50,138 bases of DNA from Candidatus Paceibacter sp. GTDB taxonomy: Bacteria; Patescibacteriota; Minisyncoccia; UBA9983. The position numbers and the translations under genes are program-made. Under the pieces are notes generated by a model. That model saw nothing but the letters and a program-made list of their open reading frames with translations, was not told where the DNA came from and searched no databases. Location: positions 1 through 50,138 of the forward strand of contig JABWAS010000006.1 in assembly GCA_013360865.1 (NCBI GenBank), written 5' to 3'. Below, piece by piece: positions 1-50,138 of the stretch; position 1 is the stretch's first letter; each line of letters begins with the position of its first letter.

Positions 1-93
1 TTTTTCTTGCAAAAATTGCGGTTTTGGGGTAGGAATGAAGGCAGAAAGATTGTAAATTTACATCAAAGATAAAGATAAAAGAGGAGGATAAAA

Positions 94-564
94 ATGGGGA
101 AATGCATGCACGGTTGCGGAAGAAGTGCGGGAAGGTATGGAAAGGTGGTTTTTAATTTCGCTGGTTATAAATTTAAAATTACGAAACTAGGATCACAGTG
201 CGAAGAGTGCGCCAAAGAAAAATTCCTGAAAAATTTTGATATCTGGCAGGGGAGGTTAATCAAAAATAAAAAAGGAATAATCGTGGATTGGAGTTTTTAT
301 TCCGGCGTACACAATGATATTAAACCACAATTAAATGAAATTCTTCTGGCTCTTGGTGTCCTTGAGTATAAGAGAAAAGGAAATTGGGAAATAGTCGGCA
401 GTGGAATGATTTTAAATCCAGGCAACCTGGGCGGAGCTCTGTATTTCACAAGGAGAAAGGATGTTGTGGCGTTTGCAAAAACAAACTACGGGAGAGCTCA
501 TTATTTCTGCGAGATAAGAAAAATATCGGCGGTTATAGATAAGGAAAAATTCAGTAAAAGCTAA
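94..564 (+). CDS. Hypothetical protein with paired cysteines
   Basis: I do not recognise this 156-residue protein. It has cysteines at residues 4 and 8 and a CEEC pair at 36-39, which could bind one zinc ion. The rest is a mixed basic and hydrophobic domain without a signal peptide or membrane segment, so it is probably cytoplasmic. The start is supported by a strong Shine-Dalgarno (GAGGAGG, 81-87) seven bases upstream of the ATG. It is convergent with thrS and separated from it by stem-loops. A conserved domain cannot be claimed; function unknown. Confidence 0.7.
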   Translation: MGKCMHGCGRSAGRYGKVVFNFAGYKFKITKLGSQCEECAKEKFLKNFDIWQGRLIKNKKGIIVDWSFYSGVHNDIKPQLNEILLALGVLEYKRKGNWEIVGSGMILNPGNLGGALYFTRRKDVVAFAKTNYGRAHYFCEIRKISAVIDKEKFSKS

Positions 565-572
565 GTTTTTTG

Positions 573-626
573 GGCAAGATCCGGATTGTGGACTGTGTCC
601 GAGTACTAAATACCGCGTATCTTGCC
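573..626. repeat. Inverted repeat downstream of first gene
   Basis: GGCAAGAT (573-580) is repeated as ATCTTGCC (619-626), with a smaller CCGGA/TCCG pairing inside. It could form a branched hairpin in the 3' UTR of the first gene. No clear T-run follows, so the role is uncertain. Confidence 0.4.
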
Positions 627-637
627 ATTCTTTAATA

Positions 638-681
638 AAACTGGTTCGGAAGTGAAATTTTCCGGCCAGTTTATTTTTTTT
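638..681. terminator. Bidirectional terminator between first gene and thrS
   Basis: AAACTGG (638-644) pairs with CCAGTTT (666-672), and CGGAA/TTCCG pairs inside. On the plus strand a T-run follows (TTATTTTTTTT), serving the first gene. On the minus strand the hairpin is followed by TTTTATT just after the thrS stop. It overlaps the thrS stop codon. Confidence 0.65.
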
Positions 682-2434
682 CCTCAATCTCTTTCTGAAC
701 GAGTTTGATGAATTGTTCAACGCTCAAAGTCTCCTGTTTTTCTTGACCGCGGAAGTTGACGGCGACGGTGCCGGCCTCTTTTTCTTTTTCTCCGACGACG
801 AGGAGGTAGGGGATTTTACGCGTTTTGCCGGCGCGGATTTTTTTGCCGAGCGTTTCGGCGCTCATATCCATTTCGGCTCTGATTCCGGCGTTTTTTAATT
901 CCGCTAAAACTTTATTTCCATAATCGTTAAATTTTTCTCCCACCGGCAAAATCAGAACTTGAACGGGCGACAGCCAGACGGGGAAATTGCCGCCTGTTCT
1001 TTCCGTCAGGAAAGCGAAAGTGCGGTCAAACGAGCCGAAAATAGCCCTGTGTATTATTACCGGATGTTCTTTTTCGCCTTTTTCATTTATAAAATTAAGG
1101 TCAAATTTTTTGGCGGAATAAAAATCCACCTGCACCGTGGCGATGGTGTCCTCTTTGCCTAAGACGTTTTTGGTTTGCACGTCAATTTTGGGTCCGTAAA
1201 AACTGGCCTCGCCTTCCGCTTTAATATATTTCGCGCCGAATTCTTTTAACGCGTCCTCGGCCATTTTTGCCGCTTCTTCCCACACTTTCTTGTCTTTGAT
1301 GTCGCCGTATTTTTCTTCGTTTTTAAAATCGGGAAGGGAAAGTCTGTACCAAAAATCCTCAATATGAAAATCGTTATAAACCTCTTTAAATAATTTCAGC
1401 ACTTCTATCAACTCGCTTTTTAACTGATTTTTTTGGCAGTAAATATGAGAATCGTTTTGGGTGAAGGCGCGCGCTCTTATCAAGCCGGTCAAAACGCCTG
1501 ACCTTTCAAATCGGTGCACCAGGCCAAATTCTGCCAGCCGCAAAGGCAGGTCTTTGTAGCTGATTTGCCCGTGCTTGTAAATCATGTGATGATGAGGGCA
1601 ATTCATCGGCTTGAGATAGTATTCCTCGCCCTCAATGTCCAAAGGGCTGTACATATCTTCTTTGTAATGGGCGAGGTGACCGGAGGTTTCGTATAATTTT
1701 TTGTGCGCCAGAATTGGCGTGTAAACGTATTTGTAGCCCTTCTCCAGTTCTTTCTGGTACATATAATCCTCCATTTTGCGGCGGATGAAGGCGCCGTTGG
1801 GCAGCCAGAGCGGCAAACCCTTGCCGACTTCCTCCGATATCATAAAAAGTTCCAATTCTTTGCCCAGTTTCCGGTGATCTCGTTTTTCCGCTTCCTCCAT
1901 CATTTTTAGATATGCGTCCAATTCTTCTTTTGTTTCAAAAGCCACGCCGTAGATGCGGGTGAGCATTTTATTTTTCTCGCTGCCTTTCCAGTAGGCGCCG
2001 GCGACTTTAGTGAGCCTGAAGGCGTCGGGGTTTATTTCTTTGGACGAATTCACATGCGGTCCGGCGCAGAGGTCAACCAGATTGCCGGATTTATAAATGG
2101 AGATTTTTTGGCCTGATTTTTCCAGTTCGTCAATCAACTCCAGTTTAAATGGCTGGTCGGCAAAAATTTCTCTGGCTTTTTTGGCCGAAATTTCTTCTTT
2201 TTCAAATTTGATATCTTGTTTTATAAGTTCTTTAACAAAGCCCTCCAAAATAGGCAATTTTTCTTCGGTGGGCGAGTGGTCAACGGCCGAAAAATCAAAA
2301 TCGTAATAAAAGCCGTTTTCAATGGTCGGCCCGATGCCCAGTTTCACCTCCGGATGTTTGCCGGTAATGACCGCCGCCATCAAATGCGCCAGAGAGTGGC
2401 GGATTTTTTCCAGTCGGCCGTTTTCTTTTTCCAT
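671..2434 (-). CDS. thrS: Threonyl-tRNA synthetase, TGS-less
   Basis: Class II aminoacyl-tRNA synthetase that charges tRNA-Thr in the cytoplasm. The editing domain is intact: HSLAH at residues 13-17 supplies the HxxxH pair and CAGPH supplies CxxxH. The catalytic core has the zinc-binding MNCPHHH stretch, motif 2 around HRFERSG, and motif 3 around HRAIFGSFDR. A C-terminal anticodon-binding domain follows (VQVLILPVGEKF onward). At 587 residues it is about 55-60 shorter than typical ThrRS because the N-terminal TGS domain is absent; the protein begins directly at the editing domain. A -10 box (TATAAT on the minus strand, 2439-2444) sits four bases before the ATG and there is no Shine-Dalgarno, so the mRNA is probably leaderless. 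dnaE lies 31 bases upstream. Confidence 0.97.
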   Translation of the reverse strand: MEKENGRLEKIRHSLAHLMAAVITGKHPEVKLGIGPTIENGFYYDFDFSAVDHSPTEEKLPILEGFVKELIKQDIKFEKEEISAKKAREIFADQPFKLELIDELEKSGQKISIYKSGNLVDLCAGPHVNSSKEINPDAFRLTKVAGAYWKGSEKNKMLTRIYGVAFETKEELDAYLKMMEEAEKRDHRKLGKELELFMISEEVGKGLPLWLPNGAFIRRKMEDYMYQKELEKGYKYVYTPILAHKKLYETSGHLAHYKEDMYSPLDIEGEEYYLKPMNCPHHHMIYKHGQISYKDLPLRLAEFGLVHRFERSGVLTGLIRARAFTQNDSHIYCQKNQLKSELIEVLKLFKEVYNDFHIEDFWYRLSLPDFKNEEKYGDIKDKKVWEEAAKMAEDALKEFGAKYIKAEGEASFYGPKIDVQTKNVLGKEDTIATVQVDFYSAKKFDLNFINEKGEKEHPVIIHRAIFGSFDRTFAFLTERTGGNFPVWLSPVQVLILPVGEKFNDYGNKVLAELKNAGIRAEMDMSAETLGKKIRAGKTRKIPYLLVVGEKEKEAGTVAVNFRGQEKQETLSVEQFIKLVQKEIEEKK

Positions 2435-2465
2435 ATGAATTATATTAGCAAAAAATGGCCAAAAC

Positions 2466-5400
2466 TCAATTTTTCATCTCCTTTATTTCCTCCACGATTA
2501 TGGACGTTTCATTGTTGCGGAAAGACAACCGGCCTTTGACGGCGATGCAATTGCCTTCGTATAAAACGCCGGCGTATTTTTCCAGGATTTTCGGGAAGAT
2601 GACGGTTTCCACGCTGTCGGCATAGTCGGATAATTTCATAAAAAGCATCGGGTCGCCTTTTTTGGTGTTTATTTTTTTAGCCTCGTCTATCATGCCGGCC
2701 ACGACGGTCGACATATTGTTGGGCAGTTTTTTGGCCTCGCCGATTTTGGTATTTATTTTTGCTAACTTGTCTTTAAAGCGGTCCAGCGGATGGCCGGAAA
2801 CGTACAAACCCAGCAGCTCTTTTTCCCATAGGAGCCGTTCATGCTGGGTCGCCGGTTCGGCCGGTTTTAATTTCAGGTCGGGCAAGGTGGATGTGTCTTG
2901 CATCAAGGAGAAAAGCGAACCCTGGTTTTTCTTGGCTTTGCCGGAATTACGGCTGTATTCCAAAGCGTCTTCCATGTTAAACAGCATCTGGTTTCTTTCG
3001 CCCAGAGCGTCCATCGCGCCGGATTTTATCAGCGCTTCCAGAGATTTTTTGTTAAGATTTTTGTGTTGGACGCGGTCCAGGAAATCAGCGAAAGATTTGT
3101 AGCGGCCGTTGGCTTTTCTTTCCTCTATCACCGCGTTGGCAATTTCCACGCCGAGATTTTTAATAGTGTAAAGGCCGAAGCGGATGCCTTCGGTTGTTTT
3201 TGACGCTCCGGAAACAGATTTTGGAAAATCCTCTAGCCCCACCCTCGCGGACTCGGGCGGCCGCCCCCGCCCAGGATTTTCAAAATCTGTTTTCTTCGCG
3301 TCAATATTTACCACGGCAAAATCACCCAAACTTTCGTTCACGTCCGGCGGCAGAACGGGCAGCTTCATCCTCACGCACTCGCTTATCGTTTCGGCGATTT
3401 TTTCCACCTCGCCCGCGTCGGCGGTCAGCACCGCCGCCATAAACTCGGCGGGGAAGTTGGCCTTCATGTAAGCGGTTTGATAAGCCACTTTGGCGTAGGA
3501 GGCGGCGTGGGCTTTGTTGAAGCCGTAACCTTTGAATGGGTCAAACAGCCGCCAGAGATCCTCCGCTTTCTGCTTTGAAAGACCGCCGTGCTTCTGACAG
3601 CCTTCTATGAATATTTTTTCCTGCTTGGCCATTTCTTCCGGAATTTTTTTGCCGATGGCTTTGCGGAACTTGTCCACCGTGTCCCAGTTGTACCCGGCCA
3701 GCTCTATGGCGATCAGCAAAACGTCGTCCTGATAAGTCACCACGCCGAAAGTCTTGTCCAGCACCTTAGCCAGTCTCGGGTCGGGATAAGTCACCGGCTC
3801 CTGGCCGTGTTTTCTCTTGATATAAGTGGGAATGTTGGCCATCGGCCCCGGGCGGAAGAGAGCGATCATGGCCATGATGTCGGTGACGGTGGTCGGCTTC
3901 AGCTCCTTGAGATATCGGGTCATGCCGCTGCCGCCAAGTTGGAACAGGCCGATGGTTTCTCCTTTGGCCAGATGAGTGAAGGTGTTTTTGTCATCCAGAG
4001 GGATGTTTTCTATGTCTATATCAATCCCGCGCGTTTCTTTGACCAGTTTGACCGAATTTCCCAAAATAGAGAGGTTTTTTATGCCCAGAAAATCCATTTT
4101 AAGCAGGCCGGCTTCTTCTACCGAATACATATCGTACTGGGTAATGACTTTCTCGCCGCTTGGTTCCAGTTGCAGGGGCACGTAGTCCGTCAGTTCCGTC
4201 GGCGAGATGACGACGCCGGCGGCATGCACGGAAACATGGCGAGCGCAGCCTTCAATTTTTTTGGCGATGTCTATTATTTCTTTCACCTCGGCGTCTTTTT
4301 TATACATCTCGTTCAGCTCCGGCGTGATCTTCAAAGCTTCGTCTATGGTCATGGGGAATCCCTGGGAGCCCATCGGAATCAGTTTGGCGATACTGTCGCC
4401 TAAGGAATAAGGTTTGCCCAAAGCGCGGGTGACGTCGCGCACCGAACCGCGCGCCATCATGGTGCCAAAAGTGCCGATTTGGGCGACGTGGTCCTTGCCG
4501 TACTTTTCTTTGGCGTACTCCAAAATTTCTTCGCGGCGGTCGTCGGCAAAGTCCATATCAATATCGGGCGGCGATGGGCGGTAGGGGTTGAGAAATCTTT
4601 CAAACGGTAGGCCGTATTTTACCGGGTCAACGTTGGTGATGCCCAGCAAATAAGACACCAGCGAGCCGGCCGCCGAGCCTCTGGTGTTGGTCATTATGTG
4701 GCGGCTTTTGGCGAAAGCGATGAGGTCGGCGACGATTAGAAAGTAGGGGGCGTAACCTTTGCCGTTGATGACCTCCAGTTCGTATTCCATTCTTTTTTTA
4801 ATTTCCCCGTTGGCGTCTTCGGCCTCAAACAATTTGGCGTAGTTTTTTTGCGCCGTTTCGGTAATGTATTCTTCAGGTTTTTTGCCTTCGCCCAAGTCCA
4901 GCTTGGGGAACACCCATTTTCCCAGTTCTAGTTTTAGGTCGCACATCTCCGCGATTTTGAAGGTGTTTTCAACCGCGTCCGGATTTTCTTTGAACAGTTT
5001 TTCCATTTCTTCTCCGGAACGCAGGGAGAAATCGTCCAGCTTCATCGTCAGGCGGTTGGCGTCGGCCATTTCCGCGTTTGTCTGGATGGCTACCAGCAGG
5101 TCTTGGGCGGTGGCATCTTCCGGTTTTAAATAATGGATGTCTTGGGTGGCCGCCAGTGGAATGCCCGACTTTCTGGCCAGTTCAACGAGGCCTTTTTGGA
5201 TTTCAGCGTGGTTTTCTATGTCGGGATGATGGCTTATTTCTATGAAAAAATTTCCTTTGCCGAAAATTTCTTCGTATTCTTTGGCCGCTTTTTCCGCCCG
5301 TTCCATATCTTTTACTCCCACCATTCTGGCCACCTCTCCGGCCATGCAGGCGGAAAGCGCAACGAGCCCTTCCGAATGTTTTCTTAAAAATTCTTTGTCC

Positions 5401-5762
5401 ACCCGCGGTTTATAATAGAAGCCCTGCAGATGGCTGGCGGTGACGATTTTTACCAGATTTTTATAGCCGGTTTCGTTTTTGGCGAGAAGGATGAGATGAT
5501 AACGTTTGTTATCTATGCCTGATCGTTTCTGGAGCATTGATTCAAAGGCGATGTAAGTTTCCACGCCGATAATGGGCTTGATGCCGGTCTTCTGGCACTT
5601 TTTATAAAATTCTATCGCGCCGTACATATTGCCGTGGTCGGTCAGCGCCAGCGCCGGCATGCCGAGTTTTTTCGCCTCATCCACGAGGTCGTCAATTTTA
5701 GCCAGCCCGTCCAGCAGGGAATAGTGCGAGTGTGTATGAAGATGAACGAAATTTGATGGCAT
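2466..5762 (-). CDS. dnaE: DNA polymerase III alpha subunit
   Basis: Catalytic subunit of the replicative DNA polymerase. It opens with a PHP domain (HLHTHSHYSLLDGL). The polymerase active site is seen in PDIDMDF (two catalytic aspartates) and in the TYQDD region. Helix-hairpin-helix and C-terminal OB-fold sequences follow (TVVAGMIDEAKK to IIVEEIKE). I place the start at the Met of MPSNFVHL (5762): a -10 box (5775-5780) lies 12 bases upstream of that ATG, while the earlier in-frame ATG at 5792 is upstream of the -10. That gives 1098 residues, normal for DnaE1. Residues about 822-853 are encoded by a palindromic repeat element inserted in frame between the finger/HhH segment and the conserved IRFGL strand. 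The gene precedes thrS on the same strand and is divergent from rnhB. Confidence 0.97.
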   Translation of the reverse strand: MPSNFVHLHTHSHYSLLDGLAKIDDLVDEAKKLGMPALALTDHGNMYGAIEFYKKCQKTGIKPIIGVETYIAFESMLQKRSGIDNKRYHLILLAKNETGYKNLVKIVTASHLQGFYYKPRVDKEFLRKHSEGLVALSACMAGEVARMVGVKDMERAEKAAKEYEEIFGKGNFFIEISHHPDIENHAEIQKGLVELARKSGIPLAATQDIHYLKPEDATAQDLLVAIQTNAEMADANRLTMKLDDFSLRSGEEMEKLFKENPDAVENTFKIAEMCDLKLELGKWVFPKLDLGEGKKPEEYITETAQKNYAKLFEAEDANGEIKKRMEYELEVINGKGYAPYFLIVADLIAFAKSRHIMTNTRGSAAGSLVSYLLGITNVDPVKYGLPFERFLNPYRPSPPDIDMDFADDRREEILEYAKEKYGKDHVAQIGTFGTMMARGSVRDVTRALGKPYSLGDSIAKLIPMGSQGFPMTIDEALKITPELNEMYKKDAEVKEIIDIAKKIEGCARHVSVHAAGVVISPTELTDYVPLQLEPSGEKVITQYDMYSVEEAGLLKMDFLGIKNLSILGNSVKLVKETRGIDIDIENIPLDDKNTFTHLAKGETIGLFQLGGSGMTRYLKELKPTTVTDIMAMIALFRPGPMANIPTYIKRKHGQEPVTYPDPRLAKVLDKTFGVVTYQDDVLLIAIELAGYNWDTVDKFRKAIGKKIPEEMAKQEKIFIEGCQKHGGLSKQKAEDLWRLFDPFKGYGFNKAHAASYAKVAYQTAYMKANFPAEFMAAVLTADAGEVEKIAETISECVRMKLPVLPPDVNESLGDFAVVNIDAKKTDFENPGRGRPPESARVGLEDFPKSVSGASKTTEGIRFGLYTIKNLGVEIANAVIEERKANGRYKSFADFLDRVQHKNLNKKSLEALIKSGAMDALGERNQMLFNMEDALEYSRNSGKAKKNQGSLFSLMQDTSTLPDLKLKPAEPATQHERLLWEKELLGLYVSGHPLDRFKDKLAKINTKIGEAKKLPNNMSTVVAGMIDEAKKINTKKGDPMLFMKLSDYADSVETVIFPKILEKYAGVLYEGNCIAVKGRLSFRNNETSIIVEEIKEMKN
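3204..3299. repeat. Palindromic repeat element inside dnaE (copy 1)
   Basis: About 96 bp with near-perfect terminal inverted repeats: AAACAGATTTTGgAAAATCCT (3212-3232) against AGGATTTTCAAAATCTGTTT (3273-3292), differing by one base. A GC-rich centre (GGGCGGCCGCCC) is itself palindromic. A second copy lies at 18879-18974 with only scattered differences. Here it is translated on the minus strand as part of DnaE without breaking the frame. Confidence 0.85.
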
Positions 5763-5774
5763 AATGTGTTTTGG

Positions 5775-5780
5775 ATTATA
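5775..5780 (-). promoter_or_regulatory. -10 box of dnaE
   Basis: A minus-strand TATAAT lies 12 bases before the dnaE start at 5762, predicting a leader of about six bases. It supports the downstream start codon. Confidence 0.55.
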
Positions 5781-5815
5781 ACATAATATCAAAACAATCT
5801 GATATTATTAAATAA

Positions 5816-6436
5816 ATGAAGAAAGAATATTTTATTGTCGGAATTGACGAAGCGGGGCGGGGGCCGTTGGCAGGGCATCTTGCCGTTGCCGCGGTGGCGG
5901 CAACAGTAATTTCTAAATCCGAATTTCTAATTTCTAAAAAAAGCCAAAACCCCAAAATCCAAAACGCAAAACTGCTGAAAAATATCAAAGATTCCAAAAA
6001 GTTGAGCGCGGAGAAAAGGGAAGAATGGAGAGAAATTATCAGGAAAAATTTTGAGAATCATTGCGTTTTTATCAGCCATAAAATGATAGACAAAATCGGC
6101 ATCGGCGGGGCGGTAAGATTGGGCGTGGAAAAAGTTTTGGAAAAGTTTTCCCGAAAACCGGATTTGGTTTTAATGGACGGTTCGCTTAAAGCGCCGAAAG
6201 AATACAATCAATTAACCATAATAAAAGGGGACGAAAAAATACCGCTGATTTCCGCCGCGTCCGTCATTGCCAAAACCGCGCGGGACAAAAAGATGCTGGT
6301 GTTGGACAAAAAATATCCGCAGTACGGCTTCGCCGTCCATAAGGGCTATGGCACCAAATCTCATTACGAAAAAATAAAAGAAAACAGTCTTTGTAAAATC
6401 CACCGAAAATCTTTTTGCAAAAATATCGGCGTTTAG
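5816..6436 (+). CDS. rnhB: Ribonuclease HII
   Basis: Removes ribonucleotides and RNA primers from RNA-DNA hybrids. The N-terminal GIDEAGRGP carries the first catalytic Asp and Glu; DSKKLS, the MDG strand and the ISAASVIAKTARD motif are all present. It has 206 residues, normal for the family. Residues about 32-53, between the first strand and DSKKLS, are a Lys/Ser/Asn-rich insertion encoded by an A-rich repetitive stretch (AATTTCTAA repeated three times, then CCAAAA/CCAAAATCC units). A -10-like TATTAT (5803-5808) is eight bases before the ATG and no Shine-Dalgarno is visible, so the transcript may be leaderless. It is divergent from dnaE. Confidence 0.96.
   Translation: MKKEYFIVGIDEAGRGPLAGHLAVAAVAATVISKSEFLISKKSQNPKIQNAKLLKNIKDSKKLSAEKREEWREIIRKNFENHCVFISHKMIDKIGIGGAVRLGVEKVLEKFSRKPDLVLMDGSLKAPKEYNQLTIIKGDEKIPLISAASVIAKTARDKKMLVLDKKYPQYGFAVHKGYGTKSHYEKIKENSLCKIHRKSFCKNIGV
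5911..5972 (+). repeat. A-rich repeat-derived insertion inside rnhB
   Basis: Three AATTTCTAA units and following CCAAAA-type units resemble the AT-rich intergenic repeats at 34453-34590 and 35085-35135. The stretch is translated in frame within RNase HII at a position where the family normally has a short loop. Confidence 0.5.
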
Positions 6437-6516
6437 TTGATTTTTTAATTCTCAACGTGCTAGGCTTTAGCAAACTGTTTTTATTTTTGGAACTTTTACA
6501 TAAGGAGGTAGTTATA

Positions 6517-7698
6517 ATGATAACTTACAAAGATTGCGGTGTTGATTATGGAAACATGGACCCGCATAAGAGGGAGTCCATGTTGGAGGCAATGCAAACG
6601 GATGAGTGGTTGGAAAGATTTGGTTTTTCAATAGTTCCCTGGACGCGCGGCGAGAGCGCCACTCTTGTTGAAACACCCTTCGGATATATCGGCTTTGTTG
6701 TTGAAGGTCTTGGCACGAAAAATCTCGTGGCCGACGCGGTAAAAAAAATACTTAGAAAAACAGGCAGAGATGAAAAAACTTTCTATGATTATATAGCGCA
6801 ATGCAATACGGCAATGGCGTTTAACGATCTGATAACGGTTGGCGCCAGGCCGTTTTTGTACGGCCAATATTTGGCGGCGGGAAGTTCCAGTTGGTTTAAG
6901 GAGGAAACGCGAAGGCGGGAACTTATTAAAGGCACAAAAAATGCCTGCGATGCGGCCAAATGCTGCTGGGGCGGCGGAGAAACCCCGACTCTTCAAGGAA
7001 TTATTTATCCCGACACAGTGGATCTTGCCGGAGCTGTGGTTGGCTTCATACCACTGCAGAAGAAAGGCCAGATTATCAATCCGGCCAAAATAAAACACGG
7101 CGACGCCATCGTTATGATTGAAAGTTCAGGCATCCATGCCAACGGCCTAACGCTGGCTAGAAAAATTGCCGAAAAAGAACCGTTATGGCGGCGCTTGCGC
7201 GGATGGCTATTTCCGTGGTTGTTCAAAAAAAGCCGTCGTTTGCCTAAGGGATATAAAACTGTTTTGTCGGACGGTCGGACTTACGGGGAATCATTGCTTG
7301 ATCCGACGCATGTTTATGTCGGCCTTGTGGAAGATTGTCTTGATAAAGGCATTGATATCCATTACGCGGTGAATATCACCGGCCATGGTTGGCGGAAGTT
7401 GATGCGGGCGCCGCAACAATTCACATATGTCATTGAATCGATCCCAAGGCCCCAGCCGGTTTTCCAAATTATTATTGAGACAACCGGAATGAGTTTAAAA
7501 GAGGCCTATGGCACCTTCAACATGGGCGCGGGCTTTGCCTTGTATGTCGATCCCAAAGACTCTGACCAAGTTATTGATATAGCGCGTAGGCAAGGTCGGG
7601 AGGCATCGCGGGCCGGACATATTGAGGAAGGCGAAAAGAAAGTCGTAATCAAACCTCTCAACATAGAATTTGGCGGAGACGAATTAAAAATCCGCTAA
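6517..7698 (+). CDS. purM: Phosphoribosylformylglycinamidine cyclo-ligase-like (PurM family)
   Basis: Best read as AIR synthetase, which converts FGAM to AIR with ATP in purine synthesis. Family landmarks in order: TYKDCGVD near the start, NDLITVGARP, GGETPTLQG, SSGIHANGLTLARKI, and YGTFNMGAGF near the C-terminus. It is divergent: the usual GTDGVGTK is VEGLGTKN, the TGGG loop is TGHGW, and there is an extra basic/aromatic insert after LARKI. Length is 393 residues against about 345. The start at 6517 is chosen because a strong AAGGAGG (6502-6508) precedes it; an upstream in-frame ATG has none. It is convergent with purQ-purL across a shared terminator. A related PurM-fold enzyme cannot be excluded, but the neighbours favour PurM. 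Confidence 0.85.
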   Translation: MITYKDCGVDYGNMDPHKRESMLEAMQTDEWLERFGFSIVPWTRGESATLVETPFGYIGFVVEGLGTKNLVADAVKKILRKTGRDEKTFYDYIAQCNTAMAFNDLITVGARPFLYGQYLAAGSSSWFKEETRRRELIKGTKNACDAAKCCWGGGETPTLQGIIYPDTVDLAGAVVGFIPLQKKGQIINPAKIKHGDAIVMIESSGIHANGLTLARKIAEKEPLWRRLRGWLFPWLFKKSRRLPKGYKTVLSDGRTYGESLLDPTHVYVGLVEDCLDKGIDIHYAVNITGHGWRKLMRAPQQFTYVIESIPRPQPVFQIIIETTGMSLKEAYGTFNMGAGFALYVDPKDSDQVIDIARRQGREASRAGHIEEGEKKVVIKPLNIEFGGDELKIR

Positions 7699-7716
7699 GT
7701 TCGTTCAACAAAAAAG

Positions 7717-7749
7717 AAAAGGGTAACCTAAACAACAGGTTACCCTTTT
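7717..7749. terminator. Bidirectional terminator between purM and purQ
   Basis: AAAAGGGTAACCT (7717-7729) pairs perfectly with AGGTTACCCTTTT (7737-7749) around a seven-base loop. A-run and T-run flank both sides, so it can stop transcription from both convergent units. Confidence 0.9.
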
Positions 7750-7768
7750 AAAGTTGAAAACAGGAATT

Positions 7769-8518
7769 TTATTTGAAGTAATCAACCGCATTTTCAAAGA
7801 TTTTTAACCCATGCGGTTTTACATTTTCCGGAAACCTCCTCCATTCCGGGTATTGAGTCAGCTCCACAAATCTTTCCGGATGGGGCATCAGGCCGAAGAT
7901 TCGACCGGTCGGATCGCAAATGCCTGCGATGCAATTGAGCGAACCGTTGGGGTTGGCTCCCAGATACCGGATAACTGCCAGGTTTTCTTTTTCAATTCGC
8001 TCAAGTGCTTGTCCATCCGCGTAAAATTTCCCCTCTCCGTGAGCGATCTGCAGAAACTTAACCCCTGCCATTCCCAAAGTAAATACGCAAGGGCTTGAGC
8101 TGTTTATTTCCAAGTTAACCCACCGGCATTCAAAATGTCCCGAAGAATTATGAGCCAAAGTCGCTTCCATTTTGCCGATATTTCCGAAGGGTAGCAACCC
8201 TGTTCTGACCAGAACCTGGAAACCGTTGCAAATCCCGATAATCAACTTTCCCAGCGCTACAAAATACCGCAATTGATCCCTTAGAAACGTTGTTAATTCC
8301 AAAGCAAGAACTTTCCCAGATGCTATGTCGTCTCCGTAGGAAAATCCACCCGAAATGGCGAGAATCTGATAATTAAAAAGCTTGTCAGCGCCGTTTCTTA
8401 ACTGATTAAGGTGGACTGTTTTGCAGATTCCTCCCGCTTTTTCAAAAGCGTAAGAGGTCTCATTGTCGCAATTTGTCCCATCAGTTTTTAAAATACAGAC
8501 ATTCGGTTTATAAGCCAC
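7769..8518 (-). CDS. purQ: Phosphoribosylformylglycinamidine synthase, glutamine amidotransferase subunit
   Basis: Class I glutamine amidotransferase that supplies ammonia to PurL for the FGAR to FGAM step. The nucleophile Cys is in GICNGFQVL, and the catalytic His and Glu are in MPHPERF near the C-terminus. SGGFSYGDDIASGK is the PurQ-specific oxyanion/hinge region. It has 249 residues, typical of the small PurQ. Its start overlaps the 3' end of purL by 11 bases, indicating translational coupling and equimolar production. Confidence 0.95.
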   Translation of the reverse strand: MAYKPNVCILKTDGTNCDNETSYAFEKAGGICKTVHLNQLRNGADKLFNYQILAISGGFSYGDDIASGKVLALELTTFLRDQLRYFVALGKLIIGICNGFQVLVRTGLLPFGNIGKMEATLAHNSSGHFECRWVNLEINSSSPCVFTLGMAGVKFLQIAHGEGKFYADGQALERIEKENLAVIRYLGANPNGSLNCIAGICDPTGRIFGLMPHPERFVELTQYPEWRRFPENVKPHGLKIFENAVDYFK

Positions 8519-11462
8519 AAAACACCTCCTGCATGGGTTTCTTCCATGCGTTTTTTAAGTCACCAAGAATAATGTTTAACTCATAATTTCCGCCGTACCG
8601 CATGTCCATGGCGTTTATGTAGATAATATTTGATTCCGTCACCCGGCCCAGTTCATAATGAGGCAGTCCGCGGAAAAGTTTTTCCGCGCCTTCTGTAAGA
8701 TAGGTGTATTCATCAATCTCAAGCAAAAAGCATCCGGGGGTTTCGTTGAACAAAATAAAATCAGGACCAACGTTATTGTCCATTTGCAGTGGATGCAAGC
8801 ATTTTTCCAGCATCGCTCCTTTATTTCCTCCGAAGCACATTTCCGCCAAATTCGCCGCTATGCCGCCCTCGCTGATATCATGCGCGGCAAGAATTTTGCC
8901 CTCGTTAATCAGTCTATGCAGGCAATCAAAAATTTTCGGCTGAAGCTTTAGATCAACTTCTGGCACCCTCCCTCCTTTTATTCCATGAATCTGGTAATAC
9001 ACCGAGCCGCCCATGGCGTTAAAGTCCATCTTGCCAAGCAATACAATAAAAGAACCCGGTTTTTTAAAGGAAGCCGTGATCGTTTTCCGAACATCGGGAA
9101 TTTTTCCGAAAGCGGAAACGCATAACACCGGGGGAATTTTGATGACAATATTTTTTCCGTTCTGTTTTCCCTTGTACGTGCTGGACAAACTATCTTTGCC
9201 GGATATGAACGGAATTTTGAACGCATGCATAATTTTAACGCACGCATCCACAGACAAATTCAAATCAGCCAAAGATTCATCATCCGGAAACGGCCAGATA
9301 AAATTATCAATCAGCCACGATTCGCGATAATTTCCTCCCACCGCGACCAAATTGGACAAGGCTTCCACCGCCGCCCAGATGCTTCCATGGTACGGGTCAA
9401 TTTTGTTCAGAACCGGATTAAGCCCGTGGCTTATTATCAGGCCATAGAGCTTGCCTAAGATCGGAGTTAAAACAACGGCGTCATTCGGGCCGTCCTGACC
9501 AACTCCGGCATAAGGAGGCAAAGCGTTTGTCCCTTGCACGCCGTGGTCGTAACGCCGGACAATCGGCTCCTTGGAGCAAACATTCAAGTGGCTGACGACT
9601 TCAAAAAATTTATTGACGTAATCTTCGTCAGTCAAAAGACCGGAGATAGACGGTTCATGATGCGCTCCTTTTTCCAATTTGCCAACCATAACCCGTTGCG
9701 GCAATCCATTGTGCAGGAATTCCATATCAAGATCGCAAACGGTTGTAATTGTAAAAACTGGCGAAATATCTTCTTTATAATCGGTCTTTTCGCAATATGT
9801 CACAATAAGCCGCTTTGAATCTGTGAATTCTCCCAGCTCAACCGCTTCCACATTATAACCGGCGCATATTGAGATAAATTCTTTAACATTTTCCGGCGCA
9901 ACGGCTACAATCATTCTTTCCTGCGATTCCGAGATCCATATTTCCCATGGGGCAAGGCCGGTATACTTAAGCGGCGCCCTTTCCAGGAAAACGCGAACAC
10001 CCGTTTCATTACCCATTTCCCCAATGGCGGAAGAAAATCCGCCGGCTCCGCAATCAGTGATCGCGCGAATCAGTCCTTTATCCCGGCAAACCAGAAGCGC
10101 GTCAAACATTCTTTTCTCTTCAATGGCGTTGCCTATCTGCACGGCGGCGGAGTTGACCGAGATTGTTTTATCAGTCATCTCTCCGCTGGAGAATGTGGCG
10201 CCATGTATGCCGTCTCTGCCGGTTCTACCGCCGACGGCGATAATCTTGTCGCCCGGTCGGGGAGAACCTTTTTTGCATTGGCCTGCCGGAATTATTCCGT
10301 AAGCGCCCACGATGACTGACGGTTTTGCCCTGAAGTCATCATGAAAGTGCAGCGATCCGTTATTAGTCGGAATTCCCATTCTGTTTCCGTAATCGCCCAC
10401 GCCCTTGATGACATTTCTCAAGATATTTTCCGGAGGCAGACAGCCTTCCGGCAATAATTCCTCGGCAAGGCTTGGCGGAGCAAGGCAAAACATATCGGTA
10501 GAAGCAATCACTTTCGCGCCTTGTCCTGTTCCCATTATGTCCCGGAATACCCCTCCGCTTCCTGTCGCCGCGCCTCCTTCAGGCGCGATCGCGCTGGGAC
10601 TGTTGTGAGTTTCCACTTTGCCGCAAATTGCCATCCCTTCGTAAAATTCGGCGGCGCCGGAGTTGTCCACAAATGAAGACAAAACTCCCTTGCTGTACAG
10701 AGCGGAAACTTTTTTCAGCCTGTTAATTAACGGTTCTTTTTCTTTGCCGTCAATTATCAGTTTGGACTTGAAGGTCTTATGTCCGCAATGCTCGCTCCAT
10801 GTCTGGGCGATTGTTTCCAGCTCGGCATCCGTCAGGTCTCTCCCAATTTTTTGGAAATAATTTTGGATCGCATTCATCTCCTCCAAATTAAGGTGTAGCT
10901 TCCCATCGGAGGATAGCTTACTTAACTGTTCATCGTTGAGGTGTCTTATCGGCACCGTGAAAACTTTGCCGACGCAGCCCTCGATAATAAGCGTCTTTGG
11001 TCTCTCTTTTATTACCGTTTGCGTGGTCTCATTGATTAGCAAACGATTGAGTATTGTTTCAATCTCTTCATTCGTCGGTTTTAAGAAACCGGAGATGATG
11101 TGATACTCAATGCTTGTATCAGCCGCCTTTAGATTGTGGAAACCCAAATCCCTGACAACTTTTTCAAGAGAAGCCGCCTCAGGGTTCATTACTCCCGGCT
11201 TGTAACCAACCTCTATTATCCTTGAGGTTGCCGTACTTATCTTTAATGGATGTTCCAGTGAAAAATAATCATCAAACTCAACAATGCTTTCAATGATTTT
11301 TCCCACTTCTTTTTCGGTCAACCCTTCAAATTTTAAAATTTTCGCGGTCCTGACATTAAAGACGGACGCTAACCCCATTTTGACTATCTCCCGATGCACA
11401 TTGCGCCCCAAAAAATCATCTTTCTTGCTTTTCTTGGCAACTCTTACTTCAATCACGCTCAT
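8508..11462 (-). CDS. purL: Phosphoribosylformylglycinamidine synthase, PurS-like/PurL fusion
   Basis: ATP-dependent FGAM synthase. The first ~170 residues look like two PurS-type repeats (VIEVRVAKK... and a second copy ending ...IEYHIISGF), followed by the PurL body: TWSEHCGHKTF, VETHNSPSA, a glycine-rich ATP loop, GGRTGRDGIHGATFSS, DCGAGGFSSAIGEMG, and the second half with SGKDSLSS and AAHDISEGG. The start at 11462 (MSVIEV) is preferred because AGGAAGG lies at proper spacing; the ATG nine bases earlier would be too close to it. About 984 residues. It forms an operon with purQ by overlap. It is divergent from rpmF. Confidence 0.94.
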   Translation of the reverse strand: MSVIEVRVAKKSKKDDFLGRNVHREIVKMGLASVFNVRTAKILKFEGLTEKEVGKIIESIVEFDDYFSLEHPLKISTATSRIIEVGYKPGVMNPEAASLEKVVRDLGFHNLKAADTSIEYHIISGFLKPTNEEIETILNRLLINETTQTVIKERPKTLIIEGCVGKVFTVPIRHLNDEQLSKLSSDGKLHLNLEEMNAIQNYFQKIGRDLTDAELETIAQTWSEHCGHKTFKSKLIIDGKEKEPLINRLKKVSALYSKGVLSSFVDNSGAAEFYEGMAICGKVETHNSPSAIAPEGGAATGSGGVFRDIMGTGQGAKVIASTDMFCLAPPSLAEELLPEGCLPPENILRNVIKGVGDYGNRMGIPTNNGSLHFHDDFRAKPSVIVGAYGIIPAGQCKKGSPRPGDKIIAVGGRTGRDGIHGATFSSGEMTDKTISVNSAAVQIGNAIEEKRMFDALLVCRDKGLIRAITDCGAGGFSSAIGEMGNETGVRVFLERAPLKYTGLAPWEIWISESQERMIVAVAPENVKEFISICAGYNVEAVELGEFTDSKRLIVTYCEKTDYKEDISPVFTITTVCDLDMEFLHNGLPQRVMVGKLEKGAHHEPSISGLLTDEDYVNKFFEVVSHLNVCSKEPIVRRYDHGVQGTNALPPYAGVGQDGPNDAVVLTPILGKLYGLIISHGLNPVLNKIDPYHGSIWAAVEALSNLVAVGGNYRESWLIDNFIWPFPDDESLADLNLSVDACVKIMHAFKIPFISGKDSLSSTYKGKQNGKNIVIKIPPVLCVSAFGKIPDVRKTITASFKKPGSFIVLLGKMDFNAMGGSVYYQIHGIKGGRVPEVDLKLQPKIFDCLHRLINEGKILAAHDISEGGIAANLAEMCFGGNKGAMLEKCLHPLQMDNNVGPDFILFNETPGCFLLEIDEYTYLTEGAEKLFRGLPHYELGRVTESNIIYINAMDMRYGGNYELNIILGDLKNAWKKPMQEVFCGL

Positions 11463-11557
11463 AAACACCATCCTTCCTGTTTAAAAAGTTATTAAAGTAC
11501 AATACGAAAACGTTTACGCCATGCTAGCATCGGGTTTAAAAGGAATCAACGCGGTTG

Positions 11558-11585
11558 TTGCAAAAACAAAAAAATAGTGTATTAT
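11558..11585 (+). promoter_or_regulatory. Promoter of rpmF
   Basis: TTGCAA (11558-11563) and TATTAT (11580-11585) are separated by 16 bases. The predicted start of transcription is about four bases before the rpmF ATG at 11596. Confidence 0.6.
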
Positions 11586-11595
11586 TGTAAACATT

Positions 11596-11832
11596 ATGGT
11601 AGTACGAATGCGAAGCACGCGTTCTCATACGCGGAACAGAAGAGCTCATCACGCCTTAAAAATAAGGCAATTTGTGGCTTGCGCCAAATGCGGCGCTGAA
11701 AATTTGCCGCACATGGTTTGCTCAAATTGCGGCAATTACAACGGCCGTGTTATAATTGACGTCAAGGCCAGGCTGGAAAAGCGGGAGAAAACCAGAAGCA
11801 AGAAAGAAGCCGCTACTGAAGAAAATAAATAA
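11596..11832 (+). CDS. rpmF: Ribosomal protein bL32
   Basis: Small zinc-ribbon protein of the 50S subunit. It has the family N-terminus (basic, SHTRNRRAHHAL) and two Cys pairs, CAKC and CSNC, for zinc. The 78-residue length, including a charged tail, is slightly long. In many bacteria rpmF begins a fatty-acid/phospholipid cluster ending in rnc; here the lipid genes are absent and only nusB and rnc follow, fitting an organism without fatty-acid synthesis (inference). It is divergent from purL. Confidence 0.95.
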   Translation: MVVRMRSTRSHTRNRRAHHALKIRQFVACAKCGAENLPHMVCSNCGNYNGRVIIDVKARLEKREKTRSKKEAATEENK

Positions 11833-11863
11833 GCTATTCCGGCGAGCCTGGTTTATTTCTTAT

Positions 11864-11897
11864 GGTTTTGACTTTTGACCTTTGAGTTTTGACTTTT
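11864..11897. repeat. Degenerate TTTTGAC tandem repeat
   Basis: TTTTGAC-like units recur four times (GGTTTTGAC, TTTTGACC, TTTGAG, TTTTGAC) in the short gap between rpmF and nusB. No role is evident. Confidence 0.5.
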
Positions 11898-11904
11898 AAA
11901 TAAA

Positions 11905-12789
11905 ATGGCAAACAGGCATTTATCACGAAGCGTGGCTATGCAATCTCTTTTTGAGTGGGATTTCCACGGCAGCAACGACTCAAAAATAGATTCCATAATC
12001 AGCCGGAACGTGGAGCATTTCGCTCCCGGCCTTGAGGATATCTCTTTCGTCAAGGATTTGGTAAAAGGCGTTGTCAAAAAGAAAGAAACAATAGACAAAA
12101 TAATAGAAAAAGCGGCTCCGGAATGGCCGCTTAATCAGATTGCCGCGGTGGATAGAAACGTCCTGCGCATCGGCCTTTACGAACTCATTTTCGGCAAAAG
12201 AAGCGAGGTGCCGTACAAGGTCGCCATCAACGAAGCCATTGAGTTGGCCAAGACTTTCGGCGGCGATTCGTCCGGCAAATTCGTCAACGGAGTTTTGGGC
12301 ACCGTTTACCGGGAGATGGGCGAGCCGGAAGACGGATCTCTGGACAAGGAAAACATGAAAGAAGAAAAACTCGGCGGCGCCGTCGTTTATAAAAATGAGG
12401 CGGAAGACATCAAATTCGCTTTGGTGCACGACATCTTCGGCTACTGGACTTTATCTAAGGGTAAAATAGAGGAGGGCGAGAATTCCGCCGAAGGGGCGAA
12501 AAGGGAAATAAAAGAGGAAATCGGGCTGGACGTGAGAATGGGAGAGGAAATCGGGCAGAACGAATACGTCGCTTCCGATCCGGAAAAAGGCAAAATCAAA
12601 AAAACGGTGACCTATTTCGTCGCCGAAGCCAAAGACGGCGAGATAAAATTGAAACAGACGGGCGGCTTGGACGGCGCCAGATGGTTTTCCTTAGGCGAAC
12701 TGGGCGACCTCAACATGTACGAAGACATACGGGGCATAATAGCCAAGGCGATAAAAATAATTAAGAAAAGCAAAGCCAAGAATGGTTGA
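11905..12789 (+). CDS. nusB: NusB-Nudix hydrolase fusion protein
   Basis: Residues 1 to about 140 form a NusB antitermination domain (LSRSVAMQSLFEWDF at the start; VDRNVLRIGLYEL; VAINEAIELAKTFGG; KFVNGVLGTV), an all-helical RNA-binding partner of NusE in rRNA transcription. After a short linker, residues about 150-290 are a Nudix hydrolase with a complete box at 186-208: GKIEEGE, seven residues, REIKEEIGL. Nudix enzymes hydrolyse nucleoside diphosphate-linked compounds; the substrate here is unknown. Standard NusB is about 140 residues, so this is a true fusion in one uninterrupted reading frame. Its last 8 bases overlap the start of rnc, implying coupling. A NusB-only function with a regulatory Nudix domain is possible. 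Confidence 0.93.
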   Translation: MANRHLSRSVAMQSLFEWDFHGSNDSKIDSIISRNVEHFAPGLEDISFVKDLVKGVVKKKETIDKIIEKAAPEWPLNQIAAVDRNVLRIGLYELIFGKRSEVPYKVAINEAIELAKTFGGDSSGKFVNGVLGTVYREMGEPEDGSLDKENMKEEKLGGAVVYKNEAEDIKFALVHDIFGYWTLSKGKIEEGENSAEGAKREIKEEIGLDVRMGEEIGQNEYVASDPEKGKIKKTVTYFVAEAKDGEIKLKQTGGLDGARWFSLGELGDLNMYEDIRGIIAKAIKIIKKSKAKNG

Positions 12790-13477
12790 TTTTTCCAATT
12801 TTGAAAAAAAGACCGGAATAAACTTCAAAGACAAAAACCTGCTGAAGCAGGCGTTTGTTCATCGTTCGTATCTCAACGAAAATCCGGCCCTGAAGCTGGA
12901 GCACAACGAACGGCTGGAATTTCTGGGCGACGCGGTTCTGGAGCTTGTCGTCACCGAATATCTATACAATAAATATCCCCAAAAACCGGAAGGGGAAATG
13001 ACGGCGCTAAGGGCGGCGCTGGTAAACGCCGTCACCTTGTCGGCGGCGGCGGGCGAGTTGAATATGGGTGATTTTATGCTGCTCTCCAAAGGGGAGTCCA
13101 AAAGTGGAGGTAAGGCCAGGCAGTACATTTTGGCTAACGCCTTTGAGGCTTTTATCGGGGCGGTTTATCTTGACGGCGGCTACAAAAAGGCCGAGGTCTT
13201 TTTAAAAGATTTTTTGCTGCCGAAACTTGATGATATAATAAAAAACAAATTGTGGGTGGACGCCAAGAGCCTTTTCCAGGAAAAGGCGCAGGAGATGGAA
13301 AGTATCACTCCGTCTTACAAAGTGTTGAAGGAGATCGGTCCGGACCACGAGAAGGTTTTTACCGTCGGCGTTTTTCTGGGCGAGAAAATTGTGGCGGAGG
13401 GGGCAGGGGCATCCAAACAGGAAGCGGAACAAGAGGCCGCGCGCGCCGCTTTGGAGAAAAAGAACTGGCTTTCTTAA
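12782..13477 (+). CDS. rnc: Ribonuclease III
   Basis: Double-strand-specific endoribonuclease that processes rRNA and structured RNAs. The catalytic signature ERLEFLGDAVLELVV is followed by the second acidic cluster near FEAFIGAVYLDGG, and the C-terminal double-stranded RNA-binding domain spans roughly residues 155-228 (DAKSLFQEKAQ to ARAALEK), including the GASKQEAEQEAA helix. At 231 residues it is full length. It overlaps the nusB-Nudix gene, linking two RNA-processing functions in one transcript. Confidence 0.96.
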   Translation: MVDFSNFEKKTGINFKDKNLLKQAFVHRSYLNENPALKLEHNERLEFLGDAVLELVVTEYLYNKYPQKPEGEMTALRAALVNAVTLSAAAGELNMGDFMLLSKGESKSGGKARQYILANAFEAFIGAVYLDGGYKKAEVFLKDFLLPKLDDIIKNKLWVDAKSLFQEKAQEMESITPSYKVLKEIGPDHEKVFTVGVFLGEKIVAEGAGASKQEAEQEAARAALEKKNWLS

Positions 13478-13525
13478 CGCAATCTTAATTTTTAATGGCC
13501 GATGATAGAGCTGTAATGTCGGCAT

Positions 13526-13542
13526 ATCGGCGAGCCGCCGAT
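13526..13542 (+). terminator. Short hairpin after rnc
   Basis: ATCGGCG and CGCCGAT form a perfect seven-base stem around AGC. The following sequence (TGTTTATA) is only weakly T-rich, so it is a possible terminator or processing hairpin. Confidence 0.35.
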
Positions 13543-13572
13543 TGTTTATAAATTAACGGATAAATAAAATAT

Positions 13573-13977
13573 ATGAAAAAATTTATCGTTTTTTTGATTA
13601 TAGTTTTAATCGGGTTTGGAGTTTACTTTTTGATCACCGGCGATAAAAGTTCCGAAAACGGGACCGGCGGCGAGCAAAAATCATCGGAGTCTGTTCCCGC
13701 GGCGCTAAAAACTTTTGATGTTTCAGGAGAAAATTTTTCTTTCTCGCTGAAGGAAATAAGAGTTAAAAAAGGCGACAAGGTCAGGATAAATTTCACCAGC
13801 GCCGGAGGATTCCACGACTGGGCGATTGACGAATTTAACGCCAAAACGGACAGGGTGGAGAACGGCGGCAAAGTCAGCGTTGAGTTCACGGCGGACAAGG
13901 CCGGGACGTTTGAGTATTATTGCAGCGTCGGCCAGCACCGGCAGAACGGAATGAAGGGCCAGTTGATTGTGGAGTAG
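13573..13977 (+). CDS. Membrane-anchored cupredoxin
   Basis: A small blue-copper-type protein facing outside the membrane. An N-terminal hydrophobic helix (residues 4-22) serves as signal anchor, then a Ser/Gly-rich linker (about 25-42), then a cupredoxin fold. The likely type 1 copper ligands are visible: His in GFHDW, then Cys, His and Met in YYCSVGQHRQNGMKG. This set is complete, so electron transfer or copper binding is likely; the partner is unknown. It stands alone between rnc and a strong hairpin. A -10-like TAAATA lies just upstream of the ATG and no Shine-Dalgarno is seen. Confidence 0.9.
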   Translation: MKKFIVFLIIVLIGFGVYFLITGDKSSENGTGGEQKSSESVPAALKTFDVSGENFSFSLKEIRVKKGDKVRINFTSAGGFHDWAIDEFNAKTDRVENGGKVSVEFTADKAGTFEYYCSVGQHRQNGMKGQLIVE

Positions 13978-13993
13978 TAATATTACGAGACAG

Positions 13994-14036
13994 AACATCA
14001 AGGAGTCGCCTTGCAGCAAGGCGACTCCTTGATGTT
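13994..14036 (+). terminator. Strong hairpin after the cupredoxin gene
   Basis: A perfect 20-base stem (13994-14013 with 14017-14036) closes a three-base loop, 17 bases after the stop codon. The T-run is short (TTT), so it may act as a terminator or as a 3'-end stabiliser. Confidence 0.7.
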
Positions 14037-14037
14037 T

Positions 14038-14260
14038 AAAACCGGCTTATTGACAATATTGTTATAAGGTTTAGTCTTTAATAAACAAAGGACTTTGAAA
14101 TAAGCAAAAGCTTTAAATATCGGGCGATAAACGGTTCAAACAGCGGCTTTGTAAAATCTGCCGGACTCGGTATTATTCGGGCTTTTGAGAATATAGAGGG
14201 CGCTTAAAAAATTTTTTAATTTAAAATATAGAAGTAAAAAGCGAGAGGGGGTGAACGGTC
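14038..14260. other. Gene-free gap
   Basis: AT-rich stretch of 223 bases. It holds a TTGACA at about 14050 without a convincing -10 at proper spacing, and no open frame of note. I see no recognisable RNA gene. Confidence 0.4.
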
Positions 14261-14587
14261 ATGAAGAATTGTGTCAAAGACACGGAAGCAATTGAGTTTG
14301 TGGTAAAAAACGCCAGAAAAATTGCTGACATTGTGGGAAAAGTCAATGTTGTTTTTCCTTCTTACAAAACAAATAAGGAAGAACAAAAAAGAAATTATCA
14401 TGATTTTTCCCAAGCAATAGCGAGGAAAAATTTGGCCGGTTACGACGGGATGTCGGAAAAAAACAGAAGGATTGTGGAGCTATACGAACTGGCGTTGGCG
14501 TTATACGAGGTGGCGGAACAAACCTTGAAAGATATGAGATCGACATCAAAGAGTAAAAACTTTCTAGCGGCAGCATGTATTTTGTAA
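14261..14587 (+). CDS. Hypothetical helical protein
   Basis: A 108-residue protein of predicted helical character (IEFVVKNARKIADIVGK; RRIVELYELALALYEVAEQTLKD) with no signal peptide or membrane segment. A purine-rich GAGAGGGGG ten bases upstream is a good Shine-Dalgarno and sets the start. It is monocistronic, followed by a strong terminator. I do not recognise a family. Confidence 0.65.
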   Translation: MKNCVKDTEAIEFVVKNARKIADIVGKVNVVFPSYKTNKEEQKRNYHDFSQAIARKNLAGYDGMSEKNRRIVELYELALALYEVAEQTLKDMRSTSKSKNFLAAACIL

Positions 14588-14618
14588 AATCAACATAACT
14601 GTAAATAATCGCCCTCCC

Positions 14619-14662
14619 AAAAAGGGAATCTGCTTAATTAAGAGATTCCCTTTTTCTTTTTT
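14619..14662 (+). terminator. Intrinsic terminator
   Basis: AAAAAGGGAATCT (14619-14631) pairs with AGATTCCCTTTTT (14643-14655), followed by a long T-run. It ends the hypothetical gene at 14261-14587. Confidence 0.9.
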
Positions 14663-14680
14663 TTCTATATAATCAAAGCA

Positions 14681-15211
14681 ATGCAAAAAAATAAAAAATT
14701 CACAATAAAACAAGAAGCGTCCCACAGGGAGGAGCACGAATTCCCGAAAGGCGAGAAGGGGGTGGAACAGTGCAAAGTCTGCCGCGCAGTTTATTACAAA
14801 AAATCCTGGCGGCATGAGCAAATGAATTTGGAAGGTTTAAAAACCTTAAGTAAAGGCGCGCCTTTTAAGGTTGCTGTTTGCCCGGCTTGCAAAATGATAG
14901 CCAATCACGAGTTTGAGGGGGAAATCGTCCTTAAAAATGTTCCGAAGGAGATTGCCGGCGATCTAAAACATGCCGCCGAAAATTTTTGCCAAAGGGCTTA
15001 CGAAAAGGATTCCCAACATCGTCTGATAAAAATGAAGGACGGCAAAGAAGGATTAACCATAACCACCACGGAGAATCAGCTGGCGGTGAAGCTGGCCAAA
15101 AAATTGCAGGAAGATTTCAAAAACAAGAAGTGGAAAATTGAAAAGAAAATTTCTTATTCCGCGGCGCCCGGCGACGCTGTTTATGTCCATATGGAGTTTG
15201 TCGTCGCGTAG
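14681..15211 (+). CDS. NMD3/BCAM0308-like zinc-ribbon protein
   Basis: A 176-residue cytoplasmic protein with CKVC (about residues 31-34) and CPAC (about 68-71) pairs, which probably form one zinc ribbon. The order of motifs (CxxCxAVYYKKSW, then CPAC, then a TTTENQLAVKLAKKLQEDF helix) resembles the BCAM0308 family, related to the N-terminus of the archaeal/eukaryotic ribosome export factor NMD3; this assignment is from memory of the family. A TATAAT (14668-14673) sits seven bases before the ATG, so the mRNA is probably leaderless. smc starts six bases after its stop, so the two are co-transcribed. Confidence 0.7.
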   Translation: MQKNKKFTIKQEASHREEHEFPKGEKGVEQCKVCRAVYYKKSWRHEQMNLEGLKTLSKGAPFKVAVCPACKMIANHEFEGEIVLKNVPKEIAGDLKHAAENFCQRAYEKDSQHRLIKMKDGKEGLTITTTENQLAVKLAKKLQEDFKNKKWKIEKKISYSAAPGDAVYVHMEFVVA

Positions 15212-15217
15212 TCATTT

Positions 15218-17449
15218 ATGCGGCTGAAAAAGCTGGAATTATCAGGTTTCAAATCTTTCGCCAGAAAAACGGCGTTGGAATTTCCTTCCGCCGTAACGGC
15301 TGTCGTCGGCCCCAACGGTTCCGGCAAGTCCAACATCGCCGAGTCTTTGCGCTGGGCGTTGGGGGAGCAGTCAATGAAGAGTCTGCGCGGCAAGCGGGGC
15401 GAAGACCTCATATTTAACGGCACGCCGTCCGTCTCCAGAGCCGGAAGAGCGTCGGTTTCTTTATGTTTGGACAACGGCGGGAAAAAACTGCCAATCGCCT
15501 ACGACGAAGTGGTCATCACCAGGACCATCAGCCGCGACGGAGAAAGCGAGTATCTCATCAACGATTCAACCGTCCGGCTTAAAGACGTCACCGAACTTTT
15601 GGGCAACGTCGGCCTGGGCGTTTCCAGCCACCATATAATAAGCCAGGGAGAAGCGGACCGCTTTTTGAGCGCTTCGCCCAAAGAGCGAAAGGCGATGATA
15701 GAAGAGGCGCTTGGCCTTAAAATATATCAGGCTAAAAAAGAAGACGCGGAAAAAAGGCTGGCCAAAACCGGCGAGAATATAAATCAAGTCAACTCCATCA
15801 GGGCGGAGGCGCAGCGCCAGCTGAAATTTCTGAAAAAGCAGGTTGAGCGCGCCGAAGAAGCTGTTTTGCTCAAAGAGGAATTGAAAAAACTTTACGCGGA
15901 ATATTTTAAAAACGAAGACGCGTATCTGGCGGCGGAGACGGAAAAAATAAAAATTAAAAAACGGGAGATAACGGAGAAACTTTCAAGATTTGATTCAGTC
16001 AACGCGCCGGAAGCGGAAAGCGATGAAGCGGCCGCGCTGAAAAAAGAAACAGATAGACTGGAAAGGGAGGTGGCGGACATGGAAAAAATAACGGCGGAGT
16101 TGGGAGCGAAAAGGAATTTGCTGGAAAGGGAACTGGGCAAACTGGAAGGAATAATTGAATACAAGGAAAAAGAAAACGTCGGCCATAACGCGGGGAAAAA
16201 GATCGTTGTTTCCGGCGAGGAAATTTTACCGGTGTTGGAAAGAATAGCCGGCGAAGCCAAAGCGGCGGCGATGGCGGCCGACATGGTGTTGGCGAAAAAA
16301 TACCTGCTTAACATAGTTGATATTACCGGAAATTTTATCGGCAAAATTTCAAAAATAAAAACAGGCGGCGGCGGGAACGAAGTCGAGTTAGCATCTCTTA
16401 AAAACAAAAAGACGGAACTGGCTCTTGCCGTCAACGAAATAGCGGAGGCGGAAAAAAATTCCGTGGCGGAGTCGTCTAAAAAAAGAGAAGAAATAAAGAG
16501 TCTGCGAAACAGACTGGCGGAAACGGAGAGGCTTCTTTTGCAATCGCGCGCCGAAGCGCGGGAGTTGAAGTTCGCGCTGGCCCAGCTTGATTCCGAGGGG
16601 GAGAAAATAAGGTTGCGGCGGGACGAATCGGGAAGAGAAAAACAGGAAGCCGCCGCGATCACTGGAAACGATTTTGCCGACATTGTTTATGACGGCTTGA
16701 ATACAAGCGGCTGGAATTACGAAAAAAGAGAAGCGGCTCTTCGTCAGATAGAAAGGTTGAAAATAAAACTGGAGGACTACGGCGTCGGAGCCGGAGAAAT
16801 AATAAAAGAATACGAAGAAGCCAGGAGACGCGACGAGGAATACGAAAAAAATCTCTCCGATTTGGCCGAAGCCGCCAAATCGCTGGAAAGATTGATGGAA
16901 GAACTGGATAAAAAAATAAGCTCCGATTTTGAGAACGGGCTTAAGAAAATAAACACGGAGTTCAATAATTTTTTCCTGTCAATTTTCGGCGGAGGGAAAG
17001 CCGGGCTGGAACTTGTCCGCAAAGAAATTCGCGGGAAAAATAGCTTGGAAGACGAGGATGAGGAAAACGAAGCGGCGGAATATGAAATGGAAGCGGGGAT
17101 AGAAATTTCCGTCAACCACCCCAAGAAAAGAATTAGCTCGCTGGAAATGTTGTCAGGCGGGGAAAGGTCGCTGGTGGCAATATCTTTGCTCTTCGCTTTG
17201 TCGCAGGTGAACCCTCCGCCGTTTTTGGTATTAGACGAAACCGACGCCGCGCTGGACGAATCCAATTCCCGCAAGTACGCCGATATGCTCAAAAAACTGG
17301 GAGAAAAAACCCAGCTTATCGTCATCACCCACAACAGGGAAACGATGCGCCAAGCCGATATTTTATACGGAGTGACGATGGGCGCCGACGGCGTCTCCAG
17401 GCTGCTCTCGGTAAAATTTGACGACGCTAAAGAATACTCCGAGGCGTAG
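15218..17449 (+). CDS. smc: Compact SMC-type chromosome segregation ATPase without a canonical hinge
   Basis: ABC-type ATPase that folds and segregates chromosomes. Residues 31-38 are the Walker A (GPNGSGKS), the Q-loop region is WALGEQS, the signature LSGGERS is near 644, and Walker B FLVLDETDAALDE near 669 is followed by the H-loop VITHNRE. Between the heads lie Glu/Lys-rich coiled coils. At 743 residues it is some 400 shorter than usual SMC. I see no Gly-rich SMC hinge domain; the middle contains only a short, non-coiled stretch (SGEEILPVLERIAGEAKAAAM... to ...KIKTGGGG, about 335-388). It may dimerise through a reduced hinge. Rad50/RecN are alternatives, but the CXXC zinc hook of Rad50 is absent. 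Confidence 0.9.
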   Translation: MRLKKLELSGFKSFARKTALEFPSAVTAVVGPNGSGKSNIAESLRWALGEQSMKSLRGKRGEDLIFNGTPSVSRAGRASVSLCLDNGGKKLPIAYDEVVITRTISRDGESEYLINDSTVRLKDVTELLGNVGLGVSSHHIISQGEADRFLSASPKERKAMIEEALGLKIYQAKKEDAEKRLAKTGENINQVNSIRAEAQRQLKFLKKQVERAEEAVLLKEELKKLYAEYFKNEDAYLAAETEKIKIKKREITEKLSRFDSVNAPEAESDEAAALKKETDRLEREVADMEKITAELGAKRNLLERELGKLEGIIEYKEKENVGHNAGKKIVVSGEEILPVLERIAGEAKAAAMAADMVLAKKYLLNIVDITGNFIGKISKIKTGGGGNEVELASLKNKKTELALAVNEIAEAEKNSVAESSKKREEIKSLRNRLAETERLLLQSRAEARELKFALAQLDSEGEKIRLRRDESGREKQEAAAITGNDFADIVYDGLNTSGWNYEKREAALRQIERLKIKLEDYGVGAGEIIKEYEEARRRDEEYEKNLSDLAEAAKSLERLMEELDKKISSDFENGLKKINTEFNNFFLSIFGGGKAGLELVRKEIRGKNSLEDEDEENEAAEYEMEAGIEISVNHPKKRISSLEMLSGGERSLVAISLLFALSQVNPPPFLVLDETDAALDESNSRKYADMLKKLGEKTQLIVITHNRETMRQADILYGVTMGADGVSRLLSVKFDDAKEYSEA

Positions 17450-17450
17450 A

Positions 17451-17503
17451 AAAAACCGACCTGCCAGGTTTAAACTTCTTCAACCTGGCAGGTCGGTTTT
17501 TTA
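17451..17503 (+). terminator. Terminator of smc
   Basis: A perfect 20-base stem (17451-17470 with 17482-17501) begins directly after the smc stop codon and ends in a T-run. Confidence 0.95.
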
Positions 17504-17523
17504 TTATTAATAGCAAAAGTATT

Positions 17524-17762
17524 TAAAAAAGAAAGAGCACACTCGTGGTGTGCCCGTTTGTAATATAGAAGAATGTTTGGGTGTAAGAGTTTTGAAAAAA
17601 ATTATTTTTGGCCAATCCGGGCGGAACTTAATAATGAGGCGTAGCTTTCTCATGTATGGAGACATGAGAAAAAATTTCAGAAATAATTGAGGCAAAGCTC
17701 TCGCCCGGAATTTTACTTAAAAAAGCCAAACATTCTTCTTTTGTTGTCCAAAGTACTAACCT
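17524..17762 (-). ncRNA. Candidate structured non-coding RNA (unidentified)
   Basis: About 239 nt transcribed on the minus strand from an extended -10 promoter to an intrinsic terminator. The body is closed by a perfect 14-base stem (17567-17580 with 17726-17739). Inside are an 8-base GC-rich stem (17616-17623 with 17702-17709) and an apical 10-base hairpin (17646-17655 with 17662-17671). Two near-identical direct repeats, AATAAT(T)GAGGCnnAGCT on the plus strand (17630-17646 and 17682-17699), lie on opposite sides of the apical hairpin, in a large internal bubble. The long-rod shape with a central bubble recalls 6S RNA, but I cannot match its sequence to 6S, tmRNA, SRP RNA or RNase P RNA. No significant open frame fits. 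Confidence 0.65.
17535..17555 (-). terminator. Terminator of the candidate ncRNA
   Basis: On the minus strand GGGCACAC (17555-17548) pairs with GTGTGCTC (17542-17535) around CACGA, followed by TTTCTTTTTTA. It is a textbook intrinsic terminator on that strand only. Confidence 0.85.
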
Positions 17763-17768
17763 AACAAT

Positions 17769-17796
17769 ATAATAGCACACAGTTTTTAATATGCAA
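17769..17796 (-). promoter_or_regulatory. Promoter of the candidate ncRNA
   Basis: Minus-strand TTGCAT (17796-17791), 16-base spacer, then TGC-TATTAT extended -10 (17777-17769). Transcription should begin near 17762. Confidence 0.7.
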
Positions 17797-17824
17797 GTTT
17801 TTGCGAAAATGATAATATGAGTCC

Positions 17825-18049
17825 ATGTTTGCCCAAATCGCTTATTACAAAATTATCGGTGTGCCGGTCCTGATGTATTTTGGTTTTTTGGCCTATTTTT
17901 CCTTGCTTTTTACGGCTTCAATCGCCATTATGAACAGGCGCGGCATAAACAAAATACCGTTCCGGTGGCATCCGAGAATGGCTATCACCACAATAATCCT
18001 GACTACTGTTCACGTAGTTCTGGCGATGTTGGCTTATCTTAAAATTTAG
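17825..18049 (+). CDS. Small two-helix membrane protein
   Basis: A 74-residue protein with two hydrophobic helices (about 10-33 and 50-72) joined by a basic loop (NRRGINKIPFRWHPRM). Histidines occur in FRWHPRM and TTVHVVL, an arrangement also seen in heme-binding membrane proteins, but that is only suggestive. A GATAAT (17811-17816) lies just upstream of the ATG. Its stop overlaps the convergent cupin gene by four bases. Function unknown. Confidence 0.65.
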   Translation: MFAQIAYYKIIGVPVLMYFGFLAYFSLLFTASIAIMNRRGINKIPFRWHPRMAITTIILTTVHVVLAMLAYLKI

Positions 18050-18378
18050 GACCGTATCATTATCAGAAGCATCTTGAACTTCTGGTTGGCTTTAAGAGAG
18101 TGCGGCTGGCCGGCGGGCATAATTATCAGCTCGCCTTTTTTGACGAAATGAGAATTGCCGGAAATTTTTACTTCCGCCTCGCCGTCCAAAATGTAAACCG
18201 TTGCGTCAAACGGCGCGGTGTGCTCGCTCAAACCTTGTCCGGCGTCAAAAGCGAAGACGGTAAGCGTCCCCGTCGGCAACTTCAAAATCTCGCGGCTGAC
18301 CACGGCGCCATCCTGATAATTTATCATTTTCTCCAACTCCAATATTTTCCCCTTAAGCTCGCTTAAATTATTTTGCAT
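18046..18378 (-). CDS. Cupin-domain protein
   Basis: A 110-residue single-domain cupin, a small beta-barrel. The first cupin motif is partly present (GQGLSEHTAPFDATVYILDGEAEV), the second is GELIIMPAGQPHSLKA. The first motif has only one His (SEHTAP), and metal ligands may be incomplete. Proteins of this kind bind small molecules or metals; the ligand is unknown. The true start is the Met at 18378 (MQNNLSELKGK); the frame stays open upstream only because it reads through the tRNA-Leu gene. A short N-terminal helical segment precedes the barrel. Confidence 0.88.
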   Translation of the reverse strand: MQNNLSELKGKILELEKMINYQDGAVVSREILKLPTGTLTVFAFDAGQGLSEHTAPFDATVYILDGEAEVKISGNSHFVKKGELIIMPAGQPHSLKANQKFKMLLIMIRS

Positions 18379-18385
18379 AAAAATT

Positions 18386-18472
18386 TGGTGCCGGTGGTCG
18401 GACTTGAACCGACACGGGATTGCTCCCACACGATTTTGAGTCGTGTGCGTCTGCCAATTTCGCCACACCGGC
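18386..18472 (-). tRNA. tRNA-Leu (CAA)
   Basis: Acceptor stem GCCGGTG/CACCGGC, anticodon stem CACGA/TCGTG around CTCAAAA (anticodon CAA, plus-strand 18436-18438), long variable arm (GGGAGCAATCCC), and T-arm GGTTCAAGTCC. The 3' CCA is encoded (included). It reads UUG leucine codons. Confidence 0.97.
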
Positions 18473-18478
18473 ATGTTG

Positions 18479-18715
18479 TTATTTTAAACTTTTTAAAAAT
18501 TCTTTGCCAACGCCTGATTTTAAATATTTTTCTCTTTTTCTTGCCTCAATTCTGGTTGGATAATTTTCTACAACTAGTGTTATAAAAGGAGCATATATTC
18601 TAGTCGTTCTTTCTTTACCATTATTATGCTGGTCAATTCTGCGTTTTGGGTTATTGGTTAAACCGACATGCAGATAATTTCGATCTATACTTTTAATTGC
18701 GTAGACACAATACAT
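18479..18715 (-). CDS. GIY-YIG domain protein (UPF0213/YhbQ-like)
   Basis: A 78-residue single GIY-YIG nuclease domain: YCVYAIKS (GIY position), YLHVGLT (YIG position), KRRIDQHNNGK with the conserved Arg, and ARKREKYLKSG with the conserved Glu. These tiny proteins are abundant in this kind of genome; their biological role is unclear (repair or mobile-element links have been proposed). I start it at the Met of MYCVY (18715). A longer frame reaches 18784 but its extra residues only translate the palindromic repeat at 18736-18776. It lies just upstream of tRNA-Leu on the same strand. Confidence 0.88.
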   Translation of the reverse strand: MYCVYAIKSIDRNYLHVGLTNNPKRRIDQHNNGKERTTRIYAPFITLVVENYPTRIEARKREKYLKSGVGKEFLKSLK

Positions 18716-18735
18716 TGGATTTTGAATCCTGCGCG

Positions 18736-18776
18736 CCTGCCTGCCGGCAGGCAGGTCTGCCTCCGCCAGCTGGCGG
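18736..18776. repeat. Two adjacent GC-rich palindromes
   Basis: A perfect 20-base palindrome (18736-18755, CCTGCCTGCC and its complement) is followed by a perfect 14-base palindrome CCGCCAGCTGGCGG (18763-18776). They lie just upstream of the GIY-YIG start and look like a second dispersed repeat family. Confidence 0.75.
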
Positions 18777-18878
18777 ATCGCCACACTGGCAATTTAAGTC
18801 CGTTAGTTATGATAATCTAAAAACCATACTTGCGTCAATGTTGGCATTATCTATAATTATAGGTAAGTATTTTAAAAG

Positions 18879-18974
18879 GCTCCGAAAATCAAATTTTGGA
18901 AAATCCTCTAGCCCCAACCTCGCGGACTCGGTTGGCCGCCCCCGCCCAGGATTTTCAAAATTTGTTTTCTGCGC
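18879..18974. repeat. Palindromic repeat element upstream of parB (copy 2)
   Basis: Same element as the one inside dnaE (3204-3299), in the same orientation, with inverted ends ATTTTGgAAAATCCT and AGGATTTTCAAAAT around GGCCGCCCCCGCCC. It ends a few bases before the parB -10 region. Confidence 0.85.
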
Positions 18975-18986
18975 CTTAATAATCAC

Positions 18987-19988
18987 ATGACACCTGAAGA
19001 AGAAAAATTATTGGCGATGGGAAGCGTGTTTTTGATTGAGGTTGGTAAAATTATTCCCAATCCGATGCAGCCCAGGACGGAGTTTGACCAGGAGAAGCTG
19101 CGCGATTTGGCCGACTCAATAAAACAGTACGGAGTGCTCCAGCCGCTGGTTGTCACTAGAAGGGAAACGGAGACGGAAAGCGGCGTCCGCGTGGAGTACG
19201 AACTTATCGCCGGAGAGAGAAGATTGCGCGCTTCCAGACTGGCCGGTTTAAACCAGGTGCCGGTAGTCATCCGCCGCGAAGAGTACAGCGACCGGACAAA
19301 GTTGGAACTGGCCATCATAGAAAACCTGCAGAGGGAAGACCTCAACGCGCTGGAAAGGGCGAAAGCGTTTAAAAAGCTGGTTGACGAATTCCGGCTCAAA
19401 CATCACGAGGTCGCCGCCAGAGTGGGTAAAAGCCGCGAGTACGTGAGCAATACTTTGCGTCTGCTCGGCTTGCCGGAAGAAATGCAGACGAGTTTGAGCA
19501 AAGGCGATATGACGGAAGGGCATAGCCGCGCGATTTTGGCATTGGACGAGCGGCCGGAAGACCAGATGTCGCTTTACCGCGAAATCGTGGGCAGGAAGAT
19601 CAGCGTCAGACAGGCGGAAAAAATAGTAAGAAGCATAATCAGAAGCACATTGAAGCCGGAAGAGCTGCTTAATCTTGAAGTAAAAAGCATGGAAAGGCGG
19701 CTAGCCGACAGCTTGGGCACCAACGTCCATATAGAAATGGACGGCGGGCGCGGCAAAATCCACATTGACTTCTTCTCCAGCGAAGAGTTAGAGGCGTTTC
19801 TTAAGAGGTTGACGGAGCAAAGAATCGCGGAAATAGCCGCCGCCGCTTCTGCCGCTGCTGAAGGGCAGCAAGTAGGACAGAGTATTGAGCAAACAGTTCA
19901 AGACGATACCATTTTGCCGCCGCCGAAGAAAACTTCGGCGGAAGAAGTTGACCCGGTGGAAGAATTGCTCAAAAGTTTTTCCATATAG
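18987..19988 (+). CDS. parB: ParB/Spo0J chromosome-partitioning protein
   Basis: CTP-dependent DNA clamp that loads at parS sites and helps segregate the chromosome and recruit SMC. The N-terminal domain has IIPNPMQPRTEF, GVLQPLVV, ELIAGERRLRASRLAG (about residues 69-86) and AIIENLQREDLNALE. The helix-turn-helix is at about 135-155 (HHEVAARVGKSREYVSNTLRL). A C-terminal dimerisation tail ends in PVEELLKSF. The 333-residue length is typical. No parA lies in the window and no parS-like palindrome was noticed. A TAATAAT box sits a few bases before the ATG, so it is probably leaderless. Confidence 0.95.
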   Translation: MTPEEEKLLAMGSVFLIEVGKIIPNPMQPRTEFDQEKLRDLADSIKQYGVLQPLVVTRRETETESGVRVEYELIAGERRLRASRLAGLNQVPVVIRREEYSDRTKLELAIIENLQREDLNALERAKAFKKLVDEFRLKHHEVAARVGKSREYVSNTLRLLGLPEEMQTSLSKGDMTEGHSRAILALDERPEDQMSLYREIVGRKISVRQAEKIVRSIIRSTLKPEELLNLEVKSMERRLADSLGTNVHIEMDGGRGKIHIDFFSSEELEAFLKRLTEQRIAEIAAAASAAAEGQQVGQSIEQTVQDDTILPPPKKTSAEEVDPVEELLKSFSI

Positions 19989-19997
19989 AATTAAATC

Positions 19998-20104
19998 GCA
20001 GAACAATATTGTTTGCTCGGCTCGCATAATTTTCTGCTGAAAATTTGCTCTGCTCGCGCCGTCGCGTTGCGCAAGGCGTCGCAAACAACATTATTCTGCT
20101 TTTT
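19998..20104. terminator. Long imperfect hairpin between parB and topA
   Basis: A 19-base arm (19998-20016) is repeated inverted at 20081-20099 with two mismatches, followed by TTTTT. Smaller palindromes fill the interior. It sits between convergent genes and probably terminates both. Confidence 0.6.
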
Positions 20105-20122
20105 AAAAAATAGAAGATTATT

Positions 20123-22096
20123 TTATTTACCTTCATTCTCCAGCGGATTTTTCCAGCTGGCAAAGTCGCATTTGGGGTAGCGGGAACAGCCGTAGAAGAC
20201 GCGGCCTTTTTTGGTGCGCTTCATTACTATATCGCCGGCCTCTTCGTCAGAAAGAGTTTCTTTGCACTTCGGGCACTTCATCCCGATTTGCTTTGGCGCG
20301 TCCTTCTTCATTGGCTTGGTGGTCTTGCATTCCGGAAAGCCGGAACAGGCCAGGAACTTTCCAAACCGGCCGCGTTTTACCAACATCGGCTTGCCGCAGT
20401 TGGCGCAGACCTCGTCCGTTGTTTCCTCCACTTCCTGTTTTGCCACTTCTTTTTCTTTTTTAAGCAGGTTTTCATGGAAAGGTCCATAGAAATTTTTAAT
20501 CACCGGCACCCATTTTTCTTCGCCTTCGGCGATTTTGTCCAGGTCTTCTTCCATTTTGGCGGTAAACTGGACATCCACTATTTCCGGAAAGTGTTTTACC
20601 AGAATGTCGTTTACCATAATTCCGGTCTCGGTCGGCGCCAGCCTTTTTTGTTCGTTTTTAGCGACGTAGTTTCTTGTCTGGATGGTGGTGATAGTTGGCG
20701 CGTAAGTGGAAGGTCGGCCGATGCCGTGATCCTCAAGAGCTTTAATCAGAGACGCTTCGTTGTATCTTGGCGGCGGCTCGGTAAAGTGCTGCTCCGGCAA
20801 AATTTTTACCAGATCCAGTTTTTCTTTTTCCGACAGTTCGGGCAGAATGTTTTCCGAAAATTTCAGAGGGTAAACCTTCAGCCAGCCGTCAAACTTTAAG
20901 ATGGATCCGCTGGCCCGGAAAACGTAATTTTTAGCCGTTATGTCGGCGGCGGTCTGGTCAAAAACGGCCGGCGGCATCTGGCAAGCGATAAACCTTCTCC
21001 AGATCAGGTCGTAAAGTTTGTGTTGTTTGGCATCCAGTTTTTCTTTGAGTGTGTCGGGAGTTTTAGCCGGGCTGGTCGGTCTTATGGCCTCGTGCGCCTC
21101 CTGGGCTCCTTTGGATTTGCCTTTGAATACGCGCGGCGCTTCCAAACAATATTGTTTGCCGAAATTTTCGCCGATGAATTTTTTGGCGGCGGCCAGCGAT
21201 TCCCGGGAGAGGTTGACGGAGTCGGTTCGCATGTAGGAGATGTGGCCGTTTTCGTAAAGCTGCTGAGCGATCATCATCGTCTGCTTGGCCGAGTATCTTA
21301 ATTTGTTTGCCGCGTCCTGCTGGAGGGTACTGGTGGTAAACGGCGGCAAGGGCTGCCGTTTTGCTTCTTTTTTCTCAACGTTGTCAACGATATAATTGGC
21401 GCCGTTTAACTCTTTTAAAATAGTATCCGCTTCTTCTTTGTTTTTAATTTCCAGCTTATCCAGAATTTTGCCGTCTTTTTTATGCAGCTTTGCGGTAAAA
21501 ACATTTGAATTTTTTGCTAGTTCGGCTTCTATTGACCAGTATTCCTGCGGGATAAAGGTCTGGATCTCTCTTTCTCTGTCCACTATCAGGCGCACGGCCA
21601 CCGATTGCACGCGGCCGGCCGACAAGCCTTTGAAAAGTTTTTTCCATAAAAAGGGGGAGAGTTCGTAGCCGACAAGCCGGTCCAGCACTCTTCTGGCCTG
21701 TTGGGCGTCAACCAGGTTCATGTCCAACTCACGAGGATTTTTTACCGCTTCTTCAATGGCTGCTTTCGTGATTTCGTGGAAGACGATTCTTTTGGCGTTT
21801 TGGGCGCCTAAAAGCTGGGAAACGTGCCACGCGATGGCCTCTCCTTCGCGGTCCTCGTCGCTTGCCAGTATCACTTCATCGGCTTTCTCGGCCAACTTTT
21901 TCAGCTCGTTTACTTTTTTTCTAGCCTTGGTCGGGATGACGTAAGACGGCTCAAAATTATTTTCCACGTCAATGCCCAGCTTTGATTTGGGCAGGTCGCG
22001 CACGTGGCCGTAAGACGATTCCACTTTGTACTCTTTGTCCAAAAAATTGGAGATGGTTTTGGCCTTGGTGGGGGATTCCACGATGACTAATTTCAT
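20123..22096 (-). CDS. topA: DNA topoisomerase I
   Basis: Type IA topoisomerase that relaxes negative supercoils. The TOPRIM domain is at the N-terminus (MKLVIVESPTKAKTI; ASDEDREGEAIAWH with the acidic triad). The active-site Tyr is in ISYMRTDSVNLS. The C-terminus has two topoisomerase zinc ribbons: CANCGKPMLVKRGRFGKFLACSGFPEC and CPKCKETL... to GCSRYPKC. At 657 residues it is somewhat short, with two zinc domains rather than three or more. The promoter (TTGCAA 22126-22131, TATAAT 22104-22109 on the minus strand) puts the transcription start at the ATG. Confidence 0.97.
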   Translation of the reverse strand: MKLVIVESPTKAKTISNFLDKEYKVESSYGHVRDLPKSKLGIDVENNFEPSYVIPTKARKKVNELKKLAEKADEVILASDEDREGEAIAWHVSQLLGAQNAKRIVFHEITKAAIEEAVKNPRELDMNLVDAQQARRVLDRLVGYELSPFLWKKLFKGLSAGRVQSVAVRLIVDREREIQTFIPQEYWSIEAELAKNSNVFTAKLHKKDGKILDKLEIKNKEEADTILKELNGANYIVDNVEKKEAKRQPLPPFTTSTLQQDAANKLRYSAKQTMMIAQQLYENGHISYMRTDSVNLSRESLAAAKKFIGENFGKQYCLEAPRVFKGKSKGAQEAHEAIRPTSPAKTPDTLKEKLDAKQHKLYDLIWRRFIACQMPPAVFDQTAADITAKNYVFRASGSILKFDGWLKVYPLKFSENILPELSEKEKLDLVKILPEQHFTEPPPRYNEASLIKALEDHGIGRPSTYAPTITTIQTRNYVAKNEQKRLAPTETGIMVNDILVKHFPEIVDVQFTAKMEEDLDKIAEGEEKWVPVIKNFYGPFHENLLKKEKEVAKQEVEETTDEVCANCGKPMLVKRGRFGKFLACSGFPECKTTKPMKKDAPKQIGMKCPKCKETLSDEEAGDIVMKRTKKGRVFYGCSRYPKCDFASWKNPLENEGK

Positions 22097-22103
22097 GAAC
22101 CCG

Positions 22104-22131
22104 ATTATAACAAGGCGAAATTAAATTGCAA
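22104..22131 (-). promoter_or_regulatory. Promoter of topA (leaderless)
   Basis: Minus-strand TTGCAA, 16-base spacer and TATAAT. The -10 ends seven bases before the topA ATG. It is back-to-back with the hicB promoter. Confidence 0.7.
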
Positions 22132-22139
22132 AAAAGAGG

Positions 22140-22169
22140 TTGACACGCTGGGCTTTTTTATAATAAAAT
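22140..22169 (+). promoter_or_regulatory. Promoter of first hicBA pair
   Basis: TTGACA (22140-22145), 18-base spacer, TAAAAT (22164-22169); the ATG follows 11 bases later. The same GCTxGGCTTTTTT...TAAT context recurs before the second hicB. Confidence 0.65.
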
Positions 22170-22179
22170 AATTAAAACT

Positions 22180-22434
22180 ATGTTGAAGTCAAAATCCAAA
22201 ATTATACATCACGGCGGGCGGCAAATTCCTCTTCTGATGGAAAAAGGGCAGGATGGTTTTTACGTCGTTGAGTGTCCGATTTTAAGAGGATGCTACTCGC
22301 AGGGAAAAACTATTGACGAAGCTCTTAATAATATAAGAGAAGTTGTTGACCTCGTTTTGGAAGAAAAGGAGAACAGGGAGATTCTCAAAAATTATAAACC
22401 GGTGGAGTTGAGTCTTCATACAATTACTGTCTAA
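22180..22434 (+). CDS. hicB: HicB-family antitoxin (pair 1)
   Basis: 84 residues with the partial RNase H-like fold of HicB: MEKGQDGFYVVECPILRGCYSQGKTIDEALNNIREVVDLVLEE. The GCYSQG and EAL.NI.E motifs are diagnostic. It neutralises the HicA RNase encoded ten bases downstream. No C-terminal DNA-binding domain is present, so autoregulation may need another factor. It is first in order, antitoxin before toxin. Confidence 0.88.
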   Translation: MLKSKSKIIHHGGRQIPLLMEKGQDGFYVVECPILRGCYSQGKTIDEALNNIREVVDLVLEEKENREILKNYKPVELSLHTITV

Positions 22435-22443
22435 CGCAATCAT

Positions 22444-22629
22444 ATGACGCAGTTGCCGATACTTTCAGGAAAGGAAATTATAAAAGTTTTGTTAAAAATA
22501 GGATACACGGAAGTACGGCAGCGGGGCAGTCATATTCGTCTGGCTTGCGATGGCAGAAAATCCATAACGGTGCCGAATTATAGAAGCGTCGACCGTTCCT
22601 TGCTGTTTAAAAGGTTTAGGAATAAGTAG
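22444..22629 (+). CDS. hicA: HicA-family toxin, C-terminus probably frameshifted (pair 1)
   Basis: 61 residues with the small double-stranded-RNA-binding-like fold of HicA mRNA interferase: LSGKEIIKVLLKIGY and the catalytic His in RGSHIRL, then ITVPNYRSVDRSLL. After SLL the frame ends as FKRFRNK-stop, which does not fit the family. Removing one T at about 22604-22607 would give LLKGLGISR, close to a normal HicA tail. The partner at 23389 has the intact tail (GTLANILGKLNL). So this toxin may be inactivated or weakened. Confidence 0.8.
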   Translation: MTQLPILSGKEIIKVLLKIGYTEVRQRGSHIRLACDGRKSITVPNYRSVDRSLLFKRFRNK

Positions 22630-22694
22630 ACTCGATTGATTAATGATAAAAATATTAATGTAATTATCGAGAACTAAGCACGCTTTAAAAAATT

Positions 22695-22874
22695 ATGGTT
22701 TGGATTTTGTTAATTATTTTAATATTTATTTTTACGATATTCGTGCTTTGGTTTCTTTATGGTTTTGACTTTATTAAGAGGTTATTTTTTCTAATTTTTG
22801 TGTATATTTTTGTACTTTGGGCCTTTATCAAAATAATTTTCTGGCTTTACCCACAACTACATTCTTATATATGA
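22695..22874 (+). CDS. Small hydrophobic protein
   Basis: A 59-residue frame that is almost entirely hydrophobic (MVWILLIILIFIF... with two likely membrane helices split by FDFIKR). Its stop overlaps the next ATG as ATGA (22871-22874), which suggests coupled translation. No Shine-Dalgarno is obvious, and the AT-rich composition could produce such a frame by chance. Low confidence; not a recognised family. Confidence 0.4.
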   Translation: MVWILLIILIFIFTIFVLWFLYGFDFIKRLFFLIFVYIFVLWAFIKIIFWLYPQLHSYI

Positions 22875-23002
22875 AATATCTTTTTGTAACTTTATTTTTA
22901 ATAATCGGTTTTATTTTTGGAATATTTTTTACGGGTTATTTTTCCGATGATTGTCAACCTAAAAAATACCAACGCATTATCGATTATGGTTCGGCGTTTT
23001 AA
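22871..23002 (+). CDS. Small single-helix membrane protein
   Basis: 43 residues: an N-terminal membrane helix (YLFVTLFLIIGFIFGIFFTG) and a short polar tail with one Cys (FSDDCQPKKYQ). It overlaps the preceding frame by four bases. It sits between the two hicBA pairs. Function unknown; existence uncertain. Confidence 0.4.
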   Translation: MKYLFVTLFLIIGFIFGIFFTGYFSDDCQPKKYQRIIDYGSAF

Positions 23003-23003
23003 T

Positions 23004-23088
23004 TTACGCCCTATAAACCTCTCCGCCGGATTGTTTGATGACGCCGTTTAGAAGCATCATGGAGATGGCGGCGTTTGGCGCAAGCTTG
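23004..23088 (-). pseudogene. dprA 3'-end remnant
   Basis: The minus strand encodes about 27 residues, NAAISMMLLNGVIKQSGG... ending RA and a TAA stop, nearly the same as the C-terminus of the intact dprA at 23624. Upstream of this the similarity is lost. About 66 bases (23006-23072 against 23626-23691) are almost identical at the DNA level. It is a duplicated tail, not a functional gene. Confidence 0.85.
23006..23072. repeat. Left direct repeat flanking hicBA pair 2
   Basis: About 66 bases matching 23626-23691 with only a few mismatches, in the same orientation. Together they bracket the second hicBA pair like attachment-site duplications. Confidence 0.7.
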
Positions 23089-23146
23089 TTAAACATCCCC
23101 CGCTAAAACTTTTTAAGCTTGGCTTTTTTGTAATATTAGTAATACT

Positions 23147-23392
23147 ATGAAAGCCGCGAAAAAAAACAAAGAAATAAGCCAATCAGTTTTAAATTTTAAC
23201 GCCGTGTTTATTGAGGAAGCGGACGGGGGGTATAGTGTTTCTGTGCCGTCTTTGCCAGGATGTTTTTCTCAAGGCGATAATTTTGAAGAGGCCGTGAAAA
23301 ATATCAAAGAAGCAATCAGTCTTTATTTGGAGGAAGAACCGGAGGCATTGTCTAAACCAAGACGAGAATTCATGGCGCCTGTTACTATATGA
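23147..23392 (+). CDS. hicB: HicB-family antitoxin (pair 2)
   Basis: 81 residues: FNAVFIEEADGGYSVSVPSLPGCFSQGDNFEEAVKNIKEAISLYLEE, the standard HicB core with PSLPGC and SQG motifs. The ATG of hicA overlaps its TGA stop (ATGA, 23389-23392), so toxin translation depends on the antitoxin. It is distinct in sequence from pair 1, so the two are not a recent tandem copy, though the upstream promoter regions look alike. Confidence 0.9.
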   Translation: MKAAKKNKEISQSVLNFNAVFIEEADGGYSVSVPSLPGCFSQGDNFEEAVKNIKEAISLYLEEEPEALSKPRREFMAPVTI

Positions 23393-23616
23393 GCAAACTG
23401 CCTCAGATTTCTGGCAAAGAAATGGCCCGCGTTTTGTTGCGTTTGAGTTTTGAATTTAAAAGCCAGAAAGGCAGCCACATGAAATTTATTAGAAAGCACT
23501 CTTATGGGAAAGAGGTTGTTATTGTTCCTAATCATAAAATATTGCGTCCTGGAACGCTTGCCAATATTTTAGGAAAACTTAATCTGGACGCGGAAAAACT
23601 TAAAGACCTGATGTAG
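23389..23616 (+). CDS. hicA: HicA-family toxin (pair 2)
   Basis: 75 residues, full length: ISGKEMARVLLRLSFEFKSQKGSHMKFIR with the catalytic His in GSHMKF, then VIVPNHKILRPGTLANILGKLNLDAEKL, the usual tail. It is an mRNA-cleaving toxin held by the upstream HicB. It ends eight bases before the convergent dprA stop. Confidence 0.92.
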   Translation: MSKLPQISGKEMARVLLRLSFEFKSQKGSHMKFIRKHSYGKEVVIVPNHKILRPGTLANILGKLNLDAEKLKDLM

Positions 23617-23623
23617 TCGCTCT

Positions 23624-24496
23624 TCACGCCCTATAAACCTCCCCTCCCGATTGTTTGATGACGCCGTTTAGAAGCATCATGGAGATGGCGGAGTTGGCTT
23701 TGGCCGGAGGCAGGCCGGATTTTCTTATTAGCTCATCTTTTGCCGTTGGTTCGGTTAAGACCAGATATAATTTTTGCTCTTCGGGAGAAAGAAATTCCAA
23801 GTCCAGACTTTCTTGTTTGTTTTCCCGCGAATCGGCTTTTTTGATGTCGTAAAATTCCAAAATATCTTCGCCGCGGCGGACGAGCGCCGCGCCTTCTTTT
23901 ATAAGATTGTTGGTGCCCTTTGAATTTTCGCTGAAGATTGAACCGGGTACGGCGAAGACGTCCCGGCCGTAATCCAGCGCCAGTTTGGCGGTAATGAGCG
24001 TGCCGCTTTTCTCCGCCGCTTCTATCACTAAAACGCCGTGGCATAAACCGGCGATGATTCTGTTTCTTGAAGGGAATGTGTGGATTCCCGCCGGCATCTC
24101 CCAGGGAAGCTCGGAGAGCAGACAGCCGCCGCTTTCAATAATTTGCCTTGAAAGTTTAACGTTGGAACGGGGGTGCAAAACTTTTTCATCCAAACCGGAG
24201 CCGGGTATGGCAATGGTTGTTAGATTATTTTCCACCGCCGCCTTGTGGGCGATGCCGTCTATGCCGATAGCCAAGCCGCTAACGATGACGACTTTTCTCT
24301 GATTGTTTTTCAGCCCGCCGATTATTTTCTCGCAGGTTTCTTTGCCGTAGTTGCTGAACTTGCGCGAACCGACCACGGCCAAATACAGGGCGTCCTCCGG
24401 CGGCAGCTCGCCGATCTGATAAAGTTCCTTCGGCGGGTCCGAAATTTGCTTGAGCAGGTATGGAAAATTTTTCGGCTTTAAAATTTTACGTTGCAT
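23624..24496 (-). CDS. dprA: DNA-processing protein A
   Basis: Loads RecA on incoming single-stranded DNA during natural transformation. The Rossmann-like DprA core shows AVVGSRKFSNYGKE, VSGLAIGIDGIAHKAA, GSGLDEKVLHPRSNVKL, FPSRNRIIAGL, EKSGTLITA and AVPGSIFSENSKGTNNLI. A C-terminal winged-helix (DML1-like) domain follows (about residues 225-290, ending GVIKQSGGEVYRA). Length 290 is normal for the form without an N-terminal SAM domain. Its presence, with the large transfer-type ATPase further along, fits DNA uptake as a way of life. It is divergent from serS. Confidence 0.96.
   Translation of the reverse strand: MQRKILKPKNFPYLLKQISDPPKELYQIGELPPEDALYLAVVGSRKFSNYGKETCEKIIGGLKNNQRKVVIVSGLAIGIDGIAHKAAVENNLTTIAIPGSGLDEKVLHPRSNVKLSRQIIESGGCLLSELPWEMPAGIHTFPSRNRIIAGLCHGVLVIEAAEKSGTLITAKLALDYGRDVFAVPGSIFSENSKGTNNLIKEGAALVRRGEDILEFYDIKKADSRENKQESLDLEFLSPEEQKLYLVLTEPTAKDELIRKSGLPPAKANSAISMMLLNGVIKQSGGEVYRA
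23626..23691. repeat. Right direct repeat: dprA 3' end
   Basis: The authentic dprA terminus, matching the remnant at 23006-23072. The pair of repeats encloses hicBA pair 2 (about 550 bases). Confidence 0.7.
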
Positions 24497-24532
24497 TTTG
24501 CTAATTTTAGCATATTTGATAAGATAATCTTA

Positions 24533-25807
24533 ATGTTAGACATCAAATTTATTCGGGAAAATCCCGACTTGATAAAAGAGGCCGCGCGAAAGAAGCGGGT
24601 TAAGTTTGACGTGGCCGAACTGTTGGCCGCCGACGAGAAACGCCTTGGAATTTTGCGGGAGGTGGAAGATATGCGGGCGAAGCAAAACGCCGCCAGCGAT
24701 AACATTGCCAAAATCCAGGATCCCGCGCAAAGGCAGGCGGCCATAGAGGAGATGAAGAAACTCAAAGAAACTCTTTTGACCAAGGTGGAAGAATTGAGGC
24801 AGGCCAACGAAGCCTGGAAAGCGCTGATGCTGCAGGCGCCCAACATCCCCGACGTTTCCGTGCCGGAAGGGGCGGACGACACGCAGAACGCGGAGTTTAA
24901 AAAATGGGGAGAAATTCCGGACTTCAAGCAGAAAGGATTTGAGCCGAAAAGCCATATTGAGCTGATGCAAAAGCTGGATTTGGCGGATTTTGAAAGGGGG
25001 ACGAAGGTTTCCGGCTTCCGCGGATATTTTTTAAAAAACGACGGAGCGCTTTTATCTTTCGCGATATGGCAGCACGGAATGGAATTTTTCATGAAGAAAG
25101 GCGGATTTTCGCCGATGATAGTTCCTTCTTTGGTTAAAAAAGAAACGATGTACGGAACCGGTTATTTGCCCCAAGGAGAAGAAGATCTTTATAAAACGCA
25201 AGACAGCGATTATTTGGCCGGCACGGCCGAAGTTTCCGCCATGGGTTACCATTCAGATGAAATTATAGATAAAAAGGACCTACCAAAAAAATTTTTGTGC
25301 TTTTCACCATGCTTCAGGAGGGAAGCAGGAAGCTACGGCAAGGATGTAAAAGGCATCATCAGGGTGCATGAGTTCTTCAAGCTTGAGCAGGTTGTTTTGT
25401 GCGAAGCCGATCATCAGGAATCGGTGAAATGGCATGAATGGGTTAACCGAAACACTGAAGAATTCATGGAATCGTTGGGCATACCATATAGAACGGTTAT
25501 CAACTGCGGAGGAGATTTGGGGCTTGGCCAGGTTAAAAAGTATGACATAGAACTTTGGGTGCCGAACGAAAACAAATACAGAGAGATAAGCTCGGCGTCT
25601 TACTTCCATGATTTCCAGACAAGAAGGCTGAATATCAAATACAAAGACGAAACCGGAAAATTAAAATTCGCCCATTCGCTTAACAGCACCGCCGTGCCGA
25701 CGCCGCGTATAATAGTTTCAATACTGGAAAACTATCAGCAGGCCGACGGTTCCATTATCGTGCCCGAGCCGCTTAGGAAGTACATGGGCAAAGACGTTAT
25801 CCGCTAA
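24533..25807 (+). CDS. serS: Seryl-tRNA synthetase
   Basis: Class II synthetase for tRNA-Ser. An N-terminal coiled-coil arm covers about residues 1-110 (MLDIKFIRENPDLIKEAARKK... to LRQANEAW). The core has motif 2 (SPCFRREAGSYGKDVKGIIRVHEF) and motif 3 (LNSTAVPTPRIIVSILENYQ). 424 residues, typical. I choose the Met of MLDIKF (24533); the 14 residues upstream in frame are not family-like. A GATAAT box at 24523-24528 lies five bases before the ATG, so it may be leaderless. Confidence 0.97.
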   Translation: MLDIKFIRENPDLIKEAARKKRVKFDVAELLAADEKRLGILREVEDMRAKQNAASDNIAKIQDPAQRQAAIEEMKKLKETLLTKVEELRQANEAWKALMLQAPNIPDVSVPEGADDTQNAEFKKWGEIPDFKQKGFEPKSHIELMQKLDLADFERGTKVSGFRGYFLKNDGALLSFAIWQHGMEFFMKKGGFSPMIVPSLVKKETMYGTGYLPQGEEDLYKTQDSDYLAGTAEVSAMGYHSDEIIDKKDLPKKFLCFSPCFRREAGSYGKDVKGIIRVHEFFKLEQVVLCEADHQESVKWHEWVNRNTEEFMESLGIPYRTVINCGGDLGLGQVKKYDIELWVPNENKYREISSASYFHDFQTRRLNIKYKDETGKLKFAHSLNSTAVPTPRIIVSILENYQQADGSIIVPEPLRKYMGKDVIR

Positions 25808-25819
25808 AACTCATGCGGA

Positions 25820-25964
25820 ATTCACCCCGTGAAATGATTTTCAATTAATATTGAAAATCAAAATTTGATTGTTATTTTTTAAATTTTATTTTGTAGAGAA
25901 TAATTGAACTGTGCTAAGAAAAAATAAATTATAAGCTAATCAAATTTTATTTCACAGGGTAAAT
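25820..25964. repeat. MITE-like element with 16-bp inverted ends, upstream of ftsQ
   Basis: ATTCACCCCGTGAAAT (25820-25835) is repeated inverted at 25949-25964 with two mismatches. Inside is a perfect GATTTTCAA/TTGAAAATC hairpin; the rest is very AT-rich. The element is 145 bp, has no coding capacity, and its right end runs into the ftsQ start codon. Confidence 0.65.
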
Positions 25965-26802
25965 GCGTAAAAACCTACTCGCTTCGTCAAGAAGAATCCG
26001 GCGGAAGAGGAAAATTATCAAGACCGCCGTTTTTTTTGCTTTATTCGCGGGGTTTTTTACCGGAGTTGTTTTTTTGCTCAACGCTTCGTTTCTGCGAATT
26101 AAAAATATTGAGTTAACCGGAAACAACTTTGTTTCCGCCAAAGAGATTTCTTTTAAAATCAAGGAAGTTTCCGTGGGCAAGACCGGAATTTTTTTCAACA
26201 AAGACGGTTTTTTCTTTTTTCCGGAAGAAAAAATAGAAATCGCAATTCTGGAAAATTTTTTAAGAGTAAAAGAAGTAAGCGTTAAAAAGAAAATTTTCAG
26301 CGGCTTGGCGGTTGAAATTAAGGAAAGAGAAAACGTAGTTTTGGCCTGCCGCGGCCAGGAATGCTATTTCGCCGACGAGAACGGTTTTGTTTTTGAAAAA
26401 GCGCCCGATTTCTCCGGCGGGTTGTATCTTAAAATTTATGATGAGCGGAACGATGAAGAAAATAACGGCATAGCGGCGTCCTCAACCCAGCCTAAACCGA
26501 CAATGGTTGTCGGTTTAGGGGCGAGCGTCCTGCCGACGGAAGAATTTAAAAATCTATTTTTATTTGCCGGTAAGGTTAATTCATCAATAAACGAAGTTGT
26601 GAAAATAATTTTAAAAGACGAGGGCGTCTACGAGATATTCGTCAAAGAAGGCTGGAAGATAATGCTCAAAGAAAACAGCGAGCCGAAAGTCACCTTTTCC
26701 AATCTCATCACAGCCCTAGACTCCCAAATAAAGGACTCCCGCAAAAAACTGGACTACATAGACCTGCGCTTCGGCAACAAGGTGTATTTTAAATATAAGT
26801 GA
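25963..26802 (+). CDS. ftsQ: FtsQ/DivIB-type cell division protein
   Basis: Bitopic divisome protein that links early and late division factors. Basic cytoplasmic N-terminus (RRIRRKRK), one membrane helix (about residues 22-43), then a POTRA domain (LRIKNIELTGNNFVSAKEISFKI; VKEVSVKKKIFSGLAVEIKERE) and the FtsQ beta domain with CRGQECYFADENGFVFEKAP. Residues 177-186 are encoded by a perfect palindrome (26491-26519) in a loop rich in Asn, Ser and Pro. An AGGG just before the ATG, from the end of the upstream inverted-repeat element, is the only Shine-Dalgarno candidate. Confidence 0.9.
   Translation: MRKNLLASSRRIRRKRKIIKTAVFFALFAGFFTGVVFLLNASFLRIKNIELTGNNFVSAKEISFKIKEVSVGKTGIFFNKDGFFFFPEEKIEIAILENFLRVKEVSVKKKIFSGLAVEIKERENVVLACRGQECYFADENGFVFEKAPDFSGGLYLKIYDERNDEENNGIAASSTQPKPTMVVGLGASVLPTEEFKNLFLFAGKVNSSINEVVKIILKDEGVYEIFVKEGWKIMLKENSEPKVTFSNLITALDSQIKDSRKKLDYIDLRFGNKVYFKYK
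26491..26519. repeat. In-frame palindrome inside ftsQ
   Basis: CCTAAACCGACAA and its exact complement TTGTCGGTTTAGG flank TGG. It is translated as QPKPTMVVGLG in an otherwise variable loop. Confidence 0.75.
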
Positions 26803-26817
26803 ATAAGGTTATAATGA

Positions 26818-26842
26818 TTAGTATATATTAGTTATATACTAA
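26818..26842. promoter_or_regulatory. Operator-like palindrome before the restriction-modification genes
   Basis: TTAGTATATA and TATATACTAA form perfect 10-base arms around TTAGT. It lies directly downstream of a TATAAT (26810-26815), where a repressor would block initiation. No control protein gene is seen beside it. Confidence 0.45.
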
Positions 26843-26874
26843 GAAAATTGAGGTTGTTTGGGTGATTTAAAATT

Positions 26875-27687
26875 ATGCAAAAACCATACTACGAAAAACC
26901 AAGATTTAAGCTATATAAAGATGACTGTTTGAATGTTTTAAATTCTCTGTCAGAGAATTCGGTAGACATGATTTTTGCTGATCCGCCTTATTTTTTATCA
27001 AGCGGCAGTTTCACTTGTCAAAACGGGAAAATGGTCAGCGTTAAAAAGGGCGACTGGGATTTAACCAACGGCACAAAAAAGAATTTTGAATTTCATCTTG
27101 CATGGATTGAAGCATGCAGGCGAGTTTTAAAGCCGAATGGAACAATTTGGGTTAGTGGAACTTATCACTCAATTTATCAGTGCGGCTTTGCATTAGAAAT
27201 AAAAAAATTTCATATCTTAAATGATATCGCATGGTTTAAGCCAAATGCATCGCCGAATTTATCATGCAGATTTTTCACGGCCAGCCATGAAACTTTGATT
27301 TGGGCGAAAAAAGAAAAAAAAGCAAAGCACGCTTTCAATTACGAATTAATGAAAAATAGCGACTGGATGGGAGATCAACTAAAAAAACAAGGACTTCAAA
27401 TGCGATCCGTTTGGTCAATCAATACGCCCAAACCGATTGAAAAAAAATTCGGCAAACACCCGACGCAAAAACCCTTCGATTTGTTAAAAAGAATTGTTTT
27501 GGCAAGCACTAACAAAGGCGGTTTAATTTTGGATCCGTTTACGGGAAGCTCTACGACAGGTCTAGCTGCTTATCTTTATGGTCGCAATTTTATCGGCATT
27601 GACAGCGAAAAACAATATCTTGATTTATCAATAAAACGTTTTGAAGAGTTGAATAAAAACATGAAAAGTAAATTTTCTAAAAAATAG
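26875..27687 (+). CDS. Type II DNA methyltransferase (beta-class, DPPY)
   Basis: Site-specific adenine (or N4-cytosine) methyltransferase that protects host DNA. Motif IV DPPY is at 36-39 and the AdoMet-binding DPFTGSSTTGLAA (motif I) is near 219-231; this order with the N-terminal DPPY marks the beta class. HPTQKP before motif I is the usual motif X region. The companion nuclease starts two bases downstream. The nuclease family suggests GATC recognition, but specificity is inference. The region is AT-richer than its neighbours, suggesting acquisition. Confidence 0.93.
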   Translation: MQKPYYEKPRFKLYKDDCLNVLNSLSENSVDMIFADPPYFLSSGSFTCQNGKMVSVKKGDWDLTNGTKKNFEFHLAWIEACRRVLKPNGTIWVSGTYHSIYQCGFALEIKKFHILNDIAWFKPNASPNLSCRFFTASHETLIWAKKEKKAKHAFNYELMKNSDWMGDQLKKQGLQMRSVWSINTPKPIEKKFGKHPTQKPFDLLKRIVLASTNKGGLILDPFTGSSTTGLAAYLYGRNFIGIDSEKQYLDLSIKRFEELNKNMKSKFSKK

Positions 27688-27688
27688 T

Positions 27689-28333
27689 ATGAAAATAGTT
27701 ACAAGAACAACAGCGATAAACAATTTGAAAAAACACATCGGAAAAGATTTGCGAAAACTTGCTTTGCAACATGGAATAACAACCTACGAAACGGGAAAAC
27801 AAAACAAAGGCTGGAAGGGTTTGGTTTTGGAAAGATTGGCAGGATTGCAAACAAATGTTTCTAAAGCGCCAAACGGGCTTTCATACGAATTGAAATCAGT
27901 AAGTTTTCGTAAGGTTAAAAACGAACTTGTGCCAAAAGAAACAATGGCAATTACAATGATCAACCCCGAAGAATTAAAGCACCATTCATTTTTTGAAAGC
28001 CATTGTTGGGCGAAATTAAAATCTATTGTTTTTTGCGCCGTAAAATGGGATGGCATAAATTCAGACGGAGCGGAATTGTTGAAAGTGGCAAGTTTAGATT
28101 TTGCCGAAGATGACGAACTTATCAAGGAAATTAAAGCTGATTATGATTTTATCCGTGAAAAGCTTATTAAAAGAGGTTTTAACGCGTTAACTGGCAAAGA
28201 CGGAAAATGGATACAAGCCAGAACGAAAGGAATCGGCGGGATAAATTTAAAAACAGGAAAACGCCGTCCAATCACTCGCGCGTTTTATGCCCGAATAAGT
28301 TTAGTTAAAAAGATTTTTGAAACTGCAAGTTAA
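27689..28333 (+). CDS. Restriction endonuclease of the MutH/Sau3AI family
   Basis: A 214-residue nuclease predicted to cut the DNA left unmodified by the adjacent methyltransferase. Family marks: KGWKGLVLERLAG with Glu48; YELKSVSF with the catalytic Glu67-x-Lys69; PKETMAITMINP; the LTGKDGKWIQARTKG block; and RAFYAR near the end. The Asp usually 6-7 residues before the ExK motif is not obvious here (APNGLSYELK), so the metal site may differ. Founding members recognise GATC; that specificity is inference. Confidence 0.85.
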   Translation: MKIVTRTTAINNLKKHIGKDLRKLALQHGITTYETGKQNKGWKGLVLERLAGLQTNVSKAPNGLSYELKSVSFRKVKNELVPKETMAITMINPEELKHHSFFESHCWAKLKSIVFCAVKWDGINSDGAELLKVASLDFAEDDELIKEIKADYDFIREKLIKRGFNALTGKDGKWIQARTKGIGGINLKTGKRRPITRAFYARISLVKKIFETAS

Positions 28334-28377
28334 TTTTTTGAATATTTGCATTATACATTTTGTAAATAAAATAACCT

Positions 28378-31140
28378 ATGCAACCTAATTTTGAGCAAAA
28401 GTTCGGCACGCCGGCGGAGGAGCTGGAGTGGCTGAAGAAAAGATACGAGGAGAAAAAGGCGGAGCTGGAAAAAACTGGAGAAACGGCGGAAGGCGCCAAA
28501 GCGGCGGAAACTGTTTTCAAAGAACACATCGCCCGGAAGCCGGAAGATGTTTTGCAGCCTTACTATAAAGTAGAGGAGAAAAAGGAAGAAGATTTGGTGG
28601 CCAAAATCCTCAAACTTCCGCCGGAGCCGCATGACAAAAAAATAGAGGAGCTTTTGAGCGTGGCCGAAGAGCGCGGCATCATCAACGCCGTCAATGTCGC
28701 CCGAAAGCTAAACAACCCTCATCTGGAGGACGACTTGCACCGCGCTCTGGTGCAATATTATCTGCGGACGGATTTGCCCAAGAAGAAAATAAAAAAACCG
28801 CTTTCCGGTTCATTGAGCATGGTTTTGTACGAGATAGCTCTGCCGCGCGGAAAGGAGGGCGAGGAAAATAAAGACAGCGCGAAAACTTTCAAAGAAATGG
28901 TTTCGGCCATGGAGCAGTTTTACTCCGGCATGGGCATGATCCAGAAAGACGGCGACGCGCCCAATTTCGCCCTGGAACTGGGCATTCCGACTGTTGGGGA
29001 AGAAATAGCATTTTACGCCGCCGTACCCAGGACCAGAGCCGGATTGTTGGAGAAGCACATCGGGGCGCTTTTCCCCGACGCTAAAATTACGGAAAAAAGA
29101 GAAGACTACAATATATTTAAACCGGAAGGAGTAGGCGCTGGAGCGGTAATCACGCTTAAAACTCATCACGTTTTGCCCATCAGAACTTACGACAAGTTTG
29201 AGGTTGACCCGCTTGGAGTGGTGATAAATTCTTTTTCCAAACTAAAGAAAATCGGCGAAGGGGCGGCTTTGCAGGTGGTGGTATCCGGAACCGACGACGG
29301 TTACGGCAAAAAAGCGAGAAAGACCGCCGAAGAGATGCGCAAAGGGAAGAAATTTTATGCCGCTTTGAAGGAAGCCGGACTGGCCGGCGGGGCGCTGGAT
29401 TTTATTTTTGATATTTTCTCCGGCGGAAGCGGCAAAGATAAAGACAAAGACAAGAAAAAAGAAGAGGAGTCGAAACGACCGGTGGATGAAACGGTGGTAA
29501 AATTGCTAGAAGAAAAGGCCGCCAAGCCGGTGATGCTGGCTAACTTGCGGCTGCTTGTTTCCGCCGACACCGCCGTCCGCGCCCAGGTCATCTTGAAAGA
29601 GCTGGAAAGCGCTTTCCTGCAATTCGTGGAAACGGCCGGCAACTCCGTAAAGTTCAGCGAGAAGAAAGGCAAAGATTTGGAAAATTTGTTTTACGATTTT
29701 TCTTTCCGCAACTTCAGCGATAAAGAAACCGTTCGCCTCAACACGGCCGAAATTTCCACGTTGTTCCACTTCCCGGCCGGAATTTCCGCCGTCTCCCAGC
29801 TCAAATACGCGGAGGCCAAAGACGCGCCGCCGCCGCTTAACGTTCCCGAATCCGGCCTGCTGATGGGGGTAAATTTTTACCGCGGCGAGGAGAAGAAAAT
29901 TTTTATGAACGAGGACGACCGGCGCCGCCATTTCTATGTCATAGGACAGACCGGCACCGGAAAGTCGGTTCTGCTCAAAAACATGATAATCCAGGACATG
30001 GAAGCGGGCCGCGGCGTCTGCTACATAGACCCGCACGGCTCCGACTTGCAGGACATACTGGCCAGGATTCCGGAAAACCGGATAGACGACCTTGTTTACT
30101 TTGACCCGGCCGACGCCGACAGAGCCATCGGACTCAACATGCTGGAGTACGACCCGAATTACCCGGAGCAGAAGACTTTTATCGCCAACGAGATTTACAG
30201 CATCTTCCGCAAAATCTGGAAGGATGTGCCGGAGGCGTTCGGCCCGATGTTTGAGCAGTATTACCGCAACGCCGTTCTCTTGGTGATGGACGACCCGTCT
30301 TCCGGCAACACGCTTTTTGAAGTGGTCCGCGTTTTAAGCGACAAAAAATTCCGCGACATGAAGCTGGCCAAGTGCCAGAACCCAATGGTCAAACTGTTCT
30401 GGCGGGACGTGGCGGAAAAGGCCGGCGGCGAGGCGGCCTTGCAGAACGTCGTGCCCTACATCACCAGCAAGTTTGACGTGTTTTTGGGCAACCAGATAAT
30501 GCGGCCGATCATCGCCCAGGAAAAATCAACCATCAACTTTCGTAAAATAATGGACGAGAAAAAAATCCTGCTGGTTAACTTGTCCAAAGGGCGGCTGGGC
30601 GACATCAACTCCAGCATGCTCGGGTTGATATTTGTCGGCAAAATCCTGATGGCCGCCTTGTCGCGGGTGGAATTGCCGGAGGAAAAACGCAACGACTTTT
30701 ATTTATACATAGACGAGTTCCAGAACGTCACCACCGACTCCATCGCCGTCATCCTTTCTGAAGCCCGGAAATACAAACTCAATCTCACCATCGCCCATCA
30801 ATTTATCGGCCAGTTGGAAGAGATAATCAAGAAGGCCGTATTCGGCAACGTCGGTTCCATGGCCGCTTTCCGTGTCGGCTCGGAAGACGCGGAATTTTTG
30901 GCCAAACAGTTTGAGCCGGTGTTCGGCCCGAGCGATTTGCTCAATATCGGCAATTACAACGCTTATTTGAAATTGCTTATAAGCGGCCAGGCGGCGAGGC
31001 CTTTTAACATTAAAACTTTGCCGTTTGCCAAAGGCGACGCGCGAACCGGAGCCGACGCGGCAAAGTTCGCGGTGGCGCGCTACGGCCGCCTGCGCGCCGA
31101 AGTGGAAAAAGAAATCGCGGACAAGTATAATCTGGGGTAG
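28378..31140 (+). CDS. VirB4/TraG-type transfer ATPase with type IV coupling-like domain
   Basis: A 920-residue P-loop ATPase. An acidic helical N-terminal part (1-170) precedes a middle region (about 170-430) with a Lys/Asp-rich linker (KDKDKDKKKEEE near 360-370). The ATPase domain has Walker A GQTGTGKS (about 523-530), CYIDPHGSDL, and Walker B FYLYIDEFQN (about 774-783), then a sensor/arginine region (ARKYKLNLTIAHQF). This is the FtsK/HerA-like superfamily used in conjugation and type IV secretion. No membrane helix is evident, so it is probably peripheral. It may drive DNA transfer or uptake; other transfer genes are not adjacent. Confidence 0.85.
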   Translation: MQPNFEQKFGTPAEELEWLKKRYEEKKAELEKTGETAEGAKAAETVFKEHIARKPEDVLQPYYKVEEKKEEDLVAKILKLPPEPHDKKIEELLSVAEERGIINAVNVARKLNNPHLEDDLHRALVQYYLRTDLPKKKIKKPLSGSLSMVLYEIALPRGKEGEENKDSAKTFKEMVSAMEQFYSGMGMIQKDGDAPNFALELGIPTVGEEIAFYAAVPRTRAGLLEKHIGALFPDAKITEKREDYNIFKPEGVGAGAVITLKTHHVLPIRTYDKFEVDPLGVVINSFSKLKKIGEGAALQVVVSGTDDGYGKKARKTAEEMRKGKKFYAALKEAGLAGGALDFIFDIFSGGSGKDKDKDKKKEEESKRPVDETVVKLLEEKAAKPVMLANLRLLVSADTAVRAQVILKELESAFLQFVETAGNSVKFSEKKGKDLENLFYDFSFRNFSDKETVRLNTAEISTLFHFPAGISAVSQLKYAEAKDAPPPLNVPESGLLMGVNFYRGEEKKIFMNEDDRRRHFYVIGQTGTGKSVLLKNMIIQDMEAGRGVCYIDPHGSDLQDILARIPENRIDDLVYFDPADADRAIGLNMLEYDPNYPEQKTFIANEIYSIFRKIWKDVPEAFGPMFEQYYRNAVLLVMDDPSSGNTLFEVVRVLSDKKFRDMKLAKCQNPMVKLFWRDVAEKAGGEAALQNVVPYITSKFDVFLGNQIMRPIIAQEKSTINFRKIMDEKKILLVNLSKGRLGDINSSMLGLIFVGKILMAALSRVELPEEKRNDFYLYIDEFQNVTTDSIAVILSEARKYKLNLTIAHQFIGQLEEIIKKAVFGNVGSMAAFRVGSEDAEFLAKQFEPVFGPSDLLNIGNYNAYLKLLISGQAARPFNIKTLPFAKGDARTGADAAKFAVARYGRLRAEVEKEIADKYNLG

Positions 31141-31182
31141 ATATTTCATTTGTAACGTACTTTTAAATAAAGGGGATATATC

Positions 31183-31362
31183 ATGAAAAAAGTTTTAAAA
31201 AAGATTAGGCAGTTTTTTTATTTAACCCCACGAGATCTCGGATTACAAATATCTTCTGTTGAGGAAATTGCAGAAGGGATGAAAGATACTGGTCCGATTG
31301 ATGATAAACTATTACCATGGGAATTTGCTTCTACAATGAGTAAAATACTTGGTAAAAAATAA
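31183..31362 (+). CDS. Small hypothetical protein
   Basis: 59 residues (MKKVLKKIRQFFYLTPRDLG..., ending TMSKILGKK). AAAGGGGAT about eight bases upstream is a good Shine-Dalgarno. It shares a PID(D/K)K motif with the next small protein. No family is recognised. Confidence 0.6.
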   Translation: MKKVLKKIRQFFYLTPRDLGLQISSVEEIAEGMKDTGPIDDKLLPWEFASTMSKILGKK

Positions 31363-31398
31363 CCAAGATCGTACATTTAAAAGAAAAAGGAGGATTAA

Positions 31399-31569
31399 AT
31401 GAAAAATACTGAGGAAAAAACTGAAATAGTGAATATTAGAAAAGAAACTGAAAATAAGGTAATAGTTGAATCACGAACAGGCAAGAACATACTCGAAAGT
31501 ACGGTATATATTTTCCCGAAAGATATTTTTATATCAAGGAGGAAAGAAACTCCGATTGATAAAAAATAA
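31399..31569 (+). CDS. Small hypothetical protein
   Basis: 56 residues, charged and probably beta-rich (MKNTEEKTEIVNIRK..., ending TPIDKK). A strong AAGGAGG (31387-31393) is six bases before the ATG. A clear terminator follows, so it is likely the last gene of a two-gene unit with the preceding frame. Function unknown. Confidence 0.65.
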   Translation: MKNTEEKTEIVNIRKETENKVIVESRTGKNILESTVYIFPKDIFISRRKETPIDKK

Positions 31570-31605
31570 TCTTGCCATATGATTTTACCCTAATAATGAA
31601 TTGTA

Positions 31606-31638
31606 AAGGGTTGGCGTTATGCCAACCCTTGTTTTTTT
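31606..31638 (+). terminator. Intrinsic terminator
   Basis: AAGGGTTGGC (31606-31615) and GCCAACCCTT (31621-31630) form a perfect 10-base stem, followed by GTTTTTTT. Confidence 0.95.
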
Positions 31639-31816
31639 AAACAATATTTCTAAATTTCTAAGATTCTGAACCCTTCCTTAATCTTGCTATCGCCTAAACA
31701 GCGCAGGATTTTTTATTGCTCAAAATTTTTATCTTTCCAAAATGGCACACGATTTTATGCTCCAGCCTATTTTTGTGTATCATTTTTTAATAATGAATTA
31801 ATGACTTTTTAAAATA

Positions 31817-31845
31817 TTAGAAAATATAAAAACATCTGTTATAAT
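31817..31845 (+). promoter_or_regulatory. Promoter of gtrA (leaderless)
   Basis: TTAGAA (31817-31822), 17-base spacer, TATAAT (31840-31845). Transcription should start on the GTG codon at 31852. The gap 31640-31816 upstream is AT-rich and shows nothing else. Confidence 0.65.
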
Positions 31846-31851
31846 TATTTT

Positions 31852-32580
31852 GTGTTTAAATTAAGAAAAATTGACATTGGTTTGGCGTTGGTTATAGGGC
31901 TGGCGGCGGCGCTGATGATGATTCTTATCGGGCGCAATTTGAGCGCGGAAAACAGCGCTTTTGCCGTTGTGATGCCGTATGCCAATTATCTCTTGGCCGT
32001 ATTTCCTCTTTTTTGCCTTGGGGTTTTAGTTATCTCTTATTGGCTAAGCCTGTTTGTAAAAAAATTCATTTACCCCCACACCAGTTTTCACACTAAGAAA
32101 ACAGGTGTGGGGGTTTACCAGTTGGGAAAATTTTGCCTCGTGGGCGGATTTAACTTCCTGCTGGACGCCACGATTTTAAACATTTTTATCTTCGCTACTG
32201 GGATAGCGGCCGGATTCCAACAATCGGTTTTCAAGAGCGTGTCCTTCGTCGTTACCGTCGTCAGCAGTTATCTCTGGAACAAGCACTGGTCCTTCAATTC
32301 CCAGGAGGAACACAACAAAAAAGAAATTATCAGTTTCTTTTTTGTCACCATTATTGGTTTTTTGATAAACGTTGGATTAGATTATTTCTTCGTCAATCTT
32401 GTAAAACCATTCGGTTCCATGCCTCCCAAAACTTGGGCGCAATTCTCTGCCATTTTGGCGGCTGCCGCCGGCTTGGTTTGGAATTTTGCGGGGCTCAAAC
32501 TGATAGTGTTTAAAAAAAAGTCTATCGTTTTGCCGACGCAGGAAGAGGATGGGGAATTGTTTAAAAAAGCAAAAGCATGA
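31852..32580 (+). CDS. GtrA-family membrane protein with extra N-terminal helices
   Basis: 242 residues. An N-terminal pair of membrane helices (about 10-27 and 45-68) precedes a GtrA domain with four helices (about 95-235; KFCLVGGFNFLLDATILN... and NKHWSFNSQEEHNKKEIISFF). GtrA proteins are thought to flip or assist transfer of lipid-linked sugars for cell-surface polysaccharide. The start is a GTG. Residues 74-88, at the junction between the two parts, are encoded by a palindrome (32072-32114). The stop overlaps the next start as ATGA, so it is coupled to the DHH gene. Confidence 0.85.
   Translation: MFKLRKIDIGLALVIGLAAALMMILIGRNLSAENSAFAVVMPYANYLLAVFPLFCLGVLVISYWLSLFVKKFIYPHTSFHTKKTGVGVYQLGKFCLVGGFNFLLDATILNIFIFATGIAAGFQQSVFKSVSFVVTVVSSYLWNKHWSFNSQEEHNKKEIISFFFVTIIGFLINVGLDYFFVNLVKPFGSMPPKTWAQFSAILAAAAGLVWNFAGLKLIVFKKKSIVLPTQEEDGELFKKAKA
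32072..32114. repeat. In-frame palindrome inside gtrA
   Basis: ACCCCCACACCaGTTTT (32072-32088) pairs with AAAACaGGTGTGGGGGT (32098-32114), 16 of 17 positions complementary. It is translated as part of the linker between the N-terminal helices and the GtrA domain. Confidence 0.75.
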
Positions 32581-33434
32581 AAAAGGAAATTGTTGTTTTG
32601 CATCATAACGATGAAGACGGTTTCGGCGCCGCTTACGCCGCGTGGAGAAAGTTCGGTGATAAAGCGGAATACATTCCGGTAAGCTACGAAATGAAACCGG
32701 CGGAATTATCCGGCAAAGAAATTTACATGCTGGATTTTTGCTATGACAAAAAAAGCGACTTGCAACGACTTATAAAAAACAATAAAAAAGTTGTAATTAT
32801 TGACCACCACAAAAGCAAAAAGGACGACATTAAAATCGCCAGTGAATACGTTTACGACATTGATCATTCCGGCGCGGTTCTGGCTTGGCAATATTTTCAT
32901 CCCGGCAATAAAGTTCCTGTTCTGCTTTTTTATATTGAAGATTATGACTTGTGGAAATTTAAAATTCCCAACACTAAAGAAATAATGGCTCTTGTGGAGA
33001 TGACCGAGTTTGATTTTGATAAATGGGACAAACTGGCCACCGAGCTTGAAGACGAAGAAAAATTAAAGAAAAATATTGAGGAAGGGTCGGCGGCCTTGAG
33101 GTATAAGGAATATTTGGTAAAAGAGATAAGCGGCGACGCGGAGAAGGCGGAGTTTGAGGGGTATCAGGCGATGGTGGTGAATTCTACCGTCTTAAAATCA
33201 GAAATTGGCAATTTTTTGGTAAAAAGCGGCGCCGAGGTGGGCATAATCTGGAGCGAGAGAAAAGGGGAGAAAGCGGTTTCTTTAAGGTCGGGTAGTAAAG
33301 TTGACGTGGCGAAGCTGGCGGAGAAGTACGGCGGAGGCGGGCACAAATCCGCCGCCGGATTCGGCTTTGACGCCAAACTGCCCGCGCCGTGGAAAATTAT
33401 CAAAGAAGAAACGCAGGAAAAAAATGAGCGATAA
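32577..33434 (+). CDS. DHH/DHHA1-family phosphoesterase
   Basis: 285 residues. The DHH domain shows HHNDEDGFGAA (metal ligands), MLDFCYDK and IIDHHKSK; the DHHA1 domain ends with GGGGHKSAAGF. Such enzymes cleave short oligoribonucleotides (NrnA-like), 3'-phosphoadenosine phosphate or cyclic dinucleotides; which applies here is not visible. Its position overlapping gtrA upstream (4 bases) and dnaX downstream (11 bases) suggests a single operon. Confidence 0.85.
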   Translation: MKKEIVVLHHNDEDGFGAAYAAWRKFGDKAEYIPVSYEMKPAELSGKEIYMLDFCYDKKSDLQRLIKNNKKVVIIDHHKSKKDDIKIASEYVYDIDHSGAVLAWQYFHPGNKVPVLLFYIEDYDLWKFKIPNTKEIMALVEMTEFDFDKWDKLATELEDEEKLKKNIEEGSAALRYKEYLVKEISGDAEKAEFEGYQAMVVNSTVLKSEIGNFLVKSGAEVGIIWSERKGEKAVSLRSGSKVDVAKLAEKYGGGGHKSAAGFGFDAKLPAPWKIIKEETQEKNER

Positions 33435-34452
33435 AACCGTTTTATACCGCAAATACAGACCAAAAAGTTTTGCCGACGTGCTGGGGCAGGACCATATCGT
33501 CGGAGTTTTGAAGAACGCCGTAAAATCGGGGCGGGTTGCGCACGCTTATCTTTTCGCGGGGCCGAGGGGTACGGGTAAGACCAGCGTCGCCAGGATTTTG
33601 GCCAGAGAAATCGGCTGCGCGGATATTGATTTGCTGGAAATAGACGCCGCATCCTCGCGCGGCATAGACGAGATACGGGCGTTGCGGGACGCGGTTAGAT
33701 TTTCTCCGGTGGCCGGCAAAGTAAAAGTTTACATCATAGACGAGGCGCACATGCTCACCAAAGAGGCCTTCAACGCCCTGCTTAAAACTTTGGAAGAGCC
33801 TCCGGCGCACGCCGTCTTCATTTTGGCTACCACCGAACTGGAAAAAGTGCCGGAAACCATCGTCTCCCGCTGCCAGAGTTTTTCTTTTCGACACATTTCC
33901 GACGAGGTGATGCGCCGCACGATAATGGCAATCGCCGGAAAAGAAGATTTTAAAATAGACGAGGAGACGGCAGCGCTTATCGCGCTTCTGGCGGAAGGTT
34001 CTTTCCGCGACGCGCAGGGTCTGCTTGACCAGCTCATCTCCGCCGGCGGCAAAGCGATAAGCGGAGCGGAAGCCAGGAAAATTCTGTCGGCTCCGCCGGA
34101 GGAAGCGGTGGAAGGCCTGATTGAAGCGATGATGGGGAAAAACGCCGAGAAGGGAATTGAAATTATCCAAAAAGCCTCCGAAACCAATCTGGATTTTAAA
34201 ACTTTGTCAAAACTTTTGTTGCGCGGCGTTCGTTTCGCTCTGCTGCTCAAACTGGCTCCGGCGATGAGGCAGAAGTTGGAAAAAATTTGCGGCGCGCGCG
34301 AGTTTAAATTCGCGGACAAAATTGCCAAAGAAGCCAAACCGGGCGAGCTGGAGAAAATTTTAAAAACTTTGCTGGACGCTTACGAAGCCAGAGGCAGGAA
34401 TTATATGCCTCAAGTTTCTTTAGAGTTGGCGTTTTTGAAGATAATAAATTAA
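33424..34452 (+). CDS. dnaX: DNA polymerase III gamma/tau subunit, without zinc module
   Basis: Clamp-loader ATPase. Start at MSDKTVLYRKYRPKSFADVLGQ (33424), the canonical N-terminus. Walker A GPRGTGKTS, Walker B DEAHML and sensor 1 TTELEKVPETIVSRCQ are intact. The four-Cys zinc module normally between ARILA and IEIDAAS is missing: the sequence runs ARILAREIGCADIDLLEIDAASSRG. At 342 residues it also lacks the tau C-terminal domains, so it is gamma-like only. It overlaps the DHH gene. Confidence 0.93.
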   Translation: MSDKTVLYRKYRPKSFADVLGQDHIVGVLKNAVKSGRVAHAYLFAGPRGTGKTSVARILAREIGCADIDLLEIDAASSRGIDEIRALRDAVRFSPVAGKVKVYIIDEAHMLTKEAFNALLKTLEEPPAHAVFILATTELEKVPETIVSRCQSFSFRHISDEVMRRTIMAIAGKEDFKIDEETAALIALLAEGSFRDAQGLLDQLISAGGKAISGAEARKILSAPPEEAVEGLIEAMMGKNAEKGIEIIQKASETNLDFKTLSKLLLRGVRFALLLKLAPAMRQKLEKICGAREFKFADKIAKEAKPGELEKILKTLLDAYEARGRNYMPQVSLELAFLKIIN

Positions 34453-34590
34453 AAGCACCAAAATCCAAGCACCAAATTCCAAACAATATCCAAACTCTAA
34501 ATTAAAAATTCTAAACGTTTGATTATTTTTAATTTTGGTTATTGAAATTTGTTTGGGATTTGGAATTTGTGATTTGGAATTTAGATTGTT
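34453..34590. repeat. AT-rich imperfect inverted repeat
   Basis: About 138 bases. The left half is built of CCAAA/CCAAATTCC units, the right half of their complements (GGATTTGGAATTTG, GATTTGGAATTT). It lies between the convergent dnaX and 34591 genes and could fold into a long hairpin. Confidence 0.6.
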
Positions 34591-35076
34591 TTATAGATTA
34601 GCGTCAACCGAAGAGTCGGTTTTGTCCACGGTGGCTCTTAAGTCCGTTTTGCAGGACCGCTTTTCTTTTTCAAACTGTTTCCAGGCGGCCTCGCGGTTGT
34701 TTTTGAATTCTTTTTGTGTTTGCTTTAAAGAGTTGCCGTAATTTTTCCAGCCTTCCCGTATGGCTTTGTTTCTGGTTATTCCCGACATATTTCTCCACGC
34801 GTCGGAGAGGGAATTTTTTCTGGCGGTCAGAGCGGCTTTCAAGCTGTTGTTTTTGGCGTCCAGCGCCGCGATAAGGGCGTTGTCCCTTTTTTCTATCGCG
34901 TCGGCCATGCAGGAGAGGTTGATGTTAAGACGTTTAATGTTGACGCTTTGGGTCGCGTTGGTGGTTGTTGCCAGATTTCTCATCCGCATATTGCTTGTTT
35001 GAGCCAAAGAAAAAGAAGGAATAATCACAACGGCCAAAAACAGCGCGCTTGTTGTAATTTTTAAAATTTTGTTCAT
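34591..35076 (-). CDS. Secreted helical protein, unknown
   Basis: 161 residues with a signal peptide (MNKILKITTSALFLAVVIIPSFSLA, cleavage likely after LA-Q). The mature part is helical and charged (ADAIEKRDNALIAALDAKNNSLKAALTARKNSLSDAW; KQTQKEFKNNREAAWKQFEKEKRSC), with two cysteines that could form a disulphide. I know no function. It is monocistronic, upstream of the convergent dnaX. Confidence 0.75.
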   Translation of the reverse strand: MNKILKITTSALFLAVVIIPSFSLAQTSNMRMRNLATTTNATQSVNIKRLNINLSCMADAIEKRDNALIAALDAKNNSLKAALTARKNSLSDAWRNMSGITRNKAIREGWKNYGNSLKQTQKEFKNNREAAWKQFEKEKRSCKTDLRATVDKTDSSVDANL

Positions 35077-35136
35077 AAATAGTATTTTATCACAAAATCA
35101 CAAATTTGGCATTTAAGAAATCACAAATTTAAATTA

Positions 35137-35207
35137 CTGGGGGACAGGGATTCGAACCCCGATTAATGGCTTCAAAGGCCACTGTCCTACCGTTAGACGA
35201 TCCCCCA
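35137..35207 (-). tRNA. tRNA-Gln (UUG)
   Basis: Acceptor TGGGGGA/TCCCCCA, D-arm GTC...GAC, anticodon stem GTGGC/GCCAT around CTTTGAA (anticodon UUG, plus-strand 35173-35175), T-loop TTCGAAT. The CCA end is not encoded, unlike tRNA-Leu at 18386, so a CCA-adding enzyme is needed. Confidence 0.96.
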
Positions 35208-35283
35208 ACAAATATCCCAACACATAAACAATCTAGCATATTCTTAATAAATAAAAAACACTTTTTTATTTATTAAGAAGTGC

Positions 35284-35289
35284 TAAAAT
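35284..35289 (+). promoter_or_regulatory. Extended -10 of the AI-2E permease gene
   Basis: TGC-TAAAAT ends seven bases before the ATG at 35296. The -35 region is poor, as expected for an extended -10. The transcript would be leaderless. Confidence 0.55.
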
Positions 35290-35295
35290 TAATTT

Positions 35296-36324
35296 ATGCT
35301 AAGCCGGAATCTCCAAACCTATTTTCTTTTTACGTTGGTTATCGGTGTTCTTGTTCTCTCGTTTTTTATCTTTCGACCGTTTATTTACGCGCTGGCGCTG
35401 GCGGCGGCGGTGGTAATTGTGTTTGAGCCTTTCCAGCGCTTAATTTTAAAGCGTTGGCCGAATCATCAGGGTTTAGCGGCGTTTTTGTCCACTCTGGCAA
35501 TTTTAGCCCTTATTGCCGCGCCATCGGTCTTTCTGGGAATAAGGATTTTTAAGGAATCCCAACAGCTTTATGTTTCGCTTTTGCAAAGCGGAGAGGGAAG
35601 CGTTATAAATATTTTAAACGATTTGGCAAACAGACTGGGAGAGTTTTTCCCGATTCCATCGGAGTTTTCTCTTGATGTTGAATCTTATCTAAGGCAAGGA
35701 TTAAGCTGGCTGATTGGTCATCTCGGGGATATTTTTTCCAATTTTGCCAAAATGGGCCTCAGTTTTATTGTTTTTATCATCGCCGTGTATTACTTTTTTA
35801 AAGACGGTCATAATCTCAAGAAAAAACTGGTAGACTTAAGCCCTTTGGCTGACGACAGCGACGAAACGATTTTCAGAAAACTTAGGCAATCGGTCAACTC
35901 GGTCATCAAGGGCAATTTGATAATCGCTCTTATAAAAGGGGCATTATCGGCCATCGGGTTTATAATTTTTGGAATAAGTAACCCGGTTTTGTGGGGCACT
36001 GTTTCGGCCGTGGCCGCTTTGGTGCCGGGAGTCGGCACGGCTATCGTGTTTGTTCCGGCGGTTTTGTTTCTTTTTCTCGGCGGCAAGGTTGTTCCCGCCG
36101 CGGGTTTGCTTGTTTGGGGCGCGGCTGTCGTGGGCATGATTGATAATTTTCTGGGGCCGAAGCTTATCGGACGGGGGATGCGCTTGCATCCGCTGATCGT
36201 TCTTCTTTCGGTTTTGGGCGGCATCGCTCTTTTCGGGCCGGTTGGCTTTTTGATAGGGCCGATAATTTTAAGCCTTCTTTTTGCTCTGTTGGATATTTAC
36301 TCTTGCGCCATAAAAACTGCTTAG
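35296..36324 (+). CDS. AI-2E family (PF01594) permease
   Basis: 342-residue membrane protein with about eight helices: an N-terminal pair (res 10-45), a third (60-90), a soluble middle region, a helix near 150-170 (FIVFIIAVYYFFKDG), and a C-terminal cluster with SAVAALVPGVGTAIVFVPAVLF and GGIALFGPVGFLIGPI, which are signatures of the family. Members export autoinducer-2 or act as sodium/proton antiporters; here the substrate is unknown. Confidence 0.92.
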   Translation: MLSRNLQTYFLFTLVIGVLVLSFFIFRPFIYALALAAAVVIVFEPFQRLILKRWPNHQGLAAFLSTLAILALIAAPSVFLGIRIFKESQQLYVSLLQSGEGSVINILNDLANRLGEFFPIPSEFSLDVESYLRQGLSWLIGHLGDIFSNFAKMGLSFIVFIIAVYYFFKDGHNLKKKLVDLSPLADDSDETIFRKLRQSVNSVIKGNLIIALIKGALSAIGFIIFGISNPVLWGTVSAVAALVPGVGTAIVFVPAVLFLFLGGKVVPAAGLLVWGAAVVGMIDNFLGPKLIGRGMRLHPLIVLLSVLGGIALFGPVGFLIGPIILSLLFALLDIYSCAIKTA

Positions 36325-36335
36325 ATTGTTTTTTG

Positions 36336-36364
36336 TTGATAATCTTAAATTAAAAGGCTAGCAT
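36336..36364 (+). promoter_or_regulatory. Promoter of lon (leaderless)
   Basis: TTGATA (36336-36341), 17-base spacer, TAGCAT (36359-36364). The predicted start of transcription coincides with the lon ATG at 36371. No heat-shock inverted repeat is visible. Confidence 0.65.
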
Positions 36365-36370
36365 TGTTTT

Positions 36371-38713
36371 ATGGCTATAAAAAACATTTTTGGTAAAAAC
36401 AAGAAGCCGGAAAAAGGAAGCGACAAAGTTTATCCCGCCATTGCGTTGAGGGAAACGGTTGTTTTTCCCGGCGAAAAAGCTCCGATGATGATAAACGGCG
36501 TTGAACCGGTGCGGACGGTAAACGAAGCTTTAAACAAAGGAGGCGAAGTTGTTTTAATTTTTAAAGATAATGGCGAGGAAAGTAAAATTGGCGTAACGGC
36601 CAAAATTTTGCAGTACTGGTTTCTAAGCCGGACGGCGATGGGAATGACCATAGAGGGAACTCGCCGGGCGCTTATTAAAAACAAGCTTGAGAAAGGAGAG
36701 GTAAGCTATGCCGAAGTTTCCGAGATAAGCTCGGGAAAGCCGGAGAGTGATGATGTGATAAATCTGGAAGCTTTAGCTCGCAGCGTTTTTGACCAGTTTC
36801 GCAAGATGATGCAGATGGAAGGGGTGATATCGCTGGCCGTTGTCGGAGAACTGCAAAAAGGTTACGCCGATCCGGAAAGAACGGCCGATATCGTGGCCTC
36901 TTCTTTGTCTTTGAATTTCCAAGAAAAACTGGAACTGCTGGAAGAGCTTGATATTAAAAAAAGGCTGGAAATTTTAAACTCCCGTCTGGCCAAAGAAATA
37001 AACATAATAAAAACAGAAAGAAAAATCAGAGGAGAGGTGGAAAAGGAAATGGGAAAAGCGCAGAAAGAATTTTTGCTGCGGGAACAGCTTAAGGCGATAG
37101 AAAAAGAACTTGGTCTCGGCGAGGAAAGTAAGGAGTATGACGAATTGGAGAAGAAAATAAAGGAAGCCAAACTGACCAAAGAGGCGGAAGACAGGGCATT
37201 AAAAGAACTTTATCGTTTAAAAAGAATGTCGTCAGCCGGCGCCGAAGCGCCTTACATCCGCGCTTATTTGGATTGGATAATAGAACTGCCCTGGAGCAAA
37301 AAAAGCGAAGTGGTTTTTGACATCAAAAAAGCCCAAGTGGTTTTAGATGAGGATCATTACGGCCTGGTGAAAGCCAAAGAAAGAGTGCTGGAATATCTGG
37401 CCGTGCAGAAGCTGACGGAAGGCAAAAGCCGCGGCAATATCCTTTGTTTTGTCGGGCCGCCCGGGACGGGCAAGACTTCCGTCGGACGTTCCATCGCTCG
37501 GGCGCTCGGAAGAAGTTTTGTCAGAATTTCTTTGGGCGGAGTGCGCGATGAGGCCGAGATAAGGGGTCATCGCCGCACTTACGTCGGCGCTTTGCCGGGG
37601 AGAATTTTGCAGGGGATGAAAACGGCCGGAACCAAGAATCCGGTTTTTATGCTGGACGAGATAGACAAACTGGGCGCCGATTTTCGCGGCGACCCGTCGT
37701 CGGCGCTTTTGGAAGTGCTTGACCCTGAACAAAACAACGCTTTCTCCGACCATTATCTGGAGATGCCTTATGATTTGTCGGAGGTGTTTTTTATCACCAC
37801 CGCCAACTTGCTTGATCCGATACCGCCGGCTTTGCGCGACAGGATGGAGGTTATAGAATTTCCCGGCTACACCGAGGATGAGAAATTCCATATTGCCAAA
37901 AAATTCGTCATTCCGAAAGTTTTTTCCGGCCACGGTCTTTCGACGGATAAACTTCTAATAGAAGACAGAGCTCTTTATGAAATAATATCAAAATACACCC
38001 GGGAGGCCGGGGTCAGAAACTTGGAAAGAAAAATCGCCGAAATAGCGCGCAAAACCGCGAAAAAAATGGCTGAAAACAAGGTCGACAAACAAACCAAAAT
38101 CACCCCGGCCAATTTAGCCGACTTCATAGGGCCTGAAATTTACGAGATAACAATGAAGGAAGAAAAAGACGAGGTCGGTATTGCCACCGGACTGGCTTGG
38201 ACGCCTATGGGCGGTGAAATAATGTTCGTAGAGGTGACGGTTGTTCCGGGCAAAGGCAATCTCACGCTTACCGGCCAGCTTGGGGACGTAATGCAGGAGT
38301 CGGCCAAAGCCGCTCTCTCTTACATCCGTTCCAGATGCGCCGAGTTGAAAATTGATCCGGAATTTTTCTATAAAAACGACATTCACATCCACGTGCCGTC
38401 CGGCGCCATACCAAAAGATGGTCCTTCGGCGGGAATCGCAATCGCCACCGCCTTAGCGTCGGCGCTTACTAAAAGACGGGTAAAAAAAGAAGTGGCTTTG
38501 ACGGGGGAAGTGACCCTTTCCGGTAAAGTTCTGGAGATAGGAGGGGTTAAAGAAAAAGTTCTTGCCGCTCACAGCGCCGGCGTGGAAACGGTGGCTCTGC
38601 CCAAAAGCAACGAAAAAAATTTAGTTGATATTCCGGAAGAATCCCGGAATGAATTGAAATTAAAATTCGTCGGGCATATGGACGAGGTTCTTAAGTTAAT
38701 GCTCTTGGATTAA
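36371..38713 (+). CDS. lon: ATP-dependent protease Lon
   Basis: Cytoplasmic AAA+ serine protease degrading damaged and regulatory proteins. N-terminal substrate domain (1-190), coiled region, AAA+ domain with Walker A GPPGTGKTS (about 362-370), Walker B VFMLDEIDK, and protease domain with catalytic Ser in PKDGPSAG (about 684) and Lys in GGVKEK (about 727). 780 residues, complete. Monocistronic, with a lone promoter directly before the ATG. Confidence 0.97.
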   Translation: MAIKNIFGKNKKPEKGSDKVYPAIALRETVVFPGEKAPMMINGVEPVRTVNEALNKGGEVVLIFKDNGEESKIGVTAKILQYWFLSRTAMGMTIEGTRRALIKNKLEKGEVSYAEVSEISSGKPESDDVINLEALARSVFDQFRKMMQMEGVISLAVVGELQKGYADPERTADIVASSLSLNFQEKLELLEELDIKKRLEILNSRLAKEINIIKTERKIRGEVEKEMGKAQKEFLLREQLKAIEKELGLGEESKEYDELEKKIKEAKLTKEAEDRALKELYRLKRMSSAGAEAPYIRAYLDWIIELPWSKKSEVVFDIKKAQVVLDEDHYGLVKAKERVLEYLAVQKLTEGKSRGNILCFVGPPGTGKTSVGRSIARALGRSFVRISLGGVRDEAEIRGHRRTYVGALPGRILQGMKTAGTKNPVFMLDEIDKLGADFRGDPSSALLEVLDPEQNNAFSDHYLEMPYDLSEVFFITTANLLDPIPPALRDRMEVIEFPGYTEDEKFHIAKKFVIPKVFSGHGLSTDKLLIEDRALYEIISKYTREAGVRNLERKIAEIARKTAKKMAENKVDKQTKITPANLADFIGPEIYEITMKEEKDEVGIATGLAWTPMGGEIMFVEVTVVPGKGNLTLTGQLGDVMQESAKAALSYIRSRCAELKIDPEFFYKNDIHIHVPSGAIPKDGPSAGIAIATALASALTKRRVKKEVALTGEVTLSGKVLEIGGVKEKVLAAHSAGVETVALPKSNEKNLVDIPEESRNELKLKFVGHMDEVLKLMLLD

Positions 38714-38724
38714 AAAAGGCGACG

Positions 38725-39447
38725 TCAAATCCGCCCTTCAAGATCCGATATGTCTTTTTCCAACTGTTGCAGCTCTTTATCTATTTGATTTGTTTCCGTC
38801 TCGTTTTGCTTGAGCTCTGTTTGCAGATTTTCTATGTCTTTATTGTCGCTTAAGCCGTCGCTTGAGCTTGATTTCAAACTGACGCTTGATTTAAGGGAGT
38901 TGGGTTGAGAGCTGGAACTTGAAATTGATTTTGATTTGGAACTCTGATTTTCATTTTCCTTTTCAGGTTCTTTTTCATTTCTGTTTTTTATTTGATCTTC
39001 CAATTCGGACGCGTCATCGTCATCTTCCGCCTCCGCCTCAATCTCATCTTTCTCAATTTTTATTTCATCAATATCTTTAATAAGGTCGTCCACGTTTTCT
39101 CCTTTGGATTTTTCTTTAGCTATTATCAGTTCAGTTTCTTCCAAGTTTTTTTGGAGGATTTTTTTGGTTTCTTCAATTTCCGGAACTTTCGCGCCGTTTG
39201 TTTCCATTATCAATTTTATTTCGGCTATTCTTTCGTTGGCAATCTCAATTTTCAGTCGAGCCTTGGTTTTCGCGCCGAAAGTGAAAAACTCTTTCAATGT
39301 TTCTCCGAGTCTGTCCAGAAAGTAAAAAGATCTTCCGGGAAGAATTCCGGCCCCGGACGAATTTTGATTATGCGACGCTAACGCCATTGCCGGAATCGTT
39401 ATTGCGACCACAAGAGATAATTTTATTGCCAGCGCTCGCTGTTTCAT
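38725..39447 (-). CDS. Secreted DUF5667-like protein with Ser-rich linker
   Basis: 240 residues: signal peptide (about 1-24, ending ALAS), a DUF5667-like domain with LPGRSFYFLDRLGETLKEFFTFGAKTKARLKIEIANERIAEIKLIME, acidic coiled coils, a Ser-rich stretch (about 165-195, SSKSKSISSSSS... ) and a C-terminal coiled coil (LQTELKQNETETNQIDKELQQLEK). Domain assignment is from motif memory. It is convergent with lon. Function unknown; likely surface-exposed. Confidence 0.75.
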   Translation of the reverse strand: MKQRALAIKLSLVVAITIPAMALASHNQNSSGAGILPGRSFYFLDRLGETLKEFFTFGAKTKARLKIEIANERIAEIKLIMETNGAKVPEIEETKKILQKNLEETELIIAKEKSKGENVDDLIKDIDEIKIEKDEIEAEAEDDDDASELEDQIKNRNEKEPEKENENQSSKSKSISSSSSQPNSLKSSVSLKSSSSDGLSDNKDIENLQTELKQNETETNQIDKELQQLEKDISDLEGRI

Positions 39448-39560
39448 TTTGTTTTTGGTTTACTTACCGCTAATGCGACTTTTTAATTTATTTCATAATC
39501 ATACATTTAGATGACGTTTTTGTCTTTAATAAAACGTGGATAAGATTTATTATATACACT

Positions 39561-40148
39561 ATGCTTCTTTCCAGCGAATTTTTTCAACGGGACACATTGA
39601 AAGTCGCCCAAGAACTGCTCGGAAAAGTTTTGGCCGTTGAAAACGGCGGCAAAATTTTAAAAGGGATAATTGTTGAAACGGAATCTTATATAGGAGAAGA
39701 CGACTTGGCTTGCCACGCTTCCAAGGGCAGAACGAAGCGGACGGAAACAATGTACCAAAAAGCCGGCACGGTTTACGTTTATCTTGTTTATGGGATGCAC
39801 CACTGTCTGAACATCGTCACGGAAAAAGAAGACTATCCGGCGGCGGTCTTAATCCGCGCCGTTATTCCAGTATCGACGTCGAACGTCGATAGTAAGGATG
39901 TGGCAATAAGCGGGCCGGGAAGGGTGTGCCGATATTTTGGCATAGACAAGAGTTTTAATGGGTCGGACATTTCCAGCGATAAAATCTGGATTGAGGACGC
40001 TGGAATAAAAATCGCGCCGAAGAACATAGAAAAATCAAAACGAATCGGTGTTGATTACGCCAAACACTGTAAAAATTACCTGTGGCGGTTTTCCTTGCCG
40101 CCGGAAATTATAAAAAATCCTCCTTGCCTTAAAAGGCAAGGAGGATAA
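39561..40148 (+). CDS. mpg: 3-methyladenine DNA glycosylase (AAG/MPG family)
   Basis: Removes alkylated purines in base-excision repair. 195 residues with the family order: FFQRDTLKVAQELLGK, GIIVETESYIGEDDLACHAS (catalytic Glu in VETESY), RTETMYQKAGTVYVYLVYGMHHCLNIV, and ISGPGRVCRYFGID. The loop between VLIRA and SGPGR, residues about 104-111, is encoded by a perfect palindrome (39871-39891). The last ten codons (PPCLKRQGG) come from a terminator hairpin of the opposite strand. A TATTAT box (39548-39553) precedes the ATG by seven bases. Confidence 0.95.
   Translation: MLLSSEFFQRDTLKVAQELLGKVLAVENGGKILKGIIVETESYIGEDDLACHASKGRTKRTETMYQKAGTVYVYLVYGMHHCLNIVTEKEDYPAAVLIRAVIPVSTSNVDSKDVAISGPGRVCRYFGIDKSFNGSDISSDKIWIEDAGIKIAPKNIEKSKRIGVDYAKHCKNYLWRFSLPPEIIKNPPCLKRQGG
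39871..39891. repeat. In-frame palindrome inside mpg
   Basis: TATCGACGT and ACGTCGATA flank CGA. It is translated as TSNVDSK in a loop where the family varies. Confidence 0.65.
40111..40146 (-). terminator. Terminator for the LamG gene, embedded in the mpg 3' end
   Basis: ATCCTCCTTGCCTT (40117-40130) pairs perfectly with AAGGCAAGGAGGAT (40133-40146). On the minus strand TTTTTTAT follows, so it terminates the gene at 40167-41495. On the plus strand the same bases encode the last residues of mpg. Confidence 0.85.
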
Positions 40149-40166
40149 ATCGCTGTTGAAATATTT

Positions 40167-41495
40167 TCAATCCGCGACATTAAATTTTGTTTTTATTCTT
40201 GTGTTGAAGTTTCCGCGAAGGCGGAATCTTATCTCCGCGAAACCTTCTTTAAGGCCGGCAACCCTGAAAACGGCTACTCCGTTTTCATCGGTCACTACCT
40301 CGTGCTCGATGATTTTTTCCGTTCTATCATTGAGCGAAACTACTCTGTTGGGTTGGGACTTGCGGATTTTACCGTAGACCTTGATTCCCTCAAGCGGTTC
40401 TCCGGTATCCTTGCATCCCACTATGACCTCAATGGTGATATTTTCCCCGACTGTCAGGTTCATATCCCCGTCTTTAATCCTGACGGAAAATTCCCCAATC
40501 TCACTGCATTCCGGCATTGGCGACGGAGTTGGTTCTTCCGTCGGGCTTGGCTGGGGAGAAGAAATTAGCGTCGGAGATGTTGCTGGTGTAGGCGTAGGTT
40601 CCATAGGTGGTGTCGGAGTTTCAGTCGGCGTTGGGCTTTGCCTTGGCGAAGGACCGGGTGATGGCGTTTCTGAAGGTGTTGGGGTTGGCGGAGGAGCGCC
40701 GTTTCTTAGGTCGCTTTCCCTTATCTCCTCAATCTCTGCCGGAGATAGTTCTCCTGATTCATCTTCCCGCGATCCGTAAACGCCTACATTGTCCATGAAT
40801 CCGTCAAATGGCAGACCGTTGTCATGGGTTTTATTACCCACGCAAAGGCCTTCTGGGTTTTGTAAAGTTATTCCCGCCTTTACGTTACCACTGGAAGTAA
40901 GTTTTGCAGATGCGGTAGGCGAACCGGAATAAAATTTAACATTACCAGTCTTACTGTTGTATGACACAGCGACGAAAACCCAACCCGTTTTATTGACAAT
41001 TGGCAGGGAATCAACGGATTTGCCATTAACCTGGAAGCGCAAGTATTGATTTTCAAGGGAGATGTTGTAACCGAAATCATCTCCATTGTAAATCAAAAAG
41101 CATCCATTGCCATCAAAATTGGCGTACTCAACCATAAGCCACAACGTCATCGTTAAAGAAAACAAGTTTTGGCTTTTTTCAACAACAGTGGCGGTTTCAA
41201 CTCTTCCGCCGAGCCGCCTGTGGCCGGTTGAAGCTGTATTGTCAAAAGCCCTGTCGTCTTCCAGTCCGGACGGTCCGACTTTTGGCAGTGAGTGCAAATC
41301 CGCCAAAAATCCATCCTTGTTTATCATTGGAGCCGAAGGAACTTCGCTTCTGGACGACCCCAGGTTTTCAACGATTGAACCACCGTTTTCGTTAAAATTA
41401 AAAAACAAAATCGGCAGTTTTTCGGCCTGCGTATGACCAACAGGCCACAGCAGTCCTAAAAACAACAAAACAGCAACTAAGACTCCATTCTTCAT
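40167..41495 (-). CDS. Secreted LamG/concanavalin-like protein with Pro/Thr linker and Ig-like domain
   Basis: 442 residues: signal peptide (about 1-24), LamG-like jelly-roll domain (about 27-245, NFNENGGSIVENLG... to FDGFMDNVGVY), an unstructured Pro/Thr/Ser linker (about 270-325), and a C-terminal Ig-like domain (about 330-442; FSVRIKDGDMNLTVGENITIEV..., TDENGVAVFRVAGLKEG). The lectin-like domain may bind glycans. RBS GAAAGGAG is seven bases upstream. It lies on the minus strand opposite to the polysaccharide operon downstream. Confidence 0.85.
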   Translation of the reverse strand: MKNGVLVAVLLFLGLLWPVGHTQAEKLPILFFNFNENGGSIVENLGSSRSEVPSAPMINKDGFLADLHSLPKVGPSGLEDDRAFDNTASTGHRRLGGRVETATVVEKSQNLFSLTMTLWLMVEYANFDGNGCFLIYNGDDFGYNISLENQYLRFQVNGKSVDSLPIVNKTGWVFVAVSYNSKTGNVKFYSGSPTASAKLTSSGNVKAGITLQNPEGLCVGNKTHDNGLPFDGFMDNVGVYGSREDESGELSPAEIEEIRESDLRNGAPPPTPTPSETPSPGPSPRQSPTPTETPTPPMEPTPTPATSPTLISSPQPSPTEEPTPSPMPECSEIGEFSVRIKDGDMNLTVGENITIEVIVGCKDTGEPLEGIKVYGKIRKSQPNRVVSLNDRTEKIIEHEVVTDENGVAVFRVAGLKEGFAEIRFRLRGNFNTRIKTKFNVAD

Positions 41496-41624
41496 TGCTT
41501 TTTCTCCTTTCAGAAAAAGAAAATAAAGTTTAACTTCGCGGACACGCGTCCGTTTTTTCGATCTAAAATTTAACTTGAAATAAAACGCTTTGCTGATTGC
41601 TGTATTGTCTGCGAGAAAGCAACG

Positions 41625-41912
41625 TCAGGCGCAACGGATAATAATCTCGTTTATTTTTCCTGTACTTATTTGCTGGCCATCATTCGTATAGCTTAGCGGC
41701 TCGCCGACATTTATTACAATGTCGTGTTTCTCCATAATTTTGTATATTTTGGAGTTGTTACTTTTAATTGCCGGAACTAACTTGTTTGGCGCCCCCAACT
41801 TAACTATACCAGAGCTGAAAACACCTATTTCATATCGGCTTCCATCTGTTTTCATAATAACTGTTGTTCCTGACTCAATTTCTTTCAAATTAAAACTGGT
41901 TACTTTTTTCAT
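41625..41912 (-). CDS. Hypothetical protein
   Basis: 95 residues, soluble, rich in beta-forming residues (VIMKTDGSRYEIGVFSSGIVKLG). A good Shine-Dalgarno (GAGGAG) is seven bases before the ATG. It lies 36 bases after the next upstream gene on the same strand, suggesting a two-gene unit. No family recognised. Confidence 0.6.
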   Translation of the reverse strand: MKKVTSFNLKEIESGTTVIMKTDGSRYEIGVFSSGIVKLGAPNKLVPAIKSNNSKIYKIMEKHDIVINVGEPLSYTNDGQQISTGKINEIIIRCA

Positions 41913-41948
41913 ACAGCTCCTCTTTCTTAAGAATTATAAAGTTAGAAA

Positions 41949-42386
41949 CTAAACACTTTCTATTTGCTCGGTTTTCCCCATGGCGCTTTGTTTTTCCATT
42001 ACTTCCGATATCTTGCCGATAAGTTTTCTTTCGGCCTCCTGCCTTGATAGTAGTGCAAATGATGAAACGACCTCCGTTTTGCATTCCCCTTTGCCAACCT
42101 TATATTCGAAACATTCACCCACGATTATTTTACTATCATGGGTTAAGATATAATTTCCATAGCATCCACGCTTATTGTTACTCTCAAGATTTATATTAAG
42201 ACTCTTGACAATAAGCCTGGAATCACCTTGGGGGTGGAGAAGTAGAAGAGTATCATTTTCCGTTTCGATATAAAGTCCATCTTTTTGTTTCAACTCCTCA
42301 ATTTTAAAACCCTCCAAACAATTAAACACAAGCCCGCGTTCCGTTGCTTCTACTTCGACCTTCCCTGTCATTACCGCTCCTCTCAT
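41949..42386 (-). CDS. Hypothetical protein
   Basis: 145 residues, no signal peptide; beta-rich (GLYIETENDTLLLLHPQGDSRLIVKS) with three Cys and a charged C-terminus. Two starts are possible: 42386 (GGGAGG eight bases before) or 42371 (GAGGAG before). I keep the longer. It precedes the 41625 gene and is divergent from the polysaccharide operon. No family recognised. Confidence 0.6.
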   Translation of the reverse strand: MRGAVMTGKVEVEATERGLVFNCLEGFKIEELKQKDGLYIETENDTLLLLHPQGDSRLIVKSLNINLESNNKRGCYGNYILTHDSKIIVGECFEYKVGKGECKTEVVSSFALLSRQEAERKLIGKISEVMEKQSAMGKTEQIESV

Positions 42387-42515
42387 AACAATTTCCTCCC
42401 ATAAAAAATTTTTAAGATACTATCAATAACTTGGAAACAATTGTCATTCCTATCACTTATATTTTAATAAGTCAAGAATTCTGAAAGTATCATTATTAAA
42501 ATAAAGTGGCAAGAC

Positions 42516-42543
42516 TTGACAAAAATTTTAATCCGAGTATACT
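42516..42543 (+). promoter_or_regulatory. Promoter of the polysaccharide operon
   Basis: TTGACA (42516-42521), 16-base spacer, TATACT (42538-42543). Transcription should begin near 42550, giving a leader of about 225 nt before the first gene. Confidence 0.8.
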
Positions 42544-42558
42544 TCTAAACATAATCAT

Positions 42559-42607
42559 TCCATAACCAATATTAAAAAATTATTAAAACAAGGTTATGGA
42601 TTTTTTA
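42559..42607 (+). terminator. Leader hairpin with T-run, upstream of the riboswitch
   Basis: TCCATAACC (42559-42567) pairs perfectly with GGTTATGGA (42592-42600) around a 24-base A/T loop, followed by TTTTTTATTT. It could be a weak terminator or pause site before the aptamer. Confidence 0.5.
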
Positions 42608-42634
42608 TTTGGCAAAAACAATTCAATAACATTA

Positions 42635-42712
42635 GATGAAAGCAAGGAAACGCGGCTAAATTTGGGCGCCTGAAGCCGCGCGGAGCAAGTGGCGCAACCG
42701 GTCATCGCTTTA
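42635..42712 (+). promoter_or_regulatory. Class II cyclic-di-GMP riboswitch (GEMM-II) aptamer
   Basis: The leader matches the class II c-di-GMP aptamer of known structure in order: GGAAAC (42646-42651), a stem CGCGGCT/AGCCGCG (42651-42657 with 42674-42680) enclosing TAAATTTGGGCGCCTGA, and GCAAGTGGCGCAACCG (42684-42699). GCGCC (42666-42670) pairs with GGCGC (42691-42695) as the pseudoknot. In the Clostridium class II RNA the equivalent segments are GGAAAC, TAAATTGGGC, CTTGA and GTGCAACCG. P1 closes with GATGA/TCATC or AAAGC/GCTTT. It precedes an exopolysaccharide operon, a natural c-di-GMP target. Recognition is by motif memory, not a model search. Confidence 0.85.
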
Positions 42713-42731
42713 TAAGGTGAGCGGTTTTTTT
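42696..42731 (+). terminator. Riboswitch expression platform: intrinsic terminator
   Basis: AACCG (42696-42700) pairs with CGGTT (42722-42726), with TCA/TGA and CTT/AAG pairs above it, followed by a run of seven T. The left arm uses the conserved AACCG and the 3' strand of P1, so ligand-bound aptamer and terminator are mutually exclusive. Confidence 0.75.
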
Positions 42732-42775
42732 ATTATTAACACATTATTAATAAACTTTAAGTTAATTTAAAAATT

Positions 42776-44113
42776 ATGATAAAAACCATAAAAATTAAGC
42801 CGGAAGTTGCCGCCAGAGCGGAAAGAACCGGCAAAAAATCGGAAACGGTAGCCGTTATAGGACTCGGGTACGTAGGTCTGCCTTTGGCGCTTATCGCGGC
42901 CAAGAAAGGTTACGAAGTTTTCGGCATAGACATAAATAAGGAAAAAGTTGAACTTGTTAACTCCGGCAAAAGCCCGTTTAAAGACGAGTTGGCCGAGCGC
43001 GAACTCAAAGCCGGAACGACGATGAAAGCTTTTGCCGATTTTGCCAAAGTTAAAGAATCCGATATCGTCGTTATCTGCGTGCCGACGCCGGTATATGAAA
43101 ATCATATGCCCGACTTGAGGCCGGTGGAAGGAGCTTGCCGCGGCATCGCGCCGTTTGTAAAAAAAGGCCAACTCATAATTTTGGAATCAACCGTCAATCC
43201 TGGTGTCTGCGACGACATCGTTATCCCCATTCTGGAAAAAGAAACCAATATGAAAGCGGGTGTTGATTTTTACGTCGCCCACTGTCCGGAAAGAATAAAT
43301 CCGGGCGACCCGAAATACAACGTGGAAAATATTAACCGCGTCGTGGGCAGTTTGGAAGAAAAAGGTTTAAAAATGGCTTTGGATTTTTACGGTTCCATTA
43401 TCACCGGCACCATCAAGCCGATGGGTTCGCTCAAAGAAGCGGAATCGGTAAAAGTCGTGGAAAATTCTTTCCGCGACATCAACATCGCTTTCGTCAATGA
43501 ACTGGCAATGTCGTTTGCCAAGCTTGGCATAGATATTGTCAATGTCATCAACGGCTGCGCCACCAAGCCGTTCGCTTTTATGGCGCACTATCCTGGTTGC
43601 GGCGTGGGCGGCCATTGCATTCCGGTAGACCCTTATTACCTTATTGAGTATGCCAAGGAAAAAGGCTTTGAGCACGATTTCTTGCGACAGGCCAGAAGAA
43701 TAAATAACCATATGCCAAAGTTCACGGTGGAGCAAGCCATTGCCGGATTAAATGAGAAAAAGAAAGCTATCAACGGAGCCAAAGTAGCAGTGCTCGGGCT
43801 GGCTTACAAAGCGGGCATAGACGACAGCCGCGAGAGTCCCTCGTTTGAAATAATCAAACATCTTAAAGCTGTTGGGGCAAATGTTGCCTCTTACGACCCG
43901 TTTGTGTTGAAACAGTCAACGACGCAGAGTTTGGACGAAGCATTAGACGGCGCTGTGGCGGTTATCGTGGCCACCAATCACAAGATGTTTAAAGAAATGA
44001 CACCGGATTATCTGAAGAGGAAAGGCGCAGAAGTCGTCGTAGACGGCCGCAACTGCCTTAACAAAGAAGACTTCACCCAAAGCGGAATTGTTTATAAAGG
44101 TATAGGGAGATAA
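42776..44113 (+). CDS. Nucleotide-sugar dehydrogenase (UDP-glucose/UDP-ManNAc dehydrogenase family)
   Basis: 445-residue NAD-dependent enzyme that oxidises a UDP-hexose or UDP-HexNAc to its uronic acid. N-terminal Rossmann motif VIGLGYVGLP (about 27-36); VPTPVYENHMPDL; ESTVNPGVCDD; HCPERINPGDP; KVVENSFRDINIAFVNE; and the catalytic Cys in GCGVGGHCIPVDPYY (about 281). It looks closer to the WecC/WbpA branch (ManNAc/GlcNAc uronate) than to Ugd, but this is not certain. First gene after the riboswitch; the glycosyltransferase follows after two bases. Confidence 0.92.
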   Translation: MIKTIKIKPEVAARAERTGKKSETVAVIGLGYVGLPLALIAAKKGYEVFGIDINKEKVELVNSGKSPFKDELAERELKAGTTMKAFADFAKVKESDIVVICVPTPVYENHMPDLRPVEGACRGIAPFVKKGQLIILESTVNPGVCDDIVIPILEKETNMKAGVDFYVAHCPERINPGDPKYNVENINRVVGSLEEKGLKMALDFYGSIITGTIKPMGSLKEAESVKVVENSFRDINIAFVNELAMSFAKLGIDIVNVINGCATKPFAFMAHYPGCGVGGHCIPVDPYYLIEYAKEKGFEHDFLRQARRINNHMPKFTVEQAIAGLNEKKKAINGAKVAVLGLAYKAGIDDSRESPSFEIIKHLKAVGANVASYDPFVLKQSTTQSLDEALDGAVAVIVATNHKMFKEMTPDYLKRKGAEVVVDGRNCLNKEDFTQSGIVYKGIGR

Positions 44114-44115
44114 AA

Positions 44116-45447
44116 ATGACTACACAAAGCTTAAAATTAAAAAAGAGCGTTGATTTCTGGAGCTTAAATTATTCAAGTATACTATTCCAAGTTTCGTTGT
44201 ATATCTTGATGGGTCTTATTGTGTTTTTAATAACGTTGTTAAAAACACACAGTGCTTCTTATTTCTTTAAAAGCCCTGTTGTTTATATTTACACACTATT
44301 TGTTACTTTATTTAGATTATCGAGACTTGGAGGAACTATTCTTTACCCCTCCGTTGATAAGAAAATTAAAGAAGTAAAGCAATATACAAACTACGAACCG
44401 TCAGTTACTTTTGTGATACCTTGTAAAAATGAAGAAGATGCAATATACAAGACAATATCAAAATGTTTTGAATCTAATTATCCGACAGATAAAGTCGAAG
44501 TGATAGTTGTAAATGATGGAAGTACAGACGGAACGATCAAGGTCTTAAAAAAGGCCCAAAAAGAGTTTGATAATTTAACTGTAGTTGATTGGAAAATAAA
44601 TCAAGGCAAAAGACATGCGATGGCGGAAGGTTTTAAAAGGGCAAAAGGAGAAATTATTATTCAATTAGACAGCGATAGTTATATTGAACCAAGCACCTTG
44701 CCAAAACTTGTTGAATATTTTAACAATCCTGAAATAGGGGCTGTTTGCGCGCATGCTTACATAGAAAATTCAGATCAAAATTTACTTACAAGAATGCAAG
44801 CTGCTCACTATTACATAGCTTTTCGTATATCTAAAGCGGCAGAATCATCTTTTGCTTCTGTTTTTTGCTGCAGCGGGTGTTCATCGGCATACAGAAAAAG
44901 CATTGTTCTTCCTATAATTGACAAGTGGTTAGGAGAAACTTTTTGGGGTTTGCCTATAACATGGGGTGACGACAGAGGCCTTACAAATTGGGTTATAAAA
45001 CAAGGTTATAAAACCGTATATACTGATAAGGCTAAGGCTTATACTATTGCTCCGGCTAAATGGAAACAGTTTATAAAACAACAGATTAGGTGGAAAAAAG
45101 GCTGGCTTGTTAACTCTATAATTGCAGGCAAGTTTATTTGGAAAAAAGAACCATTCGTAGCTTTTAGTTATTTTTTTCCACTTACCCTCACAACATTAGT
45201 ATCGCCGTTTATAGCATTAAAAGTTTTTGTTTGGGATATAGCCATAAATGGCGTTTATCCGTTTTATTTTATAGCTGGGTCATTGTTAATAAATTGCATA
45301 ATTGTTGTATATTACAGAATTTTATCACCTAAAGATAAATATTGGTTTTATACATTCATTTGGACATTTTTAAACATGTTTTTCCTAAGTTATATTCTTT
45401 TTTACGCTCTTGCCACCATACAGAATAGAAAGTGGGGAACAAGATAA
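44116..45447 (+). CDS. Processive family 2 membrane glycosyltransferase
   Basis: 443 residues with two N-terminal helices (about 18-40 and 55-78), a cytoplasmic GT-A domain, and about three C-terminal helices. The motifs of processive synthases are in order: VIPCKNEEDA, VVNDGSTDGT, LDSDSY (DxD), WGDDRGLT and QQIRWKKGW (QxxRW). This is the layout of hyaluronan, cellulose or poly-GlcNAc synthases, which both polymerise and extrude the chain. The neighbouring dehydrogenase would supply a uronic acid donor. It is AT-richer than its neighbours, suggesting separate ancestry. Confidence 0.9.
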   Translation: MTTQSLKLKKSVDFWSLNYSSILFQVSLYILMGLIVFLITLLKTHSASYFFKSPVVYIYTLFVTLFRLSRLGGTILYPSVDKKIKEVKQYTNYEPSVTFVIPCKNEEDAIYKTISKCFESNYPTDKVEVIVVNDGSTDGTIKVLKKAQKEFDNLTVVDWKINQGKRHAMAEGFKRAKGEIIIQLDSDSYIEPSTLPKLVEYFNNPEIGAVCAHAYIENSDQNLLTRMQAAHYYIAFRISKAAESSFASVFCCSGCSSAYRKSIVLPIIDKWLGETFWGLPITWGDDRGLTNWVIKQGYKTVYTDKAKAYTIAPAKWKQFIKQQIRWKKGWLVNSIIAGKFIWKKEPFVAFSYFFPLTLTTLVSPFIALKVFVWDIAINGVYPFYFIAGSLLINCIIVVYYRILSPKDKYWFYTFIWTFLNMFFLSYILFYALATIQNRKWGTR

Positions 45448-45454
45448 AATAAAA

Positions 45455-47869
45455 ATGATATTAAATAAACACATAGTAAAAGTAAAAATATTATTTTTTG
45501 CATTCATAATGATGCTTGGTCTTGCCATGGTGAGCGGTAGTTTCTTGCTTGTAGATTTTCCGCAAAAATATAGTGTCGGCGCAATAAGTTTTGCAAATTT
45601 TTTTAAGTATAAAATCGCTTTTTCCAGAAACAATAATAGCGGTTTGATTGCTAGCGCGGTTTCAGCATTTAAAAAAGAAAATAATGGTGGTCTTGAATCC
45701 AGCAATTCTGCTCATAAGAAAAACGCCAATTCCGTTCCAGTTCTTGTCTACCATGGCATTATTGACGAGAATCCGGACAGGTTCAGCCTGACCAAAGACC
45801 GATTCAGGGAGCATTTGTTCGCGCTTAAAAAGGCCGGGTACGAAACAGTAACGATGGAAGATTTTTACGCTTTTATAAAGGGTGAAAAAGAATTGCCGGA
45901 AAAGTCTTTTGTTCTGACTTTTGACGACGGCAGAAAAGATAGCTATTACCCCGCCGACCCCCTGCTTAAAGCGCTTGATTATAAAGCGGTGATGTTTGCT
46001 GCCACTGGAGCTTCTTTGCCGGAAACGCCATACAACTCAAAATATTACCTTTCTCAAAAAGAGTTGGAGAGAATGGTTAAATCCGGAAGATGGGACGTCC
46101 AATCCCACGCCGTGCAGATAGACGGGGGGTTCATAAAAATAAATTCCGAAGGCGAGAAAGGAAACTTTTTGAGCAATAAAATGTTTTATGAGAGCGATGG
46201 ACGGCTTGAGAATGACGCGGATTATAAAAAGAGAATCAGTGACGAGTTGGCCAATTCCAGAAAAACCATTGAAGAAAAGCTGGGAGGAAAAGTTATAAGT
46301 TTTTCTTATCCGTTCGGCGATTACGGCCAACAGACGGAAAATTATGACGGCGCGACAGGAGTTATTTCAGAGCTTATGAAACAAAATTATGAAATGGCTT
46401 TCCGCCAGATATGGCCGCAGGACAGCGGTTTCAGCTTCAATTATAAATGGGATTATCACTACATGCTCAAAAGAATAGAGCCGTCTCCGGAGTGGTCAGG
46501 AGAATATCTTGTTGAATATTTATCCGGTGGAGAAGGCAAAAAATTGCCTTATGAAGAAAAATTTTCCAACGAAAACCAATGGAAAAGAACATGGGGACAG
46601 GTTGAATTGAATGGGGGCACGATTGAACTCGGTTCAAGAGAAGACACCAGCGGATCTTTCGTCTTTTTGGACGGGTCTTATCCTTGGACCAACTATATTT
46701 TCAATACCGCCATTGACTGGAAAAAAGGGACTCATGTCAGTTTGGCGGCCAGGTTTAAAGACGAAGATAACTACGCTGCCTGCGCTTTCAGCGACGACAA
46801 TCTAAGAATAGAACAAAAAATTGCCGGAAAAACCAGAAATATAGTAGATAAGAAAAACATCTACGATATACCGAAAGAAAATGTTCGGCTTGGTATCTCC
46901 GTTATCGGCGACACGGTGAGATGTTACGTCAATGGCAACGAGGTGGCTTACGCCTACTATTTAAGTCCGCTTTTGGCCAACGGAGGGATCGGATTAAAGA
47001 CCTGGGACAGGGAATTGGGAAACAGTTTAATTTATGTAAAAGATATTAAGGTTGAGGAAGTTAAAACTGGTGAAGATGTTGAGCTTGCTTTGGCGTCGTT
47101 TAAAGAAGATTTGACCGTCAAAGAATCGGTCACGGCGGAACAGAAGAAAAAAGAAGAAGAGGCAAAAAAGAAACAGCAAGCCGCCCTTAATAAGAAAAAA
47201 CAATCTTCAAGTTCATCTGTAAGTTCCTCTGCCGCGCTTTCGTCATCGTCAAAACCGGAATTTTCTTCTTCGAGCTCTTCAATTTCAATTCCGCCTATTT
47301 ATCTTACCGATACTTCTGGCATGTCTACGCCTTACGCCGCGAACAACTTTGACGATATTTCCGGCTGGAAGAATCTGTCCGGAGAAGTTTTCGTTAAAGG
47401 CGGGACATTGCATATCGCGTCTAACGCTTCCACCACTGCCGGCATGACGGTTTTGGCAGGCTCCAAAGACTGGACAGATTATAATTTCAGAACGAAGCTG
47501 GATTGGAACAAGGGCTCCACTTTCACGATTATTGCCAGATACAATGATCCTAAAAATTATATGTCTTGTACTTTCTCTCATTACGGCGAGTACGCGAGAA
47601 TTTACCAGACGGTCAACGGCAAGACGAAAACACTTGGTAAAAGCGGCCGTTTGCCGATACCTTTTATGGAGCCTTGGCTTAACAACGATTACGGAGTCAG
47701 CGTCAACGGCAACAGCATCAGATGCCTTGTTAACAACCAGTGGGTGTTAAAGTATAATACCGATGAAATGCCGAAGTCCGGCGGCATCGGATTAAAAACC
47801 TGGGACGCTAACCCCGCTTACAGCGAAGTGTCGGTCAGGGAATTGCGCGCCGAGACGATTGGCAATTAA
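45455..47869 (+). CDS. Polysaccharide deacetylase with two lectin-like domains
   Basis: 804 residues. Start at the Met of MILNKHIVKVK (45455), directly after the glycosyltransferase stop. A signal-anchor helix (about 9-34) precedes a NodB-type (CE4) deacetylase domain (about 90-360): VPVLVYHGII, TFDDG near 154-158, a SHAVQID motif where the second His of SHxxxH is replaced, and SYPFGDYG. Two tandem jelly-roll domains follow (about 370-550 and 625-800), each with an ANGGIGLKTWD or SGGIGLKTWD end, separated by a Lys/Glu and Ser-rich linker. It probably trims acetyl groups from the exported polymer while bound to it. It overlaps the next gene. Confidence 0.9.
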   Translation: MILNKHIVKVKILFFAFIMMLGLAMVSGSFLLVDFPQKYSVGAISFANFFKYKIAFSRNNNSGLIASAVSAFKKENNGGLESSNSAHKKNANSVPVLVYHGIIDENPDRFSLTKDRFREHLFALKKAGYETVTMEDFYAFIKGEKELPEKSFVLTFDDGRKDSYYPADPLLKALDYKAVMFAATGASLPETPYNSKYYLSQKELERMVKSGRWDVQSHAVQIDGGFIKINSEGEKGNFLSNKMFYESDGRLENDADYKKRISDELANSRKTIEEKLGGKVISFSYPFGDYGQQTENYDGATGVISELMKQNYEMAFRQIWPQDSGFSFNYKWDYHYMLKRIEPSPEWSGEYLVEYLSGGEGKKLPYEEKFSNENQWKRTWGQVELNGGTIELGSREDTSGSFVFLDGSYPWTNYIFNTAIDWKKGTHVSLAARFKDEDNYAACAFSDDNLRIEQKIAGKTRNIVDKKNIYDIPKENVRLGISVIGDTVRCYVNGNEVAYAYYLSPLLANGGIGLKTWDRELGNSLIYVKDIKVEEVKTGEDVELALASFKEDLTVKESVTAEQKKKEEEAKKKQQAALNKKKQSSSSSVSSSAALSSSSKPEFSSSSSSISIPPIYLTDTSGMSTPYAANNFDDISGWKNLSGEVFVKGGTLHIASNASTTAGMTVLAGSKDWTDYNFRTKLDWNKGSTFTIIARYNDPKNYMSCTFSHYGEYARIYQTVNGKTKTLGKSGRLPIPFMEPWLNNDYGVSVNGNSIRCLVNNQWVLKYNTDEMPKSGGIGLKTWDANPAYSEVSVRELRAETIGN

Positions 47870-49907
47870 AGCAAATACGGCTTTCGCTTTCCTGTTTTTA
47901 AACGGAGGAAAGTTTGCCAAAAATATTTTTAAAGATCTGGCGCTTCTGTCCAAATGGCAGCTGGCCGGAGTGCAGTCGCCTTTCGTGGATTTATTTTCCG
48001 CTAACATCGTGCTGGCCGAAGAAGGCAGTATGAGCGACAGCGCCAGCGCGAGCTGGTGGCTCAACTCCGGAGCATATTTTTATATAAAGAACGGTTACAG
48101 CTCCACCATCCAGGGGCCTTTGCCCAAAGACGATCCGTGGAGAATATATTACGAAGGCGACAACACGGAAGACACCGACGGCGGCTATTATCCGCAAAAC
48201 ATTTTTCGTCTCGTTACCAGAACGAAGTGGCAGGATTTAAAACAAGAGGTGTATTACAAAATAACCAAGCATAATTTGAGCGCCAGCACCAACCGCAACC
48301 AATCCAACGGCCTGCTCCTTTTTAACCGTTACCAGAACGGCGACAATTTGTATTATACCGGCATACGAGTGGACGGGACTTCCGTCATAAAGAAAAAGAA
48401 AAACGGCAATTACTACACGTTGGCGCAGGAAAAAGTTTTTAACGGCGCCTACGACGCTTCTTCCAATCCCAATCTTATACCGCAGAACGTCTGGATCGGA
48501 TTGCGCAGCGAAGTTTCCACCAGCGCCGACGGCACGGTGGACATAAAGCTTTATATGGACAACGGCAAGACAGGTTCCTGGGCGCTCATCGCCCAGGCCA
48601 AAGACAATAATACCAGCTACGGCGGTTCGGCAATCACCGCCGCCGGTTATGGCGGCATCAGAACTGATTTTATGGATGTGCAGTTCAGCGATTATAAAAT
48701 AGAAGAAGTGGAGCTAAGTTCCTCCTCTTCCGCGGTTTCTTCTGTTGAGTCGTCAAACAGTTTTTCGGCGTTTTCTTCGTCCGGTGTGGCAAGCTCCGCC
48801 TCTTCAATAGAAGAAACTAATTTTTCTTCTTCGGCGGCGGCTTCCAGTTTGCCTAAATCTTCCTCGTCGTCTTCACTGGCGACAAGCAGTAAATCTTCAA
48901 GCGCTGTTTCTTCCGCGGCGACTGCTTCGTCCAAATCATCCTCATCCTCTTCAACGGTAAAATCCTCATCGTCCGCATCCGCCAAAAAATCATCTTCAAG
49001 CTCTTCGGTTAAAAAGTCTTCCTCGTCTTCGTTAAAATCATCGTCGTCTCTGGCTAAATCTTCTTCGTCTTCATTTAAATCCTTATCTAGTTCAAGTGTT
49101 TCCGGCGCGGCGCAAAGCTCGGAGTCAGCTTCATCTTCATCAGAGCAGAGTCACGGAAATTCGGGTGAACATTCCAACAATGGCAATAACAATAACAACA
49201 ACGGGGGCGGAGGAGGAGGAATGATTTTTTCTCCATTTGCTCAAACGATTTCAAGCTCGTCTGAAAAATCGGAAGACGCTAACTCTTCGGAAGCAAATGA
49301 TAAGTCTCAAAAAGAACAGGAAAATCCAATAATTTCACAGAGCGGTAATACCAACCAAGGAGGAGGAGCGGGCGGGCAGAGCGGGGGGATTTCTTTCGGT
49401 GTTATAAATATTTCCGATATAACCCAGGACGTGAAGGCGGAGCTTCTTTCCGGAAAATTCGCCGTGGGAATGAATGACGAAAGGGTGGAAATTTTACAGA
49501 ATATGCTAGCCAGGGATCCGGAAATATATCCGGAAGGCAAAGTTACCGGATTTTACGGCCCGGCCACGGTCAGGGCGGTGCAGAGATTCCAGAAGAAGTA
49601 CGGTTTGGTTGGAGCCGGAACGCCGGACACGACAGGCTTCGGCCTGGCTGGTCCTAAAACAAGAGAAAAACTTAATGAACTTTTCGGTTCGGCGGAGTCG
49701 TCCTCAGAAAGTAAAAATCCCGGCGCGTCAAATGAATCAACCGGAACAGTTCAAAAACCTTTCATTTCCAGCGGGGCTTATAAAGTTTCAGATGTTTCCA
49801 AGATGACGCCGGAGCAGAAAGAAAGCCTTATAAAAGCCATCCGCGTCCAGATAGACGAGCTGTTGAAGAAAGTGATTGAACTGATGTCAGCCAAAAATCA
49901 ATCTTAG
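47859..49907 (+). CDS. Secreted Ser-rich protein with lectin-like and peptidoglycan-binding domains
   Basis: 682 residues. The start is a TTG overlapping the preceding gene by 11 bases; a signal-like segment follows, but the exact start is uncertain. A jelly-roll-like region (about 50-285) is followed by a long Ser/Lys/Ala repeat linker (about 286-430), an Asn/Gly tract, and a PG_binding_1 domain (about 525-605; VEILQNMLARDPEIYPEGKVTGFYGPATVRAVQRFQ). A helical tail ends the protein. It could tether the polymer to peptidoglycan: lectin domain outside, wall binding inside. Ser codons are mostly TCT/TCG/TCC/AGC, so the repeat is not one simple DNA unit. Confidence 0.85.
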   Translation: MAIKANTAFAFLFLNGGKFAKNIFKDLALLSKWQLAGVQSPFVDLFSANIVLAEEGSMSDSASASWWLNSGAYFYIKNGYSSTIQGPLPKDDPWRIYYEGDNTEDTDGGYYPQNIFRLVTRTKWQDLKQEVYYKITKHNLSASTNRNQSNGLLLFNRYQNGDNLYYTGIRVDGTSVIKKKKNGNYYTLAQEKVFNGAYDASSNPNLIPQNVWIGLRSEVSTSADGTVDIKLYMDNGKTGSWALIAQAKDNNTSYGGSAITAAGYGGIRTDFMDVQFSDYKIEEVELSSSSSAVSSVESSNSFSAFSSSGVASSASSIEETNFSSSAAASSLPKSSSSSSLATSSKSSSAVSSAATASSKSSSSSSTVKSSSSASAKKSSSSSSVKKSSSSSLKSSSSLAKSSSSSFKSLSSSSVSGAAQSSESASSSSEQSHGNSGEHSNNGNNNNNNGGGGGGMIFSPFAQTISSSSEKSEDANSSEANDKSQKEQENPIISQSGNTNQGGGAGGQSGGISFGVINISDITQDVKAELLSGKFAVGMNDERVEILQNMLARDPEIYPEGKVTGFYGPATVRAVQRFQKKYGLVGAGTPDTTGFGLAGPKTREKLNELFGSAESSSESKNPGASNESTGTVQKPFISSGAYKVSDVSKMTPEQKESLIKAIRVQIDELLKKVIELMSAKNQS

Positions 49908-49934
49908 ATCTAAAAAATAAAATCTAAAATCTTA

Positions 49935-50138
49935 ATGAAAAGCAAATTTATAAAAACAAAATTATTTTATTTAACTACCATTGTTTTTGTGGTTTGTTTT
50001 TTCACTTTAGTTTGGACCGACAACGCGGCAAACGCATCTTCCGACAACCTCGTCCCCAACCCCTCTCTGGAAACCGCTTCCACCACGCAAGCCGGTCTTC
50101 CTTATGGCTGGCGCAAAGGAGGCTGGGGAACGAATACC
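49935..50138 (+). CDS. Secreted protein, N-terminal part only (runs off the window)
   Basis: 68 codons visible: signal peptide (MKSKFIKTKLFYLTTIVFVVC..., hydrophobic to about 28) and then ASSDNLVPNPSLETAS...GWRKGGWGTN, the usual start of a carbohydrate-binding jelly-roll module. It continues past the window end. It lies 27 bases after the Ser-rich gene, so it is probably in the same operon. Confidence 0.75.
   Translation, partial: MKSKFIKTKLFYLTTIVFVVCFFTLVWTDNAANASSDNLVPNPSLETASTTQAGLPYGWRKGGWGTNT

Follow-up and report, generated by a model that had tools for sequence, protein, structure and literature searches.

Leader, aptamer and operon

The window analysed here is a 50,138-nucleotide stretch of Candidatus Paceibacter sp. 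(contig JABWAS010000006.1). At its downstream end, a class II c-di-GMP (c-di-GMP-II) aptamer and an intrinsic terminator lie between a promoter and a polysaccharide operon:

42516-42543 (+): sigma-70-type promoter, TTGACA-16-TATACT (scan, 11/12 consensus)
42560-42606 (+): leader hairpin CCATAACC/GGTTATGG with a U run, 5' of the aptamer (fold -9.4 kcal/mol)
42629-42712 (+): c-di-GMP-II aptamer with P1 (GATGA/TCATC), P2, P3, pseudoknot and GCAACCG core (RF01786 57.1 bits; model R1 67.8 bits)
42666-42670 (+): pseudoknot 5' strand GCGCC (5/5 pairs; helix 98.4% paired with covariation, 25 sequences)
42691-42695 (+): pseudoknot 3' strand GGCGC (5/5 pairs with GCGCC)
42696-42732 (+; hairpin 42696-42726): intrinsic terminator, AACCG-TCATC...GGTGA-CGGTT, then a T run (fold -13.1 kcal/mol)
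42776-44113 (+): nucleotide-sugar dehydrogenase of the UDP-glucose / UDP-ManNAc dehydrogenase type (PF03721, PF00984, PF03720; TIGR03026 above cut-off)
44116-45447 (+): membrane GT2 polysaccharide synthase, NodC/PgaC/hyaluronan-synthase-like (PF00535; NodC 3e-54 and PgaC 4e-38, both below equivalog cut-offs)
45455-47869 (+): NodB/PgaB-like polysaccharide N-deacetylase with a C-terminal 3keto-disac_hyd (lectin-like) domain (PF01522, PF06439; PgaB 7e-31, below equivalog cut-off)
47859-49907 (+): Ser-rich surface protein with a PG_binding_1 domain (PF01471)
49936-50138 (+): first part of another secreted protein (...NLVPNPSLE...), truncated where the contig ends (sequence)

The first-pass annotation had placed a strong promoter before the leader, and the near-consensus -35 and -10 elements bear this out; transcription probably starts at about 42551. 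The hairpin between promoter and aptamer is followed by six T. The neighbouring gene is divergent, so this hairpin is not the terminator of a preceding gene. The aptamers of genus g372 likewise have a T-run hairpin 5' of them, but there a same-strand gene is found upstream.

The aptamer is the sole riboswitch returned by Rfam cmscan across the whole window, and the only RF01786 match in the source genome (G000). The covariance-model search called for by the first-pass annotation thus gave a significant match, full length (model positions 1-84), with E-values of 4.1e-10 (whole-window scan) and 6.5e-12 (local scan), although the score exceeds the gathering cut-off of 53.5 bits by only 3.6 bits. 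Within its Rfam clan the element scores best with RF01786, above the variant family RF03169. The motifs named earlier (GGAAAC, AAATTTGGGC, CTGA and GCAACCG) and the pseudoknot were all located, and alignment to the Rfam model recovers the conserved core (UUGGGC, GAG, AGU and GCAACCG) that marks family membership. The stretch GGGC...GCAACCG agrees with the Rfam consensus, and the single core departure, U18 to G, falls at a position where relatives vary too. P1 has 5 bp, P2 two pairs and an A-A, P3 7 bp and the pseudoknot, which lies outside the Rfam consensus structure line, 5 bp.

The slim margin over the cut-off is what might suggest a chance or false-positive match. However, none of 14 control genomes has an RF01786 match, and R1, a model built from 25 relatives with the window aptamer as one of its rows, gives 67.8 bits here and no more than 12.4 anywhere else in the window. 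Moreover, the correct genetic position and the terminator were part of neither model. We therefore give a chance match almost no weight and, judging from the sequence, take the element to be a real class II c-di-GMP riboswitch whose ligand is predicted from the RNA type. A search of viral contigs for an exact stretch of the aptamer returned no match.

The proposed target, a polysaccharide operon with a uronic-acid dehydrogenase, a synthase and a deacetylase, is confirmed by Pfam, NCBIfam and PDB-sequence searches. The solved sequences nearest to the GT2 protein are hyaluronan synthases (E 3e-27). Scores fall short of the PNAG equivalogs for both the synthase (pgaC, 131.6 versus 422.3 bits) and the deacetylase (pgaB, 107.3 versus 321.9); the operon product may be a PNAG- or hyaluronan-like polymer. 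PNAG is among the classic targets of c-di-GMP. The same-genus genome G007 carries the dehydrogenase-GT2-deacetylase order twice, which indicates that the operon belongs to the lineage; the dehydrogenase of one copy is 67% identical to that of the window, and the GT2 proteins of the two copies are 58% and 41% identical. A gene similar to the one truncated by the contig end closes the operon in G007 (L080, ORF 3-1661). A plasmid search matched only stretches of ~200 bases within the dehydrogenase region, from rhizobia and relatives. No aptamer was found in the G007 operon leaders, even with filters off. Just 5' of one G007 dehydrogenase gene, where no aptamer was detected, is a terminator-like hairpin (L081, 6950-7000, minus strand; GACCGC...GGCGGTTTTTTT), which may only be the end point of an upstream polA-like transcript.

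Terminator overlap and predicted switching

The 5' arm of the terminator consists of the AACCG core of the aptamer (42696-42700) and the P1 3' strand (42702-42706), as the first-pass annotation had stated. Because these bases are common to both, the terminator and the P1/ligand-bound fold are mutually exclusive, and fold calculation recovers an expression platform incompatible with the ligand-bound fold. P3 with the terminator has an energy of -25.2 kcal/mol, compared with -12.9 for P1, P2 and P3 without the pseudoknot, whose strands contribute about -8. These values favour termination in ligand-free RNA by a few kcal/mol, so a tightly bound ligand should release the RNA, as in an ON switch.

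In the proposed mechanism, transcription would begin near 42551 and the aptamer would fold at 42629-42712. With no ligand, the AACCG core and P1 3' strand would build the 5' arm of the terminator, and transcription would stop near 42732. Once c-di-GMP binds, those bases would be retained by the pseudoknot and P1, no terminator would form, and the exopolysaccharide operon would be read. The ON-switch prediction made earlier gains support from a design that can be read directly in the sequence and is found again in relatives. We consider it highly probable that this c-di-GMP-II riboswitch is a transcriptional ON switch over the exopolysaccharide operon. Counting against this reading are the U18 to G change, a P1 of only 5 bp, a genome in which no c-di-GMP synthase is detected and the G007 operon copies that lack the aptamer.

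Relatives, covariation and targets

RF01786 matches at E ≤ 0.001 occur in 21 of the 380 genomes sampled from the phylum (12 above the cut-off and 18 at E < 1e-7). Only one of 384 genomes of the window's own class exceeds the cut-off, and G000 is the only one of 11 genomes in its family with the aptamer. Model R1 adds longer-looped aptamers in G113 (two), G092 and G230. Own-class loci L003, L111, L106 and L107 have a P3 loop longer by ~24 bases and score below the Rfam cut-off or are missed, yet their pseudoknot and AACCG terminator are intact. Weak RF01786 matches at L002, L004 and L108 are 23S rRNA and not riboswitches; L002 and L004 also contain group I introns (RF00028 matches) within 23S rRNA genes of CPR genomes. 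Three dubious loci (L109, L110 and L024) were left out of the counts.

The first-pass annotation knew of no c-di-GMP riboswitch described in such genomes. This agrees with the open-access literature, the scope of our search, which contained no paper tying riboswitches to CPR except as a proposed tool. The window aptamer is nevertheless not the sole one, as relatives carry many.

Across 25 aligned aptamers, 87.6% of cells are paired and double changes occur in 19 of 21 pairs. Covariation is 0.666, versus 0.239 in shuffled alignments (0 of 500 as high) and ≤ 0.166 when slid; four of five covariation measures beat all 500 shuffles, and the fifth beats all but 8. The pseudoknot is 98.4% paired and takes the forms GCGCC/GGCGC, UCACC/GGUGA, UCGCU/AGCGA and UUGCC/GGCAA. 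P1, P2, P3 and the pseudoknot of RF01786 are thus present with covariation support.

Terminators built on the AACCG core occur at 14 other loci. Ten were identified by folding (L003, L009, L012, L014, L015, L020, L022, L023, L026 and L030) and three by eye, with a T run (L106, L107 and L111); L016, also by eye, is followed by a hairpin that matches but has a weaker T run. Family f154 (L013, L027, L007, L006, L025 and L033) has a differing expression platform, in which the downstream terminator includes a GCTTTCG that is complementary to the 5' CGAAAGC of the aptamer. This is clearest in L013 and L027 and may give another switching logic.

The genes behind aptamers in relatives include GT2 synthases (G113, G687), SipW/camelysin/TasA-type proteins, several with a SipW-like peptidase (G687, G605, G451, G092, G230), response regulators (G716, G656), peptidoglycan hydrolases (G398, G518, G466), a PilZ gene (G652) and GGDEF genes (G399, G634). 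Genus g372 aptamers precede genes for secreted proteins of about 1,660 to 2,015 aa. These targets, c-di-GMP signalling and surface genes, support c-di-GMP as the ligand. At L011 (G399) and L010 (G634) the aptamer lies directly 5' of the GGDEF gene, and feedback of the product on the cyclase is possible. At L087 (G549:C118), two aptamers (2549-2632 and 3012-3095, minus strand) ~380 bases apart precede one LamG-type surface protein.

Ligand source and comparison with known systems

Where would the ligand come from? Judged by size and gene content, the source genome (848 kb, scored 100% complete, a draft of 46 contigs) is of the reduced CPR type, and the organism is probably host-dependent. PurM/PurQ/PurL-like proteins, unusual in so reduced a genome, are apparent from reading the translations at 6415-11471 of the window. 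The absence of GGDEF genes, noted earlier for the window, extends to the whole genome at the sensitivity of two GGDEF profiles, PF00990 and a profile of 27 phylum GGDEF domains, neither of which finds one. This suggests that the ligand does not derive from a GGDEF enzyme of the same cell. Synthesis of c-di-GMP in the same genome, the usual context of the RNA family although not a defining one, was not found in G000. With no c-di-GMP synthase detected in the genome, the RNA might have another natural ligand, or the switch might be silent.

Of the 380 phylum genomes, 134 have a GGDEF match, as do 94 of the 384 in the class. Exactly one is present in 7 of the 11 family genomes, none of which has the aptamer, and the same-genus G007 has no GGDEF match either. 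A GGDEF match is present in 12 of the 18 strong-riboswitch genomes (Fisher p 0.009 versus the rest); in three of those 12, all f154, the signature is degenerate (ETNKF, ENDKF), which leaves an intact one in 9 of 18 (p 0.2). With G656, G527, G092, G113 and G230 added, 8 of 23 riboswitch genomes are without a GGDEF match. Ultra-small groundwater MAGs are reported to contain diguanylate cyclase genes (PMC9938205).

From a reading of the ORFs, the GGDEF gene of G001 and G008 appears to be flanked by groEL and a ribonucleotide reductase gene; groEL was not found in the portions of G000 examined for synteny. In the family mate G002, a GGDEF gene is near a homologue (L117) of the window's large VirB4/TraG-like ATPase. 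In the window itself, a DNA methyltransferase and restriction endonuclease-like pair (26875-28333) lies just 5' of that ATPase.

With the riboswitch taken as real, its c-di-GMP may be made in the cell by a missed enzyme, either a non-GGDEF synthase or a GGDEF protein whose gene fell into an assembly gap. This concerns the ligand source and is compatible with the ON-switch explanation of the RNA. The draft state of G000 leaves room for such an enzyme, and the single GGDEF of most family members argues that the signal is native to the family. On the other hand, G000 is scored complete, G007 likewise lacks GGDEF, the 27-domain profile matches nothing in G000, and G521, a single-contig, 99%-complete g372 genome, has a conserved aptamer and no GGDEF. 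On balance we view a missed enzyme as a serious possibility, if somewhat short of an even chance.

GGDEF was found in none of the three g372 genomes (G521, G529 and G690), where the aptamer and the terminator are each 96-100% identical between copies and the 100 bases upstream 39-61%. This pattern supports purifying selection on the switch without a detectable GGDEF in that genus, and by analogy upkeep by selection is plausible in G000 as well. It also weighs against the idea that the window harbours a relic or recently acquired switch, always off (or constitutive) for want of ligand, since such switches are maintained elsewhere. That idea draws on the restriction of the aptamer to one of 11 family genomes, the lack of GGDEF in G000 and the aptamer-free orthologous operons of G007, but the switch retains an intact pseudoknot, core and mutually exclusive terminator, and we judge a relic quite unlikely.

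Conserved aptamers in GGDEF-less genomes could also mean that the class II architecture there serves another ligand, such as pGpG or another cyclic dinucleotide, and some relatives match the variant family c-di-GMP-II-GAG (RF03169) best. The window, in contrast, fits RF01786 best and has the consensus core, and the same RNA type stands before GGDEF and PilZ genes in relatives, so another ligand seems unlikely here. Finally, we tentatively suggest that some CPR which have lost diguanylate cyclases keep c-di-GMP riboswitches under selection as a means of reading c-di-GMP, or its breakdown product pGpG, from a host or neighbouring cells, so that attached cells would turn on an adhesive surface polymer or large surface proteins. 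If this is true, an intracellular second messenger would be sensed between species.

Gene regulation in CPR bacteria is little known, and the switch offers a concrete, testable circuit with many relatives, in which c-di-GMP is connected with surface polymers, synthases and proteins of the TasA/SipW type. Tests on a synthetic aptamer would not require culture of the organism, and the GGDEF-less subset raises the question of whether an episymbiont senses a second messenger made by its host.

Regardless of the ligand source, the RNA is of a known kind, and the unusual part is its setting, a reduced genome in which GGDEF was not found. The operon shares with PNAG (pga) and hyaluronan synthase systems a GT2 synthase and a PgaB-like deacetylase, and with hyaluronan makers a UDP-sugar dehydrogenase; it differs in that the synthase and deacetylase are below equivalog cut-offs and control is by RNA. 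The variant c-di-GMP-II-GAG is of the same clan and is the best match of G687, G451, G549, G716 and G401, but not of the window. Compared with usual RF01786 members, the window aptamer is set in a reduced CPR-type genome without a GGDEF found, has a P1 of 5 bp and is preceded by a U-run hairpin. Its fold, pseudoknot, core sequence and place before surface/polysaccharide genes are those of c-di-GMP-II. All four class II switches of Clostridioides difficile are ON switches (PMC6200980), and the same logic is predicted here.
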